The notes below the pieces were generated by a model, which saw only the letters and a list, made by a program, of their open reading frames with translations, did no database searches and had not been told where the DNA came from. A program made the position numbers and the translations under genes. Source: Acidobacteriota bacterium (GTDB lineage Bacteria > Acidobacteriota > Vicinamibacteria > Vicinamibacterales > UBA823). Taken from it: DNA of 64,000 nucleotides. Positions within the stretch are counted from its first letter, which is position 1, and each line of letters opens with the position of its first letter. The stretch spans positions 1-64,000 of the forward strand of contig PCAK01000010.1 of assembly GCA_002730525.1 (NCBI GenBank), in the 5' to 3' direction. Positions 1 to 64,000 of this stretch are shown one piece after another.

Positions 1-143
1 AGCGCCGCGATGCTCTCTTCGCCCCGCAACCCCTCGAGGACAATTCGAATCTTCTCTTCCGCCGAAAACTGACGCCGGGTCTTTCGACGAATCTCCTGAA
101 CGACCTTCTCCGCTGACTTGCCTTGGCTCATGGGGACCTCGCC
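1..143 (-). mobile_element. End of an IS3-family insertion sequence (5' part of orfA), truncated by window edge
   Basis: The minus-strand frame from ATG at 131 encodes a lysine/arginine-rich start and the EEKIRIVLEGLRGEESIA motif typical of the OrfA helix-turn-helix of IS3-family elements. Homology to the upstream regulator seems to end within about 15 bases of this ATG, so the element boundary is near 131-145. I could not define the terminal inverted repeat or a target duplication, because only one end is in view. Confidence 0.6.
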
Positions 144-425
144 AAGATCCTCTATCTCAACAGAGGGCAGGGTTCGGAAGGAATGTTCGGGATCTTCTTC
201 AGCGGGAGGCTCGGGAAAGAAGAAGATTGCAATCGGGCGCTTATAGACCCGATACGCGAGTGCTTCTAGTTGAGGATAGGTCGGCGCTCCGTCGCCGCTC
301 TCCCAGGCACGGATTTCCTCGACCTTTCTCCCCAGAGCCTCGGCAACGTCGGTCACACTCTGACCCGAGCGCAACCTGGCCCAATTGAGAACTCGCGGAT
401 TCACGCTGGAAACGGAAGCTCCCAT
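1..425 (-). pseudogene. XRE-type regulator truncated and fused in frame to IS3-family OrfA (continues off the left edge)
   Basis: Reading the minus strand from ATG at 425 gives an open frame with no stop to base 1. The first ~95 residues look like the helix-turn-helix regulators that pair with ImmA/IrrE-type peptidases: N-P-R-V-L-N-W-A-R at the start, then a DVAEALGR...IRAWESG helix-turn-helix, then KRPIAIFFFPEPP and a SFRTLPSVEIEDL segment. At about position 143 the sequence changes, and from the ATG at 131 it reads MSQGKSAEKV, then RRKTRRQFSAEEKIRIVLEGL, which resembles IS3-family transposase OrfA. The expected rest of the regulator and its peptidase partner are not visible. I infer an insertion that disrupted the regulator and by chance left one continuous frame. 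Family assignments come from motif recognition only. Confidence 0.7.
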
Positions 426-634
426 GTTCAGCTAAGTAGCAGTCAACACTGAGATTGACATTGTTCTCGGCCGTGGGGCTCGAGAACTCCAGATGGCTTG
501 GCGCGTCAGTGAGCTAGATCGCTAATTCTCTACCTGTTTGCAAATCGTTTGCAATGCGCATGCTGCCGCACTCGTCGTGAACATCGTTCGGAAACACCAA
601 GAGTCAAGTAACTGCTTTCGACAGACGAGATAGG
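426..634. other. Intergenic region between the regulator remnant and tRNA-Ser
   Basis: No convincing ORF, RNA or repeat. It would hold the minus-strand promoter of the XRE gene just above 425 and the end of the tRNA-Ser transcript, but I see no clear -35/-10 or terminator. Confidence 0.5.
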
Positions 635-724
635 TGGCGGAGGGATAGGGATTCGAACCCTAGAGACGGTTTCCCGCCTAACGGTTTTCAAGACCGCCGC
701 CTTCGACCGCTCGGCCATCCCTCC
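635..724 (-). tRNA. tRNA-Ser(UGA), CCA encoded
   Basis: On the minus strand the 5' end GGAGGGA (724-718) pairs with TCCCTCC (645-639). It is followed by discriminator G and an encoded CCA (637-635). The anticodon loop is CTTGAAA, giving anticodon TGA, which reads UCA serine codons. A long class II variable arm follows the anticodon stem, and the T-loop GGTTCGAATCC is canonical. The gene lies downstream of serS on the same strand, so a tRNA and its synthetase are neighbours. Confidence 0.95.
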
Positions 725-760
725 GGAAAAAACCATAGGCAATCCTGCGGATTGCCGTTC

Positions 761-778
761 GCGGGGCTGAAGCCCCGC
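761..778. terminator. GC-rich hairpin between serS and tRNA-Ser
   Basis: GCGGGGCT (761-768) and AGCCCCGC (771-778) form a perfect inverted repeat just after the serS stop in its direction of transcription. There is no T-run, so it could be a terminator, a processing site or a repeat of the kind common in GC-rich genomes. Confidence 0.4.
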
Positions 779-817
779 GCCACCGACGCCACCCCGCGCC
801 ACAGGTTCCGCCAGCCG

Positions 818-2104
818 TTACGCAGGCTCTATGATCTCCTGTCCGTGCATGAACGGCCGCAGGACTTCGGGCACGACGACCGAGCCGTCCTTCTGCTGGT
901 TGTTTTCGAGAACGGCGATCAGCGTACGGCCGATGGCGAGGCCGGAGCCGTTCAGCGTATGGACGAACTCGGCCTTGCCGGTGCCGTCGGGCCGGAACTT
1001 GATGCCGGCCCGTCGCGCCTGGAACGCTTCGGTGTTGCTGCAGGAGGAAATCTCCCGGTAGGTCTCCTGCCCCGGCAGCCAGACCTCGAGGTCGTAGGTC
1101 TTGGCGGCGGCGAACCCGATGTCGCCGGTCGAGAGCGCGACACGGCGGTACGCCAGCCCAAGCTTCTCAAGGACGGTCTCGGCGTGCCGCGTCAACTGCT
1201 CGAGCGCGTCGTACGACTGCTCCGGCGCGGCGAACGTGAACAGCTCGACTTTCTCAAACTGGTGCTGCCGGATGAGACCGCGGACGTCCTTGCCGTACGA
1301 GCCGGCCTCGCTTCTGAAGCAGGGCGTGTAGGCGACGTACTTGAGCGGCAGCCGCCGGCCGTCGAGGATCTCCTCGCGGTGGAGGTTGGCGATCGGCACC
1401 TCTGCGGTCGGTACTAAATAAAGGTCCCAGTCCCCCGCCATCTTGAAGAGATCGGCCTCGAACTTCGGCAGATTGCCGGTCCCGGTCAGCGCCTGACTGT
1501 TGACGAGAAACGGCGGCACCACCTCGGTGTAGCCGTGCTCCCCGGTATGGAGCGCGAGCATGAAATTGATGAGCGCGCGGTTGAGCCGAGCGCCCGCACC
1601 GAGCAGGACGGCGAACCGCGCGCCGGACATCTTGACCGCCCGCTCGAAGTCGATGACTCCCAGCTCGGGGCCGAGATCCCAATGGGCCTTCGGCGTGAAG
1701 TCGAAGGTCGGCGGATCGCCCCAGCGGCTGATCTCCTGGTTGTCCTGCTCGCCGACGCCGCGCGGCACGGTCTCGTGCGGCAGGTTCGGTAGCCGGAGCA
1801 GCAGGTCGCGACGTTCGGCCTCGACCGTCTCGAGTGCGGCCTCCTGGACCTTGATCTGTTCGGAGAAGGCGCTACCTTGCTTCAGCAACTCGTCGGCCGG
1901 TTCCCCGGCCTTCTTTGCCTGGGCGATCTTGGCGCCGACGGCCTTGCGCTCCCGCCGCGCGTTTTCGAGGTCGGGGATGATCGCGCGACGTTTGCCGTCG
2001 AGGTCCTTGATCGCGGTCAACTCCTTCTCTAGATTGGTCGCCCGCGTGGCGAGCCGGGCTTCCACGTCGTCGAGGTGATCTCTCACCAATGCTGGGTCGA
2101 GCAT
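818..2104 (-). CDS. serS: Seryl-tRNA synthetase
   Basis: Class II aminoacyl-tRNA synthetase (about 428 aa) that charges tRNA-Ser and tRNA-Sec with serine in the cytoplasm. It starts [18 protein letters not shown], the usual start of the N-terminal coiled-coil tRNA-binding arm (about residues 30-105). The catalytic core holds a motif 2 region with [20 protein letters not shown] and motif 3 [19 protein letters not shown]. The frame extends 40 codons further upstream, but ATG at 2104 gives the normal family length and start. galU is divergent, so the 102 bp between them carries both promoters. Serylation of tRNA-Sec by this enzyme would be the first step of selenocysteine synthesis, relevant to selD and the PCYCGC gene. 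Confidence 0.97.
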
Positions 2105-2206
2105 GATCGTGACCTTTGCGTGCGCCCCACTGCGCCGCGGCGCATGTCGAGGCATTCTAAATCGTTTATCCTCGCGGCGGGGACCTGCGATACGATCCCC
2201 GCCGAG

Positions 2207-3103
2207 ATGACCCGCGGCCTGCAAACCATCCGCAAAGCGGTCTTCCCCGCCGCCGGGCTCGGTACCCGCTTCCTGCCCGCGACCAAGGCGCAGGCCAAGG
2301 AGATGCTGCCGCTCGTCGACAAGCCGATCATCCAGTACGGCGTCGAGGAGGCGCTCGCCTCAGGCGTCGACCACGTCGTCCTGGTCACCGGCCAGGGCAA
2401 GCACGCCATCGAGGACCACTTCAACGTCGACGTCGAGCTGGAGACCCTACTCGAATCGCGCGGCAAGACCGACCTGCTGGCTGAGATCCGGAGCGTCCCC
2501 TACCCCGCCAGCGTCGCTGCGATTCAGCAAAACGAGCCGCTGGGCCTCGGTCATGCGGTGCTCGTCTCGCGAGAGCTGGTCGGCGACGAGCCGTTCGTCG
2601 TCATCCTGAGCGACGACGTCATCGACGCCAATCCCCCGGCGGTCCGCCAGCTCATCAACGTCTACGAGCGCCTCGACGATCCGGTCATCGCGGTCGAGCG
2701 CGTGCCGGCCGACGACGTCAGCAGCTACGGCGTCATCGAGGCCGAGCCGGTCCCCGGCGAGGACGGCGTCTTCCGGGTCCGCGACCTGGTCGAGAAACCC
2801 CCTAAAGAGGATGCGCCCTCCGACCTGGCCATCATCGGCCGCTACGTCCTCACCCCCGACATCTTCCCCATCCTCGAGTCGACGCCCCGCGACATCCGGG
2901 GCGAGATCCAGCTGACCGACGGGCTCCGGCGCCTCCTGGCCCACCGGCCGATCTACGCATGCGAGATCGACGGCGTCCGGCACGACACCGGCAACAAGAG
3001 CGGCTTTCTTCGCGCGACGGCCTACTTCGCGCTGAAACACCCAGCGCTCGGCCCAAGTTTCCGCCGCTACCTCCGCAGGCTCGGCGTCGGCGACGACGAC
3101 TGA
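2207..3103 (+). CDS. galU: UTP-glucose-1-phosphate uridylyltransferase
   Basis: Makes UDP-glucose from UTP and glucose-1-phosphate for cell-surface glycans (298 aa, normal for bacterial GalU). The N-terminus [19 protein letters not shown] is the nucleotide-binding signature, followed by [14 protein letters not shown]. Later motifs such as VEKPP and the GNKSGFL segment near the C-terminus also fit GalU. The start at 2207 was preferred over a longer frame from 2075 that would overlap the serS start. It is convergent with the FmdB-type gene, with a hairpin between them. Confidence 0.95.
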
Positions 3104-3131
3104 CCCGTAATCTCTTCTAAGAAGGAAGACC

Positions 3132-3150
3132 CGGCGCCAGCGCGGCGCCG
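3132..3150. terminator. Hairpin between convergent galU and the FmdB-type gene
   Basis: CGGCGCC (3132-3138) and GGCGCCG (3144-3150) form a 7-bp stem with a 5-nt loop. Its place between two convergent stops suggests a bidirectional terminator, though neither side has a strong T-run. Confidence 0.45.
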
Positions 3151-3156
3151 CGCGGC

Positions 3157-3495
3157 TTACTTGGAGGTGGAGCTCGATGAGCCCGACTTCGACGATGATG
3201 ACGACTTCGATGCGTCCGCCTTGGCCCCTTTGCCGTCGTTCTTGGCCTTGGCGTCCTTGCCGGCCCCGGCGCTCTCGTTCTTCCCAGCGCCCTCGTTGCT
3301 GGCAGGCGCACCCGACTTCTTGGCGTAGTCGGTCACATACCAACCGGTTCCCTTGAACTGGATGGCGGGCGACGACAGCTGCTTCTCGACGGCGCCGCCG
3401 CAGGAGGGACAGACCTTCTCGGGGGGATCCGAGAGGCGCTGAATCTGCTCGAAGCGCTCACCGCAGTCGCCGCACTCGTACTCGTAAAGTGGCAT
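3157..3495 (-). CDS. FmdB-type zinc-ribbon protein with Ser/Lys-rich tail
   Basis: Small protein (112 aa) of the putative regulatory FmdB family. It starts MPLYEYECGDCGERFE and has two CxxC knuckles (CGDCG, then CPSCGG) for one zinc ion, in the first ~45 residues. The conserved FKGTGWYVTDY segment follows. The last ~45 residues are low complexity (Lys, Ala, Gly, then a run of Ser), probably disordered. The molecular role of the family is not settled; a link to gene regulation is by name only. I chose the internal ATG at 3495 because it gives the family's standard start, not the longer frame to 3516. Confidence 0.85.
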   Translation of the reverse strand: MPLYEYECGDCGERFEQIQRLSDPPEKVCPSCGGAVEKQLSSPAIQFKGTGWYVTDYAKKSGAPASNEGAGKNESAGAGKDAKAKNDGKGAKADASKSSSSSKSGSSSSTSK

Positions 3496-3564
3496 TTTCC
3501 AATACGTTAGAAACATCCATCGTACGCCCGGTACGTTCCGGCTGTCAATGTAGGGGCGGGCGAA

Positions 3565-5220
3565 TCAGGCCAGGGCCGGCCCGGCGTGGTCGCCGAGCAT
3601 CAATCGGCGATGCATCCAGAACGGCAGAGCGCCGTTGCCGAGCAGCCGGTCGTGGAAGGCCTTCAGGGAGAACTTACCCTGGTGCTTCGCCTCGTAGTCA
3701 GCCCGGAGCTTGAGGAGCATCAACTTGCCGGCCGAGTAGACGACATAGCCCGGGTCGAAGGTGCCGCGCTCGGCTTCCCGGCGCGCACTCCCCTCCTCCA
3801 TGTAGGCTTCGTCACGGAAGAATCGCACGCCCTGCTCCACCGACATGTCCTCGGCATGCAGCCGGATGCCGACCACCAGCCGCGCCAGGCGGATGAGCGC
3901 CTCGGCCAGCTGGCCCAGCTTCACCCGGTTGTCCTTGCGCCCGAAGCCGGCTTCGATCATCAGCTGCTCGCCGTAGTGGGCCCAGCCCTCGATGAATCCG
4001 ATCGAGACGAGCATTCCTGACCGGCGGACGGTCGACTCGATCCGGCAGACGTGCTGGTGATGCAGGAAGTGGCCCGGGTAGGTCTCGTGCATCGAGATCG
4101 CCCAGAGCGCCCCGGTGTGGAAGTCACGCAGATGTTGCTCCTGCCGCTCCGCGGACCACGCCGGGTCGACGCCGGTCAAGTAGTAGTAGGTCGGGAGCGG
4201 TTTGGCCTCGAACACCCCCGGTGTCCACAGGCTCGCGAACGTCCACCGGAAGAACGGCGGTGTCGGTGCCACGATCGGCGCCTCGGCACCCGGCACTGAC
4301 ACGAGGCCCTTACGCTCGACGAAGGTGGCCAGCTCGCGCACCTGCTCCTCGGCAGTCGGCGCCAGCGTGTCGTCGGACGGATGATCCTGCTTCACCTTGT
4401 CGAGCGCATCGGCGACACCGCCCCCGAACTTCCCCGCCAGCTTCCGGAACTCCTCTTGCGTCTCGTGCAGCTCGCGCTCGGCAATCGCCAGCAGTCGGTC
4501 GGCGCCCAGCGTGATCCCTTCTTCGAGCGCCAGTTTCTCGTCGAATACCTTCCGGCCCAGTCTGAATGAACCCTTCGCGTTCGGCGCCACGTCGTCGCGA
4601 AGGTAATCGCTGTAGCTCCGGATGGTCGCAACCGCCTCGGTCGACGCATCGGCGAGGTCGCTCAACAGATGCATATCATCGAGCTCGGCCAGGGCCCGCG
4701 GTAGGTCGCGCTCGATAAACTGCGCCACGCCGGCGAACGAGTTGAGACCTTCCTTGACGAAGATCCCCGGCGGGTCATGAATCGTGCTCCGCGCCGCCTC
4801 GATCAACCGGGGGGCCTGGCGCAGCTTCGAGAGGATCCGGCGCGCGCGCTCCTCAACCGGGGCGTACGGGAACAGCGCCTGCGCGGCGAGGCTCGTGGCG
4901 AGCAGTTCGGCGTGGCGCTGGGGGTTACGCTCCCAGGAGCGGACCTTCTCGAGCTCGAAGATCCGCGCCCGGATATTGGCGTCGAGCATCTCCCGCTCGA
5001 TCCGCTCGGTCGACGTCAGGCCCGACTTGGCGATCGCACCCAGCCGCCGGGCGAGGCCGCCCAGTTCCCGGGCCTGCCCCTCGAGCGCGGCTCGGCTCGG
5101 GTCTTCGAGCAGATCATCGAACTGGTGGACCCCCTCGAAGGCCGCGCCCGTCGGGAGGGTCTCGTAGAGGTAGGCGAGGTACTGCTCGACGAAATGCGAA
5201 AGAGGCTCGGCCGAGTACAT
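3565..5220 (-). CDS. DUF885 family protein, probable zinc-dependent peptidase fold
   Basis: A 551-aa protein of the DUF885 family. It has HETYPGH at residues 378-384 and a downstream EGWAHYGEQ segment, which together look like the HExxH-style zinc site and third ligand of metallopeptidases. No signal peptide or membrane segment is visible, so it is probably cytoplasmic. It is largely helical and rich in charged residues, as is usual for the family. Its substrate is unknown. It is divergent from rsmI, with about 97 bp between the starts, and is not obviously in an operon. The family call is firm; peptidase activity is inferred from the motif. Confidence 0.85.
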   Translation of the reverse strand: MYSAEPLSHFVEQYLAYLYETLPTGAAFEGVHQFDDLLEDPSRAALEGQARELGGLARRLGAIAKSGLTSTERIEREMLDANIRARIFELEKVRSWERNPQRHAELLATSLAAQALFPYAPVEERARRILSKLRQAPRLIEAARSTIHDPPGIFVKEGLNSFAGVAQFIERDLPRALAELDDMHLLSDLADASTEAVATIRSYSDYLRDDVAPNAKGSFRLGRKVFDEKLALEEGITLGADRLLAIAERELHETQEEFRKLAGKFGGGVADALDKVKQDHPSDDTLAPTAEEQVRELATFVERKGLVSVPGAEAPIVAPTPPFFRWTFASLWTPGVFEAKPLPTYYYLTGVDPAWSAERQEQHLRDFHTGALWAISMHETYPGHFLHHQHVCRIESTVRRSGMLVSIGFIEGWAHYGEQLMIEAGFGRKDNRVKLGQLAEALIRLARLVVGIRLHAEDMSVEQGVRFFRDEAYMEEGSARREAERGTFDPGYVVYSAGKLMLLKLRADYEAKHQGKFSLKAFHDRLLGNGALPFWMHRRLMLGDHAGPALA

Positions 5221-5317
5221 TCAGGAGGTCTGCCGGTGGGTCCGCCGCTCGATCGAACTCAGCCGCCCGTGGTGGTAAGATACGCCGGCCGGCGCGGCTC
5301 GGCGCGCGGCATCTCGC

Positions 5318-6151
5318 ATGGCCGGCACCCTCTACGTGGTCGCCACACCGATCGGCAACCTTGAAGATCTGACGTTTCGGGCGGCTCGTCTGCTCCAGGA
5401 GGTCGAGCTGATCGCGGCCGAGGACACGCGCCGCACCGCCACCCTGCTTCAACATTACTCGATCTCGACACCGACCACGAGCTTTCACGCTCACAATGAA
5501 GGCCGGAAACAGTCGACCCTGCTCGACAAGCTCTCTGCCGGCCAGTCGATTGCGCTCGTCTCCGACGCGGGCACGCCGACCGTCTCGGATCCCGGCACCC
5601 GTCTGGTCGCCGCCGCGCTCGATCGCGGACTGCGGGTCGAGGCGGTCCCAGGCGCCAGCGCTGTTCTGGCCGCCCTCTCCGCGTCGGGAGTGGCGAGCGA
5701 GCAGTTTCTCTTCGTTGGATTCCCTCCGTCTAGGTCAAAAGCCCGTGCCAAATGGCTCGAGAAGCTCGCCGACGAGCCGAGACCACTCGTTATCTTCGAG
5801 GCGCCGCACAGGATCGGCAAGTTACTAGGGCATATGCACGAGCTTCTTGGGGATCGCCAGGTCGCCCTTGGCCGTGAGCTGACGAAGAAGCATGAACAAT
5901 TGGTTAAAGGACCTATTTCGGTTGTTGCGAAGAACTTATCAGCAGAGAAAGGCGAGATGACGCTGGTCGTCGAGCCTGCCGACCAGTCCGAGCATGAAAC
6001 TGACCGGCCGAGTAACATACTGATATATAAAGAGTTCTGTCGTTTAACCGATATTGAGGGTCTCAGTCGGAGAGATGCGATCTCAGCGCTGGCAAGACGA
6101 CACGAAATATCCTCGAAGACGGTGTACAAGGCGATTGAAGACGCAAAATAA
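5318..6151 (+). CDS. rsmI: 16S rRNA (cytidine(1402)-2'-O)-methyltransferase
   Basis: Methylates the 2'-hydroxyl of C1402 in 16S rRNA using S-adenosylmethionine (277 aa). The N-terminus MAGTLYVVATPIGNLEDLTFRA is the family signature (VATPIGNLxD), followed by AEDTRRT and SDAGTPTVSDPG in the SAM-binding tetrapyrrole-methylase fold. The last ~60 residues form the usual small helical C-terminal domain. The 3' third (from ~5890) is visibly richer in A and T than the first two thirds, which hints at a patchwork origin or relaxed codon use. It is transcribed away from the DUF885 gene. Confidence 0.95.
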   Translation: MAGTLYVVATPIGNLEDLTFRAARLLQEVELIAAEDTRRTATLLQHYSISTPTTSFHAHNEGRKQSTLLDKLSAGQSIALVSDAGTPTVSDPGTRLVAAALDRGLRVEAVPGASAVLAALSASGVASEQFLFVGFPPSRSKARAKWLEKLADEPRPLVIFEAPHRIGKLLGHMHELLGDRQVALGRELTKKHEQLVKGPISVVAKNLSAEKGEMTLVVEPADQSEHETDRPSNILIYKEFCRLTDIEGLSRRDAISALARRHEISSKTVYKAIEDAK

Positions 6152-6275
6152 TATGTCATCTAACCTAATAGCTGCTGGCGCGCCTGTGTGCAGGATGCAG
6201 CGCGACCTGCTCACCCGGCTCGCCTTGACCCGTTTGCAGCCCTTCTGTTAATCTACCGCGCCTCCCGGAGGTCAG

Positions 6276-6956
6276 ATGGCGAAGAAGCGCCGCGCAGCTG
6301 CGAAGAAGAAGAAGAAGAAGAAGAAGGCCCCGACCAAGCGCAAGGCCGTCGGCAAAGCCAAGATCCGCAGGCCCCGTGCGAAGCGGCCTGCCGCACCGGT
6401 ACCGAGTCCGGAGGCCCTGGCCGCGCAAGCTGCGGCTGCGGCGCGACGCCGGAAGGCCATCGCCGCCTACGAGCGCGGCCTGAAGGCGATGCAACGGCGC
6501 GACTTTCGGGGCGCGGCCACCGCGTTCACGAGCGTTCTCGAAGAGTTTCCGGCCGAGCGCGAGTTGCACGACCGCTGTCGCCTCTACCTGCAGGTGTGCG
6601 CACGCGAGACGGTGCCCCAAGCCCCACGCCCGTCGACGCCCGACGAACTGGTCTACGCGGCGACTGTGGCCCTCAACAACGCCGCCCACGACGAATCGCT
6701 TGGCCACCTCCGTCAGGCCATCGGCCAGGACGCCGACGATGAGCGCGCCCACTACATGCTGGCGGTCGTCTACGCCCAGACCGATCAACTCGACCTGGCC
6801 GTCACCCATCTCGAACGCGCCGTGGAGCTGGAGCCGGAGAATCGGCTCGTGGCGCGTCAGGAGCCGGATTTCGAGTCGCTCCGCGAGCACGAACGGGTGC
6901 AGCAGCTGCTCGAGCCGCCGCCCGCGCGGCGCCGTGCCCGCCGGCCGACGCGGTAG
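6276..6956 (+). CDS. TPR-like protein with a poly-lysine N-terminus
   Basis: A 226-aa protein preceded by a good ribosome-binding site (GGAGGT just upstream of the ATG). Residues 1-40 are extremely basic: a run of eight lysines encoded by repeated AAG codons, then several KR-rich clusters. After a proline/alanine linker, residues ~55-210 have helical repeats with a tetratricopeptide pattern, for example AHYMLAVVYAQTDQLDLAVTHLERAVELEPEN. It probably binds proteins through the TPRs, and nucleic acid or acidic surfaces through the tail. No catalytic motif is seen. It precedes glmU on the same strand by about 60 bp and may be co-transcribed with it. Confidence 0.75.
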   Translation: MAKKRRAAAKKKKKKKKAPTKRKAVGKAKIRRPRAKRPAAPVPSPEALAAQAAAAARRRKAIAAYERGLKAMQRRDFRGAATAFTSVLEEFPAERELHDRCRLYLQVCARETVPQAPRPSTPDELVYAATVALNNAAHDESLGHLRQAIGQDADDERAHYMLAVVYAQTDQLDLAVTHLERAVELEPENRLVARQEPDFESLREHERVQQLLEPPPARRRARRPTR

Positions 6957-7018
6957 CGGTCCATGCCGTCGGGCCAGGCGGCCGAATGCCGGCGCAGGTT
7001 ATGAAACCGGTTCTGGCA

Positions 7019-8392
7019 ATGGCTGATACGCACGTCGTGATCCTCGCGGCGGGCAAGGGTACCCGGATGCAGTCGGCGCTGCCGAAGGTGTTGCACCCCG
7101 TCGCAGGGTTGCCGATGGCGGAGTACGCGCTCCGCGCGACCGCGCCGCTCGATGCCGCTTCGACGACGGTCGTCGTGGGCTACGGCGCCGAGCGAGTGCA
7201 GGCGGCGCTCTCCCAGTGGGAGGTCGCGTTCGCGACGCAGGCCCCGCAACTGGGCACCGGGCATGCGCTGACGCAGGCCGAGTCCGCGTTAGCGGGTGCC
7301 AAGGGGACACTCGTCCTCCTGGCCGGCGACGTGCCCCTCCTCCGCGCCGCGACGCTAAGGACGCTGGTGGCGACGCATCAGCAGGCGGGCGCGGCCGCCA
7401 CGGTCCTCACCGCGACGGTGCCGCGGCCGTTCGGCTACGGCCGCATCGTCAGGGCGCGGGGGCGGATCGCCCGCATCGTCGAGGAGCGCGACGCGACGCC
7501 GGACCAGCGCGACATCCGCGAGATCAACAGCGGCATCTACGCCCTCGATCTCGCGCCGCTGTTCGACGCGCTCCGTTCCATCGCAGCCGAGAACGCGCAA
7601 GGCGAGTACTACCTGACCGACCTGGTGTCGATCTACCGCCGGCGGAAGCTGGTCGTCGAAACGGTAGCCGTCGAGCGACCGGAGGAGATTCGCGGCATCA
7701 ACAGCCGGACCGAGCTGGCAGAGGTGGGGGCCATCGTGAGACAAGGCAAGAACGAAGAGCTCATGGCAGCGGGTGTGACGATCGAAGATCCGGCGACGAC
7801 GTATGTCGACACCGACGTCACGGTCGGTGCCGACACGGTGCTGCATCCCGGCGTCACGCTCGAGGGCCGGACGCAGATCGGCTCGGCGTGCGAGATCCAC
7901 AGCGGCGTCCGCATTGTCGATTCGACGATCGCGGACGGCGTGACGATCAACAATCACTGCGTCATCACCGACGCGCGTGTCGCCGCCGGCGCGAGGATCG
8001 GTCCGTTCGCCCACCTCCGACCCGAAGCGGATATCAGGCGCGACGCCAAGATCGGTAATTTCGTCGAGGTGAAGAAGGCCGTGGTCGGCGCCGGCTCGAA
8101 GGCCAATCACCTGGCCTACCTGGGCGATGCCACGGTGGGGGAGGGCGTCAACGTCGGCGCGGGCACGATCATCTGCAACTACGACGGCACCACGAAGCAT
8201 CACACCGTGATCGAAGATGGCGCGTTCATCGGCAGCGACACGCAACTCATCGCACCGGTGACGGTGGGCAAGGGCGCCTACGTGGCGTCGGGCTCGTCGA
8301 TTACCGACGACGTACCGGCCGGGTCGCTCGCCGTGGCGCGCGGACGCCAGACCATCAAGGAAGGCTGGGTGGCGCGGAAACGCCGCGCCTGA
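7019..8392 (+). CDS. glmU: Bifunctional GlcN-1-P acetyltransferase / GlcNAc-1-P uridylyltransferase
   Basis: Makes UDP-GlcNAc for peptidoglycan and LPS in two steps (457 aa, same size as E. coli GlmU). The N-terminal pyrophosphorylase domain begins VVILAAGKGTRMQSALPKVLHPVAG. The C-terminal half is a left-handed beta-helix with hexapeptide repeats and the acetyltransferase segment GNFVEVKKA...NHLAYLGDA. The start at 7019 was chosen from three in-frame ATGs (6986, 7001, 7019) because it gives the standard N-terminus. It is followed 21 bp later by glmS, so the two consecutive enzymes of the amino-sugar pathway form an operon. Confidence 0.96.
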   Translation: MADTHVVILAAGKGTRMQSALPKVLHPVAGLPMAEYALRATAPLDAASTTVVVGYGAERVQAALSQWEVAFATQAPQLGTGHALTQAESALAGAKGTLVLLAGDVPLLRAATLRTLVATHQQAGAAATVLTATVPRPFGYGRIVRARGRIARIVEERDATPDQRDIREINSGIYALDLAPLFDALRSIAAENAQGEYYLTDLVSIYRRRKLVVETVAVERPEEIRGINSRTELAEVGAIVRQGKNEELMAAGVTIEDPATTYVDTDVTVGADTVLHPGVTLEGRTQIGSACEIHSGVRIVDSTIADGVTINNHCVITDARVAAGARIGPFAHLRPEADIRRDAKIGNFVEVKKAVVGAGSKANHLAYLGDATVGEGVNVGAGTIICNYDGTTKHHTVIEDGAFIGSDTQLIAPVTVGKGAYVASGSSITDDVPAGSLAVARGRQTIKEGWVARKRRA

Positions 8393-8413
8393 GCCGGAGC
8401 CCGGAGCAGTCTC

Positions 8414-10258
<1,845 letters not shown>

Positions 10259-10289
10259 TGGTGTGAAGGCGTAGCGGTGTGACGGCCTG

Positions 10290-12575
10290 ATGGATTTTCT
10301 CTCAGAACTCAATCCCGAGCAGCGCGAGGCGGTGCTGCAAACAGACGGCCCGCTGCTCATCCTGGCGGGCGCCGGATCCGGCAAGACGCGGGTCATTGCT
10401 TACCGGATCGCCTACTTGATCGGCGACGGCCATGCCGAGGCCGATCACGTCCTGGCGGTCACTTTCACGAACAAGGCGGCCGCCGAGATGCGGGGGCGGG
10501 TCGAGCGGCTCCTGGAGTCGGAGTGCGGACGGCTCTGGATCTCGACGTTCCACTCGCTGTGCGCCCGGCTCCTGCGCCGCGAGGCACCGGCGCTCGGACT
10601 GTCGCGCGATTTCGTCATCTACGACTCGACCGATCAGCTGGCCGTCGTGAAACGGGCCATCCGGGACCTGGGCTTCGACGACAAGCTGCTGCCGCCAAAG
10701 GCGGCGCTCGGACGGATCAGCTCGGCCAAGAACCGGATGCAGAGCCCGGACGATCTGGCGGCCAGCGGGTGGGGCCCGTCCGACGATCGGGTTGTCCAGA
10801 TCTACACGCGCTACGCGCGCGCTCTCGGGGAGGCCGGGGCGCTCGACTTCGACGATCTGCTGCTGAAGACGGTCGAGCTGTTCGACATCTCCGAGCGGGT
10901 CAGGACGAAGTACGCCACACAGTTCCGCTACGTGCTGGTCGACGAGTACCAGGACACGAACCGCCCACAGTACATGCTGATCCGGCGGCTCGCGGAGATG
11001 CATCGCAACCTGTGCGTCGTCGGCGACCCCGACCAGTCGATCTACAAGTGGCGCGGCGCGGATCTCCGAAACATCATGGATTTCGAGGAGGACTTCCCGG
11101 AAACGAAGGTGGTGCGACTCGAGCGCAACTACCGCTCGACGCAGGTGATCCTCGATGCCGCCTCCGCCGTCATCCGTCAGAACCTGAACCGCAAGGAGAA
11201 GCGGCTCTGGACGGAGCAGGCCGGCGGCGCGCAGATCACCTATTACCGCGGCGGCGACGAGCTGGAAGAAGCCGACTTCATCGCCACGGCGGCGCGCGGC
11301 GCCACGAGCGACTCGGCCGACGTCAGACCCGGCGAAGCGGCGCTGGCCGTCCTGTATCGCACCAATGCCCAGTCGCGCGCCATCGAAGACGCGCTGCTGC
11401 GGGTGGGCGTGGCCTACCGGATCATCGGCGGCGTCCGCTTCTACGAACGGAAGGAAATCAAGGACACGCTGGCGTATCTCAAGCTGGCGATCAACCCAGA
11501 CGACGATGTTAGCCTCCGGCGGGTGATCAACGTGCCCACGCGGGGCATCGGCAAGGGCGTCATGGAGTCGCTGGAGAAGATCGACCCGGCCGGCGAGCAC
11601 CGCACACCGCTCCTGGCGGCCTCCGCCGAGGAGGCCCCGCCACCCTCGCTTTGGCGCCGCGTCGTGCGTGCCGTGGACGAACGGCTCGTGTCGACCCGCG
11701 CGCTCAGCAGCCTGACGGCGTTCCGGAAGCTCGTCGAGCATCTCGGCGCCGTCGCGCACCGCGAACCGGGCTCGGCCACAGTCGAGGCTGTGCTCGACCA
11801 GTCGGGCTACCTCCACGACCTGCAGGAGGAGCGGAGCGAGGAGGCGCAGGCGCGCATCGAGAACCTCCAGGAGCTGGTCTCGGCGGCTCGCGAGTACGAA
11901 GTGCAGGATGCCGAACCGTCGCTCAACGGGTTCGTCGACCGGCTCTCGCTGCTCTCGGAGACCGACGAGGTCGAAGGGGACGATGCGGCACACGTCGCGC
12001 TAATGACGCTCCACGCCTCGAAGGGGCTGGAGTTCCCGACGGTCGTGATGGCCGGCCTCGAGGAAGGGCTCTTCCCGCACGCCCGGGCGCGCGAGGACGA
12101 CGAGGAACTCGAGGAAGAGCGGCGGCTCTGCTACGTCGGCATGACCCGGGCGCAACAGCGGCTCGTTCTCACGGGTTGCGCGCGGCGCCGAGTCTTCGGC
12201 GAGTACCAGGCGTCCGACGCGTCGCGGTTCGTCGACGAGGTTCCGGCCAAGCTCATCGACCGGCTTGGGGCGTCGGGATCGGCGGGGCAGGGCTCACTGC
12301 TCGGCTCGGGGTGCCGGGCCGGTCGAGGATGGGGCGGTCGCGCACGCCGAGGGAAGCCGGCCGAGGAGGCGTTCGAGCCGACCTACGCCTACGAGGACGA
12401 GGACCAGTCGCTCGGCACGGTCGGTCCGGGCACGCGCGTCCGTCATCCGCTCTTCGGCATCGGCACGATCGTGGCCGTTGAGCCGCTGCACGACGATGCC
12501 AAGCTCACCGTCAAGTTCCGGACGGCGGGTCAGAAGAAACTGCTCGCCAAGTACGCGAAGCTGACGCCGGCATAG
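10290..12575 (+). CDS. UvrD/PcrA-type ATP-dependent DNA helicase
   Basis: Superfamily 1A 3'-5' DNA helicase for repair and replication-fork maintenance (761 aa). It starts LNPEQREAV, followed by Walker A GAGSGKT in the first 40 residues, TFTNKAAAEMRGR (motif Ia), VDEYQDTN (motif II), VVGDPDQSIYKWRGA (motif III), and a C-terminal TLHASKGLEFPTV and GMTRAQQRL. The tail has a basic-glycine linker and a small domain, HPLFGIGTIVAVEP...KLTVKF, as in PcrA, where it contacts RNA polymerase. It begins 31 bp after glmS and ends 16 bp before the convergent antiporter operon. Confidence 0.94.
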   Translation: MDFLSELNPEQREAVLQTDGPLLILAGAGSGKTRVIAYRIAYLIGDGHAEADHVLAVTFTNKAAAEMRGRVERLLESECGRLWISTFHSLCARLLRREAPALGLSRDFVIYDSTDQLAVVKRAIRDLGFDDKLLPPKAALGRISSAKNRMQSPDDLAASGWGPSDDRVVQIYTRYARALGEAGALDFDDLLLKTVELFDISERVRTKYATQFRYVLVDEYQDTNRPQYMLIRRLAEMHRNLCVVGDPDQSIYKWRGADLRNIMDFEEDFPETKVVRLERNYRSTQVILDAASAVIRQNLNRKEKRLWTEQAGGAQITYYRGGDELEEADFIATAARGATSDSADVRPGEAALAVLYRTNAQSRAIEDALLRVGVAYRIIGGVRFYERKEIKDTLAYLKLAINPDDDVSLRRVINVPTRGIGKGVMESLEKIDPAGEHRTPLLAASAEEAPPPSLWRRVVRAVDERLVSTRALSSLTAFRKLVEHLGAVAHREPGSATVEAVLDQSGYLHDLQEERSEEAQARIENLQELVSAAREYEVQDAEPSLNGFVDRLSLLSETDEVEGDDAAHVALMTLHASKGLEFPTVVMAGLEEGLFPHARAREDDEELEEERRLCYVGMTRAQQRLVLTGCARRRVFGEYQASDASRFVDEVPAKLIDRLGASGSAGQGSLLGSGCRAGRGWGGRARRGKPAEEAFEPTYAYEDEDQSLGTVGPGTRVRHPLFGIGTIVAVEPLHDDAKLTVKFRTAGQKKLLAKYAKLTPA

Positions 12576-12591
12576 CGCCGGGCGACAGCGC

Positions 12592-14319
12592 TCAGACGCC
12601 GGTCAGCCGCCAGATCGCCAGCACGAGGCCGACGATCCCAACGACGATCCAGACGACGGTTGCGCCGATCGGCAGGCGATGGCGGTCGGCATCGTAGGGC
12701 GGCGCTGCCGGCGTGGCCAGATGGAACGGGCTCTGCAGCACGTCGGTCACTCCCGTGAGGGCCGTGTTGACGCCCACCCGCCAGGCATGCCCGGCCCGGG
12801 CGGTGCCGCGCGCCAGGCCGCGGACGGCGTTCCAGACCGGGCGGCGCCAGAGCCGGTCGGTGTCGAGCGTCACCGTCGCCTTCCCGCCCAGCCCGCCGCG
12901 CATCAAGAGGAACGCGGCGGCGGTGCCCACCAGGAGCTGCACCGTCGAGAAGAGATGGTCGGCGGTGTAGGGCAGATAGTCGACGGGCGTCAGCGGCAGG
13001 CGCGCGTACAGCCATCCAGGCACGATCCCGATGCCGATACAGGCCAGGGCCGCCAGAGTCATCGCTGCGATCATGTTGCCCGGGAGCTTCACGGGCGCCA
13101 GCCCGCGGTCGGGCCCGAAGAAGGTGAAGTAGGGCAGCTTCAGGCCGGTGTGGAGGAACGTGGCGACACTGGCGACTGTCAGCAGCCACTCGACCCCCGC
13201 CAGGCCGTGCTCCGACGCCGCCGAGACGATCATCGACTTGCTGACGAACCCGTTGAACAGCGGCACGCCCGAGATCGAGCAGGCTCCGATCAGGTAGAGC
13301 GTCGTGACGACCGGCATCGAACGCGCCAGGCCGCCGAGCTCGGTGAGCTTCCGCCGACCGGTGGCCTGCAGCACCGCACCCGCACCCATTAGTAGCAGCG
13401 CCTTGTAGAGAATGTGCGAGAAGGCATGGGCTGCCGTACCATTGATCGCCAGGGCGGTGCCGATGCCGACGCCGGCCACCATGTAGCCGACCTGACTGAC
13501 GATGTGGTACGCGAGCAGGCGGCGGATGTCGTTCTCGAGGACGGCGAACACGGCGCCGTAGACCGCCATGATCGCGCCGACCCAGGCGAGTGCCTCGACG
13601 CCCGGAAAGACTCGGATGAGCAGGTAGATCGCGGTCTTCGTCGTGAACGCGCTCAGAAAGATCGTGCCGGTGACCGAAGCCTCGGGATAGGCGTCGGTCA
13701 ACCAGGCATGAACCGGCGGCACCGCGGCGTTGATGAGGACGCCGCCGAGGACCAAGCCGTAGCCGAGACCGGCGTCAGCGGCGAGCGGATCGAGTGAGAG
13801 GCCGGTGCCGCTCGTCCAGAGCAGCGCGATACCCGCGAACACGAGCGCGCCGGCTGTCAGGTGCACGAAGATGTACCGGAAACCAGCCATCCGGGCGCGG
13901 ACGCTGGCCCCGAACCAGACGATCAGCAGCGACGCCACGCCCATCAATTCCAGGCCCACGAACGCGGTGATCCAGTCGCCGGCGTAGACGACGCCGAGAC
14001 CACCAGCGGCGTAGACGAGTGTCGCGATCTGCTCGCCGCCACGATCGACGTGCAGCGCATAGACCGCGCCGATGAACGCGATGGCCGTGAAGATGAGCCC
14101 GAAGAGCTGACTCAGGGGATCGACCCGCACCAGCACGAGCGTCTGGCCGGCAAGTTCGACGACACCGTGATGGCCGGTCGGCAACCCGAGCGCCCCGGCG
14201 ATCGCCAGCAACGGGGCCGCCAGGAGCACCGCGCGCCGGGCGTACCCGCGGAGCATCGCCACGAGGGGAGCGGCGGCCAGCAAGACCAACGCCGGATGCA
14301 CGAGGGGCAGCATCGGCAT
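12592..14319 (-). CDS. NuoL/MrpD-like antiporter subunit (third large subunit, Lys to Asn in the channel helix)
   Basis: Polytopic membrane protein (575 aa) of the family shared by complex I subunits NuoL/M/N and Mrp antiporters. The TM5-type glutamate is in DWITAFVGLELMGVAS (E124), and the later lysine in SAFTTKTAIYLLIR (K228). Where the two sister subunits have VKAA or IKAA before the P-x-H-x-W-L motif, this one has LINAAVPPVHAWL, so the buried lysine is Asn197. The last ~90 residues carry a proline-rich loop and a final membrane helix. It is the last gene of the operon. The same substitution is, as far as I recall, typical of one clade of these proteins, so the gene is probably functional rather than decayed. 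Confidence 0.85.
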   Translation of the reverse strand: MPMLPLVHPALVLLAAAPLVAMLRGYARRAVLLAAPLLAIAGALGLPTGHHGVVELAGQTLVLVRVDPLSQLFGLIFTAIAFIGAVYALHVDRGGEQIATLVYAAGGLGVVYAGDWITAFVGLELMGVASLLIVWFGASVRARMAGFRYIFVHLTAGALVFAGIALLWTSGTGLSLDPLAADAGLGYGLVLGGVLINAAVPPVHAWLTDAYPEASVTGTIFLSAFTTKTAIYLLIRVFPGVEALAWVGAIMAVYGAVFAVLENDIRRLLAYHIVSQVGYMVAGVGIGTALAINGTAAHAFSHILYKALLLMGAGAVLQATGRRKLTELGGLARSMPVVTTLYLIGACSISGVPLFNGFVSKSMIVSAASEHGLAGVEWLLTVASVATFLHTGLKLPYFTFFGPDRGLAPVKLPGNMIAAMTLAALACIGIGIVPGWLYARLPLTPVDYLPYTADHLFSTVQLLVGTAAAFLLMRGGLGGKATVTLDTDRLWRRPVWNAVRGLARGTARAGHAWRVGVNTALTGVTDVLQSPFHLATPAAPPYDADRHRLPIGATVVWIVVGIVGLVLAIWRLTGV

Positions 14320-14322
14320 GAT

Positions 14323-14556
14323 CTACGGCTCGTCCTCGGGGTGGTCGTCCTCCGGCTGCTGCAGCCCGAGCTGCCCGAGCAGCTTCGATCCCCAGACCAG
14401 CAACCCACAGCCGACGAAGCCGATCGCCAGGTCGAACCCCGCCACGCCGTGCCACCAGGCGCCATGCGCCTCGGGCTGGATCAGAAACTCGGCGACCAGG
14501 CTGACCGCCGCGCACCCTGCCAGAACGATGAGCAGCCGGCGTGTGGGCGCGGTCAT
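14323..14556 (-). CDS. Small two-helix membrane protein of the antiporter operon
   Basis: A 77-aa protein starting MTAPTRRLLIVLAGCAAVSLVAEF, with two predicted membrane helices (about residues 8-25 and 38-55) separated by a short EAHGAWWHG loop. It ends in an acidic tail (QPEDDHPEDEP). It lies between two large antiporter subunits, with 22 bp on one side and 3 bp on the other, so it is almost certainly translated with them. I do not recognise it as any of the standard Mrp subunits. It may be an accessory subunit; nothing catalytic is visible. Confidence 0.7.
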   Translation of the reverse strand: MTAPTRRLLIVLAGCAAVSLVAEFLIQPEAHGAWWHGVAGFDLAIGFVGCGLLVWGSKLLGQLGLQQPEDDHPEDEP

Positions 14557-14578
14557 TGATCTCGGTGTCGGCCCTTCC

Positions 14579-16072
14579 TCAAGGCAGCCCCCCCGAGCCG
14601 GCGACGACGCTCTCGGCCGCCAGCCGGGCCAGGGCGAAGAAGCGGAATCCGAGGCTGGGCGCAACGCCGAGCACCAGCGCCACCGCGGCCGTCACGCCCA
14701 GCGGCAGCGCCATCGGCCAGGGGGCCTCGCGCGCGCCGGCGGTCTCGGGGGTCGGGGCCTTGAAGAACGCGTCGTAAATGATCGGGAAGAAGTAAGCGAC
14801 GTTGAGCAAGCCGCTGACCACGAGAACACCGACGATGATCTCGTCACCGGCCGTCAGCGCGCCGACACCGAGGTTCCACTTCGCGATGAAGCCGGCCAAC
14901 AGCGGCACACCGGCCAGGCCACACGCGCCGACGGCGAACGCGGTCATCGTCACGGGCATCTGCCGGCCGAGCCCGTCGAGCCCGTGCACACCGTCGCGAT
15001 GGGCCTGCGTGTGCAGCGCGCCGGCGCAGAAGAACATCGTGATCTTCATGAACCCGTGGCCGGCAATGTGGAACATGGCGCCAGTCAGCGCCGCCACCGA
15101 ACCCAGCGCAGCGCCCAGCACGATGTAGGACAGCTGCCCGATGGTCGAATAGGCCAGCAGGCGCTTAAGGTGATCCTCGCCCAGCGCGCGCATCGACGCG
15201 ATGAGAATCGTCGCGGCGGCCGCGACGACCAGCACCGTGTCGGCACCGGTTGCCCGGAGCACGTCGACGCCGAAGACGTAGCCGACGATTCGCACGACAC
15301 CGAACGCGCCCGCCTTCACGACCGCCACCGCGTGCAGCAGCGCGCTCACCGGCGTGGGCGCCACCATCGCCGCGGGCAACCACCCGTGCAGCGGCATGAT
15401 CGCCGCCTTCACGCCGCACCCGACGATGAAGAGCGCGAAGGCGGTGGCGAGCACGCCCGCCTCGGCGCGGCCGGCCAGGAAGCCGCCCGGTGTGAAGTCG
15501 ACGCCAGGCGCCACGGTCTCGGTCCAGACGATCGCGACGAACAGCACCTGACCCGCACCCAGCGTGTAAACGAGATAGCGGCGGCCGGCACTGCGCGCTT
15601 CCTCGGTCTGGGCGTGAACGACGAGCGGATAGGTCGCCAGCGTCAACACCTCGTAGCAGACGAAGAAGGTCAGCAGGTTCGCGGCGAACGCGATGCCAAC
15701 CGTCGCCGACAGGCAGACTGCGAAGCTGACGTAGTAGGCCGTCTGGCGCGACGGCGCGGCGGCGCGGAGATAGCCGACCGAGTAGAGCGAGGTCAGCAAC
15801 CAGAGGCTCGATGCGGTCAGCGCAAACAGTAGTCCGAGCGCGTCGGCGCGAAACCCAAGCGTCAGGCCGGCCGCGAGCGGCAGGCGCGCGCTCTCGATGG
15901 CCTGTCCATCCAACACGGCCGGCAGCATCGACGCCACGAGCGCGAGTTTCAACCCGGCCGCCGCGAAGGTGATCGCCTCGCGGACAGCCGGGCGCCGACC
16001 GGCCAGCGGCAGCAGCGCCGCCGCGAGCAGCGAAACCAGAACGGCGGCGAGGGGTCGGGCAGCCAGATCCAT
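14579..16072 (-). CDS. MrpD/NuoM-like antiporter subunit (second)
   Basis: A 497-aa polytopic membrane protein of the proton-translocating antiporter-like family. The key residues are in place: E141 in FFVCYEVLTLATYPL, K222 in CGVKAAIMPLHGWLPAAMVAPTPVSAL, and K253 in HAVAVVKAGAFG. It starts immediately after the stop of the preceding MrpD-like gene. Together with the genes at 16073 and 12592 it gives three antiporter-like subunits, whereas a standard Mrp complex has two (A and D). I infer that it forms one of the cation/proton channels of the complex. Confidence 0.88.
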   Translation of the reverse strand: MDLAARPLAAVLVSLLAAALLPLAGRRPAVREAITFAAAGLKLALVASMLPAVLDGQAIESARLPLAAGLTLGFRADALGLLFALTASSLWLLTSLYSVGYLRAAAPSRQTAYYVSFAVCLSATVGIAFAANLLTFFVCYEVLTLATYPLVVHAQTEEARSAGRRYLVYTLGAGQVLFVAIVWTETVAPGVDFTPGGFLAGRAEAGVLATAFALFIVGCGVKAAIMPLHGWLPAAMVAPTPVSALLHAVAVVKAGAFGVVRIVGYVFGVDVLRATGADTVLVVAAAATILIASMRALGEDHLKRLLAYSTIGQLSYIVLGAALGSVAALTGAMFHIAGHGFMKITMFFCAGALHTQAHRDGVHGLDGLGRQMPVTMTAFAVGACGLAGVPLLAGFIAKWNLGVGALTAGDEIIVGVLVVSGLLNVAYFFPIIYDAFFKAPTPETAGAREAPWPMALPLGVTAAVALVLGVAPSLGFRFFALARLAAESVVAGSGGLP

Positions 16073-17548
16073 TTACGACACGGTCGGTGGCAGCGCGCGC
16101 TCGAGCAGATGAGTGACGACCGGCTGATGGAACAGCCCGAGCAGGAGGACGACCACGGCCAGCGCGAGGGCCGGGGCGAGCATCCCGAACGGCAGGTCGC
16201 GTCGCTCGGGCGCGGGCGTCGTCTCGTCGGCACCGACGAACAGGCGCTCGAGGACCCGGAAGAAGTAGATCGCACTGAGCCAGCTACTGCCGACGAGCGC
16301 CGCCACACCGACCCAGGCCTCTGCCTCGAACGCGCCAAGCAGCAGGTACCACTTGCTGAAGAAGCCGGCGGTGGGCGGCAACCCGACCATCGACACGGCG
16401 GCCAGCGCGAACGCCGTGGCGCTCAGCGGCAGCCGGCGCCCGAGTCCGGCGAAGCCAGCAACGCTGGACACCCCGGTCCGCCATCGGATCCCGCCCGTGA
16501 CGAGGAACAGGCACCCCTTCATCAGCGCGTGATTGAGCACGTGAAAGAGCGCGCCGACGATGGCGATCGGTGACCCCAGCGAGAATCCAAAGATGATGTA
16601 GCCCATCTGGCCAACGCTCGAGTAGGCCAGCATCCGGCGAACATCCGACTGCGCCAGCGCCAGCCAGGAGCCGGCGACGATCGCCGCCACCCCGGCCCAG
16701 CCGAGAAACACCAACGCGCTCGCGGCAGCCGGTTCGGCTCCCAGGACGAAGTAGAGCACACGGTAGAGCGCGTAGGCGCTCACCTTCGTCATCACGGCGG
16801 CCACGAATCCGGTGACCGGTGGCGGCGCGTAGGTGTAGGCGTCGGGCAGCCACCCGTGAAACGGGAAGACCGCCGCCTTGATGGCCAGGCCGATGACGAT
16901 GAGGCCGACGCCCACGGCCGTGGCGGTCGACTCATCGGCAGCGGCAAGCCGCACCGAGAGGTCGGCCATGTTCAGCGTGCCCGTTAGGGCGTAGAGATAG
17001 CCGATGCCCAACAGGTAACAGGACGCCGCCACGGTGCCGACGAGCAGGTAGCGGAACGTCGCGACGGCCGCGCGGTCGCCACCAGTGGAGAGGAGCGCGT
17101 ACGCCGCAATCGCCGAGATCTCGAGAAAGACGTAGAGGTTGAAGAGATCGCCGGTGACCACGATGCCCAGCAGGCCGGCGACTAGCAGGAGGTAGAGCGA
17201 GTCGAACAACCCGATCCGATCCGGGTCGGCCGTCCGCAGATACGGCCCGGCGTAGATCGCCGCGGCCAGGGCGAGCCCGGCGACGAGCACGCTCATGCCG
17301 CCGCTGAGTGGGTCGAGCACGTACTCGATGCCCCACGGCGGCGCCCAGCCGCCCAGCTCGTACCGCCAGACCCCGTCGGCCGTGCGCAGGACCCGCGCGA
17401 GCGCGACGCTTGCGGCCACGAGCGTCGCGGCCAAGGCGCCGAGCGTCACGATATGGGCGGCCCCCGACGACCGGCGGCCGAGCAGTGGCACGACGAATGC
17501 CGCCGACAGCGGCACGACGACGATGAGGACGGGCAGATGCTCGCTCAT
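16073..17548 (-). CDS. mnhD: Na+/H+ antiporter subunit D
   Basis: A 491-aa membrane protein with the expected MrpD residues: E143 in LYVFLEISAIAAYALLS, K224 in LAIKAAVFPFHGWLPDAYTYAPPPVTGF, and K255 in VMTKVSAYALYRVLYF. It follows mnhC with a 4-bp overlap, the usual C-D gene order of Mrp operons. It would be one of the ion-translocating subunits in the inner membrane and would exchange external protons for cytoplasmic sodium, aiding pH and sodium homeostasis. Confidence 0.92.
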   Translation of the reverse strand: MSEHLPVLIVVVPLSAAFVVPLLGRRSSGAAHIVTLGALAATLVAASVALARVLRTADGVWRYELGGWAPPWGIEYVLDPLSGGMSVLVAGLALAAAIYAGPYLRTADPDRIGLFDSLYLLLVAGLLGIVVTGDLFNLYVFLEISAIAAYALLSTGGDRAAVATFRYLLVGTVAASCYLLGIGYLYALTGTLNMADLSVRLAAADESTATAVGVGLIVIGLAIKAAVFPFHGWLPDAYTYAPPPVTGFVAAVMTKVSAYALYRVLYFVLGAEPAAASALVFLGWAGVAAIVAGSWLALAQSDVRRMLAYSSVGQMGYIIFGFSLGSPIAIVGALFHVLNHALMKGCLFLVTGGIRWRTGVSSVAGFAGLGRRLPLSATAFALAAVSMVGLPPTAGFFSKWYLLLGAFEAEAWVGVAALVGSSWLSAIYFFRVLERLFVGADETTPAPERRDLPFGMLAPALALAVVVLLLGLFHQPVVTHLLERALPPTVS

Positions 17549-17922
17549 TCGCGAAGTCTGTCGAGCAGCGCCGACTCGTTGAGCGTGCCGTAGCGGCGGC
17601 GGATCCGGATGAGCAGCGCGAGCGCGACGCCGGTCGTGCTGACCGACACGACGATCGCCGTCAGCATCAATGCGTGCGGTAGCGGATTGACGTAGGCCGC
17701 CGGGTCGATGTCGACCGCGTCAGCGGGCACGACCGGCACCGTCGCGCCTGACTTGGTCGACAGCGCAATGAAAAAAACAATGACCGCGACCTGCAGAATG
17801 TTCATCGCCATGAGCTTCCGCAGCAGATGGGAACGGGCGACGATGCCATAGAGCCCGATCAGCAGGAGCGCCGCGGCCTGGAGGTACTGGACGGTGCTCG
17901 CGTCGAGGAACTCAGGCATCAT
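17545..17922 (-). CDS. mnhC: Na+/H+ antiporter subunit C (NuoK-like)
   Basis: A 125-aa protein with three predicted membrane helices and the NuoK-like pattern: LLIGLYGIVARSHLLRKLMAMNILQVAVIVFF, then NPLPHALMLTAIVVSVSTTGVALALLIRI. It overlaps the end of mnhB by 11 bp and the start of mnhD by 4 bp, so translation is tightly coupled. Two adjacent methionines can serve as the start; the first is given. Confidence 0.92.
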   Translation of the reverse strand: MMPEFLDASTVQYLQAAALLLIGLYGIVARSHLLRKLMAMNILQVAVIVFFIALSTKSGATVPVVPADAVDIDPAAYVNPLPHALMLTAIVVSVSTTGVALALLIRIRRRYGTLNESALLDRLRE

Positions 17923-18349
17923 CCCGCGCTTCCACGAGCACGTCGAAGATCAGTTCGAGGACCCCGGTCACGGCAAGCGCGACCCCGATCTCGACGGCCA
18001 GGCTGCCGGCCGCGCGCACCTCGGCCGGCGCGAGCGGGAGCGGCAGGGCGGAGTAGTCGAGGAAGTGCCCCCCGAAGATCGGTCCCAGCAAGCCCACCCC
18101 AGCGAAGATCCCGGCGCCCGTGCAGAGCAGCACGACGGCGACCTCGGGCGGCATCACCCACCCGGCCGCCCGTCCCCTGACGAGCCGCACCAGAATCAGG
18201 CACGCGGCGATGATCACGCCGCCCTGGAAGCCGCCGCCCGGACTGTCGTGGCCGTACACGACGACGTAGGCGCCGAACATCAACATGAACGGCGTCATCA
18301 GCCGGCTAGCCGCGTCGAGCGCCGGGCTGCCAAACCCCGAATTCATCAC
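17912..18349 (-). CDS. mnhB: Na+/H+ antiporter subunit B
   Basis: A 145-aa membrane protein with the MnhB/MbhF hallmark GHDSPGGGFQGGVIIAACLIL, four predicted membrane helices and an FGGHFLDYSALPLPL periplasmic loop. It overlaps the MbhE-like gene by 4 bp. It is part of the same membrane complex and probably lies against the antiporter channels. Confidence 0.92.
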   Translation of the reverse strand: MMNSGFGSPALDAASRLMTPFMLMFGAYVVVYGHDSPGGGFQGGVIIAACLILVRLVRGRAAGWVMPPEVAVVLLCTGAGIFAGVGLLGPIFGGHFLDYSALPLPLAPAEVRAAGSLAVEIGVALAVTGVLELIFDVLVEARDDA

Positions 18350-18630
18350 GACCCGGCACCTCGCGATCGGCCGCCCAGGATCAGCCAGCAGGCCAGGCCC
18401 GCCGCGCAGATCACCGTCGTCTCACCCAGTGTGTCGTATGCGCGATAGTCGGCGAGCACGCCGGTCACGAGATTGGTGGCTCCGGTCTCCTCGTGCCCAC
18501 GTGCGATGTAGCGCGGTGAGGCGTGCGTGGCTGCCGGCGACTCGGGATCGCCGATCCGCGGCAGGCCACTCGCGGCCGCCGCGAGCACGGCGCCCAGCGC
18601 CAACAGCGGAATGACCGCCAGTCGCGCCAT
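18346..18630 (-). CDS. MbhE-like subunit (equivalent to the far C-terminus of MrpA)
   Basis: A 94-aa protein with two membrane helices (near the N-terminus, ARLAVIPLLALGAVLAAAASGLP; near the C-terminus, TTVICAAGLACWLILGG) around a conserved ETGATNLVTGVLADYRAYDTLGE segment. That segment matches the MbhE/MrpA C-terminal region, where the DxRxxDTxxE pattern is typical. As a separate gene it shows that MrpA is split here. It shares one base with the upstream DUF4040 gene. Confidence 0.87.
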   Translation of the reverse strand: MARLAVIPLLALGAVLAAAASGLPRIGDPESPAATHASPRYIARGHEETGATNLVTGVLADYRAYDTLGETTVICAAGLACWLILGGRSRGAGS

Positions 18631-18881
18631 CAGTCGGCACCCCGATCGGTCCGGAAGATGGCGGTCACGAAGAACACCGCCGTGATCGCGGCGCCGACGG
18701 CGGCTTCCGTGAATGCCACATCGACCGCACCGAGGATGGCGAAGTAGGTCGCCGAGAAGAAACTGAACGCGCCGAACACCACGACGGCGGTCATGAGATC
18801 GCGCACAGAGAGCGCGGCGATGGCGCAGACGATCATCAACCCGAGAAACGCGATCGCCAGCGGGTCGAAAGCGGCCGTCAC
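18630..18881 (-). CDS. DUF4040/MbhD-like subunit (NuoJ-like part of MrpA)
   Basis: An 83-aa membrane protein with three helices: FLGLMIVCAIAALSVRDLMTAVVVFGAFSFFSATYFAIL, then DVAFTEAAVGAAITAVFFVTAIF. The VDVAFTEAAVGA motif is the DUF4040 signature, corresponding to a domain near the C-terminus of MrpA or to MbhD in archaeal membrane hydrogenases. It overlaps mnhG by 4 bp and the MbhE-like gene by 1 bp. Confidence 0.87.
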   Translation of the reverse strand: MTAAFDPLAIAFLGLMIVCAIAALSVRDLMTAVVVFGAFSFFSATYFAILGAVDVAFTEAAVGAAITAVFFVTAIFRTDRGAD

Positions 18882-19180
18882 GACCGACCCTCCCGCCGCC
18901 AGGGCGCGATGCCGGCGCGGTAGGCGGCGCGACCCAGGGCATGGGTGGCGGTCGGATTCGCCAGCGTGACGAAGACCACGATCAGCAGGATCTTGGCGCT
19001 GGTCAGCGACACCCCGCCGCGCATTGCCAGCGCGGCCGCCACCAGCGCCACGCCCAACGTGTCGGACTTGCCAAGCGCGTGCAGCCGCGAATAGAAGTCG
19101 GGCAGCCGCACCACGCCCACCACCCCGGCCGCAATGAAGAACAGGCCGAGCAGCAGCACGAGATCGGCCAGGGCAGTCAC
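18878..19180 (-). CDS. mnhG: Na+/H+ antiporter subunit G
   Basis: A 100-aa protein with three predicted membrane helices. The hallmark GVVGVVRLPDFYSRLHALGKSDTLGVALV is typical of MnhG (RLPDxYxRLHAxxKxxTLG). The start is the GTG at 19180, which overlaps the mnhF stop by 4 bp; a longer frame upstream is only a shadow of mnhF. It follows the standard E-F-G gene order. Confidence 0.92.
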   Translation of the reverse strand: MTALADLVLLLGLFFIAAGVVGVVRLPDFYSRLHALGKSDTLGVALVAAALAMRGGVSLTSAKILLIVVFVTLANPTATHALGRAAYRAGIAPWRREGRS

Positions 19181-19449
19181 GGTTGGTCGGTTCCCCGGAT
19201 CTCGTAGTACTTCGCGAGCGCGAGCGTCCCTACGAAGGAAATCAGCGTGTACGAGAGCGTGATGTCGACGAACACCTCCACGCGATCGGTCAGGAACCCG
19301 AGCACGAGCAGCAGCACGATCGTCTTCGTCGAGATGAGCCCGAGACCGGTCAGGCGATCGAAGACCGTTGGTCCGGCCAGCACCCGGTAGAGCGACACCG
19401 TCATCGCCGCGGTCAACGCGAACGCCGTGCCCAGCAGGAGCGGGCTCAT
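19177..19449 (-). CDS. mnhF: Na+/H+ antiporter subunit F
   Basis: A 90-aa protein with three membrane helices and the MnhF pattern VLAGPTVFDRLTGLGLISTKTIVLLLVLG. It ends in a polar KYYEIRG tail. It overlaps mnhE and mnhG by 4 bp each. It is part of the small-subunit end (E, F, G) of the antiporter complex. Confidence 0.92.
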   Translation of the reverse strand: MSPLLLGTAFALTAAMTVSLYRVLAGPTVFDRLTGLGLISTKTIVLLLVLGFLTDRVEVFVDITLSYTLISFVGTLALAKYYEIRGTDQP

Positions 19450-20054
19450 CGCTCGACCACCGGTGACGAGTCGGGCGCGGCGGCCGTGAAGAGCCGCTGC
19501 ACCCGCCGGATCGTTGCGCCTTGCTCGAGCCCGGCCGCACTCCGCGTCGTCAGGGCGTGTACGAGATAGCCGTCGGCGTCGGCGTCCAGGGTCACCGTGC
19601 CGGGTGTCAGCGTGATGGAATTGGTCAGCGTCAGCCGGGCCAGCGTATGCGGCGCCGGGACATCGAGCCGGACCAGGCACGGATCGATCGGCAGCCGTGG
19701 ATGCAGCACGATGCCGACGACGTGCAGATTGGCCCGCACGACTTGACCCGCCAGCCAGGGGAGATAGGTCAGAAACCGGATCCAGGAGACGCCGGCCAGC
19801 GGGTGCGCCACGGAAGGGCCGACGGCCGGCGGCAGGCGCAACAGCCGTCCGGTGGTCGCCGCGACGGTCACGGCACACGCGGCGCCGACGAGCAGATGGA
19901 AGGGATCGAACTCGCCCGACAGGATGAGCCAGAAGGCGAACAGGACACCGGTGAACGGCAGGTTGCGGACGACGTCACGCCACCCCCCGCCGGTCTGCGG
20001 TGGGCGTGCCTCGCGTTCGATCCCCGAATCGCCGGTCGGGGTCTGAACTCGCAT
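19446..20054 (-). CDS. mnhE: Na+/H+ antiporter subunit E; first gene of the antiporter operon
   Basis: A 202-aa protein. After a ~30-residue polar N-terminus, two or three membrane helices follow, with FWLILSGEFDPFHLLVGAACA matching the MnhE start. The cytoplasmic domain ends in the typical LTLTPGTVTLDADADGYLVHAL pattern. It is the first of eleven minus-strand genes reaching 12592, so the operon promoter should lie just above 20054. The ATG at 20054 is preferred over a TTG three bases earlier. Confidence 0.9.
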   Translation of the reverse strand: MRVQTPTGDSGIEREARPPQTGGGWRDVVRNLPFTGVLFAFWLILSGEFDPFHLLVGAACAVTVAATTGRLLRLPPAVGPSVAHPLAGVSWIRFLTYLPWLAGQVVRANLHVVGIVLHPRLPIDPCLVRLDVPAPHTLARLTLTNSITLTPGTVTLDADADGYLVHALTTRSAAGLEQGATIRRVQRLFTAAAPDSSPVVER

Positions 20055-20121
20055 CAAGTCTGCCGTCGGAAAGGTCCCGCGCGGAGCGCTGTGGGGAAAT
20101 CGTCCGGGCGACGTGAGGGTC

Positions 20122-20149
20122 GGCGCGGCGCCCCACTGGGCGCCGCGCC
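20122..20149. terminator. 12-bp perfect stem between the lipoprotein gene and mnhE
   Basis: Bases 20122-20133 and 20138-20149 are perfect inverted repeats with a CACT loop. It lies just after the lipoprotein stop and before the mnhE start, both leftward, which suits a terminator insulating the antiporter operon. There is no T-run on the downstream side. Confidence 0.5.
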
Positions 20150-20192
20150 CGTGAATCGAGAACGTCGAAGGCCGCTGGCGCAGCCGCGTGCC

Positions 20193-20906
20193 CTAGCCGA
20201 CCTCGTCGACGGCCGTGATGATCCAACGCCCATCCAACGGCGTACCGTCGTCGCCCGTAAGCTGAGCCTGCTCGAGCGTGACCTCGAGGGTCTGCTCGAC
20301 GTCCTGCTCGTCGGGCGTCCGCACCTGGGCGAGGATCCGCACGGTGAACGACGCAATCTCCCCTTCGTACAACGTGACGTCGATCGGCTCGGCCGGGCTG
20401 AACGTGCTTCCCTCCGCGACGACCCGCGCCTCGTTCAGCGCCGCACGGGCATCCGACACGGTCCGGGCGTGCTCGGCCATTTCCGTCCGCCACTGCGTCC
20501 AGGCCTCCTGGATATCCCGATCGGCGCGTCGGCTCGGTTCCTCGCCCTCACTCTCGGCTTCGAGCACCCGCTCGATCGCCTCCAGGTTCTCGTCCTGATA
20601 CGCCTGCTTCCGATCGGAGAACTCCTGATCGGTCGCCTCGGCCTCCATGAGGGCCTGGCCGAGCGAGCGGGCCCGCATCGGCCGGCGCGCCTGCTCGGAG
20701 ATCGTTTCGATGTCGAAGCTCTGCACAATGCCCCGATCGGTCGGGGCGAACGAGACCATCGAGATGTTGGCGAGGGTCGTGTTGTCGCGCATCCGCGACG
20801 CGCGGAAGAATTGTGAAATCAGCTGCTCCTCAGGTGTACTCGAGCATCCGGCAACCGTCGCCGCCAGGATGAAGAGTGCCGCCGCCGTGAGTCGTGGCCG
20901 ATGCAT
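20193..20906 (-). CDS. Lipoprotein of unknown function
   Basis: A 237-aa protein with a short basic start, a hydrophobic stretch and lipobox VAGC (Cys21), so it is likely exported and lipid-anchored. The mature part begins with a helical, acidic region (about residues 90-145) and ends in a beta-rich domain (EIASFTVRILAQVRTP..., DGRWIITAVDEVG). I recognise no catalytic motif. It follows gyrA on the same strand by about 80 bp but has no evident functional tie to it. Confidence 0.8.
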   Translation of the reverse strand: MHRPRLTAAALFILAATVAGCSSTPEEQLISQFFRASRMRDNTTLANISMVSFAPTDRGIVQSFDIETISEQARRPMRARSLGQALMEAEATDQEFSDRKQAYQDENLEAIERVLEAESEGEEPSRRADRDIQEAWTQWRTEMAEHARTVSDARAALNEARVVAEGSTFSPAEPIDVTLYEGEIASFTVRILAQVRTPDEQDVEQTLEVTLEQAQLTGDDGTPLDGRWIITAVDEVG

Positions 20907-20987
20907 ATCGTCAGCCTCCTTCAGATGACTGCCTGTTCTCGCTTCACGAGTCTCGTGGCCGCGGCGCTCTGGCCGCCGCCAACGAGC

Positions 20988-23471
20988 CTACCCCTCTTCT
21001 TCGCCACTGTCGCCCGCGTCGTCGTCCACCTGCTCGGCCAGCCGAGCGATCGACACGACGCGGTCGCCGTCTTCCATCTCGATGAGCCTAACACCCTGCG
21101 TCGCCCGTCCGATGGCCCGGATGCTCCAGGTCAACATCCGGAGGATCTTGCCCTGTTGGGTGATCAACATCAACTCGTCCTCGCCGCGGACATGCGCGAC
21201 GCCGACCACCTGGCCGTTCCGCCCGCTACTCTGGATGTTAATAATACCCACTCCACCCCGGGTCTGCACCCTATATTCGGCCAATTCTGTCCGTTTTCCG
21301 TAGCCGTTTTCGCAGACCGTCATCAGCGCCCCGCCCGGCCGCACATCGGTCATGGCCACGACCTCGTCACCCTCCCGCAGCGAGATGCCCCGCACCCCGG
21401 CGGCCGTCCGGCCCATCGGCCGGACGTCGCTCTCGGCGAACCGGATGGCCATCCCGTTCCGGGTGCCCAGGAAGAGTTCCCCGGCGCCATCGGTCGGCTC
21501 CACGGCAATGACGGCGTCGTCGGTCCCCACGGCCTGCGCAATGATGCCGCCGGCTCGAGGATGCCGGAAGGCCCTGACATCGGTCTTCTTGACGACGCCG
21601 CGCCGCGTGCCCATCACCAGGAACCGCTCGCCGTCGGCCTCGGGCCACTCCCGCACGGCGACCAGCGCTGCGATGCGCTCGCCCGCCGACATCGACACGA
21701 GGTTCGCGATCGACTTGCCCTTGCCGGACGGGCCGACGTCGGGAATCTCGTGCACCTTCAGCCAGTAGACCCGGCCGCGGTCCGAGAAGATGAGGATGTA
21801 GGCGTGGGTCGACGCCACGAACAGCTGCGAAATGAAATCCTCATCGCGCATCCGCATCCCGATTCGACCCTTCCCGCCTCGGCGCTGGTTCCGGTAGGTC
21901 GTGATGGCGGTGCGTTTGATGTACCCCGTGTTCGTGACAGTGATCGCCATGTCTTCTTCGACGATCAGGTCCTCGATGCTCAACTCGCCGGTCTCGTCGA
22001 CGATCTCCGTTCGCCGGTCGTCACCGAACTTCTCCCGAACGGCCCGCAGTTCGCCGAGCACGATCTCGAGCAGCAGGCTGTCGCTGCCCAGCACGGCACG
22101 AAGCCGTTCGATCGTCTTCACCAACTCGGCCATCTCGTCGACGATCTTCTGCCGCTCCAGCCCGGTGAGCCGTTGGAGCTGCATGTCCAGAATGGCCTGG
22201 GCCTGGATCTGCGTCAGCGAGAACTCCGACATCAGACCGGTCCGCGCCTCGGCCGGAGACTTCGATCCACGAATCAGCTTGATGACGGCGTCGAGATGGT
22301 CGAGCGCGACCTTCAATCCTTCGAGGATGTGGGCGCGCGCCAGCGCCTTGCGCAGATCGAACTCGCTGCGGCGCCGCACGACTTCCCGCCGGAACTCGAG
22401 GAACTGGTCGAGCACGTCGGCCAGCGTCAGGACACGCGGGCGACCGCCGACGATGGCCAGCATGATCACGCCGAACGTGGTCTGGAGCGGCGTGTGCTTG
22501 TAGAGCTTGTTCAGCACGACCTCCGGCACCTCGCCCCGCTTCAACTCGATGACGACACGCATCCCGTCGCGATCCGACTCGTCGCGCAGATCCGAGATCC
22601 CCTCGATCGTCTTCTCACGCGCCAGCTCCGCGATCTTCTCGAGGAGTCGGGCTTTGTTGACCTGATACGGAATCTCGCTGACGACGATCGAGACCCGGTC
22701 GCTCTTCGGCGCCGGCTCGATGCTCGTCTTGGCCCGCATCAGGATCGAGCCGCGACCGGTCTGGTAGGCCGATCGGATGCCGCGGCGGCCGACGATATAG
22801 CCACCGGTCGGAAAGTCGGGGCCGGAAATCAGATCGAGTAGGTGAGCCAGCTTCGCGTCGGCGCTCTCGCCGGGGTGCTCAGCCAGCCAGATCAGCCCAT
22901 CGACGACTTCGCGCAGGTTGTGCGGCGGGATGTTCGTCGCCATCCCGACCGCGATGCCGGCCGACCCGTTGACGAGCAGGTTCGGGAACGGCGCCGGCAG
23001 GACGGTGGGCTCCTCGGTGGTCTCGTCGTAGTTGGGCACGAAATCGACGGTCTCCTTGTCGAGATCGGCCATCAATTGCTCGGCCAGCGCGCGCAGCCGG
23101 GCTTCGGTGTACCGCATCGCCGCCGGTGGATCGCCGTCGATCGACCCGAAGTTCCCCTGCGAGTCGACCAGCAGGTAGCGCATGTTGAAGTCCTGCGCCA
23201 TCCGCACCAGGGTGTCGTAGATGGAGGCGTCGCCGTGCGGGTGGAAATTGCCCATCACCTCGCCGACGATCTTGGCGCACTTGCGATAGCCCTTGTTGGA
23301 CGCCAGACCCATGCCGCGCATGCCGTACAGTACGCGCCGGTGCGCGGGCTTCAGCCCATCGCGGACGTCGGGTAGCGCGCGGCCGATGATCACGCTCATG
23401 GCGTAATCCATGTACGAGCGCTTCATCTCGTCTTCGATGTTGACGGGGATTTTCGAGTCGGTATCAGTCAT
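20988..23471 (-). CDS. gyrA: DNA gyrase subunit A
   Basis: DNA breakage-reunion subunit of gyrase, which introduces negative supercoils ahead of replication forks (827 aa). It starts with the usual [36 protein letters not shown]. The quinolone-resistance region reads [15 protein letters not shown], so the residue equivalent to E. coli Ser83 is alanine. The C-terminal beta-pinwheel carries GyrA-box-like sequence ([12 protein letters not shown]) and ends in an acidic tail. gyrB is 86 bp upstream on the same strand, giving the usual gyrB-gyrA order near the origin. Confidence 0.97.
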
Positions 23472-23493
23472 GCGAGATCACGTCACCGCGACG

Positions 23494-23512
23494 CCGCGGC
23501 CGCAAGCCGCGG
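23494..23512. repeat. Small hairpin between gyrB and gyrA
   Basis: CCGCGGC (23494-23500) and GCCGCGG (23506-23512) form a 7-bp stem with a CGCAA loop in the 86-bp gyrB-gyrA spacer. It could attenuate or protect the transcript; nothing more can be said. Confidence 0.4.
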
Positions 23513-23557
23513 GCAGTGCGCAGAGCACTGGGCCAGCTGCCGAGTCGCGGGCCTGCG

Positions 23558-27350
<3,793 letters not shown>

Positions 27351-27640
27351 GCTGCTGAAAACCTCATGTTGGATAGCGTCGATCCCGGACGGTTGAGACC
27401 AGTAAGATCTCTACCTAAAAGGAGATCACGAAGTACACAGAATTATATAATAAAGATAAGGTGTGTTGAAAACCCTTTTATTTAAAATTAACCCTTTAAA
27501 CTCAACAAGTTAAACTGTGGAAAAAACCATAAAAGACAGTAATTCCCTGAGTGTTTATTGTGCAGTTTTTTCGGCGCTCAAACGGTGCACGGAAGGCGGC
27601 AGGGTGGCCTGTGGAGAAGTACTGGAAAGCGTTAAAAAAA
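27351..27640. other. Origin region, part 1: AT-rich DNA with DnaA boxes between dnaA and dnaN
   Basis: A strikingly AT-rich stretch (about 27430-27540) in a GC-rich genome, suitable as the duplex-unwinding element. Minus-strand DnaA-box-like 9-mers lie at 27516-27524 (TTTTCCACA) and 27610-27618 (TTCTCCACA), plus one inside the end of dnaA at 27664-27672 (TTATCAACA). The consensus TTATCCACA is known; the assignments are by eye. It resembles the dnaA-dnaN half of the Bacillus-type bipartite origin. Confidence 0.7.
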
Positions 27641-28972
27641 CTACTTAAACGACTGGAGAAAGTTGTTGATAAGGGTGTTGAAGTTGCCGTCCTGCTTCCG
27701 CATCCCCTCGATCTTTCGGATCGAATGAATCACGGTCGAGTGATGCTTACCACCGAAACTGCGACCAATCTCCGGCAGCGATGCGCTGGTGAGTGACTTG
27801 CAGAGATACATCGCAATCTGGCGGGGGCCCGAAATAGACTTCGAACTATTACGGGACTTAAGGTCGCTCGGCTTCAACTGATAGTAGTCCGCTACCGCTT
27901 TCTGAACAATCTCGATCGTGACGGCGCGGTCGTCGTGCGCAAGGACGTTCTTAAGCACATCCTGCGCGAGCGGTAGTGAGATTTCACGGCCGGTGAGAGA
28001 CGCATACGCGATCAACCGGATGAGCGAACCCTCGAGTTCACGAATATTAGACTTGATCTTACCGGCGATGTAGATCGCCACGTTGTCCGGTAGTGGGACC
28101 GCTTCCACCTCGGCTTTCTTCCTGAGAATGGCGACCTTGGTCTCGAGGTCGGGTGGTTGAATATCGGCGATTAGTCCCCATTCGAACCGCGATCTTAAGC
28201 GTTCCTCCAGCGAAGGAATCTCGTGGGGTGGGCAGTCGCTGCTGATCACGATCTGCTTCTGGAGGTCGTGAAGGGAGTTAAACGTATGAAAAAACTCGGT
28301 TTGCGTCCCTTCCTTCCCGGCCAGAAACTGGATGTCGTCGACTAGTAGGATATCGACGCTGCGGTAACGCTCGCGAAAATCGAGAATCCGGTCGAACCGC
28401 ACGGCGTTGATCATCTCGTTCATGAAGCGCTCCGACGAGATGTAGGTGAGCTTCAAGGTCGGATCGTGCTCGACGAGGTACTGCCCGATCGCGTGCATGA
28501 GATGGGTCTTCCCGAGCCCGACCCCCCCATAAATGTAGAGCGGGTTGTACGACCGGGAGGGGGCTTCGGCCACTGCGCGGCAGGCCGCGTGCGCGAACTG
28601 GTTGGACGACCCGACGATGAAGGTGCCGAAAGAATAGCGCGGGTTCAGGCCAGGGGGCGACGGGTGTGGCGTGGTGCTGGCCGTCGCGGGAGCGGCGGGC
28701 TCGGGCGCCGGCCCAACGGCCGTCGTTTCGTCAGGACCGGCCACGAACGAGACCGCGGTCCCCGGCCGATCGACTTCCACTAGTGCTTCAGCGATGACGC
28801 CGGCGTAATGCTTCGTCAGCCAGTCCCGGAAGAGCGTGTTCGGCACCTTCACGCGGATCGTCTCGCCGACGTCGTCGACGAACACCGTGGGCTTGAACCA
28901 GGTGTAGAAACTGTGGCGATTAACCTTGGTTGCGATCCGTCCTAGGACGCGATCCCAAACGCTGCTGCTCAT
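27641..28972 (-). CDS. dnaA: Chromosomal replication initiator protein
   Basis: AAA+ initiator that binds DnaA boxes and melts the origin (443 aa). Domain I is at the N-terminus (VWDRVLGRIATKVNRHSFYTWFKPT), followed by a proline/alanine linker. Domain III begins NPRYSFGTFIVGSSNQFAHAA, with Walker A GGVGLGKTHLMHAI and Walker B ILLVDDIQFLAGKEGTQ. Domain IV has the DNA-binding signature region GPRQIAMYLCKSLTSASLPEIGRSFGGKHHSTVIHSIRKIE. Genes diverge on its two sides, as expected at a bidirectional origin. Confidence 0.97.
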   Translation of the reverse strand: MSSSVWDRVLGRIATKVNRHSFYTWFKPTVFVDDVGETIRVKVPNTLFRDWLTKHYAGVIAEALVEVDRPGTAVSFVAGPDETTAVGPAPEPAAPATASTTPHPSPPGLNPRYSFGTFIVGSSNQFAHAACRAVAEAPSRSYNPLYIYGGVGLGKTHLMHAIGQYLVEHDPTLKLTYISSERFMNEMINAVRFDRILDFRERYRSVDILLVDDIQFLAGKEGTQTEFFHTFNSLHDLQKQIVISSDCPPHEIPSLEERLRSRFEWGLIADIQPPDLETKVAILRKKAEVEAVPLPDNVAIYIAGKIKSNIRELEGSLIRLIAYASLTGREISLPLAQDVLKNVLAHDDRAVTIEIVQKAVADYYQLKPSDLKSRNSSKSISGPRQIAMYLCKSLTSASLPEIGRSFGGKHHSTVIHSIRKIEGMRKQDGNFNTLINNFLQSFK

Positions 28973-29466
28973 ACCTGACTACCCAACCGACCCACCGGAC
29001 CGCCGACCGCGGGCAGAGCGCGCCCCTGAGTCGGTGTTCGTTCGCGCGTTCGACGCGACGACGGATCAACGCAGCCGCACCGGTCGAACGCAAGCGCATC
29101 CGAATCCGAGACCGCGCCGGCGCTCCGGCGAGCAGTGGCTTTCGAAAACCTCAAGGAACGCAGTGTTTTTTCCACAAATCTTTCCACAGGTGTGGAAACT
29201 TGAAGATCGTTTAACTCGTAACTCGCTGAGAACGTTGATCTTAACATGTGGCTAATCCTCGGCCCACGGGCGCGCCCGTGGGCGCCCCTGCCATGGCCGC
29301 AGACCGGTGATTCTGACACCAATCGGCCGGAACGAAACGTCGTGAAGTATTTCACAAGCAGTGCGGCCGACGTCGCACCCGGCAAGACCGATCCGGGCAG
29401 GTCGTGGGCAGCGCCTTGATCGGTCTGGCAAGCCCGTCGAACGACGAGTCGCGCCATGGTCTATCA
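28973..29466. other. Origin region, part 2: intergenic DNA between dnaA and rpmH with a DnaA-box cluster
   Basis: About 490 bp with no gene, at the point where transcription diverges (dnaA leftward, rpmH rightward). Three box-like 9-mers lie within 32 bp: 29168-29176 (TTTTCCACA), 29180-29188 (CTTTCCACA) and, on the minus strand, 29191-29199 (GTTTCCACA). They would serve the origin, dnaA autoregulation or both. A 20-bp palindrome lies ~65 bp further right. The first ~170 bp next to dnaA is GC-rich and otherwise featureless. Confidence 0.7.
29263..29282. repeat. Perfect 20-bp palindrome in the origin region
   Basis: CCCACGGGCG (29263-29272) is followed directly by its reverse complement CGCCCGTGGG (29273-29282). 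With no loop it is more like a dimeric protein-binding site than a terminator. It sits between the DnaA-box cluster and the rpmH promoter. Confidence 0.6.
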
Positions 29467-29496
29467 TTGACACTTATCGATCGGCTCCACTACCAT
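29467..29496 (+). promoter_or_regulatory. Predicted sigma-70-type promoter of rpmH-rnpA
   Basis: A perfect -35 TTGACA (29467-29472), an 18-bp spacer and a -10 TACCAT (29491-29496) lie about 48 bp before the rpmH ATG. This suits the strong, constitutive expression expected for a ribosomal protein gene. Confidence 0.6.
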
Positions 29497-29544
29497 TGAA
29501 GTTTCTCGACATCGAGGTTTGCGCTGTCGAGAGACGAGAGATCG

Positions 29545-29682
29545 ATGAAGCGCACATTCCAACCGAACCGTCGGCACCGTCGGCGCACCCACGGGTTTCT
29601 CGTGCGGATGAGCACGAAAGCCGGACGCCGGATCCTGAAACGCCGCCGCGCCAAGGGCCGGAAGCGGCTGGCCGCTTCCTGA
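29545..29682 (+). CDS. rpmH: 50S ribosomal protein L34
   Basis: A 45-aa, very basic protein of the large ribosomal subunit. It begins [22 protein letters not shown] and continues [20 protein letters not shown], the full L34 pattern. A GAGAG-containing stretch precedes the ATG. It is overlapped in another frame by a longer spurious ORF that leads into rnpA. It is the first gene of the rightward origin-proximal operon rpmH-rnpA-yidD-yidC. Confidence 0.97.
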
Positions 29683-29759
29683 CGACCGCGATTCCTTTCA
29701 CGAGCGACCGAGCCGCCGCTGGCGATCAGCGTTGTGGCCTGCCGGTGGCGCCGGAGTCG

Positions 29760-30107
29760 ATGGTGGCGCAGACGCTGCGACGCGACGAGCGGATACGGCG
29801 ACGACCGGAGTACCAGCGGCTTCACGCCAAAGGCGTCCGGACGCACGGCCGGTATCTGACCCTGCTCATTCTGCCCAACGACTTGCCGATGAACCGGTTG
29901 GGGATCGTGGCGTCCCGGCGACTCGGCGGGGCCACCCTGCGGAATCGCGCGAAGCGGCTCGCACGCGAATTGTTCAGGCGAGCGAAGACAGGTGCCGGAC
30001 TGGACGTGGTCGTGCTGCCACGCCGCGCGTTCCTCGACACGGACTTCGAGAGCCTGGAAGCAGACTACCGCTCGACCCTGTCGCGCCACCGACGTCGGAC
30101 ACGATAA
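29760..30107 (+). CDS. rnpA: Ribonuclease P protein component
   Basis: Protein subunit of RNase P, which matures the 5' ends of tRNAs (115 aa, normal length). The RNA-binding signature RNRAKRLARELFRRAK is in the middle of the protein (RNxxKRxxRExFR pattern), preceded by NRLGIVASRRLGGATLRN. The frame is open for 133 codons further upstream, overlapping rpmH. The ATG at 29760 gives the right size, starting MVAQTLRRDERIRRRPEYQRL. It is followed 4 bp later by yidD. Confidence 0.95.
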   Translation: MVAQTLRRDERIRRRPEYQRLHAKGVRTHGRYLTLLILPNDLPMNRLGIVASRRLGGATLRNRAKRLARELFRRAKTGAGLDVVVLPRRAFLDTDFESLEADYRSTLSRHRRRTR

Positions 30108-30111
30108 CGAG

Positions 30112-30363
30112 ATGGTTAATCGCGCGCTCACGGCGGTACTCCTCGGCCTGATCAAGACGTACAAGCTGCTGCTGTCGCCGCTGTTCGCCGGCGCCTGTCG
30201 CTTCACCCCGTCGTGCTCGACCTACGCGGCTGAGGCGCTGAGGCGCCACGGGCCGTGGCGGGGCTCGTGGCTGACCGTGAGCCGACTGGTGCGGTGTCAA
30301 CCCTTCGCATCCGCCGGGCACGACCCGGTGCCGGCGCGACCCGCGGGCTGTGTCCGAGCCTGA
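30112..30363 (+). CDS. yidD: Membrane protein insertion efficiency factor YidD
   Basis: An 83-aa protein that helps YidC insert inner-membrane proteins. It has an amphipathic N-terminal helix (RALTAVLLGLIKTYKLLLSPLF), then the signature GACRFTPSCSTYAAEALRRHGPWRG with both conserved cysteines, and GHDPVP at the end. It sits between rnpA and yidC as in most bacteria. Confidence 0.95.
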   Translation: MVNRALTAVLLGLIKTYKLLLSPLFAGACRFTPSCSTYAAEALRRHGPWRGSWLTVSRLVRCQPFASAGHDPVPARPAGCVRA

Positions 30364-30374
30364 TCGACGATCGA

Positions 30375-32147
30375 ATGGAAAAGAGAGTTCTCCTCGCGGT
30401 GTTCCTGTCGTTTCTGGTGCTGTTCGTCTACCAGAGCCTGATCGGACCGCCGCCGTCGGAGTCACCCGCCGAAGCCGGGGCGGTGGCGGAGGCCCCGGCC
30501 GCCGAGCCCGCAACACCACCACCGTCCGCAGCCGTGGCGGCCTCGCCGGAGGCTGCGCCCCCGCCCCCGTCCTCGTCCACGACTCCGACCGATGCGGCGC
30601 CGGCCGAATTGACGACGGCAACCCCGATCTCGCCAATCGTTGCCGACCCGACCGAACGGGAGATCGTCGTCGAGACCGATCAGGTCATCGCTACTTTCTC
30701 AACGAGAGGCGGCGTGCTGACGAGTTGGCGACTGAAGGGGTATGCCGAGACGTCGGGCGAATTCAAGGAACTGGTGCCCTCAGGCGCCGAGATGCAGACG
30801 CCGCCGCCGTTCACACTCGAGGCTGACGAGGCGCCGTTGACGGCTCAGTTGGCCAACGCATTGTTCCGACCCAGCGCGTCGTCGCTCGATGTCAGAGCGG
30901 AGCCAAGGTCGCTCGTCTTCGAGTACGAGGACACGAGTGGTCTCTCGACACGGAAGGAGTACCACTTCGATCCCGAGAATCAGCCGTTCGTCGTCCGTTT
31001 CAGTGCGAGCGTGGAGACGGCTGCCGGGCCGGCGAACCCTGCGGTGCGTTGGGGACCTGGTCTCGGGGGCAGCGCGGCGCCCAGTTCCGGATTCGCGTAC
31101 CGTCAGGGGCCGCAGGCAATCTTTTTCATGGACGGCGACGTCTCTCGGCTCGATGCCGCCGACCTCGAGGAGACGCCAGGCTACGACGGGACGTTCGAGT
31201 TCGTTGGCATCGACGATCACTATTTCCTGTCGGCGGCGCTGCCCGACCTCAGCCCGGTCGGTGTCACGTATCAGCCGGTGGTGATAGGCACCGGTGACAC
31301 GCAGATAACGCTGGTCGACTATGTCCTGCGCTTCCCGACACCGTCTGGCGAGACCCGGTTCTACATGGGCCCGAAGGATTTCGACATCCTCGGAGCCATC
31401 GATGACGAACTGGTGCGCGCCGTGCACTTCGGCTTCTTCTCGTGGCTCGTCGTGCCACTGCATCGATCGCTCACCTGGGTGCACAGCTACGTCGGGAACT
31501 GGGGCTGGTCGATCATCATCCTCACGATCATGATCAACGCCGCCATGTTCCCCCTGCGGCACAAGAGCGTCGTGTCGATGCGGAAGATGCAGGAGCTTCA
31601 GCCCGAGATCAAGTCGATCCAGGAGCGCTACAAAGGCCTGAAAGTCACCGATCCCGACAAGCAGAAGATGAATCAGGAGTTGATGGGGCTGTACCGCGAT
31701 CGGGGGGTGAATCCGGCGTCGGGCTGCCTGCCGATGCTCCTGACGATGCCGGTGCTGTTCGCGTTCTACTCGCTGCTGTCGGTCGCGATCGAGATTCGCG
31801 ATGCGCCCTTCATCCTCTGGATTCAGGACCTGTCGCAGCATGATCCGATGTACGTGACGCCGCTGCTGATGGGCGTCACGATGGTCGCGCAGCAGCGCAT
31901 GACGCCGTCGACCGCGGACCCGACGCAGCAGAAGGTGATGATGATGATGCCGATCGTCTTCACGTTCATGTTCTTGTGGGCGCCGAGCGGGCTCGTCCTC
32001 TACTGGTTCTGCAGCAATCTCTGGGGCGTCGGGCAGCAGGTGATGACCAACCGGATCATCGGTCCGCCCAAGGTGCACAGCGTGCGGCCTCCGGCCGAAC
32101 GCCAGGTCAAGAAGCAGAAAAAGAAGAAGAAGGGCGGGGATCGATGA
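30375..32147 (+). CDS. yidC: Membrane protein insertase YidC
   Basis: Oxa1/Alb3-family insertase of the inner membrane (590 aa). It begins MEKRVLLAVFLSFLVLFVYQSL, the first membrane helix. A low-complexity proline/alanine linker (about residues 28-85) and a large periplasmic beta-sandwich domain follow. The conserved insertase core has five helices from about residue 355, including NWGWSIIILTIMINAAMFPL and ASGCLPMLLTMPVLFAFYSLL. It ends in a poly-lysine tail (KKQKKKKKGG) that binds ribosomes in some homologues. The periplasmic domain is a Gram-negative trait. Its stop overlaps the jag start. Confidence 0.96.
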   Translation: MEKRVLLAVFLSFLVLFVYQSLIGPPPSESPAEAGAVAEAPAAEPATPPPSAAVAASPEAAPPPPSSSTTPTDAAPAELTTATPISPIVADPTEREIVVETDQVIATFSTRGGVLTSWRLKGYAETSGEFKELVPSGAEMQTPPPFTLEADEAPLTAQLANALFRPSASSLDVRAEPRSLVFEYEDTSGLSTRKEYHFDPENQPFVVRFSASVETAAGPANPAVRWGPGLGGSAAPSSGFAYRQGPQAIFFMDGDVSRLDAADLEETPGYDGTFEFVGIDDHYFLSAALPDLSPVGVTYQPVVIGTGDTQITLVDYVLRFPTPSGETRFYMGPKDFDILGAIDDELVRAVHFGFFSWLVVPLHRSLTWVHSYVGNWGWSIIILTIMINAAMFPLRHKSVVSMRKMQELQPEIKSIQERYKGLKVTDPDKQKMNQELMGLYRDRGVNPASGCLPMLLTMPVLFAFYSLLSVAIEIRDAPFILWIQDLSQHDPMYVTPLLMGVTMVAQQRMTPSTADPTQQKVMMMMPIVFTFMFLWAPSGLVLYWFCSNLWGVGQQVMTNRIIGPPKVHSVRPPAERQVKKQKKKKKGGDR

Positions 32148-32611
32148 ACGACGACGCGGACCTGAAGACACGGGCGCACGAGTTCGTGGCGGCGTTCCTC
32201 ACGGCGATGGCGTTGCCGCTGGAGCCGGTCGTCGAGGAACAGACCGACTGCCTCCGGATCCGGCTGGACGGCGACGGCGGCGACGTGCTGCTGCAGAAAC
32301 GCGGAGCCGCCCTCGACGCGCTGCAGCACGTCCTGAACGCGATCTTCCGCCGCGAGCTGCCCGAGCGGCATCGTGTTGTGGTCGACTACCAGGACTTTAG
32401 GGCGGGCAAGGACGACGAACTGCGGGGGACCGCGCGGGAGCTGGCCGCGCGCGCCAAGGAGACCGGTAGACCGCAGCATCTCGGCCCCTTGAACGCCTAT
32501 GCCCGCCGGATCGTGCATCTGGCGATCGCGGAAGATCCCGACGTCAGCTCCGAGAGCATCGGCGACGCGCTGATGAAGACCGTCGTCATTTCCTGGACGC
32601 CGACGGCCTAG
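32144..32611 (+). CDS. Jag/KhpB-type KH-R3H RNA-binding protein, short form
   Basis: A 155-aa protein with a KH-like domain (about residues 20-75) and a C-terminal R3H domain with NAYARRIVHLAIAEDP. The usual G-x-x-G loop of the KH domain (GKRG) reads QKRG here, and the Jag-N domain of Firmicutes homologues is absent. The start ATG overlaps the yidC stop (ATGA), so the two are translationally coupled. The family is known as an RNA-binding regulator encoded next to yidC; the exact role here is not clear. Confidence 0.85.
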   Translation: MNDDADLKTRAHEFVAAFLTAMALPLEPVVEEQTDCLRIRLDGDGGDVLLQKRGAALDALQHVLNAIFRRELPERHRVVVDYQDFRAGKDDELRGTARELAARAKETGRPQHLGPLNAYARRIVHLAIAEDPDVSSESIGDALMKTVVISWTPTA

Positions 32612-32703
32612 CCGCCAGCGGGATTGCACGGCCGCCCCGCAAGAGTCCGGGTCGGCCTTCAGCTTCCAGTCGTCAGCGCGCGCGCCTCGCGCCTCGCCTA
32701 TCA

Positions 32704-34071
32704 ATGTTTGCCACCGACGACACGATCGTCGCGGTCGCGACCCCACCAGGCCGCGGCGGCCTGGGCGTGGTTCGGCTCAGCGGTCCGGCGGCGCTCGCGA
32801 TCGTCGAGCGGCTGATCGGGGCCGGGCCACTCGAGCCCCGGACGGCGCGGTTGGCCACCATCACCCGCGACGCCGACGACGGTGCGACCGAGCCGATCGA
32901 TCAGGTGCTCGTCACGGCGTTTCCGGCGCCGCGGTCGTACACCGGGGACGACGTCGTGGAGCTGAGCGCGCATGGGAGCCCGGTCATTCTCGAGGGGATT
33001 CTCGAGGCGGCGGTGCGCGGCGGCGCCCGGTTGGCCGAACCGGGCGAGTTCACGCTTCGTGGTTTCCTGAACGGCCGAATCGATCTGGTGCAGGCCGAGG
33101 CCGTCGCCGATCTCGTCGAAGCCGTCACGCCGGCTCAGGCCAGGTTGGCCTACGATCAACTCGACGGGACGCTCAGCACGGCGATCGGCGAGATCGCCGC
33201 CGCGCTGTTCGACCTCATCGCTCGGCTCGAGGCATCGCTCGATTTTCCCGACGAGGGGTATCACTTTATCGAGCGGTCGGAGGCGGCCGACGCGATCGGT
33301 GAGGTGGCCGAGCGAGTCGGAGCGCTGCTTGCGAGCGGTCGGCGCGGCCGGGTGATTCGGGAGGGTCGGCAGGTCGTGATCGTCGGCCGCCCCAACACCG
33401 GGAAATCGAGCATCTTCAACGCGCTGCTCGGGACGGGTCGCGCAATTGTCACCGATCTGCCCGGGACGACGCGCGACTTGGTGACCGAGACGCTCGACAT
33501 CGACGGTGTGCCGGCGCGGCTCATCGACACAGCGGGCGTGCGCGAGGCAGGGGATGCGGTCGAGGCCGAAGGCGTCACCCGCGCGCGCGGCGCGCTGAGC
33601 GTCGCGGATCTCGCCCTCGTGATCTTCGATCGATCGCACCCGTTCGAGCGGGATGACACGGAGCTCCTGGCCGAGACGGCGTCGATGTCCAGGCTGCTCA
33701 TCGTCAACAAGATCGATCGACCGTCGGCCTGGGACGGGGACCCGCTGGCGTCCGCCGACGAAGGGATCGAGATTTCCGCAACCGCGCCGGGCGGCGTCGA
33801 GCCGCTCCGCGAGGCGCTGGCGACGAGGCTGGCCACGGAGGAGCCACGGCGTGAGTCGGCCGCGATCGCCAACGTGCGCCATCTGGAACTGCTCGAACGG
33901 GCGGCGGCGGCGCTGGCGCGGGCCGGGGCAGCGGCGGCGGCGCAGGTGTCGGAGGAGTTCGTGCTGGCCGACCTACAGGAGGCGCGCGTGGCGTTCGAGG
34001 AAGTCACAGGCAAACGTACGACCGACGATCTGCTGCGACGGATCTTCAGCCGGTTCTGCGTCGGCAAGTAG
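32704..34071 (+). CDS. mnmE: tRNA uridine-5-carboxymethylaminomethyl modification GTPase
   Basis: Partner of MnmG in modifying the wobble uridine of several tRNAs (455 aa). The N-terminal folate-binding domain starts [22 protein letters not shown]. The G domain is inserted in the helical part, with [15 protein letters not shown] (G1), GTTRDLV (G2), DTAGVR (G3) and NKID (G4). The C-terminus is the invariant FSRFCVGK with the essential cysteine. It lies upstream of mnmG, with a 250-bp gap that holds a dispersed repeat. Confidence 0.97.
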
Positions 34072-34120
34072 CGCTCAGCGGCAGCACCGCGGGTGATGAG
34101 GCCCGGGTCGCGGCCGGGCT

Positions 34121-34247
34121 CGGGGCGAGGGCGCCGGGCTCAGACAGTCCTCGCACGCCGGCGGCAGCACCGACCAGTCCCCACAAGACAGGAGCAGCCG
34201 GCCGCCGACGCGCTGCGGAACTCGCAGGCACCCTCATCCCCGGCGCC
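34121..34247 (+). repeat. Dispersed intergenic repeat, copy 1 (upstream of mnmG)
   Basis: About 127 bp that match 49576-49703. The left part (CGGGGCGAGGGC through GGCTCAGACA to GGCGGCAG) and the right part (CGACGCGCTGCGGAACTCGC to CCCTCATCCCCGGCGCC) are nearly identical in the two copies. The ~37-bp middle differs. It ends 75 bp before the mnmG start. Confidence 0.75.
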
Positions 34248-34322
34248 CGCCGCGACGACGGGCTCTGCCCGCTGCTGGACGCTTTCTCCTGCCGCCGATC
34301 CTCGGTATCCTGCCTCTTCGTC

Positions 34323-36173
34323 ATGCTCTCCTACGACCTCATCGTCATCGGTGCCGGCCATGCCGGGTGCGAGGCGGCGCGGGCGGCGGCGCGCCTGGGG
34401 CGCCGCGTCGGCCTGTGCACGTTGTCGCGCGAGACCGTGGCGACGATGCCGTGCAACCCGGCGATCGGCGGCACCGCGAAGGGACACCTCGTTCGCGAGA
34501 TCGACGCACTCGGCGGACTGATGGGCGAGGCGATCGACGCGACCGGCATCCAGTTCAAGCTGCTCAACCGGAGCCGAGGCCCGGCCGTCTGGTCGCCGCG
34601 CGCGCAGGCCGACAAGCGCCGCTACGCAGCCTGGGTGGGAGCGGCGCTCGACCGTGAGCCCGGCGTCGACTGGATTGTGGGCACCGCCGTCGAGATCATT
34701 GTGACGGGTGGAGCCGTGCGTGCCCTCAGGATGGACGATGGGCAGGTTCTCGACTGCCGAGCTCTGATCGTCACGACCGGCACCTTCTTGAATGGGCTGA
34801 TCCACATCGGTCCGGAGCAACGACCGGCGGGCCGGTACGGCGAGCCTCCCTCGACGGCCCTGGCCGAATCGCTGAAGCGGTTCGGGTTCCGGTGGGGCCG
34901 GCTGAAGACCGGCACACCACCGCGGATCGCGCGCGGCACGATCGACTGGAGCCGGCTCGAGGTCGCACGCGGCGACGAACATCCGCTGCCTTTCTCGTTC
35001 ATGACCGATCGGATCGCGCGACCGCAGATCGACTGCCATCTGACCCACACCAACGCTCGCATCCACGACCTCGTGCGCGAGCATCTCGGCGACTCACCGC
35101 TGTTCAACGGCCAGATTCAGGGGATCGGGCCGCGGTATTGCCCATCACTCGAAGACAAGATCGTCCGGTTCCCCGATCGCGAACGCCATCAGGTTTTCCT
35201 CGAGCTGGAAGGTGTCGACGTCGAGGAGATCTACGTGAACGGGTTGTCGATGAGCCTGCCGCGCGAGGCCCAGACGGCGATCGTCCGGAGCTTGCCCGGG
35301 TTCGACCAGGCGACCGTCCTCAGGCCCGGCTATGCGGTCGAGTACGACTTCATCCAGCCGACCGAGTTGAGAGCGACGCTCGAGACGAAGCGCGTCGCGG
35401 GTCTTTACCTGGCGGGGCAGGTCAACGGGACGTCGGGTTACGAGGAAGCCGCGGGCCAGGGGCTCGTGGCCGGGATTAACGCCGCGCGGGCGTTGAGTGA
35501 TGCCGCGTCGCTCGAGCTCGGACGCGACGAGGCATACCTCGGCGTGATGATCGACGACCTGACGACGCAGGGCTGTCTCGAGCCGTACCGCATCTTCACC
35601 TCGCGCGCCGAGCACCGGCTTCTGCTGCGAATCGACAACGCCGACTTGCGACTGACGCCGCGCGGCCGCGAGGTCGGCCTGGTCAGTGACGAGCGGTGGC
35701 GAGGGTTCGCGGAGCGGCGCGATCGCTTCCACCGAAATCTCGCGACGTTGCGACGGACGACTGTGACACTCGACGATGGCGTGCGTCAGCGCGCGGCGCA
35801 GGCGCTGCGGCGGCCGACGCTAAGACTGGAAACCCTGCTTGGCCCACAGCTCAATCTGGATATCGAAGAAACAGCGAAACTCATAGACTTGGCGAGTGCA
35901 GAAACTGAGTTCAAGTACGAGGGCTACTTGAAGCGTCAGATTGCCACCGTCGAGCGTGAGCGCCGGCAGGCTGATTTCACGATTCCGTTCTCCTTCGACT
36001 ACGCCGGCATCCCTGGGCTGTCGAGGGAGGTCGTCGAGCGATTGACGACGACCCGTCCTGACACGCTCGGCCAGGCGCGGCGGATCCCCGGGATTACTCC
36101 CGCCGCGATCGCCATCCTTGGCGTAAGACTGTTCGGCCGGCCCGGAAATCCTCGCGACCGAAGCGCGATATGA
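34323..36173 (+). CDS. mnmG: tRNA uridine-5-carboxymethylaminomethyl modification enzyme
   Basis: FAD-dependent partner of MnmE (616 aa, normal). The N-terminal dinucleotide-binding motif is [19 protein letters not shown], followed by [25 protein letters not shown], the GidA signature. Further motifs are [12 protein letters not shown], GLKxGTPPR-like [10 protein letters not shown], and [24 protein letters not shown]. The C-terminal helical domain that contacts MnmE is complete. rsmG follows 12 bp later, as in many bacteria. Confidence 0.97.
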
Positions 36174-36185
36174 TCGCTGGCGGTC

Positions 36186-36851
36186 ATGGGCGTGCTGAGT
36201 ACGCAGGCAAGGCTCCTACGCTTAGCGACTCGGGCCGGGCTCCGGCTGTCGCCTGAGCTCGCCGAAAAGCTCAGAGCATATTTCGAGCTACTCGTCCGCT
36301 GGAACGCCAGGATTAACCTGACTTCGCTCGGCGACCGGGACTCGGCGATCGACCGGATGCTGGTCGAGCCGCTCGTTGCCGCACAGCGGATTCCTGACAA
36401 GAAGCTGAATCTCCTCGATATCGGGTCTGGCGGGGGTTCGCCCTCCATCCCGCTGAGTCTGGCCCGGCCGAACGTCAGCCTGACGATGGTCGAATCGAAG
36501 ACTCGGAAGGCCGCGTTTCTCCGCGAGGCGGTCAGAACCCTCGAGCTTGGCGGAGCGGCCGTGGAGACCGTTCGCTACGAGGAGTTGCTGCTCCGCCCGG
36601 AGATGCATGAGGCGATGGAGCTCGTCACCGTCAGGGCAGTCAGGGTCGACAGGTCGCTGCTTGACAGGCTCCAGGCCTTCGTCGCCCCTAGTGGCCAGAT
36701 CTTCCTCTTTCGCGGCCCGAGTGGGCCCGACGTTCCACCGTCGGTCAGGCCGCCGCTGTCCTGGCGAGAAACAGTGCCGCTCGTCGCGTCGCTGAGGAGC
36801 CGTCTCGTAGTCCTCGAGAAGGTGGCGATCAGCCGGAAGAGAGTTCGCTAG
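36186..36851 (+). CDS. rsmG: 16S rRNA (guanine(527)-N7)-methyltransferase
   Basis: SAM-dependent methyltransferase acting on G527 of 16S rRNA (221 aa). The N-terminus has ELLVRWNARINLTSLGDR, typical of RsmG, followed by the SAM-binding LLDIGSGGGSPSIPLSLARP and the acidic strand MVESKTRKAAFLRE. Its position between mnmG and parA is the classic origin-proximal arrangement. A likely parS site lies just after its stop. Confidence 0.94.
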   Translation: MGVLSTQARLLRLATRAGLRLSPELAEKLRAYFELLVRWNARINLTSLGDRDSAIDRMLVEPLVAAQRIPDKKLNLLDIGSGGGSPSIPLSLARPNVSLTMVESKTRKAAFLREAVRTLELGGAAVETVRYEELLLRPEMHEAMELVTVRAVRVDRSLLDRLQAFVAPSGQIFLFRGPSGPDVPPSVRPPLSWRETVPLVASLRSRLVVLEKVAISRKRVR

Positions 36852-36905
36852 GGGCCTATTCGCTCTAGCCGCAAGAACCGATCGCGAACATACCGAGCCA
36901 ACCCC

Positions 36906-36921
36906 TGTTTCACGTGAAACA
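36906..36921. promoter_or_regulatory. parS centromere site
   Basis: TGTTTCACGTGAAACA at 36906-36921 is a perfect 16-bp palindrome identical to the widely conserved parS consensus bound by ParB. It sits between rsmG and parA, a usual place near the origin. ParB (37810-38655) would load here and spread, and ParA would segregate the origin region. Confidence 0.95.
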
Positions 36922-37016
36922 GTGTGGAGACGCTCAAAACGGCTTGACCGACTGCTTCCCTCCGAGTATTCTTCGACAGGAAGGTTCATATTTAGGTTAA
37001 TCGACCAATATATACG

Positions 37017-37817
37017 ATGAGTGCTCGTATTGTCACCGTCGCCAATCAGAAGGGTGGCGTCGGCAAGACCACGACCGCGATCAATCTGGCGGCCTCGCTC
37101 GCGCTCGCCGATCGACGGGTGCTGGCGATCGACATCGATCCGCAGGCGAACCTGACGAGCGGGCTCGGCCTGAAAGGGGAGGCTGCGCCGTCGGGAACGA
37201 TCTACCAGGCGCTGACCGCCGCAACGATCCCCGACTTCGCGCAGTACGTGATCGGGACGCAGGTGAGTGGACTGTCACTGGTGCCGGCAGACCGTCACCT
37301 GACCGGCGCCGAGCTCGAGATGGTCTCGCTCGATCATCGCGAGACACGGCTGCGGGAACTTTTGCGCCAACTCGTCGGAGACTACGACTACATCTTCATC
37401 GACACACCGCCGTCGCTCGGCTTGCTGACACTGAATGGTCTTGTGGCCGCCGACACCGTACTGATCCCTCTGCATAGCGAGTACTTCGCTCTCGAAGGCT
37501 TGGCCGATCTCGTCGCGACCCTCCAGCGTGTCCGCGCGACGCTGAATCCCGATCTGGATATCGAAGGCGTGCTGCTGACGATGCACGACGGACGCACGAA
37601 CCTGTCGCAACAGGTGTCGCGTGACATTCGGGACTTCTTCAAGGACAAGGTGTTCGAGACGGTCGTGCCCCGGAACGTACGCCTGGGCGAGGCGCCGAGC
37701 CACGGGCTGCCGGCGATCCTCTACGACGTGAAGTCACGGGGCGCCGAGGCCTACGTGGCGCTGGCAAAGGAGATCCTCGGCAGGGATTCGGTGGCATCGA
37801 GGAGCACGCATGGCTGA
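37017..37817 (+). CDS. parA: Chromosome-partitioning ATPase ParA/Soj
   Basis: Deviant Walker ATPase that moves ParB-parS complexes over the nucleoid (266 aa). It starts ARIVTVANQKGGVGKTTTAINLAASLA, with the signature lysine of KGGVGKTT. The A' motif DIDPQANLTSGL and Walker B FIDTPPSLGLLTLN follow. The C-terminus has TVVPRNVRLGEAPSHGLPAILYD, as in Soj proteins. It overlaps parB by 8 bp, so the pair is co-translated. Confidence 0.96.
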   Translation: MSARIVTVANQKGGVGKTTTAINLAASLALADRRVLAIDIDPQANLTSGLGLKGEAAPSGTIYQALTAATIPDFAQYVIGTQVSGLSLVPADRHLTGAELEMVSLDHRETRLRELLRQLVGDYDYIFIDTPPSLGLLTLNGLVAADTVLIPLHSEYFALEGLADLVATLQRVRATLNPDLDIEGVLLTMHDGRTNLSQQVSRDIRDFFKDKVFETVVPRNVRLGEAPSHGLPAILYDVKSRGAEAYVALAKEILGRDSVASRSTHG

Positions 37818-38655
37818 GAAACGTCCGGCACTCGGTCGCGGCCTGAGCGCGTTGATTCCCGACGCGGCGCCGGCGCCCGCCGCCCCCTTGACCGAGGTCG
37901 ACATCGACCGCCTGGCTCCGAACCGGGAGCAACCGCGCCGCGACGTCGACGCCGCGAATCTCGATGAGCTGGCGCAGTCGATCCGCGCGAATGGAGTCAT
38001 TCAGCCGCTCGTGGTGCGTCAGACCGAGCGTGGCTACGAGATCGTGGCGGGTGAACGGCGGTGGCGCGCGGCCCAGCGCGCGGGGCTGCTCCGCGTGCCG
38101 ATCGTCGTTCGAGACGTCACGAACGATCAGTTGCTCCCGCTCGCGCTCATCGAGAATCTGCAGCGCGAGGACCTGAACCCGATCGAAGAAGCAGTGGCGT
38201 ATCAGCGGCTCGTCGAGCACCACGACCTCACCCACGACGCGATCGCCATCGCGGTCGGCAAGGACCGGTCGACCGTCGCCAACGCGTTGCGTTTGCTGAA
38301 GTTACCCGAGGAGGTCAAGGCCGAGTTGGCGGCCGGGGGGCTGACTGTCGGCCACGCCCGCGCGCTGCTGGCCGCAGGGGACGAGGCCGCCCAGCGCCGT
38401 GCCGCGCGCGAGGTGATGAAGCGCCGCTTGTCGGTACGCGAGACCGAGGCGTTCATCCGGAAGCTGACCGCGCCGGTGCCGAAGACCGAAGCGGCGGCAC
38501 CCGACGTGCACGTGCGCGCCGCCGAGGAACGGCTGCACCTGGCACTCGGTACGCGCGTGCGGATCGTGCGGAAGCGGAAGGGGGGCCGGATCGAGATCGA
38601 CTTCGGCTCCGAAGAAGAGCTACAACGGATCTACGAGCAGCTGTCGAATCAGTGA
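37810..38655 (+). CDS. parB: Chromosome-partitioning protein ParB/Spo0J
   Basis: parS-binding CTPase (281 aa). It begins MAEKRPALGRGLSALIP, the ParA-interacting start. The CTP-binding domain has EIVAGERRWRAAQRAG and ENLQREDLNPIEEAVAYQRL. The helix-turn-helix region reads TVANALRLLKLPEEV...LTVGHARALL, followed by a C-terminal dimerisation domain. It lies ~890 bp from the perfect parS and directly precedes selD (52 bp gap). Confidence 0.96.
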   Translation: MAEKRPALGRGLSALIPDAAPAPAAPLTEVDIDRLAPNREQPRRDVDAANLDELAQSIRANGVIQPLVVRQTERGYEIVAGERRWRAAQRAGLLRVPIVVRDVTNDQLLPLALIENLQREDLNPIEEAVAYQRLVEHHDLTHDAIAIAVGKDRSTVANALRLLKLPEEVKAELAAGGLTVGHARALLAAGDEAAQRRAAREVMKRRLSVRETEAFIRKLTAPVPKTEAAAPDVHVRAAEERLHLALGTRVRIVRKRKGGRIEIDFGSEEELQRIYEQLSNQ

Positions 38656-38707
38656 TGCCCGCGGCGCGAGATCGCGAGATCGTGACCTCCTGTCGACGAG
38701 ACGAATC

Positions 38708-39763
38708 ATGCGCTGGACGAAACGACGACTGACCGATTACTCCGCGTGCGCTGGCTGAGCGAGCAAGCTCGCCGCGGGCGAGCTCGCTCAGGTGCTGAGC
38801 GATCTGTCGCCGCCGCCTGATGACCGCGTGCTGGTCGACTACCGCACGTCGGACGATGCCGGTGTGTACCGCTGGGACGACAGCTCGGCGCTCGTCCAGA
38901 CCGTCGATTTCTTCACCCCGATCGTCGACGACCCGTTCGCGTACGGCCAGATAGCCGCGGCGAATTCCCTGAGCGACGTGTACGCCATGGGCGGGGTGCC
39001 GCTCACCGCGCTGGCCGTCGCCGGTTTCCCCATCGACGAACTCGAACCCGGCGTGATCCAGTCGATCTTCAAGGGCGGGCTCAGCAAGCTGCGCGAGGCC
39101 GGAGTGGCGCTGCTGGGCGGCCACACCGTCAAGGACGCCGAGATCAAGTTCGGGTACTCGGTCACGGGTCGCATCGATCCCGACCGCGTGCTGTCGAATG
39201 CCGGACTCCAGGCGGGCGATGCATTGCTGTTGACCAAGCCGATCGGCACCGGCATCGTGGCCACCGCCATCAAGAGGGCGCGCGCGCCCGAGGCCGTGGC
39301 CGCCAACGCGATCGGGTCGATGGCGACGTTGAATCGGGCGCCAGCCGATGCGCTGCGCGCCCTGCCGGCCGGAGAGGTGCACGCCTGCACTGACATCACC
39401 GGGTTCGGGCTGGTGGGCCACGTCTGCGAGATGGCCTCGGCCTCCGGTGTCGGCGTGCGCATCGATTCGGCGACGGTCCCCCTCCTCGAGGGCGCGACCG
39501 CGCTGGTGGGCCGGCACCAGACCGCCGGAGGCGATACCAACGCCCAGCACTTCGGAGAACGCACCGAGATCGCCGGGAACGTGAGCACCGATCTGGTCGC
39601 CCTGCTGCACGATCCCCAGACCTCGGGGGGACTCCTGGTTGCCGTGGCCGCCACCGCCCTCGACCGCGCCGTCGCGGCGCTGGCCGAGGCCGGCGTCAAC
39701 GGCGTGACGATCGGCGAGGCCGTTCCCGTGCAGGATGCGAGCGCGCTCGTGTCCATCACCTGA
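38708..39763 (+). CDS. selD: Selenide, water dikinase, a selenoprotein (Sec at TGA 38756-38758)
   Basis: Makes selenophosphate, the selenium donor for Sec-tRNA, from ATP and selenide (351 aa with Sec). A frame starting downstream at GTG 38792 lacks the active site. Reading from ATG 38708 through an in-frame TGA gives RRLTDYSACAG-U-ASKLAAGEL. This matches E. coli SelD (RLTQYSHGAGCGCK) so exactly that Sec17 falls on catalytic Cys17 and Lys20 on Lys20. The rest is typical: VQTVDFFTPIVDDPFAYGQIAAANSLSDVYAMGG, GGHTVKDAEIKFGYSVTG, and the CTDITGFGLVGH segment. Sec-containing SelD is known in other bacteria. It lies 52 bp after parB. A stem-loop of SECIS type follows the TGA. Confidence 0.95.
38757..38789 (+). 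promoter_or_regulatory. Candidate bacterial SECIS hairpin of selD
   Basis: Starting inside the TGA, GAGCGA (38757-38762) pairs with TCGCTC (38784-38789). After a 4-nt bulge (GCAA), GCTCGCC (38767-38773) pairs with GGCGAGC (38777-38783), leaving a GCG loop that begins with G. The loop lies 15 nt after the TGA. Position, strength and loop guanine fit known bacterial SECIS elements, at the short end of the usual spacing. Confidence 0.75.
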
Positions 39764-39965
39764 GCGTCCACCCCCCATCCGATTCTCCGGGGAGCGTTGA
39801 TTGTCGAGCCGAGGCCGACCGTCATCGGACCCCCGGACGCCGAAAAACAGCGGAATTACGGCCTGATCGCTCTTGCCGGGGCGCGGTGCAGATGATAAAA
39901 TCTCCGCTTTGTACGGGCGCTCGAATCCGCTTCGGATCGTGGCGCGTCGGACGAGGAACTGGCGA

Positions 39966-40397
39966 GTGATTCCTGACCTTTCGGTCGTCTGGGTAATCGG
40001 GCTGGTACTGCTGCTGGCGTGGTCGCTCAATCGCCTGCTGATCGTGCCGCTCACCCAGGTGATGGAGCAGCGCGAGCGGGCCATCGGGTCGGCGCGGGAA
40101 CTGGCCGAGTCGGCCGCCGCGCGAGCCGCGGAGGCCACGACCGAGTTCGAGACGAAGACGGCGGCGGCCCGCGCCGAGATCTACCGCCAGATGGACGAGA
40201 GCCGCCGTGAGCTACTGGATCGCCGCACCGAGATTCTCGACGAGACGTGCCGCGACGCCGAGTCGAACCTCGCGGATGCGACCGAACGCCTGAAGCAACA
40301 GACCGTCGATGCCCGCGCCCAGCTCGAGCGCGACGCCGAGGCCCTGGGCACGGCGGCGGCCGAGCGCGTGCTGGACCGAAAGATTTCGTCGAATTGA
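39966..40397 (+). CDS. ATP synthase F0 subunit b' (first b-type subunit)
   Basis: A 143-aa peripheral-stalk subunit with one N-terminal membrane helix (about residues 5-25, LSVVWVIGLVLLLAWSLNRLLIVPL) and a long charged coiled coil to the end. The GTG at 39966 follows a GAGGA ribosome-binding site and puts the helix at the N-terminus. The frame is open upstream without family-like sequence. Its stop overlaps the next b-type gene (TGATG). Two b-type subunits in tandem suggest a b/b' heterodimer stalk. Confidence 0.85.
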   Translation: MIPDLSVVWVIGLVLLLAWSLNRLLIVPLTQVMEQRERAIGSARELAESAAARAAEATTEFETKTAAARAEIYRQMDESRRELLDRRTEILDETCRDAESNLADATERLKQQTVDARAQLERDAEALGTAAAERVLDRKISSN

Positions 40398-41161
40398 TGC
40401 TCGGTGCGCCTGACGCACGGCGCCACGCGCCGCCGCTCGAACGTCCGCCGAACGGGAGATCGTTGACCGCAAGCCGCCCCTCACCTGCCGTCCGACCCAC
40501 TCGCTGCCCCGATCGGTCGAGTTCCTGGGCGGCGTGCGTCCTGCTCCTCTGGCTCGGCCTGTTCGGCTGGCTGCCGGTCCCCGTGTCGAACTCCGGGATC
40601 GTCGCGACCGTGTCGGCGTCGCAGCCCTCGCCTGCCGAGATGGAGGTCGGCGAGGTGGACGAGCACGCCGAGGAGGAAGAGCACGCGTCGATCTGGGAGA
40701 CCGTGGCGCGGCTGACCAACTTCGCCATCCTGGTCGGGACCTTGTTCTACCTGCTGCGCGGCCCGGTCGCGGTCTATCTGCGCAACCGGGGTAATCAGGT
40801 GCGACAGGAACTCGCGCAGGCCAGAGTGACCAGCGCCGAGGCAGCCCGGCAACTCGAGGCGATCGAGGAACAGCTTCGGGCCCTGCCCGACGAGCTGGCC
40901 GCGCTGGCCGTTCGTGGAAAGGACGAGATGGTCGCCGAGGAAGCGCGCTTGAAGGAATCGACCGAAGCCGCCCGGCAGCGATTGGTGGAGCAGAGCCAGC
41001 GCGAACTCGATCTCCACCTACGGATCGCCAAGCGCGACCTGACGCAGCATGCGGCGGCGCTGGCGACGCAGGTCGCTGCGCAGCAGATCAAGGATCACTT
41101 GACGGAGGCCGACCAGCTACGGCTGGTCGATCGCTACGTCGATCAGGTACAGCCGAATTGA
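40397..41161 (+). CDS. atpF: ATP synthase F0 subunit b with N-terminal extension
   Basis: A b-type stalk subunit (254 aa from ATG 40397). The b-subunit part begins at IWETVARLTNFAILVGTLFYLLRGPVAVYLRNRG, the membrane anchor (about residues 98-120), followed by a coiled coil. Ahead of it is an extra hydrophobic stretch, SSWAACVLLLWLGLFGWLP, then an acidic EVGEVDEHAEEEEH linker. This looks like a signal peptide or a second membrane helix. A TTG at 40463, just after GGGAGA, is an alternative start that would shorten the polar start. Similar extensions occur in some deltaproteobacterial b subunits. It lies 7 bp before atpH. Confidence 0.85.
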   Translation: MLGAPDARRHAPPLERPPNGRSLTASRPSPAVRPTRCPDRSSSWAACVLLLWLGLFGWLPVPVSNSGIVATVSASQPSPAEMEVGEVDEHAEEEEHASIWETVARLTNFAILVGTLFYLLRGPVAVYLRNRGNQVRQELAQARVTSAEAARQLEAIEEQLRALPDELAALAVRGKDEMVAEEARLKESTEAARQRLVEQSQRELDLHLRIAKRDLTQHAAALATQVAAQQIKDHLTEADQLRLVDRYVDQVQPN

Positions 41162-41168
41162 GTTCACG

Positions 41169-41722
41169 ATGAGCGATAGAGCCGTCGCCGGACGCTACGC
41201 ACGCGCGCTGTTCGATGTCGTTGCCGCCGAGCCCGACGGCGATCCGATGGCCGCGCAGCGCGATCTGGAGGGCTTCGCGGCGCTGCTGGAAGCGCATCCG
41301 GCGCTGTACCAGGTGCTGGCGAACCCGGCCGTCCCCGCGGCGCGCAAGCAGGCGGCGGTCGCCGCAGTGCTGGCGGCGGCCTCGAGGGTTGCGCGTCCTG
41401 TCGCGCGGCTCCTGGACCTGCTGGCCGCCCGCGACCGGATCCCGCTGACCCTCGAGGTTCTCGCGGCGTTCCGCGCCCGCGTCCAGGAGCGGCTGCAGAT
41501 CGTCCACGCCGAGGTCACGACGGCGGTCACGCTGACCGCCGACCGGCGCGACGCGGTGGCGCGGAGGCTGGGCGAGGCGACCGGGAAGCAAGTGTCGATC
41601 GACGCCCGCGTCGATCCGTCGATCATCGGCGGCGTCGTGGCGAAGATCGGCAGCACCGTGTACGACGGCAGCGTTGCGCGCCAGCTCGAGCGGCTGCGTG
41701 AGCAACTGGAGAGTGGAGCCTG

Positions 41723-41723
<1 letters not shown>
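41169..41723 (+). CDS. atpH: ATP synthase F1 subunit delta
   Basis: A 184-aa subunit that links the top of F1 to the b stalk. It starts [19 protein letters not shown], the delta/OSCP signature, and the C-terminal part has the conserved [34 protein letters not shown]. It overlaps the atpA start by one base, which couples their translation. Confidence 0.94.
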
Positions 41724-43252
<1,529 letters not shown>

Positions 43253-43255
43253 TCG

Positions 43256-45639
<2,384 letters not shown>

Positions 45640-45661
45640 CGGCGCCCGCAGACCGAAACCC

Positions 45662-46084
45662 ATGGCCCTGCCATCGCAGATCAATCTCGAGATCGTGACC
45701 CCCGACCGGGCGCTCGTGAGCCAGCCCGTCGACGAGGTGCAGATTCCCGGCGAGGAGGGGTACTTCGGCGTGCTGCCCGGGCACACGCCACTCCTGGCCA
45801 CGCTGGAAGTCGGCGAGCTCTGGTACCGGGTCGGCCAGGAGCGCTCGTTCCTCACCGTGGCGTTCGGGTTCGCCGAGGTGCTGCCGGACCGGGTGACGAT
45901 TCTTGCCAAGGTCGCGGAAACCGCCGAGGGCATCGACGTCGAACGCGCCCATTCGGCCCGGAAGCGCGCCGAAGAGCGGCTGACCAAGCGGGTCTCGGAC
46001 CTCGACTTCGAGCGCGCCCGGCTCTCGCTCCTGCGGTCGCTCATCCGGCTGCAGGTCGCGTCGCGCGCTAGGATTCGCGGCTGA
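45662..46084 (+). CDS. atpC: ATP synthase F1 subunit epsilon
   Basis: A 140-aa subunit: an N-terminal beta-sandwich that starts INLEIVTPDRALVSQPVDEVQIPGEEGYFGVLPGHTPLLATL, and a C-terminal helical hairpin (AHSARKRAEERLTKRVSDLDFERARLSLLRSLIRLQVA) that can inhibit hydrolysis. It is the last gene of the ATPase operon; the phosphatase gene begins 49 bp later. Confidence 0.95.
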   Translation: MALPSQINLEIVTPDRALVSQPVDEVQIPGEEGYFGVLPGHTPLLATLEVGELWYRVGQERSFLTVAFGFAEVLPDRVTILAKVAETAEGIDVERAHSARKRAEERLTKRVSDLDFERARLSLLRSLIRLQVASRARIRG

Positions 46085-46133
46085 TCTTCGGCTCAGGTTC
46101 GAAGTCGGCTATCATTTTGCCGCAGGCACCAAC

Positions 46134-46901
46134 ATGAGCGTTGCATGGGCTGTCGTCTCCGACACCGGTCTTCGCCGATCGTCCAACGAAGACAATCACT
46201 GCGCCCGGCCTGACCTCGGCCTGTTCCTGGTGGCCGATGGCATGGGCGGCCACGTCGCAGGCGAGGTGGCTTCCCGGATTGCGGTCGACACGATCGAGGA
46301 ATTCGTCAACCAGACCAAGGCGGCTGGCCCCGACGACACCTGGCCCTTTCCCTTCGACACCGCGCTGGGCACCGACGCCAACCGGATGACGGTGGCGTTT
46401 CGCCTCGCCAATCGGACGATTGCCGCGAAGATGGCCGCGGCCCAGGGCCTGCGTGGCATGGCGACGACCGCCTCGGCGGTCCTCGTACATGGCGAAGAGG
46501 CCGTGGTGGCGCACGTGGGCGACAGCCGGGTCTACCGGCTGCGGGGCGGCGAGCTGGAACGACTGACCGTCGACCACTCGTGGGTGGAAGAGCAGGTACG
46601 CGCCGGCGCCCTCACCCCGGAGGCCGCGCGGCAGCATCCGTGGCGCAACGTAGTCACGCGCGCCTTGTCGGGCGGCGAAGACCCGGTGGTCGATGTCGCG
46701 GAGTACCCGCTGAAACCCGGCGATCGTCTGCTGCTCTGCTCGGACGGGCTGTTCTCCGTGACCCCTGACGAGCAGACCGCCGAGATCCTGGGCAGGGACG
46801 CGCCGCTCGCCGATATCTGCCAGGCGCTGGTCGACGAGGCCAATGCGAAGGGCGGGCCCGACAACATCACGACGCTCGTGCTGCAAATCGATGTTCCATA
46901 A
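46134..46901 (+). CDS. PP2C-family serine/threonine protein phosphatase
   Basis: A 255-aa metal-dependent phosphatase. It starts SDTGLRRSSNEDNHCARPDLGLFLVADGMGGHVAGEVAS, with the metal-binding aspartates of the DGMGG motif. Later motifs are VVAHVGDSRVYRLRGGELERLTVDHSWVEEQ and LLLCSDGLFSVTPDEQ, ending GGPDNITTLVLQI. All are typical of bacterial PstP/PrpC enzymes. No kinase gene is nearby. Its end overlaps the Wzm-type permease by 11 bp, so the phosphatase and the glycan exporter are translationally coupled, which is unusual and hints at control of surface glycan export. Confidence 0.93.
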   Translation: MSVAWAVVSDTGLRRSSNEDNHCARPDLGLFLVADGMGGHVAGEVASRIAVDTIEEFVNQTKAAGPDDTWPFPFDTALGTDANRMTVAFRLANRTIAAKMAAAQGLRGMATTASAVLVHGEEAVVAHVGDSRVYRLRGGELERLTVDHSWVEEQVRAGALTPEAARQHPWRNVVTRALSGGEDPVVDVAEYPLKPGDRLLLCSDGLFSVTPDEQTAEILGRDAPLADICQALVDEANAKGGPDNITTLVLQIDVP

Positions 46902-47685
46902 CCTCGGCCGCCTGCTCCGCTACCGGGGCCTCATCCAGAGCCTGGTGGCCCGGGAGCTGAAGGCGCGCTACAGAGGATCGGTCCTCGGGTTCTTCTGGTC
47001 GTTCATCAATCCGCTCCTGCTCCTGTTGGTCTACTGGTTTGTCTTCAGCGTCGTCCTGCCGGGGATCCGCCCGATCGACGTCCAGCCCTACGCCCTTTTC
47101 ATGTTCTGTGGGCTGTTGCCGTGGACGTGGTTCTCGTCGTCGGTGCTCGAGGCGTCGAACGCGCTGATCATGGGCGGGAACCTCATCAAGAAAGTGCTGT
47201 TTCCGGCCGAGGTGCTGCCGTTCGTCACCGTCTTCGCGAACATGATTCACTTCTTCCTTGGGCTGCCGATCATCGCGGTGGCGCTCGTTTACTTCGAAGT
47301 GCCGATCAACTGGCTGGACCTGCTCTGGCTGCCGGTCATCGTTCTGGTGCAGTTGCTCTTCACGCTCGGCCTGGCGCTGCTCGTCGCGCCGCTGACGGTG
47401 CACTTCCGCGATCTGAAGGACATTCTCGGCAACCTGATGACCTTCTGGTTCTTCGCCACGCCGATCATCTACCCGATGTCGCTGGCACCGGCGGGCGGCA
47501 AGTGGCTGCTCGACCTGAACCCGTTCACGCATCTGGCGATTTCCTATCAGGAAGTACTGTTCTACGACGGTCCGTTCGGCCACTGGAAGTGGCTGCTGGC
47601 GCTGGGCGGCGCGTCGATCGTGCTGTTTCTGGCGGGCTATTTCCTATTCGATCGGCTGCGCGACTCGTTCGCCGAAGAGGTATGA
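46891..47685 (+). CDS. ABC-2 type polysaccharide exporter, permease (Wzm-like)
   Basis: A 264-aa inner-membrane permease with six predicted helices. It starts LIQSLVARELKARYRGSVLGFFWSFINPLLLLLVYWFVF, the ABC2_membrane signature for O-antigen and teichoic-acid exporters. A conserved HFRDLKDILGNLMTFWFFATPIIYPM segment follows. The start ATG 46891 lies inside the end of the phosphatase gene. The partner ATPase follows 7 bp later. Confidence 0.92.
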   Translation: MFHNLGRLLRYRGLIQSLVARELKARYRGSVLGFFWSFINPLLLLLVYWFVFSVVLPGIRPIDVQPYALFMFCGLLPWTWFSSSVLEASNALIMGGNLIKKVLFPAEVLPFVTVFANMIHFFLGLPIIAVALVYFEVPINWLDLLWLPVIVLVQLLFTLGLALLVAPLTVHFRDLKDILGNLMTFWFFATPIIYPMSLAPAGGKWLLDLNPFTHLAISYQEVLFYDGPFGHWKWLLALGGASIVLFLAGYFLFDRLRDSFAEEV

Positions 47686-47692
47686 CGGTCTA

Positions 47693-48997
47693 GTGACCAA
47701 CTCGATCGAGGTCGACAGCGTCTCGAAGGTCTACCGCCGGTTCGCGCGCCGGCGGCAGTTCGCCACGCTGAAGAGCGCGCTCCTGTCGGGGAGCCTCATC
47801 TCGGACCTGCGCCCCGACGAAACCTTCTCCGCGCTGCAGGACGTGTCGCTGGCGGTCCCGCAAGGGCAGACGATCGGCGTCATCGGGCCGAACGGGTCGG
47901 GCAAGAGCACGCTGCTGAAGGTGGTCGCCGGGATCACGAAGCCGACGTCCGGCACGGTCCGCGTCAACGGCCGCATCTCGGCGCTCATCGAGCTGGGCGC
48001 GGGCTTTCACCCCGAGATCAGTGGCCGGGAGAACGTCTTCATCAACGGCATCATGCTGGGCCTGTCGAAGCGGGAGGTGGCCCAGAAGTTCGACGAGATC
48101 GTCGAGTTCGCCCAGCTGGAGGACTTCATCGACGCGCCGGTCAAGACCTACTCCTCCGGGATGTACATGCGCCTTGGGTTCGCCGTGGCCATCAACGTCG
48201 ACCCTGACGTCCTACTGATCGACGAAGTGCTGGCCGTCGGCGATCAGGGATTCACCCACAAGTGCCTCGACAAGTTCGCCGAGTTCCGTCGCCGTGGCAA
48301 GACGATCCTGCTGGTGACGCATTCCCTGGGGCTGGTCGAACGCTTCTGCGACGAGGCCGTCTGGCTCGATGGCGGCCAGGTGAAGGCCACGGGCGACCCG
48401 AAGCGGGTGGTCGATGCCTACCTGATCGACGTCGAGGAAGACGAGGAGCAGCACATCGCCAGCGGCGACGCCAAGGCCCGCGACGCGACGGAGGCCGCGG
48501 CCGACGAGATCGCCGACCCACCCGATATGTTTCAGGCGACCGAGGGTCGCTGGGGATCTCGCGAGATCGAGATCGTCGAGGTCACGTTCGAGGGCGAGGA
48601 CGGTGAGGCCTCGCACGTGTTCCCGAGCGGCGCCCGGATGAGCATCCGGGTTCGGGTCAAGGCGGAGCAGCCGGTCGCGGACTTCGTCTTCGGCATCGGC
48701 CTGTTCAATGCCGAAGGCGTCTGCTGCTACGGCACGAACACGGACCTCGAAGAGTTGAAGTCGGATCGGATGGCCGGCGAGGGTGAGGTCGTCTTCACGA
48801 TTGACACCCTGGACCTGGTCGCGGGCACGTACAAGCTGGACGTGGCCGTCCATAAGCGCGATGGCTATCCCTACGACTACCACCGCTTGCTGTACACCTT
48901 CCGCGTCAAATCGCGAACGAACGACATCGGGATCTTTCGACCGCGCCATCGCTGGACGTTCCCGACCAACATCCGCTTCACCGGACCGCTCGAGTAG
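47693..48997 (+). CDS. ABC-type polysaccharide exporter, ATPase with Wzt carbohydrate-binding domain
   Basis: A 434-aa ATPase. It has Walker A GPNGSGKSTLLKVVAGI, the exporter-type ELGAGFHPEISGRENVFINGIMLG, signature YSSGMYMRLGFAVA and Walker B VLLIDEVLAVGD. After ~250 residues, an acidic linker leads to a beta-sandwich C-terminal domain (SREIEIVEVTFEGEDGEASHVF... to RHRWTFPTNIRF). In Wzt proteins this domain recognises the finished glycan chain. The start is a GTG at 47693. With the Wzm-like gene it would export an O-antigen-like glycan, but no glycosyltransferases are in view. Confidence 0.92.
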   Translation: MTNSIEVDSVSKVYRRFARRRQFATLKSALLSGSLISDLRPDETFSALQDVSLAVPQGQTIGVIGPNGSGKSTLLKVVAGITKPTSGTVRVNGRISALIELGAGFHPEISGRENVFINGIMLGLSKREVAQKFDEIVEFAQLEDFIDAPVKTYSSGMYMRLGFAVAINVDPDVLLIDEVLAVGDQGFTHKCLDKFAEFRRRGKTILLVTHSLGLVERFCDEAVWLDGGQVKATGDPKRVVDAYLIDVEEDEEQHIASGDAKARDATEAAADEIADPPDMFQATEGRWGSREIEIVEVTFEGEDGEASHVFPSGARMSIRVRVKAEQPVADFVFGIGLFNAEGVCCYGTNTDLEELKSDRMAGEGEVVFTIDTLDLVAGTYKLDVAVHKRDGYPYDYHRLLYTFRVKSRTNDIGIFRPRHRWTFPTNIRFTGPLE

Positions 48998-49006
48998 CCG
49001 ACCCAG

Positions 49007-49480
49007 ATGGCGCCCCTGAGCCACGACGAGGCTGCCGCCCTGGTCGCGCGGACGCGGGCCAAAGGCGGGCGCGTCGTGTTCACCAACGGCGTCTTCGATC
49101 TGCTGCACCCCGGACACGTCCGCTATCTGCAGGCCGCGGCGGCGGAGGGCGACTTGCTGATCCTGGGTCTCAACAGTGACCGGTCGGTACGCGCCAGCAA
49201 GGGCGAGGGGCGGCCGATCGTTCCGGCGGCCGAGCGGGCGGAGGTGCTGGAGGCGCTGGCCTGCGTCGACGCGGTCGTGATCTTCGACGAGGCGACGCCC
49301 GCGGAGATCGTCGCGCATCTGGAGCCCGACGTGCTCGTGAAGGGCGCCGACTGGCCCGTCGACGGCATCGTGGGCCGGGAGACGGTCGAGGCGCGCGGCG
49401 GCAAGGTGGTCCGCGTCACGATCGAACAGGGATACTCGACGACGTCGATCGTCGACCGGATCCGCTCGCGAAAGCCCTGA
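49007..49480 (+). CDS. D-glycero-beta-D-manno-heptose 1-phosphate adenylyltransferase
   Basis: A 157-aa nucleotidyltransferase equal to the C-terminal half of E. coli HldE. The signature is [23 protein letters not shown] (HxGH), followed by [21 protein letters not shown] and the [14 protein letters not shown] segment, ending [11 protein letters not shown]. It activates heptose for the LPS inner core or for glycoproteins. As a stand-alone protein it needs a separate heptose kinase, not seen here. It lies 9 bp after the Wzt-like gene. Confidence 0.93.
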
Positions 49481-49842
49481 CGTCTTCTCTCTCGACAAGG
49501 AACTCAATGGTTCCGGCGGGTGGCGCCGGGTCGGGGGCCCCCCGCTGGCGCGGAGGTCAAGGCCGAGGTCTGGCGCGGGGCGAGGGCGCGCCGGGCTCAG
49601 ACACCCTCGCACGCCGACGGCAGTTGCTACTCTGCACCTGGCGGAGGGGATACCGGCCGTCGACGCGCTGCGGAACTCGCCGGCGACCCTCATCCCCGGC
49701 GCCAGCCTCTAGGGCCGACAGCCGCAGGCTGAGCACCAGCGGGGGAAGCCCGGCGACAGGACCCGCCTAGGCGGCCTGACCCTCGCTTTCGACGCAATCG
49801 AGGCCTGGCTAGGGTGCTACCATCAGAGGTTTCGACCAGACC
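49481..49842. other. Intergenic region before mfd with a dispersed repeat
   Basis: 362 bp without a convincing gene, very GC-rich. It contains copy 2 of the 128-bp repeat (49576-49703). Upstream of mfd, 49705-49842 shows no clear promoter by eye. Confidence 0.6.
49576..49703 (+). repeat. Dispersed intergenic repeat, copy 2 (upstream of mfd)
   Basis: Partner of 34121-34247, in the same orientation and also between two genes, ending 139 bp before mfd. Conserved outer segments flank a ~37-bp centre that differs in sequence but not in length. Both copies carry GGGCTCAGACA near the left end and GCGCTGCGGAACTCGC in the right part. Confidence 0.75.
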
Positions 49843-52800
49843 GTGACGATCCCGACATCTACCTCGCTGTCCGTTCGCGCGCTGCTCAAGAGCGGACTCG
49901 ACCGACTGGCCGGCGCGACCAGCGCCGCGGCGGTCGATGGGCTGACCGCCTCGGCCCGCGCGCTGTTCACGGCCGGCACCGCACGGCGCGACGCCGTCAG
50001 CCTCCTGATCGTGCCGACCGATGCCGAGGTCGACGTGATGACGGCCGACACACGCTTCTTCTTCGCGTCGCTCGAAGGCCTTTCAGCGACCGAAGCCGCG
50101 CGGGCCGTCCTGTCGTTTCCTTCGCTCGAGGTCGATCCGTACCGGGGACTGGCGCCGCACTTCGAGGTCGCCTCGGCGCGGGCCGGCACGCTCTGCGCGC
50201 TCGTGCGTGGCGACGCGCGGATCGTCGTCGCGTCAGTCGCGGCGCTGCTCCCGCGGATGAGCCCGCCCGCAGTGATGCGCGATGCGTCGGCCGTGCTACT
50301 GCCGGGCGCCGAGACCTCCCCGACGTTCCTGGGCGATCGGCTCCTCCGGGCAGGATTCGTGCGCCAGGATCCGGTCGACCTGCACGGCGAGTTCTGCGTT
50401 CGCGGCGGCGTCGTCGACTTCTTCCCCGCCGGCGAGGACCATCCGGTTCGGCTCGAGTTCATCGGCGACGCGGTCGAGTCGATTAGACGCTACGACGCGG
50501 CGACCCAGCGATCGGTCGGGGCGATCGATCAGACGGCGGTGACCCCGGTGCGAGAGCGCCTGGACGACGACGCCTCCAGTTTCCCGAGCCTCGCGTCGGT
50601 CTTCGACTACCTGCCGGCCAGCGGAGGCCGCCTGCTCACCTCCGAGCCCGACGAGGTCGACGGGCAACTCGTCACGGCGTCAGAGCGACTGGCCGTCGCC
50701 TTCGAGGACGCGACGGCTCGTGGCGAGAGTCCGCCTCCGCTCGATCGGATCGCGATTGACACCGACGAGGTCGCGCGCCAGATTGCCGGGGCCGTCCGCC
50801 TGAGCGGGCTCGACCTCGACACGGTTGACGCGGCCGGCGCGGTGCACGTGCCCTGTCAGCCCGCCGTCGAATTCCGTGGCCGGGTCACCGACTGGATGGA
50901 CGATGTCCGGCGGGCGCGCGTCAGTGACGAGCTGGTGCTCTTCGTCGCCACGACCAGCGGGACTGCGCAGCGGACGGTCGAGCTGCTGGCGGAAGGTGGC
51001 CTCCCGTCGGCGGTGGCCGGCAGCGCCGAGCCACCGGCTCGAGCCGCCGCCGTGGTCGCCGTCGGCCAGCTGTCGCGGGGGTTCCGACTCCCCGAGGCCG
51101 GGCTTCAGGTCTACGCCGAAGCCGACGTCTTCGACGAGCCACGCCGGACACACGAGCGCCGGCGCCCCGTGGCGCAGGCCTTCCTGACCGACTTCCGCGA
51201 TCTGAAGGTGGGTGACCACGTCGTGCACGTCGACCACGGCATCGGCGTGTTCGTCGGGCTCCGGCAACTCGAGGTGGGTGACGACGCGCAGGAGTTCATG
51301 GAGCTGCGCTACGCCGAGGACGCCAAGCTCTTCGTGCCGGTCGAGCATCTCGATCTGATTCAGAAGTACAGCGGTGGGAACCGTCCGACGCTCGACCGCC
51401 TGGGCGGGACCTCGTGGGAGCGCGCGAAGACGCGGGTCAAGAAAGCGATGCGCGACATGGCCGAAGAGCTGCTGAAGCTCTACGCCGCGCGTAGGACGAT
51501 CCCGGGCCACGCCTTTGGCGAGGATTCCCACTGGCAGCGCGAATTCGAGGATGCATTCGAGTACGAGTTGACCCGCGATCAGCAGACGGCCGTCAACGAC
51601 ATCAAGGGCGACATGGAAACCCCGGTGCCGATGGATCGCCTGCTCTGCGGCGACGTCGGCTACGGCAAGACGGAAGTGGCTCTACGCGCGGCCTTCAAGG
51701 CGGTCATGGAGGGGAAGCAGGTCGCGCTGCTGGCGCCGACGACGGTCTTGGCGTTTCAGCATGTGCGCACGCTCAAGGAGCGCTTCGCGGCGTTCCCGGT
51801 CACCATCGACCTGCTGAGCCGGTTTCGGTCCAGGGCCGATCAGAAGACCTTGCTGGCGGAGGTCGGCAAGGGGAAGGTCGACATCACGGTCGGCACCCAC
51901 CGTCTACTGTCGAAGGACGTGGCGTTCCGTGACCTCGGGCTGGTGGTCGTCGACGAGGAACAGCGGTTCGGCGTCGCGCACAAGGAACGACTCAAGCAGC
52001 TGCGGCAGCGGGTTGACGTCCTCACGCTGACCGCCACACCGATCCCGCGCACCCTGAACATGTCGCTCGTCGGCATTCGCGATATGTCGGTGATTGAGAC
52101 GCCGCCGAAGGACCGCCTGGCGATCCAGACCAGCGTGGTCCGCTTCGACCGCGCCGTGATTGCCCAGGCGATTCGTCACGAACTGTCGCGCGGGGGGCAG
52201 GTGTACTTCGTCCACAATCGGATCGAGTCGATCGACTCGATCGCCGATCTCGTGACGCGCCTCGTGCCGGATGCCCGGGTGGCGGTCGCGCACGGCCAGC
52301 TGGCCGAGGACGCGCTGGAGCGCTGCATGGTCGGCTTCGTCGACCACCGCTTCGATGTGCTCGTCACGACGACGATCGTCGAGAATGGCCTGGACATTCC
52401 GAACGCCAACACGCTCATCATCAATCACGCCGATCACTTCGGTCTGGCGCAGCTCTACCAGCTGCGCGGCAGGATCGGCCGGTCCGACCGGCGCGCCTAC
52501 GCCTACTTCCTGGTGCCACACGCGGACGCCCTGTCGTCGATCGCTCGGAAGCGGCTGGCGGCCATCCGGGAGTTCAGCGATCTGGGGAGCGGGTTCCGCG
52601 TGGCGGCGCTGGATCTGGAAATCCGCGGCGCCGGCAACCTGCTGGGCGGCGAGCAGAGCGGGCACATCGAGGCCATCGGGTTCGAGATGTACGTCAAGCT
52701 GCTCGAGGAGACGGTCAGCGGGTTGAAGGGTGAGGAGATCGCCGACGAGACACGGGCGGCCGTCAACCTGAAGGTCGACCTGCGGATCGACGAGCAGTAT

Positions 52801-53319
52801 GTGCCCGACATGACGCAGCGCCTGTCGGTGTACCGGCGCGTCGCCAGCGCACACAACGACGCCGATCTCGATCAGGTCCTGGCGGAACTGCGTGATCGGT
52901 ACGGCCCGCCGCCGGCCTCAATCCTCAATCTGGCGGAGTACGGCCGGATAAGGATCCGAGCCGACGCGATGGGGGTCGAGTCGATCGACCGGGACCACGA
53001 CGACGTCGTCGTGAAGTTCCGACCCGAGGCGACGGTCGACCCGGCCCGTGTCCTCGACGTCGTCGGAGTTCGGCCGGACGTCACGCTCATCCCGCCGGGG
53101 TTGCTGAAGGTCGACCTTCGCGCAGCCACCGGAGATGACGGCAGCCGGGCGTCGGAGTCGTGGTGGACGTCGCGGGCCACGACGGGCCAGGTCACGCCGG
53201 GCTTCAGCCGGCGCGCGGTCAACCGTCGGGCGGCTGAGGACCCGCAGGCGCCGACCGGCGTGTTCGCGCGGCTCGGCGGGTTGCTGGCCGAGTTGAGCGC
53301 GCCAACGGATCTCGGCTAA
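49843..53319 (+). CDS. mfd: Transcription-repair coupling factor
   Basis: Removes stalled RNA polymerase from lesions and recruits UvrA (1158 aa). The N-terminal UvrB-like region includes DPVDLHGEFCVRGGVVDFFPAGEDHPVRLEFIGD. The RNA-polymerase-interacting domain begins VGDHVVHVDHGIGVFVGLRQLEVG. The RecG-like translocase has Walker A LCGDVGYGKTEVALRAAFKAV, box VVDEEQRFGVAHKE, TLTATPIPRTLNMSL, and the later QLRGRIGRSDRRAYAYF. A C-terminal domain follows. It starts with a GTG; the frame allows no earlier family-like start. Confidence 0.96.
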   Translation: MTIPTSTSLSVRALLKSGLDRLAGATSAAAVDGLTASARALFTAGTARRDAVSLLIVPTDAEVDVMTADTRFFFASLEGLSATEAARAVLSFPSLEVDPYRGLAPHFEVASARAGTLCALVRGDARIVVASVAALLPRMSPPAVMRDASAVLLPGAETSPTFLGDRLLRAGFVRQDPVDLHGEFCVRGGVVDFFPAGEDHPVRLEFIGDAVESIRRYDAATQRSVGAIDQTAVTPVRERLDDDASSFPSLASVFDYLPASGGRLLTSEPDEVDGQLVTASERLAVAFEDATARGESPPPLDRIAIDTDEVARQIAGAVRLSGLDLDTVDAAGAVHVPCQPAVEFRGRVTDWMDDVRRARVSDELVLFVATTSGTAQRTVELLAEGGLPSAVAGSAEPPARAAAVVAVGQLSRGFRLPEAGLQVYAEADVFDEPRRTHERRRPVAQAFLTDFRDLKVGDHVVHVDHGIGVFVGLRQLEVGDDAQEFMELRYAEDAKLFVPVEHLDLIQKYSGGNRPTLDRLGGTSWERAKTRVKKAMRDMAEELLKLYAARRTIPGHAFGEDSHWQREFEDAFEYELTRDQQTAVNDIKGDMETPVPMDRLLCGDVGYGKTEVALRAAFKAVMEGKQVALLAPTTVLAFQHVRTLKERFAAFPVTIDLLSRFRSRADQKTLLAEVGKGKVDITVGTHRLLSKDVAFRDLGLVVVDEEQRFGVAHKERLKQLRQRVDVLTLTATPIPRTLNMSLVGIRDMSVIETPPKDRLAIQTSVVRFDRAVIAQAIRHELSRGGQVYFVHNRIESIDSIADLVTRLVPDARVAVAHGQLAEDALERCMVGFVDHRFDVLVTTTIVENGLDIPNANTLIINHADHFGLAQLYQLRGRIGRSDRRAYAYFLVPHADALSSIARKRLAAIREFSDLGSGFRVAALDLEIRGAGNLLGGEQSGHIEAIGFEMYVKLLEETVSGLKGEEIADETRAAVNLKVDLRIDEQYVPDMTQRLSVYRRVASAHNDADLDQVLAELRDRYGPPPASILNLAEYGRIRIRADAMGVESIDRDHDDVVVKFRPEATVDPARVLDVVGVRPDVTLIPPGLLKVDLRAATGDDGSRASESWWTSRATTGQVTPGFSRRAVNRRAAEDPQAPTGVFARLGGLLAELSAPTDLG

Positions 53320-53355
53320 GATGGATAGGTCTAACACATTGATTCTGGGGAGCTT

Positions 53356-54453
53356 GTGCGAATAGACCATCGGGCCGGCACGCTGGCGGCCGTCACCATA
53401 GCGCTGAGTGTTGCTGCGGCTGGCGCGGCCGCGGCGCAGAACATCATCCTGCAGGAGATCCTGGTCAAGGTGAATGGCGCGATCATTACGAAGACCGAGC
53501 TCGAAGAGCGCCAGGTCCAACTGCTCCGCGAGTACCGCCAGCAGGGCCTCATCAGCGAGACGACCGGCGATGCCGAGCTGGAAGCCTTCCTCAACGAGGC
53601 GACGCCGCAGATCGTCGTCGATGCGATCGACGAGCTGCTGATCCTGCAGCACGGGCGCGACCTGGGCATCGAGATGGACGACGAACGGTTCGCCGGAATC
53701 GTCGACAACGTCAAGGAACAGAACAACATCGCGACCGACGAGGAGTTCAACGAGGTGCTGGCGGCCGAAGGCATGACGATGGAGGATCTCGAGCGGGCGA
53801 TGGAGCGGCAGTTCATCATCTCCAGCGTCCAGCAGATCGAGGTGATCGGCAAGGTCGCCATGACCGACACTGAGGCCCGCGAGTACTACGACCGCAACAC
53901 CGACGAGTATCGGACGCCGGGCCAGATCGCGCTGCGGGAGATCCTGGTCGCCGCGCCCGCCGACGCCGCGACCGGCGCCGACAACCGTCTGGTCAGCGCT
54001 GCGGCGGAAGCCGAGCTCGAGGCGCGGTTCCAGGCCGCCCTGGCGCGTGTCGCGGCCGGCGAGACCTTTGCCACCGTGGCGACTGAGGCCTCCGACGCGC
54101 CGTCCAGCGCCAACGGCGGACTGATAGGTCCATTGAGTGAAGACGATCTGGCGCCCGCCGTCGCTGCGCTCCTCGAGGGGCTGGCCGCGGGCGAGATCAG
54201 CGAACCGGTGCGCACCGCGATCGGCTACCAGGTGTTTCTGCTGGAGTCCTCGACGCCGGCGACCCGCCAGCCATTCGACGAGGTGCGCGACGACATCGCC
54301 AACCGCGTCTTCAACGAACGCCGCCAGGACGAGTTCAACGAGTTCATGGGCCGGCTGCACGTCGAGGCGATCCTCGAGTGGAATAACGAGAACCTCCAGC
54401 AGGCGTACGAGAACCGGATGCAGGCGATCCAGGGGCCCACGGCCGGGTCCTGA
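53356..54453 (+). CDS. SurA-like periplasmic chaperone with a PpiC peptidyl-prolyl isomerase domain
   Basis: A 365-aa exported protein: signal peptide (HRAGTLAAVTIALSVAAAGAAAAQ, cleavage likely after AAAAQ), then a SurA-N-type helical domain (EILVKVNGAIITKTELEERQ). A parvulin domain follows around residues 195-300, with a QIALREILVAAP start, ETFATVATEASDAPSSANGGLIGPL and the GYQVFLLES end. It probably helps fold outer-membrane proteins. It starts with GTG at 53356, 36 bp after mfd. Family assignment is good; identity with SurA itself is likely but not proven. Confidence 0.88.
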   Translation: MRIDHRAGTLAAVTIALSVAAAGAAAAQNIILQEILVKVNGAIITKTELEERQVQLLREYRQQGLISETTGDAELEAFLNEATPQIVVDAIDELLILQHGRDLGIEMDDERFAGIVDNVKEQNNIATDEEFNEVLAAEGMTMEDLERAMERQFIISSVQQIEVIGKVAMTDTEAREYYDRNTDEYRTPGQIALREILVAAPADAATGADNRLVSAAAEAELEARFQAALARVAAGETFATVATEASDAPSSANGGLIGPLSEDDLAPAVAALLEGLAAGEISEPVRTAIGYQVFLLESSTPATRQPFDEVRDDIANRVFNERRQDEFNEFMGRLHVEAILEWNNENLQQAYENRMQAIQGPTAGS

Positions 54454-54498
54454 GTCGTCCGAGACCTCGTCGGCATCCGCGCGACCGACCCAAGCTCA

Positions 54499-55044
54499 AT
54501 GAGTGATCCGTCCGCAGGAACCACCGACCCGACGCTCGAGTCGACAACGCCTCTCGAGGCGGCCTGGTACGCCGTCTGGACCAGGTCGCGGCACGAGCAG
54601 GTCGTGCGCGAGCAGCTGGCGCAGAAGCAGATCGAAGCGTTTCTGCCCACCGTGACCCGATGGAGTCGGTGGAAAGATCGTAAGAAGAAGGTCGACTGGC
54701 CGCTGTTTCCCGGGTACTGCTTCGCCAAGTTCGATGCCTCGACGCGACTCACGGTGCTGAAGTGCGCCGGGGTCGTGAGCATCGTGTCGTTCGACGGCAC
54801 GCTCGCGCCGATTCCCAGCCAGGAGATCGACGCGATCCGCCAGCTGGTCGAGAGTGAGCTGCAGTACGACCCGTGCCCCTTCATGCACGAAGGGATGGTG
54901 GTCGAGGTCGTGCATGGGCCGCTGGCGGGCGTCGTCGGCCGGCTGGTGCGAAAGGGCGCGCATGCCCGCCTGGTGCTCTCGGTCGACCTGATCGGGCAGG
55001 CCGTGAGCGTCGACGTCGAGGCCGCCGATGTCCGACCCTACTGA
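54499..55044 (+). CDS. NusG-family transcription antiterminator (RfaH/UpxY-like paralogue)
   Basis: A 181-aa NusG-type protein. The NGN domain starts AAWYAVWTRSRHEQVVREQLAQKQIEAFLPTVTRWSRWKDRKKKVDWPLFPGYCFAKFD, and the C-terminal KOW-type domain has EGMVVEVVHGPLAGVVGRLVRKG. The W-x-x-RKKKVDWPLFPGYCF pattern is that of specialised paralogues that act on long surface-polysaccharide operons rather than of housekeeping NusG. It overlaps dusB by 17 bp. Its target operon cannot be told, but a glycan-export locus lies only ~5 kb upstream. Confidence 0.88.
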   Translation: MSDPSAGTTDPTLESTTPLEAAWYAVWTRSRHEQVVREQLAQKQIEAFLPTVTRWSRWKDRKKKVDWPLFPGYCFAKFDASTRLTVLKCAGVVSIVSFDGTLAPIPSQEIDAIRQLVESELQYDPCPFMHEGMVVEVVHGPLAGVVGRLVRKGAHARLVLSVDLIGQAVSVDVEAADVRPY

Positions 55045-56116
55045 ATCTCCCGCACGACCCGCTCACGACGTCAACCAGACGCAGGTCGGCGGTGTGACCC
55101 TGTCGCGCCCGTTCGGCCTGGCGCCGATGGCAGGGATGACCGACACGGCCTTCCGTCGTCTGGTCAAGCGCCAGGGCGGCTGCGGCCTGGTCGTGACCGA
55201 GATGGTCAGCTCGGAGGGCCTCGTCCGCGGCATTGACCGCACGCTCGAGTTCGCCGAGTACACGGAAGAAGAGCGCCCCGTATCTATTCAGGTGTTCGGC
55301 GGCGATCCGGCCAAGATGGCGGCGTCGGCGGAGATCCTTGAATCGTTGGGCGCCGACATCGTGGACGTGAACATGGGGTGCCCCGTCCCGAAGATCGCCA
55401 AGCACAACGCGGGCTGCAGTCTGATGCGCGACCCGGCGCAAGCCGCCACGATCATCGACGCGATGGTGCAGGCGGTGCACATCCCGGTCACCGTAAAGAT
55501 GCGAGCGGGCTGGAGCGAAGACGAGATCAACGCCCCCGAGCTGGCCCGGCGGGTCGAGGGTGTCGGCGCGTCGGCCGTGACCGTCCACGGACGCACCGCG
55601 AAGCAGTCGTATACCGGCCGGTCCGACTGGGGTCTGATCGGCGAGGTTGCGCGCGCGGTCGACGTCCCGGTGTTCGGCAGTGGCGACTGCGTTGAGCCCG
55701 CCGAGCTCGGCGACCGCGTGGCCGAGAGCGGTGCGGCCGGGGCGCTGGTTGGCCGGGGCGCGCTCAGGAATCCCTGGATCTTCGCGCAGGCCCAGGACCT
55801 GGCGGCTGGCCGGGCACCGCGTGCAGTGCCGCTCGAAGCTCGGGGCCGCTTTCTGCTGGACTATCTGGAGTTGCTGCTCGGCGAGGGCGTCGCAGAAGCC
55901 GACGGATTTCGGCACGCCCTGCCCGCGGCGCGCGAGGCGGCGCCGGCGCGGGGTCGCGACCGCTGGGTGGTCAACAAGCTGCGAGCCCTGGGGTCCTGGT
56001 ACACCAAGGGCCTCGACAACGGGTCACATCTGCGCCAGCAGATCAATCAGGCCGAATCGATCGCCGAGCTGCGCGCGATCATTCAGGATTTCTTCTTCGA
56101 CCCAGATCGGGCCTAG
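55028..56116 (+). CDS. tRNA-dihydrouridine synthase (DusB-type)
   Basis: FMN-dependent reductase of tRNA uridines (362 aa). It starts GLAPMAGMTDTAFRRLVKRQGG, with MVSSEGLVRG, VNMGCPVPKIAKHNAGCSLMRDP (catalytic cysteine), TVKMRAGW and VHGRTAKQSYTGRSDW, all in family order. The C-terminal ~110 residues carry the helical tRNA-binding domain. A ~20-residue polar start precedes the core. It converges on the next gene with a 4-bp overlap of the stops. Confidence 0.94.
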   Translation: MSDPTESPARPAHDVNQTQVGGVTLSRPFGLAPMAGMTDTAFRRLVKRQGGCGLVVTEMVSSEGLVRGIDRTLEFAEYTEEERPVSIQVFGGDPAKMAASAEILESLGADIVDVNMGCPVPKIAKHNAGCSLMRDPAQAATIIDAMVQAVHIPVTVKMRAGWSEDEINAPELARRVEGVGASAVTVHGRTAKQSYTGRSDWGLIGEVARAVDVPVFGSGDCVEPAELGDRVAESGAAGALVGRGALRNPWIFAQAQDLAAGRAPRAVPLEARGRFLLDYLELLLGEGVAEADGFRHALPAAREAAPARGRDRWVVNKLRALGSWYTKGLDNGSHLRQQINQAESIAELRAIIQDFFFDPDRA

Positions 56117-56532
56117 CGCTTCCGGGGCGGACGGCCACCCGGTGAGCGTTTCGCACCTCCCGACTGCCCGGCGGCCTTCTTTCCCGATAGGCTGGCGGTC
56201 TTCTTGTCCCGGCGGAACTTACCGGCCTTCGAAGCCCCCTTCTTCTTGGCGAATCGTGCTCGCGGATCCTCGTGCGTGCCGCCCGGCCGCCACTCACGGT
56301 CCCGCTTCGGTCCCGCGGCCGCCGGCCGCGCGCGCGGGTGACGGCGGGCCGCTTCGCGGGCCTCGGTTGGCGAGGGCCAGAGTCGTCCCCGCGCGAACCA
56401 CATGAGTTCGGCCTTGGCGTCTTTCTTCCGGAGCTGATGGAGTGTCGGCATCAACTCCTCCCGGGTGGCCGATCGGAAAGACGTGGCGGTTCCGTCGAGG
56501 ATGATCGTCCAGTAGGCGTAGCGTGGGGGCAT
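56113..56532 (-). CDS. Basic protein of unknown function
   Basis: A 139-aa protein. The first ~60 residues look folded: YAYWTIILDGTATSFRSATREELMPTLHQLRKKDAKAELMWFARGRLW, with conserved-looking aromatic positions. The remaining ~75 residues are very basic and low complexity (KKKGASKAGKFRRDKKTASLSGKK), probably a nucleic-acid-binding tail. I recall similar sequences in acidobacteria without an assigned role. It follows the NtrC-type gene by 10 bp on the same strand, so the two may be co-transcribed. Confidence 0.7.
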   Translation of the reverse strand: MPPRYAYWTIILDGTATSFRSATREELMPTLHQLRKKDAKAELMWFARGRLWPSPTEAREAARRHPRARPAAAGPKRDREWRPGGTHEDPRARFAKKKGASKAGKFRRDKKTASLSGKKAAGQSGGAKRSPGGRPPRKR

Positions 56533-56542
56533 TGTCGTGGCG

Positions 56543-57946
56543 TCAGGGTTGGAGCCGCTTCATCTTCTCGAGGAGCGTCGTGCGCTTCAGGTGGAGCAGG
56601 TCGGCAGCCAGGCGCTTGTTGCCGTCGGCGCGCCCGAGTGCCTGCCGGATCAGTTCGCGCTCGACGTCGTGCACGTAGCGTTCGAAGTCGAGGCCATCGT
56701 CGGGGAACGCGACGCGGACGCTCAGCCCCGGGTCGACGGCGGCCTGGATCTCCGGCGGCAGGTCGGCGGCCTCGATCTGCGTGCGGCCTTGACTGAACGC
56801 GAGTGTTCGCTCGATGACGTTCTCGAGCTGCCGGATGTTGCCCGGCCAGGCGTAGGCCATCAACTGCCGCATCGCTTCCTGCGACAGGCCGACGTCGGGC
56901 CGCGGTGGGACGAGTTCGCGTCCGAGTCGTTCGAGAAAATGTTGCGTCAGGAGCGGGATGTCGTCCCGTCGATCGCGGAGCGGCGGCAACGGAATCGGAA
57001 TCACGTTCAGTCGGTAGAACAGGTCCTCCCGAAACGTGCCATCCGCGACGAGCTGAGTCAGGTCGGAGTTGGTCGCCGCGATGACCCGCACATCGATTTT
57101 GATCTGCCGCGTGTCCCCGATCCGCTCGAGTTCCCGTTCCTGCAAGACGCGCAGCAGCTTGGCCTGCAGGGCCGGCGTCATCGTGCCGACCTCGTCGAGG
57201 AAGAGCGTGCCACGATGGGCCTGTTCGAGCCGCCCCGGCCTCGATTCGACCGCTCCGGTGAATGCGCCGCGGACGTGGCCGAACAATTCCGCCTCGAGCA
57301 GCGACTCGGGAATGGCGCCGCAGTTCAGCGCGGCGAGGCGGTGGGCGCTGCGCGGGCTGTTGTGGTGAATGGCCCGGGCCACGAGTTCCTTACCGGTCCC
57401 GGTCTCACCGGTAATCAGAATGGTACTGTTGGTCGGCGCGATCATCTTGAGCCTCTCAAAGAGGTCGCGCATCACCTGGCTGAGGCCAACCAGGCCTTCG
57501 AAGTCGAAGAAGAAATCCTGCCGGTAGCGCTCCTCGAGCTGCGAGCGCAGGTAGGCGTTCTCGCTCTTCAGGCGCCGTTGTTCGAGCGCCGCCGTGAGAA
57601 CGTGCAACAGCTCGTCGAACTGAAAGGGTTTGGTGATGAAGTCCGCCGCGCCGACCTTGATCGCCTCGACCGCACCCTTCACCGTGCCGAAGCCGGTCAC
57701 GACGATCCCGACGATCTCCGGGTAGCGGTCGATCGCCGCTTTCAGCACCTGGCTGCCGTCGACGCCGGGCAGCCTGAGATCGGTGACGACGACATCGAAG
57801 GCGAAATCCGCCAGTTTGGCGAGGGCCTGCTCCCCACTCTCCACCTGCGTGACGCTGTAGCCGTGGTCGGTCAGACGCTCGGCGGTCACCTCCCGCAGTG
57901 CCGCCTCGTCCTCGACGATCAGCAGATGTTTTTCATTTTCAGTCAT
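56543..57946 (-). CDS. Sigma-54-dependent response regulator (NtrC family)
   Basis: A 467-aa three-domain regulator. The receiver domain (about 5-120) has phospho-acceptor D56 in VVVTDLRLPG. The AAA+ domain has Walker A GETGTGKE (180-187), GAFTGA loop (227-232) and GTLFLDEVGTM. The Fis-type helix-turn-helix at the end reads GRADGNKRLAADLLHLKRTTLLEKMKRL. The intact GAFTGA loop means it should activate sigma-54 promoters. No kinase is adjacent on the same strand, but a hybrid kinase and a stand-alone phosphoacceptor domain lie within 4 kb. Confidence 0.95.
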   Translation of the reverse strand: MTENEKHLLIVEDEAALREVTAERLTDHGYSVTQVESGEQALAKLADFAFDVVVTDLRLPGVDGSQVLKAAIDRYPEIVGIVVTGFGTVKGAVEAIKVGAADFITKPFQFDELLHVLTAALEQRRLKSENAYLRSQLEERYRQDFFFDFEGLVGLSQVMRDLFERLKMIAPTNSTILITGETGTGKELVARAIHHNSPRSAHRLAALNCGAIPESLLEAELFGHVRGAFTGAVESRPGRLEQAHRGTLFLDEVGTMTPALQAKLLRVLQERELERIGDTRQIKIDVRVIAATNSDLTQLVADGTFREDLFYRLNVIPIPLPPLRDRRDDIPLLTQHFLERLGRELVPPRPDVGLSQEAMRQLMAYAWPGNIRQLENVIERTLAFSQGRTQIEAADLPPEIQAAVDPGLSVRVAFPDDGLDFERYVHDVERELIRQALGRADGNKRLAADLLHLKRTTLLEKMKRLQP

Positions 57947-58133
57947 TTAGCAGGGTGGCGGTATTTTGACACCCAGCCGTCTGGCGGTCAAGAAGGCGGC
58001 GCGGATCGTTCTATAGGCTCGGTCACGCCCTGCCGATAGTCATTGGGAACGCGGCAGAGACGCCGTGAGGGGATCGGCGTCGCGAGATTGCAGCCCAACG
58101 TTGCAAGGCTCCGCGACGCCAACGAGCAAGACC

Positions 58134-58349
58134 ATGATTGTCGACCGAAAGACCATCTCGATCATGAAGGCGTGTGAGCTGGTGGGCGTCAGCCGCCGGA
58201 CGATCTACAACTGGATCGCCAGCGGCAAGGTGGAGTACGTCCGCACGGCGGGCGGCTCGGTGCGAATCTTCGTCGACACGTTGTGGCGAGATCCGTCCGG
58301 CACCTCGAAAGCCGCGATCTGGCCAGAAACCGCCCGCAAAGAGGCCTGA
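58134..58349 (+). CDS. Small helix-turn-helix (excisionase/MerR-like) DNA-binding protein
   Basis: A 71-aa protein with one winged helix-turn-helix: TISIMKACELVGVSRRTIYNWIASGKVEYVRTAGGSVRIFVDTLWR (about residues 7-52). It is the type often annotated as excisionase-family or HTH_17. The tail is short and unstructured. The ATG at 58134 is preferred over an upstream frame with unlike sequence. There is no integrase or other phage gene nearby, so it is more likely a regulator than an excisionase. It is divergent from the NtrC-type gene and 53 bp before the phosphoacceptor gene. Confidence 0.8.
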   Translation: MIVDRKTISIMKACELVGVSRRTIYNWIASGKVEYVRTAGGSVRIFVDTLWRDPSGTSKAAIWPETARKEA

Positions 58350-58402
58350 GCATCGTGCTCAGCGCCGACCGTGCTCCAGACCCACATCGAGAAAGGACGC
58401 AT

Positions 58403-58621
58403 GTGGACGAGCTGACAGATCTCAGCCGGCTATTTCATCGGCTGAACAACCAGCTCGGAATCATCCTCGCCAACGCTGAGCTACTCGAAGCGAAAGCCAC
58501 CGACGAGATGAGCCGATCACGTGCGGCGCAGATCGTGGCCAGCGTGCTCGATGCGATGAGCACGGCAGGCGAGATCCGCACCGATCGGGAGTCGCCCGCG
58601 TCCGACGCCTCGCACGGCTGA
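58403..58621 (+). CDS. Stand-alone histidine-kinase phosphoacceptor (DHp-like) domain
   Basis: A 72-aa protein from GTG 58403, which follows AAAGGA at a good distance. Residues 8-28 read SRLFHRLNNQLGIILANAELL, which lines up with the H-box of histidine kinases; the hybrid kinase at 59905 has GVAHELNNPLATILTWSERL. So His12 would be the phosphoacceptor. A second helix (AAQIVASVLDAMSTAGEIR) completes a two-helix hairpin. There is no ATPase domain and no room for one. It may relay phosphate or dimerise with a kinase. The frame opens further upstream but without sensible sequence. Confidence 0.65.
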   Translation: MDELTDLSRLFHRLNNQLGIILANAELLEAKATDEMSRSRAAQIVASVLDAMSTAGEIRTDRESPASDASHG

Positions 58622-58971
58622 CCGCGCGTATCCCGCCGATCCGCACCCGAGTCACGGCCTCCCACGACGTCCTACGAGAGTCAACGTGTTGGCGGCTGCA
58701 CTGTTTTGCAGTCAAATACTCGACACTTTTCGGACCGATTCTCGTCAATCCTTCCCGCTCTTTCCCGTCGGATCAATTCTGCAACCAACTGATTATGTTG
58801 AAGTTATGCGCAGTGACTCCATTGAAATCATGTTCGCTACATTTTCGTTTTTGCGGTTGGTACCTCTGTTGCGATGAAGGGCCTCGCCACCGCGGCTGAC
58901 CGGGTTCGGCCGGCGTGTCTCCAGCGTCGTCCCGTTCCGGTGCTCCGCGAGTGGCGAGGAGGGATCTCGAC
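58622..58971. other. Intergenic region upstream of the sigma-factor gene
   Basis: 350 bp without a convincing gene. The middle (58690-58875) is AT-rich compared with its surroundings and probably contains the promoter of the sigma gene. A strong AGGAGG ribosome-binding site lies at about 58957-58962. I found no sigma-54 or sigma-28 promoter with correct spacing. Confidence 0.6.
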
Positions 58972-59895
58972 ATGCCGCAGCAGCAGACTGTCACGGCTGA
59001 CCAACAGCACCGTATCGAGGCCGGCGTCCCGTTCGTGGAGGCCCTGGCCCGACGCGTCGCGGCGTCGATGCCGCACTCGATCGATATCGGGGATCTGGTG
59101 CAGGACGGGATGATCGGCTTGATCGACGCCGCGCACCGGTTCGACGCGGGGCGGGGCATCAAGTTCGAAACATTCGCCGAGCGCCGCGTGCGCGGCGCCA
59201 TGATCGACGCGCTGCGCCGCGACGCATGGCCGCGGGGCATCCGCCGGGTACGCCGCGAACTCGAGGCGGCGCGCGAGTCGCTCCGGCGAGAGCTTGGCTG
59301 CGAGCCGTCGATGGCCGACCTGGCCAAGCGCGTCGGTTCCGACGAGACTCGGCTCGGTCGCACGATCGTGCGGATCAACACGATCGAGTCGACCTCTCCC
59401 CTGGCGACGTCAGACTCGATCGACGAGGCGAGTCTGCCACCGGTCATGGTGCCGTCGGAGCCGCCATCGCCTGACAAGGCGCTGGAGCAGTGTGAGATCA
59501 AGGGCCGCGTCCGCGACGCCATCGCCTCGCTACCTCCGCGCGAGCGGAAGGTGATCGGCCTGTACTATTTCGGCGAAGTCACGATGAAACGGATCGGTGC
59601 CGAGATCGGAGTGAACGAGTCACGAGTGTCGCAGCTGCACGCGCGGGCGATCCAGCGGCTACGGAAGGCGCTCGCGCAGCAGTTCGAATCGGATGCGGCC
59701 GCGGCGAACGCCCTCGGGGCCGTGCTGGTCACGATGCCGACACGGGCCACGCGCGCGTCCCGCACCTCGGCGGCCAAGGTGAAGACACCCCGCGGCGTCG
59801 TGCTGCCGTATCAGAAGCGGAGTCGACCGAAGTCGGCGCGCCCGGCCACCCGGCCGTCGGTCGCGGCCGAGGCGCCCCGCGCCGTGGCGCGGTAG
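58972..59895 (+). CDS. RNA polymerase sigma factor of the FliA/WhiG type
   Basis: A 307-aa group 3 sigma factor. Region 2 is at about residues 20-90 (DIGDLVQDGMIGLIDAAHRFDAGRGIKFETFAERRVRGAMIDALRR). A region 3 with LEAARESLRRELGCEPSMADLAKRVG follows. Region 4 is at about 175-235 (IASLPPRERKVIGLYYFGEVTMKRIGAEIGVNESRVSQLHARAIQRLRKAL). A basic C-terminal tail of ~65 residues is unusual. No flagellar or sporulation genes are in the window, so its regulon is open. The start at 58972 is supported by a perfect AGGAGG. Confidence 0.92.
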   Translation: MPQQQTVTADQQHRIEAGVPFVEALARRVAASMPHSIDIGDLVQDGMIGLIDAAHRFDAGRGIKFETFAERRVRGAMIDALRRDAWPRGIRRVRRELEAARESLRRELGCEPSMADLAKRVGSDETRLGRTIVRINTIESTSPLATSDSIDEASLPPVMVPSEPPSPDKALEQCEIKGRVRDAIASLPPRERKVIGLYYFGEVTMKRIGAEIGVNESRVSQLHARAIQRLRKALAQQFESDAAAANALGAVLVTMPTRATRASRTSAAKVKTPRGVVLPYQKRSRPKSARPATRPSVAAEAPRAVAR

Positions 59896-59904
59896 CGGGA
59901 CCGA

Positions 59905-61563
59905 TCAGGCCAGGACTTCGCGCGCGACTCGAAGCAGATCGCCGAGTCGGAACGGCTTGGCGAGCCACCGGCAGCCGGTGTCGTCGAGGAACCGTTCGGC
60001 ATCGGTGCCGGCGACATCGCCGGTCACGAACACGATTCGCTGCTTGAGGTTGGGCGCGATCTTGGCGGCGGCTTGGTAGAACGCCGTGCCGTCCAGGCGC
60101 GGCATCTTCAGGTCACAGATCACGAGGTCATAGGTGCGCTCGCGCACGCGTGCGAGCGCGGCCTCGCCGTCACCCGCGCGGTCGACGCGGAAACCCGCAT
60201 CGCCGAGCGCCTCGGCGACCGCGGCCGCCAGCGAGGGTTCATCCTCGACGAGGAGCACGACGGCGCCGCCCCCGATGTTCGCGGGCTGGACCGCGGGCGC
60301 CGGCGCGGGCAATCGGATCTTTCCAGCCGTAGCCGGGAACTCCAGCCGGAACGTCGCGCCCTCGTCCGGCGCGGAGGTCAACCCGATGCGCCCGCCGTGT
60401 TCCTGCATGATCGCGTAGGCGACAGTCAGGCCGAGGCCGGTGCCCTTGCCGACCTGTTTGGTCGTGAAGAACGGGTCGAAGATACGGCCCTGCACTTCAT
60501 CCGGAACGCCCGGGCCATCGTCGCTGACCTCGAGCACGACGGACTCGGCTTCGGCGTCGTGCCACGTTCGCGTGACGATGGTGCCCTGTCCGCGCGCCGC
60601 CAGCATGGCCTGCTCGGCGTTGATGACGAGGTTGAGGAGGACCTGCTTCACCTGGTGAGGGTCGGCGAAGACCTGTGGGAGGCCGACAGCCAAGGCGTCG
60701 ATGACCGAGATATTCGAGACCCGCTGTTCGTACGCGCGCAGTGACATGGTCTCACGCACGACCTGATTGACATCGACCATGGCGCGCGTCGTGTGCCGCT
60801 TGCGGGCGAAGGTCAGGAGGTTTCGGACGATCTTCGCGGCGCGTTCGGATTCGCCGAGGATCGTTTCGAGACCACGGCGCGTCGCGTCGTCCACGGTCCG
60901 TTCGGCCAGCCGCTCGGACCAGGTCAGAATCGTGGCCAGGGGGTTGTTCAGTTCGTGGGCGACACCCGAGATCGTCTGTCCCAGTGCCGCGAGCTTCTCG
61001 GCCTGGAGCAGCTGGTGGTAGAGATCACGCGCTTGATCTTCCAGCTTCTTCCGTTCGCTGACGTCGCGCATCAGCGCTTCGACGCGGAGCGCGCTCCCGC
61101 GTCTGCGTTCGGCTCGGGCCGTGACCTCGACCCACGTCGGCGTCCGGTCGGCCCGCCGCAGGCGGAGGAGGTAGTCGGTCACGGCGCCATCACGGGTGAG
61201 TCGGTCGATGAATGCCGCGCGCGCCTGAGGGTCGACGAAACGGTCGGCTTCGAACGGCACCACGGCCGCGTGGGCGGTCTCCGTCGGGTAGCCGAACATG
61301 AGCTTCAGGTGCGGGTTGGCAACGATGGTGTCGGTCGCGTCGGCCGTGAGGTTACCGATGTAGACACCCTCGTGCACCACCTCGAACAGACGCGCGAACG
61401 CCGTGGCGGGCGGGTTTCGGGGCTTGCGCGGTGCGGGCTTGCGCGTGGATGTTCGAGCGAGTTTTCGGGCGGGCTTTCGAGCGGGCTTCGCTGAGCGCGT
61501 CCGGGACACGGTTCGCTTGCGAGTCACGGGGTGGGCTGCGCCACTCTGGGGGCCTAAGCGCAC
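59905..61563 (-). CDS. Hybrid sensor histidine kinase (PAS-HisKA-HATPase-REC)
   Basis: A 552-aa protein without a membrane segment. A basic repeat-like start (RKPARKLARTSTRKPAPRKPRNP) is followed by a PAS domain (about 55-170). The phosphoacceptor domain has H203 in GVAHELNNP. The ATP-binding domain has NLVINAEQAM, DDGPGVP, FFTTKQVGKGTGLGLTVAYAI. The receiver domain has D484 in VICDLKMPRLDG. It probably senses a cytoplasmic signal. It converges on the sigma gene (9 bp) and follows the PCYCGC gene by 44 bp on the same strand. The start is a GTG; an in-frame GTG 12 codons later is also possible. Confidence 0.92.
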   Translation of the reverse strand: MRLGPQSGAAHPVTRKRTVSRTRSAKPARKPARKLARTSTRKPAPRKPRNPPATAFARLFEVVHEGVYIGNLTADATDTIVANPHLKLMFGYPTETAHAAVVPFEADRFVDPQARAAFIDRLTRDGAVTDYLLRLRRADRTPTWVEVTARAERRRGSALRVEALMRDVSERKKLEDQARDLYHQLLQAEKLAALGQTISGVAHELNNPLATILTWSERLAERTVDDATRRGLETILGESERAAKIVRNLLTFARKRHTTRAMVDVNQVVRETMSLRAYEQRVSNISVIDALAVGLPQVFADPHQVKQVLLNLVINAEQAMLAARGQGTIVTRTWHDAEAESVVLEVSDDGPGVPDEVQGRIFDPFFTTKQVGKGTGLGLTVAYAIMQEHGGRIGLTSAPDEGATFRLEFPATAGKIRLPAPAPAVQPANIGGGAVVLLVEDEPSLAAAVAEALGDAGFRVDRAGDGEAALARVRERTYDLVICDLKMPRLDGTAFYQAAAKIAPNLKQRIVFVTGDVAGTDAERFLDDTGCRWLAKPFRLGDLLRVAREVLA

Positions 61564-61607
61564 CGCGGAGATCGGGGTCGTCTAACCTCGGGCCTCGGAG
61601 TTTTCGC

Positions 61608-62243
61608 CTACGGCACCGCCGGCGTCGGAGTCTGGGTCATGTAGTGCGGGCCGTAGCTCCGCTCGATCGTCTCTCGGATGTCGGCCAGTGCCGTGCCCGC
61701 CTCGTGCATGTTCATCGCGTCACGCGCGACATCAATGCAGATGGCTCAACCCATGCCGTGAGGTTCCCACCTCACGACGTTCCCTTCGGCGTCGCGACTC
61801 GCGACAAAGCAATCGTGGTTGTCGCCGTGGCCGAAATTCTCGCACCCGCAGAAGCACGGGACGTAGTCGAGCACCTCGGGGTTCTCGGCGGCGAACAGGT
61901 AGACCGATCGGATGACCTCGAGCGGTCGTGGGGGTGCGAACCCCGGCATCGGCAGCGGCGGCAGGTTCGATGACGGCAGGGTCCGTGCGACGGGACCGCG
62001 GGGCGCCGCCTCCTCGTGTGAGGTCGCCGGCGTCATGGGCGCGGCAGCGCTGGTCGCTGGTGCCTGCGCACGAGCCGAGGTCGCGGAACCGGCCGGAGGC
62101 TGATTCGGCGCCGACATCGACCAGACGCCAGCCGCGACCGCCGCCACGATTACGCCGAGAATCAGGCCCGTCGGTTTCCCTGACGTCCGGTGTTCCGACG
62201 TTCGGCGACGCGCCGTCGGTTCCCGATATTTCTTCGAAGACAT
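61608..62243 (-). CDS. PCYCGC-motif protein, candidate selenoprotein (Sec at TGA 61748-61746)
   Basis: Membrane-anchored protein (211 aa with Sec). Residues 25-42 form a membrane helix. A low-complexity Ala/Pro stretch follows, then the family core VLDYVPCFCGCENFGHGDNHDCFVASRD (PCFCGC at 129-134, C145). The frame meets TGA after EPHGMG. Read as Sec it continues U166-AIC-IDVARDAMNMHEAGTALADIRETIERSYG to a TAG at 61608-61610. As I recall the family, proteins of this type carry a Cys pair and an IR..I...Y helix here, so the TGA replaces the first Cys of a CxxC-type motif. A strong hairpin follows the TGA. The function of the family is unknown; metal binding or redox chemistry outside the membrane is likely. 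The hybrid kinase follows 44 bp downstream. Confidence 0.82.
61705..61739 (-). promoter_or_regulatory. Candidate bacterial SECIS hairpin of the PCYCGC gene
   Basis: On the minus strand, TGCAT (61739-61735) pairs with ATGCA (61709-61705). After a 3 x 3 internal loop, two wobble pairs and TCGCG (61729-61725) pair with CGCGA (61719-61715). The loop is CGTGA (61724-61720), with G as its second base. The loop starts 21 nt after the TGA. These features match the general bacterial SECIS layout. Confidence 0.65.
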
Positions 62244-62315
62244 GGCCAGATTCTATCATCGTTCACAGGCGGCCCAGGCCTTGGCGCCTCCGAGTCGCAT
62301 GCTAGACTTCGGGAA

Positions 62316-62426
62316 ATGTCCGCCGATCGCACGCTCGCCGACCACGTCGCCGTTATCACCGGCGAGACGATCACGATCGACGGCGGGGCCTGGCTGGGCG
62401 GCGGCACCTTCGGATTCGAGGTATGA
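62316..62426 (+). pseudogene. Internally deleted short-chain dehydrogenase/reductase remnant
   Basis: A 36-codon frame. Its start, RTLADHVAVITG, looks like the N-terminus of an SDR oxidoreductase (LxxKVAVITGG). Its end, ITGETITIDGGAWLGGG, looks like the C-terminus of the same family (ITGxxxxVDGGxxL). The two parts meet at the shared V-I-T-G. So the ~200 residues between seem to have been lost by recombination between similar short sequences. It now lies between the PCYCGC and YhaM-like genes and probably makes nothing. Confidence 0.65.
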
Positions 62427-62460
62427 CGAGGCGACACGGTTCCGGAGCGAACGCACGACG

Positions 62461-63429
62461 ATGACGACGACGACGACGAAACTTCCCGCGGTGAACGCCA
62501 TCGAGGCTGGCAGCGAGGGCTGGGGCTTCTTCCTGTGCGCCGGGAAGGAGGTGCGGACCGGTCGCAACGGCCAGTTCATGGCGCTGCAGCTGCAAGATGC
62601 GACCGGGCAGATCGAAGGCAAGGTGTTTCAGGACGTCGAGCAGTTGCGGGAGGAGTTCGACGCGGGTGAGTTCGTCAAGCTGCAGGGACGCGGCAACCGC
62701 TTCAACGAGCGCACGGAGCTGATCATTGAGAAGATCCGCCGCGTCGATCCCTCACGCGACGCCGAGCAGGGCTTCAGCGAGGAGACCTGCGTACCGTCGG
62801 CGCCCCGGTCGACCGACGAGATGTGGGACGCGTTGATCGTGCTGGTCGGGAGCGTCGAGAACGAGTTCGTGCGGACGTTGCTGACGCGTATGATCGAGAC
62901 CCACGAGGACGCGCTCCGGCGGTGGCCGGCCGCGCAGACGGTGCATCATGCGTATCGCGGCGGGCTACTCGAACATGTGCTGAAAGTGGCCGATGTCGCC
63001 ACGTCGCTGGCGGGACTGTACGAGGCCGACCGCGATCTGGTGATCGCGGGCGCCATCCTGCACGACATCGGCAAGCTCCAGGAGCTGGACTACGATCTGG
63101 CGACCAAGTATTCGCTCGAGGGCAATCTGGTCGGTCACATCACACTCGGCGTCGTCCTCGTGCGCACCGAAGCCGCCGGCATCGGTGGATTTCCGGACGC
63201 GCTCCGAGCGCAGATCGAACACATCATCGTGTCGCACCACGGCTCGAAGGAATTCGGCTCACCGGTCGAACCGCGCACGGTGGAGGCGTTCCTGCTGGCT
63301 GCGGCCGACAATCTCGACGCGAAGATTCACCAGGTGCGGAAGCACATCGCCGAGGACCGGGGCGACGACGAGTTCACGGCTTACCATCGCCGGCTCGGCC
63401 GGTCACTGTACAAACCGGCCTCTGACTGA
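62461..63429 (+). CDS. 3'-5' exoribonuclease YhaM-like protein (OB fold + HD domain)
   Basis: A 322-aa protein. The N-terminal OB fold has GRNGQFMALQLQDATGQIEGKVF. The HD domain (about 165-300) has the metal-binding HHAYRGGLLEHVLKV, ILHDIGKLQELDY and VSHHGSKEFGSPVEPRTVEAFLLAAADNLDAK segments. This order is that of YhaM/CBF1 nucleases, which trim RNA 3' ends. The ATG at 62461 is followed by an ACG repeat coding for a run of threonines. The frame opens 73 codons further upstream, through the SDR remnant, without sensible sequence. Confidence 0.9.
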   Translation: MTTTTTKLPAVNAIEAGSEGWGFFLCAGKEVRTGRNGQFMALQLQDATGQIEGKVFQDVEQLREEFDAGEFVKLQGRGNRFNERTELIIEKIRRVDPSRDAEQGFSEETCVPSAPRSTDEMWDALIVLVGSVENEFVRTLLTRMIETHEDALRRWPAAQTVHHAYRGGLLEHVLKVADVATSLAGLYEADRDLVIAGAILHDIGKLQELDYDLATKYSLEGNLVGHITLGVVLVRTEAAGIGGFPDALRAQIEHIIVSHHGSKEFGSPVEPRTVEAFLLAAADNLDAKIHQVRKHIAEDRGDDEFTAYHRRLGRSLYKPASD

Positions 63430-63472
63430 CGTCGGTGTCACTGGCAGGTTCCGCCCCTGGCGGGGGTTGGAC

Positions 63473-63925
63473 TTACGTTGTCCGGGGGCCGAGGGCGAAG
63501 GTCATCGAGCCCTCGAGGACTGTCTCACCGTCCACCGTGGCTACGCCGCGGAGCTGGCCGACCCGACTGCGCAGCCGCGCGACCGACGCTTCGATGCGGA
63601 CGACGTCGCCGGGGTGGACCGGCCGATGGAAGCGGACGTGCTCGATCCCCATGAAGTAGATCAACTTCTCCCGATTCTCGGGCTTGGCCAGGATTAGGAT
63701 GGCGCCGACCTGCGCCACGGCTTCGGTCAGGATGGTCGGTGGGAGGACGGGGCGTTCGCCCTGACGATGCGCGAGGTAGCGCTCGTTGAGCGAGACGTTC
63801 TTGACGCCGACGATGCGCGTGTCCTCCTCGAACTCGATGATTCGATCCACCAGCAGAAACGGATACCGATGCGGGAGGATCCGTTCGATCGCCGTGTAGT
63901 CGAGGGGCAGCGTCAGAGGGTCCAT
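63473..63925 (-). CDS. FabZ-like hotdog-fold protein lacking the canonical GHFPG motif
   Basis: A 150-aa hotdog protein close to 3-hydroxyacyl-ACP dehydratase FabZ. It starts with the family ERILPHRYPFLLVDRII and has VKNVSLNE and the acidic TEAVAQVG, then HVRFHRPVHPGDVVRIEA. The catalytic segment that reads QGHFPGKPIFPG in E. coli reads AHRQGERPVLPP here. An ungapped alignment puts Arg where the catalytic His54 should be; a histidine lies one position earlier. The Glu is kept. So it may be an inactive or altered dehydratase. The internal ATG at 63925 was chosen because it gives normal length. Its upstream side runs off the window. Confidence 0.8.
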   Translation of the reverse strand: MDPLTLPLDYTAIERILPHRYPFLLVDRIIEFEEDTRIVGVKNVSLNERYLAHRQGERPVLPPTILTEAVAQVGAILILAKPENREKLIYFMGIEHVRFHRPVHPGDVVRIEASVARLRSRVGQLRGVATVDGETVLEGSMTFALGPRTT

Positions 63926-64000
63926 GCGTCGAGTCGATGTGCAGGTGAGCCGATACGCGGTCGTCGACCGCCGTCGTGAAAGGCTTTCCAAAGTATAATC

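Follow-up and report, generated by a model that had tools for sequence, protein, structure and literature searches.

The window, the whole 64,000-nucleotide stretch of DNA that was analyzed, carries a small open reading frame, here called P72, within a cluster of regulatory genes. The genes, predicted promoters and key codons lie as follows.

56543..57946, minus strand: NtrC-type response regulator with a receiver (REC) domain (D56), a sigma-54 AAA+ domain and a Fis-type HTH
58011..58038, plus strand: FliA/WhiG-type promoter CTATAG-N16-CCGATA facing HTH-P72, predicted by motif
58134..58349, plus strand: HTH_17/excisionase-type DNA-binding protein (MerR/BldC-like), 71 aa, start placed by eye within the open reading frame 58065-58349
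58403..58621, plus strand: P72, GTG start, TGA stop, 72-aa DHp-only protein
58436-58438, plus strand: codon of P72 H12, the putative phosphoacceptor His
58448-58450, plus strand: codon of P72 N16 (H+4), the Asn four residues past the His
58858..58872, plus strand: sigma-54 promoter TGGTAC-N5-TTGC ahead of the sigma gene, predicted by motif
58972..59895, plus strand: FliA/WhiG-like sigma factor, start placed by eye within the open reading frame 58915-59895
59905..61563, minus strand: hybrid histidine kinase, PAS-HisKA (H203)-HATPase-REC (D484)

Translation of the P72 frame, from the GTG at 58403 to the TGA at 58621, gives a protein of 72 residues that opens VDELTDLSRLFHRLNNQLGIILANAELLEAK. By eye, a Shine-Dalgarno-like AAAGGA lies just 5′ of this GTG, which stands 11 codons ahead of H12, a spacing common in relatives. 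The frame is open further 5′, but among the starts considered the best Shine-Dalgarno-like sequence belongs to GTG 58403, which is the predicted start codon. When genome contigs of bacteria and archaea were searched in translation, relatives turned up at 69 loci, nearly all titled Acidobacteria. With a profile built from 70 family members and a threshold of E ≤ 1e-8, a match was found in 133/162 genomes of the order, including 88 of the 100 near-complete ones, always as a single copy; the source genome likewise has one. In a sample of 297 genomes from the phylum, the 26 matches below 1e-20 all fell within Vicinamibacterales, and the next best match had an E-value of 2.6e-6. Pairwise nucleotide differences among 94 distinct cores were distributed over codon positions 1, 2 and 3 in the proportions 15237 : 4178 : 43811. 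This codon-position bias, along with the conservation across 69 relatives and 133/162 genomes, rules out a chance open reading frame. On this sequence evidence, P72 is a real gene under purifying selection that has spread through the order.

An AlphaFold2 model computed from a 70-row alignment consists of two helices, at residues 2-31 and 35-63, with a mean pLDDT of 88; the helix blocks reach 94-98 and the tail is of low confidence. This is the helical hairpin that the original prediction had set as its test. Because the two helices fill residues 2-63, P72 has no ATPase, sensor or output domain. HisKA (PF00512) was the sole Pfam family that matched P72 at E ≤ 1, with 13.4 bits and thus below the cut-off of 26.9, and HisKA matches at E ≤ 1 were obtained for 14/70 family members (best 0.0092). 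P72 did not match Hpt (PF01627). When the P72 family was compared with the HisKA domains of the neighboring kinases, hhalign returned 96.5% (E 9e-10) and placed H-box on H-box, whereas the controls (another kinase segment, an NtrC segment and two sigma regions) gave 0.1-1.2%. In the phylum sample, weaker P72-profile matches in other genomes lay mostly inside long frames, and those scanned in L083, L084, L086 and L090 were HisKA by Pfam at the matched place. The hhalign result and the identity of these weaker matches identify P72 as related to the DHp phosphoacceptor domain, although its score falls under the Pfam cut-off. The claims that this 72-residue protein is only a phosphoacceptor domain and that it resembles the H-box of sensor kinases, HELNNPL in the nearby hybrid kinase, where that motif is indeed present, are thus borne out.

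Other comparisons were less informative. Structural neighbors of the model (VIA-align 2) included the DHp domains of DesK, ERS1, CpxA, ZraS and ShkA among many unrelated hairpins; Z-scores were 7.6-9.3, and those of the DHp domains (8-9) lay inside the range of the unrelated hairpins, so the fold alone neither proves nor excludes a DHp domain. Assuming no preceding gap, H12 aligns with residue 188 of DesK, 353 of ERS1, 248 of CpxA, 254 of ZraS and approximately 23 of ShkA, which we take to be, or to lie near, their phospho-His. A profile search of PDB sequences with P72 gave two chance-level matches only, and NCBIfam matches at E 0.03-0.05, well short of the cut-off, to a Rho-binding antiterminator and a peptidoglycan hydrolase were dismissed as chance.

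Some further short proteins came to light in the same searches. In two genomes of another Acidobacteriota family (G005 and G021), short proteins at L081:4694-5050 and L082:4557-4805 carry an H-box-like HKLRN-LGMIS---ELL and match the P72 profile at E ~3e-6. Their neighbors are, by eye, flagellar genes (FlgE-, FliL-, FliN- and FliP-like), one of the two matches HisKA at E 0.013, and they may represent another type of mini-DHp, one linked to flagella. At L087:4848-5120 (G183), an open reading frame of ~90 aa that contains VLHQLNNQLGLVVG lies near hybrid-kinase-like genes; it has no Pfam match and is a candidate free-standing DHp-like piece.

Residues were counted in 93 distinct protein cores (94 nucleotide cores) from 125 matches of more than 60 bits at all loci, a set in which the same genome can appear under two handles and which is conditioned on recognizable members. 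H12, L14, N16, L18, G19, L22 and E26 are invariant (93/93), and the expectation that His12 would be conserved in homologs is therefore upheld. N15 is present in 90/93 and Q17 in 82/93. The H+1 position is R in 71 cores, Q in 7, K in 4, T in 3, D in 3, L in 2, S in 2 and A in 1; an acidic residue there is accordingly rare (D 3/93, E 0/93) and has been lost in 90/93. The neighboring kinase has H, E at H+1 and N at H+4 in 80/80 aligned sequences, and the receiver Asp is kept in 81/81 aligned kinases and 124/124 aligned NtrC proteins. In HisKA kinases (CrdS and three others), passages of Willett and Kirby (PMC3510030) describe the H+1 acid as needed for kinase activity only and the Thr or Asn at H+4 as needed for phosphatase activity only. 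With the H+4 Asn present and the H+1 acid lost, P72 has a kinase-minus, phosphatase-plus pattern in which the His is kept.

The gene order is nearly fixed: NtrC (minus), HTH (plus), P72 (plus), sigma (plus), hybrid kinase (minus). Among loci with enough flanking sequence, leaving aside the source-genome locus and those where the contig ended too soon, P72 was accompanied by the HTH gene in 69/69, the sigma gene in 60/60, the NtrC gene in 54/58 and the kinase gene in 48/52, and all 53/53 kinase matches in P72 loci reached the C-terminal REC. The sigma factor of the window scored 188.5 bits, below the TIGR02479 cut-off of 189.6. The neighborhood survey suggested in the original prediction thus yielded a nearly fixed module, of which that prediction had overlooked the HTH operon partner, the sigma factor, the promoters and the membership of the kinase and NtrC. 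It was mistaken in giving the NtrC-type regulator no neighboring kinase on the same strand: the hybrid kinase is also on the minus strand, 2 kb away, and this arrangement is conserved.

Exceptions to the module are few. The HTH gene was undetected in nine further loci (L089, L116-L120 and L127-L129), where P72 is still found with sigma, kinase and NtrC. P72 is absent between HTH and sigma in L104, L107, L108 and L207. Of these, L104 and L107 still have a complete hybrid kinase, and L104 also has NtrC, so P72 is not always needed. At L207 (G199) the kinase stops after the ATPase domain and has no REC; in G329 (L108) no such kinase was found anywhere in the genome at E ≤ 1e-90. In G347, HTH, P72 and sigma are still together, and the kinase (with REC) and NtrC are on another contig. 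G237, which is 100% complete, has P72 and NtrC and no such kinase at E ≤ 1e-90. Absences elsewhere in G377, G374 and G329 are uncertain because these assemblies are 82-90% complete.

Several observations were made around the module. A sigma-54-type AAA+ protein at L067:6362-7747, beside the sigma gene, seems by eye to have no receiver domain. Records titled Woeseiaceae, Acidimicrobiia and Bifidobacterium breve (L007, L023, L037 and L045) contain the module and are probably mis-labeled bins. Upstream of the module in the window, a NusG-like protein is encoded at 54499-55044, in a syntenic stretch with SurA-like and dus-like genes (names by eye).

Promoter motifs were assigned from the consensus sequences of FliA/WhiG and sigma-54 promoters. 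TGGYAY-N5-TTGC occurs before the sigma gene on the coding strand in 63/67 loci (0.1 expected from shuffled gaps, 0 on the other strand), and is also found in all four P72-less loci. Facing HTH-P72, CTA-N16..20-CCGATA is present in 45/58 loci, again compared with an expectation of 0.1 and with none on the opposite strand. In 8/9 HTH-less loci the FliA/WhiG-type motif stands directly ahead of P72, 56-122 bases 5′ of the His codon, which makes P72 itself a likely sigma target. Palindromes of the form GTCAA-N3..7-TTGRC, found in 42/67 P72-sigma gaps and, on the ntrC strand, in 28/58 ntrC-HTH gaps, are likely NtrC binding sites, including for autoregulation; the exact form GTCAA-N5-TTGAC of the suspected NtrC site was absent in 67/67 P72-sigma gaps. 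The conserved motifs imply a loop in which NtrC drives the sigma gene via sigma-54 and the sigma factor would in turn drive HTH-P72.

Only a strict form of the sigma promoter pattern was used genome-wide, since a loose form gave 10 matches against 15 in the control in the source genome and was dropped. The strict pattern had 3 matches in the source genome, including the HTH-P72 one (control 0), and 63 matches across 40 genomes of the order compared with 14 in the reversed control. One of the source-genome matches, at C12, deviates from the consensus and lies inside a gene. Another, at L139:5460-5487 (minus strand), precedes a gene for a protein with, by eye, a long coiled coil and probably a single membrane segment, and the same site and gene occur in G245. 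Twenty further strict-pattern sites were fetched; one precedes the HTH gene itself, and most of the others lie within ~100 bases ahead of envelope-type genes, whose products resemble, by eye, lipoproteins, outer-membrane proteins, lytic transglycosylases and NlpC/P60-type proteins. Flagellin had no match in the source genome, which argues against a flagellar role.

Candidate partners of P72 were sought by co-evolution, from pairwise P72 distances after subtraction of the part explained by the kinase ATPase and NtrC AAA+ domains, in 58 mutually related loci that had all domains and less than 25% gaps (L071-L080 were left out). The residual correlation was 0.44 with the kinase DHp (5-95% bootstrap 0.23-0.58), 0.29 with the NtrC REC (0.15-0.41) and 0.28 with the kinase REC (0.13-0.40). 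None was seen with the kinase PAS (-0.04), the NtrC HTH (0.02) or sigma regions 2 and 4 (0.03 and 0.00); two domains in this comparison served as same-gene controls and stood at zero. In a first version with 56 loci, the HTH had a partial r of -0.13, and a multiple regression on those loci gave -0.005 for the kinase REC, 0.41 for DHp, 0.28 for the NtrC REC and 0.21 for sigma, so the kinase REC has soft backing and sigma is not fully set aside as a partner. Correlative and drawn from related loci, the pattern favors phosphotransfer domains rather than sigma as the partners of P72. The source genome encodes five HisKA kinases, and because the four besides that of the module end after HATPase (C-termini read, two also by Pfam), the module kinase is the only hybrid one among them. 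No Hpt protein over the cut-off was found in the source genome by a search that was positive in 8/14 control genomes.

We propose that P72 is a kinase-dead DHp domain that occurs on its own in nature; as a minimal DHp-only protein for phosphotransfer or phosphatase activity, it would act on the two receivers of its module under control of the module's output, and we give this explanation as a whole a probability of roughly 0.6. Its computed basis is the gene, its family, the invariant residues, the domain relationship, the synteny and the promoter motifs; from these we infer a dimer, its docking, all of the chemistry, the pairing of promoters with factors and the direction in which P72 acts. 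Two copies would pair into the usual four-helix bundle with H12 and N16 exposed, and this dimer would dock the receiver of the NtrC-type regulator (D56) and that of the hybrid kinase (D484). Lacking both an ATPase domain and an acidic residue next to H12, P72 should be unable to make phosphohistidine from ATP, and its chemistry would be limited to accepting, handing on or hydrolyzing receiver phosphoryl groups. The hybrid kinase would act on NtrC, phosphorylated NtrC (NtrC~P) with sigma-54 would switch on the FliA/WhiG-like sigma, and this sigma would transcribe HTH-P72 as well as envelope-type genes. Since the sigma transcribes HTH-P72 in the proposed loop, the amount of P72 would rise when the pathway is on and re-set NtrC phosphorylation. 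Standing against this explanation are the loss of P72 beside complete hybrid kinases in L104 and L107, the presence of P72 and NtrC without such a kinase in G237 and the HisKA score below the Pfam cut-off. Isolated DHp domains bear on it from both sides: an excerpt of PMC5727384 describes the HK853 DHp as a homodimer that binds and dephosphorylates its regulator, and one of PMC8971529 states that, in mammalian cells and in disagreement with the original report, phosphatase activity was not apparent for DHp-only EnvZ.

What P72 would do at the receivers can be read in two ways. Its His may shuttle phosphoryl groups between the two receivers as a minimal ChpT/Spo0B-like relay step, possibly in both directions, and this still tentative reading is favored by the invariant His, by G199, where P72 and the kinase REC are both absent, and by the presence of only one hybrid kinase. 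A Spo0B-like phosphotransfer role had been suggested for P72 at the outset; it survives as one of two leading readings, given that P72 co-evolves with the receivers of both neighbors, and it carries the same weight as phosphatase activity. Shuttling is doubtful in its strict form, an obligatory four-step phosphorelay resembling CckA-ChpT-CtrA, in which phosphate would pass from kinase H203 to REC D484 to P72 H12 to NtrC D56 and NtrC could not be activated without P72. Such a relay would fit a genome in which the module kinase is the only hybrid among five HisKA kinases and no Hpt passes the cut-off, an invariant H12 that co-evolves with both RECs, and the double absence in G199. It is difficult to reconcile with hybrid kinases that lack P72 in L104 and L107, with P72 that lacks the kinase in G237, and with a P72 that is apparently made only after the output sigma, which would be odd for an obligatory upstream step. 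In the second reading, equally tentative, P72 would be a dedicated feedback phosphatase that only dephosphorylates NtrC~P through N16, with H12 assisting and not carrying phosphate. The retained Asn and lost H+1 acid, a kinase-minus, phosphatase-plus signature in the terms of passages of PMC3510030, the output-driven promoter motif and the dispensability of P72 in L104 and L107 favor negative feedback of this kind, but the strict invariance of H12 and the equal co-evolution with the kinase REC suggest more than hydrolysis, and P72 and the kinase REC are jointly missing in G199. One protein may do both.

Two explanations that place P72 away from receiver chemistry appear unlikely. As an anti-sigma or sigma-modulating protein in the manner of RsiG or FlgM, P72 would act on the adjacent FliA/WhiG-like sigma, which it adjoins in 60/60 loci, and a small helical anti-sigma, RsiG, is described for WhiG in sections of PMC8325347. 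The RsiG signature E(X)3S(X)2R(X)3Q(X)3D is found in 0/93 P72 sequences, as is a relaxed form (0/93), Pfam FlgM does not match P72 at E ≤ 1, residual co-evolution with sigma regions 2 or 4 is missing in the 58 loci (with a weak positive weight in the 56-locus regression), and the invariant His/Asn pair would be left without an explanation. It is similarly improbable that P72 is a decoy that forms mixed dimers with the DHp of the hybrid kinase and blocks autophosphorylation, in line with the dimerizing kinase inhibitor that the original prediction offered as its alternative. Support for this is indirect: the strongest residual co-evolution of P72 (0.44) is with that domain, but such a correlation is equally expected if P72 and the kinase DHp dock the same receivers; the invariant H12 and N16 and the lost acid better fit chemistry on receivers, and P72 is kept in G237 without that kinase. 

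Returning to P72 as a receiver-directed DHp protein, its boldest form is a possibility that we advance with caution: a free-standing DHp that shuttles phosphate between a sigma-54 activator and the REC of the one HisKA-type hybrid kinase in the genome. It would be the smallest natural His-Asp signaling protein yet seen, its supply would be set by a WhiG-like sigma, and it would close a sigma-54 to sigma-28-type cascade in a flagellin-less bacterium.

We found no description of a natural DHp-only protein and nothing on this regulatory module in the open-access literature. To our knowledge, DHp domains outside kinases otherwise occur only in truncated laboratory constructs or joined to either a degenerate ATPase domain or sensor domains. 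If our proposal is true, evolution has released a DHp domain from kinases as a working protein, P72 is a natural test bed for phosphate relay or removal by a DHp alone, and an uncharacterized sigma-54/WhiG-like loop operates across Vicinamibacterales (Acidobacteriota), an order with few studied regulators.

The DHp of sensor kinases (PF00512) shares with P72 the H-box register, the His and the H+4 Asn, and the hairpin; P72 differs in being a separate 72-aa gene, in having no ATPase domain, in the loss of the H+1 acid and in scoring below the Pfam cut-off. The isolated DHp constructs of EnvZ and HK853 have the same domain content but are laboratory truncations, whereas P72 is a natural gene. 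ChpT and Spo0B resemble P72 in combining a DHp-type hairpin and a phosphoacceptor-like His with no autokinase ability, and ChpT has as its partners a hybrid kinase, CckA, and a regulator that binds DNA, as would be the case in the P72 module. Unlike either of them, P72 is apparently under the output sigma of its own pathway, as predicted from the motif. Spo0B retains a degenerate ATPase-like domain. So does ChpT, at its C-terminus, according to portions of PMC3433190 and PMC9981736, and P72 has none. Archaeal "HisKA, no HATPase" proteins, as outlined in part of PMC5847659, have a HisKA-like domain in which the His is conserved but lack HATPase, and they have been proposed to act in phosphotransfer or as phosphatases. 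The same source gives them N-terminal sensor domains, for which P72, with helix 1 starting at residue 2, has no room, and the setting of P72 is instead a bacterial sigma-54/WhiG-type module. RsiG is likewise a small helical protein tied to a FliA/WhiG-like sigma in the account excerpted from PMC8325347, but P72 does not have a c-di-GMP motif (0/93). The ingredients of P72 are thus known, and their arrangement is new.

Follow-up and report, generated by a model that had tools for sequence, protein, structure and literature searches.

Does an in-frame TGA in a PCYCGC-family gene of a Vicinamibacterales bacterium end the protein, or is it read as selenocysteine (Sec)? The question is raised by a frame in the window, the 64,000-nucleotide stretch of acidobacterial DNA that was analysed, which opens with an ATG at 62243 on the minus strand, meets the TGA at 61748-61746 (codon 166) right after EPHGMG, and runs on for 45 more codons, AICIDVARDAMNMHEAGTALADIRETIERSYGPHYMTQTPTPAVP, up to a TAG at 61610-61608. 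A sequence-only reading had described exactly this frame, TGA, 45-codon continuation and TAG, all of which hold, and had assigned the product to the PCYCGC family (Pfam PF13798), which is borne out by a score of 92.9 bits for the read-through product over an alignment of residues 109-208 to profile positions 52-151. It had furthermore held that the protein loses a conserved end without read-through, and indeed the score drops to 49.6 bits when the product is cut at the TGA, a difference of 43 bits between two products that both lie above the curated cut-off of 25 bits. The name PCYCGC is right for the family but not for the motif of this particular protein, which has PCFCGC at residues 129-134, followed downstream by U166AIC169. 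The coordinates of the features are collected in Table 1.

Table 1. Positions in the window of the PCYCGC-family gene, its elements and the neighbouring or related genes discussed in the text.
Feature	Position	Strand	Basis or remark
PCYCGC-family selenoprotein gene (predicted), 211 residues with Sec166	61608..62243	-	Pfam match; read-through conserved in relatives
TGA codon, predicted to be read as selenocysteine (Sec166)	61746..61748	-	every Cys-form relative has Cys at this column
U166-A-I-C169 motif, N-terminus of helix 167-181	61737..61748	-	alignment and structure model
PCFCGC motif, residues 129-134; Cys130, Cys132 and Cys134 invariant	61842..61859	-	alignment
Predicted signal anchor, residues 27-43	62115..62165	-	sequence reading; helix 29-39 in model, with low confidence there
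Putative SECIS hairpin, 7-bp stem, CGUGA loop (61720-61724)	61713..61731	-	core conserved in Sec forms, compensatory pairs
PAS-HisKA-HATPase-REC hybrid histidine kinase, 44 bp downstream	59905..61563	-	Pfam
selD	38707..39760 (outer limits approximate)	+	own in-frame TGA 38756-38758

Compared with a genome of the same genus, the 45 codons after the TGA show six synonymous differences, in third positions, and no non-synonymous ones, and the alignment collapses beyond the TAG. When the window was scanned for TGAs conserved in that genome, the PCYCGC TGA and one in selD were the only ones within family-supported genes; the remaining candidates look antisense to genes and are without family support, and further read-through selenoproteins in the window were therefore rejected. 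A PCYCGC homologue is found in 29 of 60 related genomes, where the column corresponding to codon 166 is either TGA or Cys, and in 93 of the 162 genomes of the order, with 38 genomes counted as carrying the TGA form. Among 77 named public loci with a complete motif the column holds TGA in 33, Cys in 44 and nothing else, and in 48 genome loci the distribution is 23 Sec to 25 Cys. The presence of Cys at position 166 of homologues, the occurrence of other TGA orthologues across the order as well as in two further phyla, and the conservation of the downstream helix among relatives are all in agreement with the selenoprotein that the sequence-only reading had proposed. It should also be mentioned that in three genomes (G338, G346 and G347) a Sec form coexists with a Cys form of the protein.

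In bacteria, SelB together with GTP and Sec-tRNA-Sec binds a SECIS hairpin and inserts Sec, while SelA makes the Sec-tRNA-Sec and SelD supplies selenophosphate. A putative SECIS hairpin, the loop of which starts 21 nt after the TGA, is shown by comparative genomics to mark the UGA in Sec-form genes only. Of the 30 distinct Sec-form sequences of the order, 29 have its 18-nt core, GTCGCGCGTGACGCGATG, in identical form and the remaining one has a single loop substitution, while the core is absent from every Cys-form gene examined, among genome loci and named loci alike; the first 15 nt of the core are found in 32 of 33 Sec loci versus none of 44 Cys loci in the named set. Furthermore, codons +6 to +10 (V-A-R-D-A) are the same in all 45 pairs formed by ten Sec-form representatives, the fraction of same-residue pairs with identical codons at these positions being 0.37-0.45 in Cys forms. 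Two Bacillota Sec forms keep the CGUGA loop and have the stem pair 21-33 changed from C-G to A-U, and a plasmid gene of Thermomicrobium roseum likewise keeps the loop, with pair 22-32 changed from G-C to A-U; these changes are compensatory and preserve the hairpin. In a shuffle control, from which kinship is not removed, the covariation score was reached by 1 of 500 shuffles and the number of both-side pair changes, which are carried by three sequences only, by 6 of 500. Some double changes also appear if the register is slid by +3, but then just 46% of the cells are paired versus 99% in the real register. By its folding energy in the single sequence, the hairpin region cannot be told apart from shuffles (z -0.19), and the case for the RNA element is therefore built on conservation; no Rfam family matched the hairpin in a search of the window and the SECIS region.

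The Sec machinery is present in this genome, with selA at 552 bits, selB at 332 bits, selD at 352 bits and a tRNA-Sec above the Rfam cut-off, all four being over their cut-offs. Within the order, selA is found in 36 of 38 Sec-form genomes versus 31 of 51 Cys-only genomes (Fisher p = 1.7e-4, a value that is uncorrected for kinship and too small, since related genomes are not independent), and the two Sec-form genomes in which selA was not detected, G006 and G049, are 81% and 90% complete, respectively. Among Bacillota, two TGA forms come from genomes with selA and two Cys forms from genomes without it. PCYCGC genes with a TGA at the same UxxC position occur in Bacillota metagenome-assembled genomes in which selA is present, at L168 (JACPQU010000054.1) and L171 (JACDOE010000001.1). 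The selD of the window has its TGA (38756-38758, plus strand) in the context SACAGUASKLAAGEL, at the position of the catalytic Cys, with a strong hairpin directly 3' of it. This Sec-containing SelD would be a second selenoprotein gene in the window, with UGA likewise read as Sec, here at a catalytic position, but it belongs to a well-known family and the sequence of its hairpin differs from that of the PCYCGC gene.

The TGA might nonetheless be a real stop, or a recent nonsense mutation or a sequencing error, with a protein that ends at residue 165. This is how translation table 11 reads the codon and how gene callers treat genes of this kind, that of Thermomicrobium roseum in RefSeq being an example, but about 38 genomes of the order and 33 of the named loci retain the TGA, the sequence behind it evolves as protein and accounts for half of the Pfam match, and the RNA core goes with the TGA, so that this notion has next to no chance of being right and is in practice refuted. 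The frame would also be open if suppression or a changed code let the TGA stand for a standard amino acid such as Trp. However, relatives have Cys and never Trp at this column, the Sec machinery is present and a SECIS follows the TGA, and such decoding is therefore just as exceedingly improbable. We can conclude that the PCYCGC protein is almost certainly a genuine selenoprotein, in which SelB with GTP and Sec-tRNA-Sec would bind the hairpin behind UGA166 and Sec would be inserted at this codon.

As to the history of this residue, a tree of the 77 domains, in which the Sec/Cys column was masked, requires five state changes by parsimony and at least three by well-supported branches. The simplest account for the order would be an ancestral Sec that was repeatedly replaced by Cys, because a single SECIS core is common to all Sec clades within it.

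The protein does not represent a new selenoprotein family, since Sec in PF13798 is already catalogued. A CYCXC family protein (hypothetical protein OS_HP4) of PF13798 with a UxxC motif is among the known prokaryotic selenoproteins in a 2026 review (PMC13188914), and Sec in the CYCXC/OS_HP4 family is also reported in PMC9312934. Acidobacteria are not mentioned by that name in either review. OS_HP4 (NCBIfam NF041379, named CYCXC family (seleno)protein) and the window protein have in common the Pfam family, the CYCGC motif, Sec in a UxxC and Cys homologues elsewhere, the U166-x-x-C169 of the window protein and the published UxxC of OS_HP4 being compared here as motif descriptions. Unlike OS_HP4, the window protein has a long membrane-anchored N-terminus, comes from Acidobacteriota and has a longer domain, of which 87 residues align to 76 model positions; its score of 68.6 bits against NF041379 is below the equivalog cut-off of 90, and the Bacillota Sec forms score 76.6 and 65.3 bits. 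What is added here is a membrane-anchored acidobacterial branch below that cut-off, its SECIS and the repeated exchange of Sec and Cys, and furthermore a cultured organism in which RefSeq ends the gene at the corresponding TGA.

This organism is Thermomicrobium roseum DSM 5159, where RefSeq gene TRD_RS14940 (L211:5836-6282; NC_011961.1 573004-573450) ends at the TGA, although homology runs beyond it (UGICIDITRDVMR...) and a SECIS-like hairpin with the same CGUGA loop is found. TRD_RS14940 is thus predicted to encode a selenoprotein that has gone unrecognised in a cultured type strain. In the Thermomicrobium roseum plasmid, the one sequence of this organism that was searched, selA is absent.

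The N-terminus of the window protein consists of a basic stretch followed by LILGVIVAAVAAGVWSM (residues 27-43, as read from the sequence), and this single signal-anchor-like helix suggests that the domain lies outside the cytoplasm. In 41 aligned sequences C130, C132, G133, C134, H139, C145, R150, G154, H162, U/C166 and G183 are invariant and C169 is conserved in more than 90%. The domain is modelled with a pLDDT of about 97 (pTM 0.88 for the trimmed model), and Sec166 is placed just ahead of helix 167-181. Searches of the PDB by sequence and fold and of BFVD by fold gave no significant match, and no thioredoxin-like fold was found. A lead towards the periplasmic domain of CcmH/NrfF (PF03918) was dropped, since there is no PF03918 profile match, the fold likeness is weak and non-significant (2hl7, E 2.2, TM 0.52 by target), and what is held in common is a short helix pattern (hhalign probability 19.5% over 28 columns) with a different Cys pattern. 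The tail T-P-T-P-x-P (window 61611-61640), for which neither helix nor strand is predicted, is kept in PCYCGC proteins of Acidobacteriota and Bacillota. The Bacillota PCYCGC motif-containing lipoproteins (PF13798) indeed have the same domain, the conserved Cys/His pattern and the TPTPxP tail, but they are anchored through a lipobox rather than a signal anchor, and most of those read have Cys at the Sec position; they are often found beside metal-resistance genes (PMC13068155).

The most likely role is that of an extracytoplasmic or envelope thiol/selenol protein in redox or soft-metal (copper-type) handling. One N-terminal helix would anchor the compact domain outside the cytoplasm, Sec166 and Cys169 at the start of the helix may form a reversible selenenylsulfide, and the invariant C130, C132, C134, H139, C145 and H162 may constitute a structural or metal site. 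Selenoprotein, mechanism and proposed role taken together, this explanation is very probable; a redox-or-metal role as such, in which redox and metal are not separable, is rather likely.

If the protein is an envelope oxidoreductase, Sec166 and Cys169 would be a catalytic redox pair of peroxidase-like or disulfide-exchange-like type and the other Cys and His residues structural. This notion stems from the UxxC at the N-terminus of a helix in the model, which is the usual redox arrangement, from the exchange of Sec with Cys only, and from a DsbD gene 7.8 kb upstream in this genome and within the examined flanks of 19 of the 77 loci; on the other hand there is no thioredoxin-like fold or PDB fold match and DsbD is merely a distant syntenic neighbour, and we consider the chances of this reading to be somewhat short of even. 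An envelope protein that binds or delivers a soft metal of copper type, with Sec as a ligand or as a redox gate for the metal, is a tentative possibility and would make use of the invariant Cys, His and U/C166 positions together with the nearly invariant C169. Seven annotated plasmid loci were viewed, and in five of them a Cys-form relative from Bacillota is accompanied by metal genes (P-type metal ATPases, multicopper oxidases, a four-helix copper protein, CDF exporters and metalloregulators), the other two having none; most of the metal neighbours thus come from plasmids, which are rich in resistance genes and form a biased sample. Among chromosomal relatives, L172 lies near CopC-CopD and DUF1775 and L171 near COX2/COX1. 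The metal neighbourhoods in Bacillota point to soft-metal or envelope redox work, yet genes of this kind were not recognised next to the acidobacterial loci and none adjoins the PCYCGC gene in the window. Finally, the protein could act as an extracytoplasmic sensor in partnership with the adjacent hybrid histidine kinase and the nearby NtrC-type regulator, since a same-strand hybrid kinase follows it immediately in 71 of 77 loci, with Sec and Cys forms alike. This is however unlikely, for the kinase occurs in 53 of 60 order genomes, including most of those without PCYCGC, so that it does not need the PCYCGC protein, can be rejected as its obligate partner, and makes the neighbourhood alone weak evidence for a partnership; furthermore, the whole block of fabZ, kinase, FliA-type sigma factor, HTH protein and NtrC-type regulator is synteny conserved through the order. 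In the window, positions 56543-61563 hold the hybrid kinase, a convergent FliA/WhiG-type sigma factor, a small HTH protein and an NtrC-type sigma-54 regulator, and the same gene order is seen in nearly all Vicinamibacterales loci read.

It is a more doubtful proposal that these proteins form a widespread overlooked branch of envelope selenoproteins that use Sec for copper-type metal handling in Acidobacteriota, Bacillota and Thermomicrobiota, with a SECIS common to the three phyla and with Sec repeatedly swapped for Cys when the Sec machinery was lost. For the family, automatic annotation that truncates genes at the UGA means that a likely redox or metal centre is lost from view; in the sets examined about 38 genomes of the order carry the Sec-form gene, and RefSeq truncates that of one cultured type strain, Thermomicrobium roseum. 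The natural series of Sec and Cys forms, in which the SECIS hardly varies, offers clean material for studying what makes a lineage keep or drop Sec, and Thermomicrobium roseum and the selA-bearing Bacillota are organisms in which selenium in this uncharacterised family could be tested directly.
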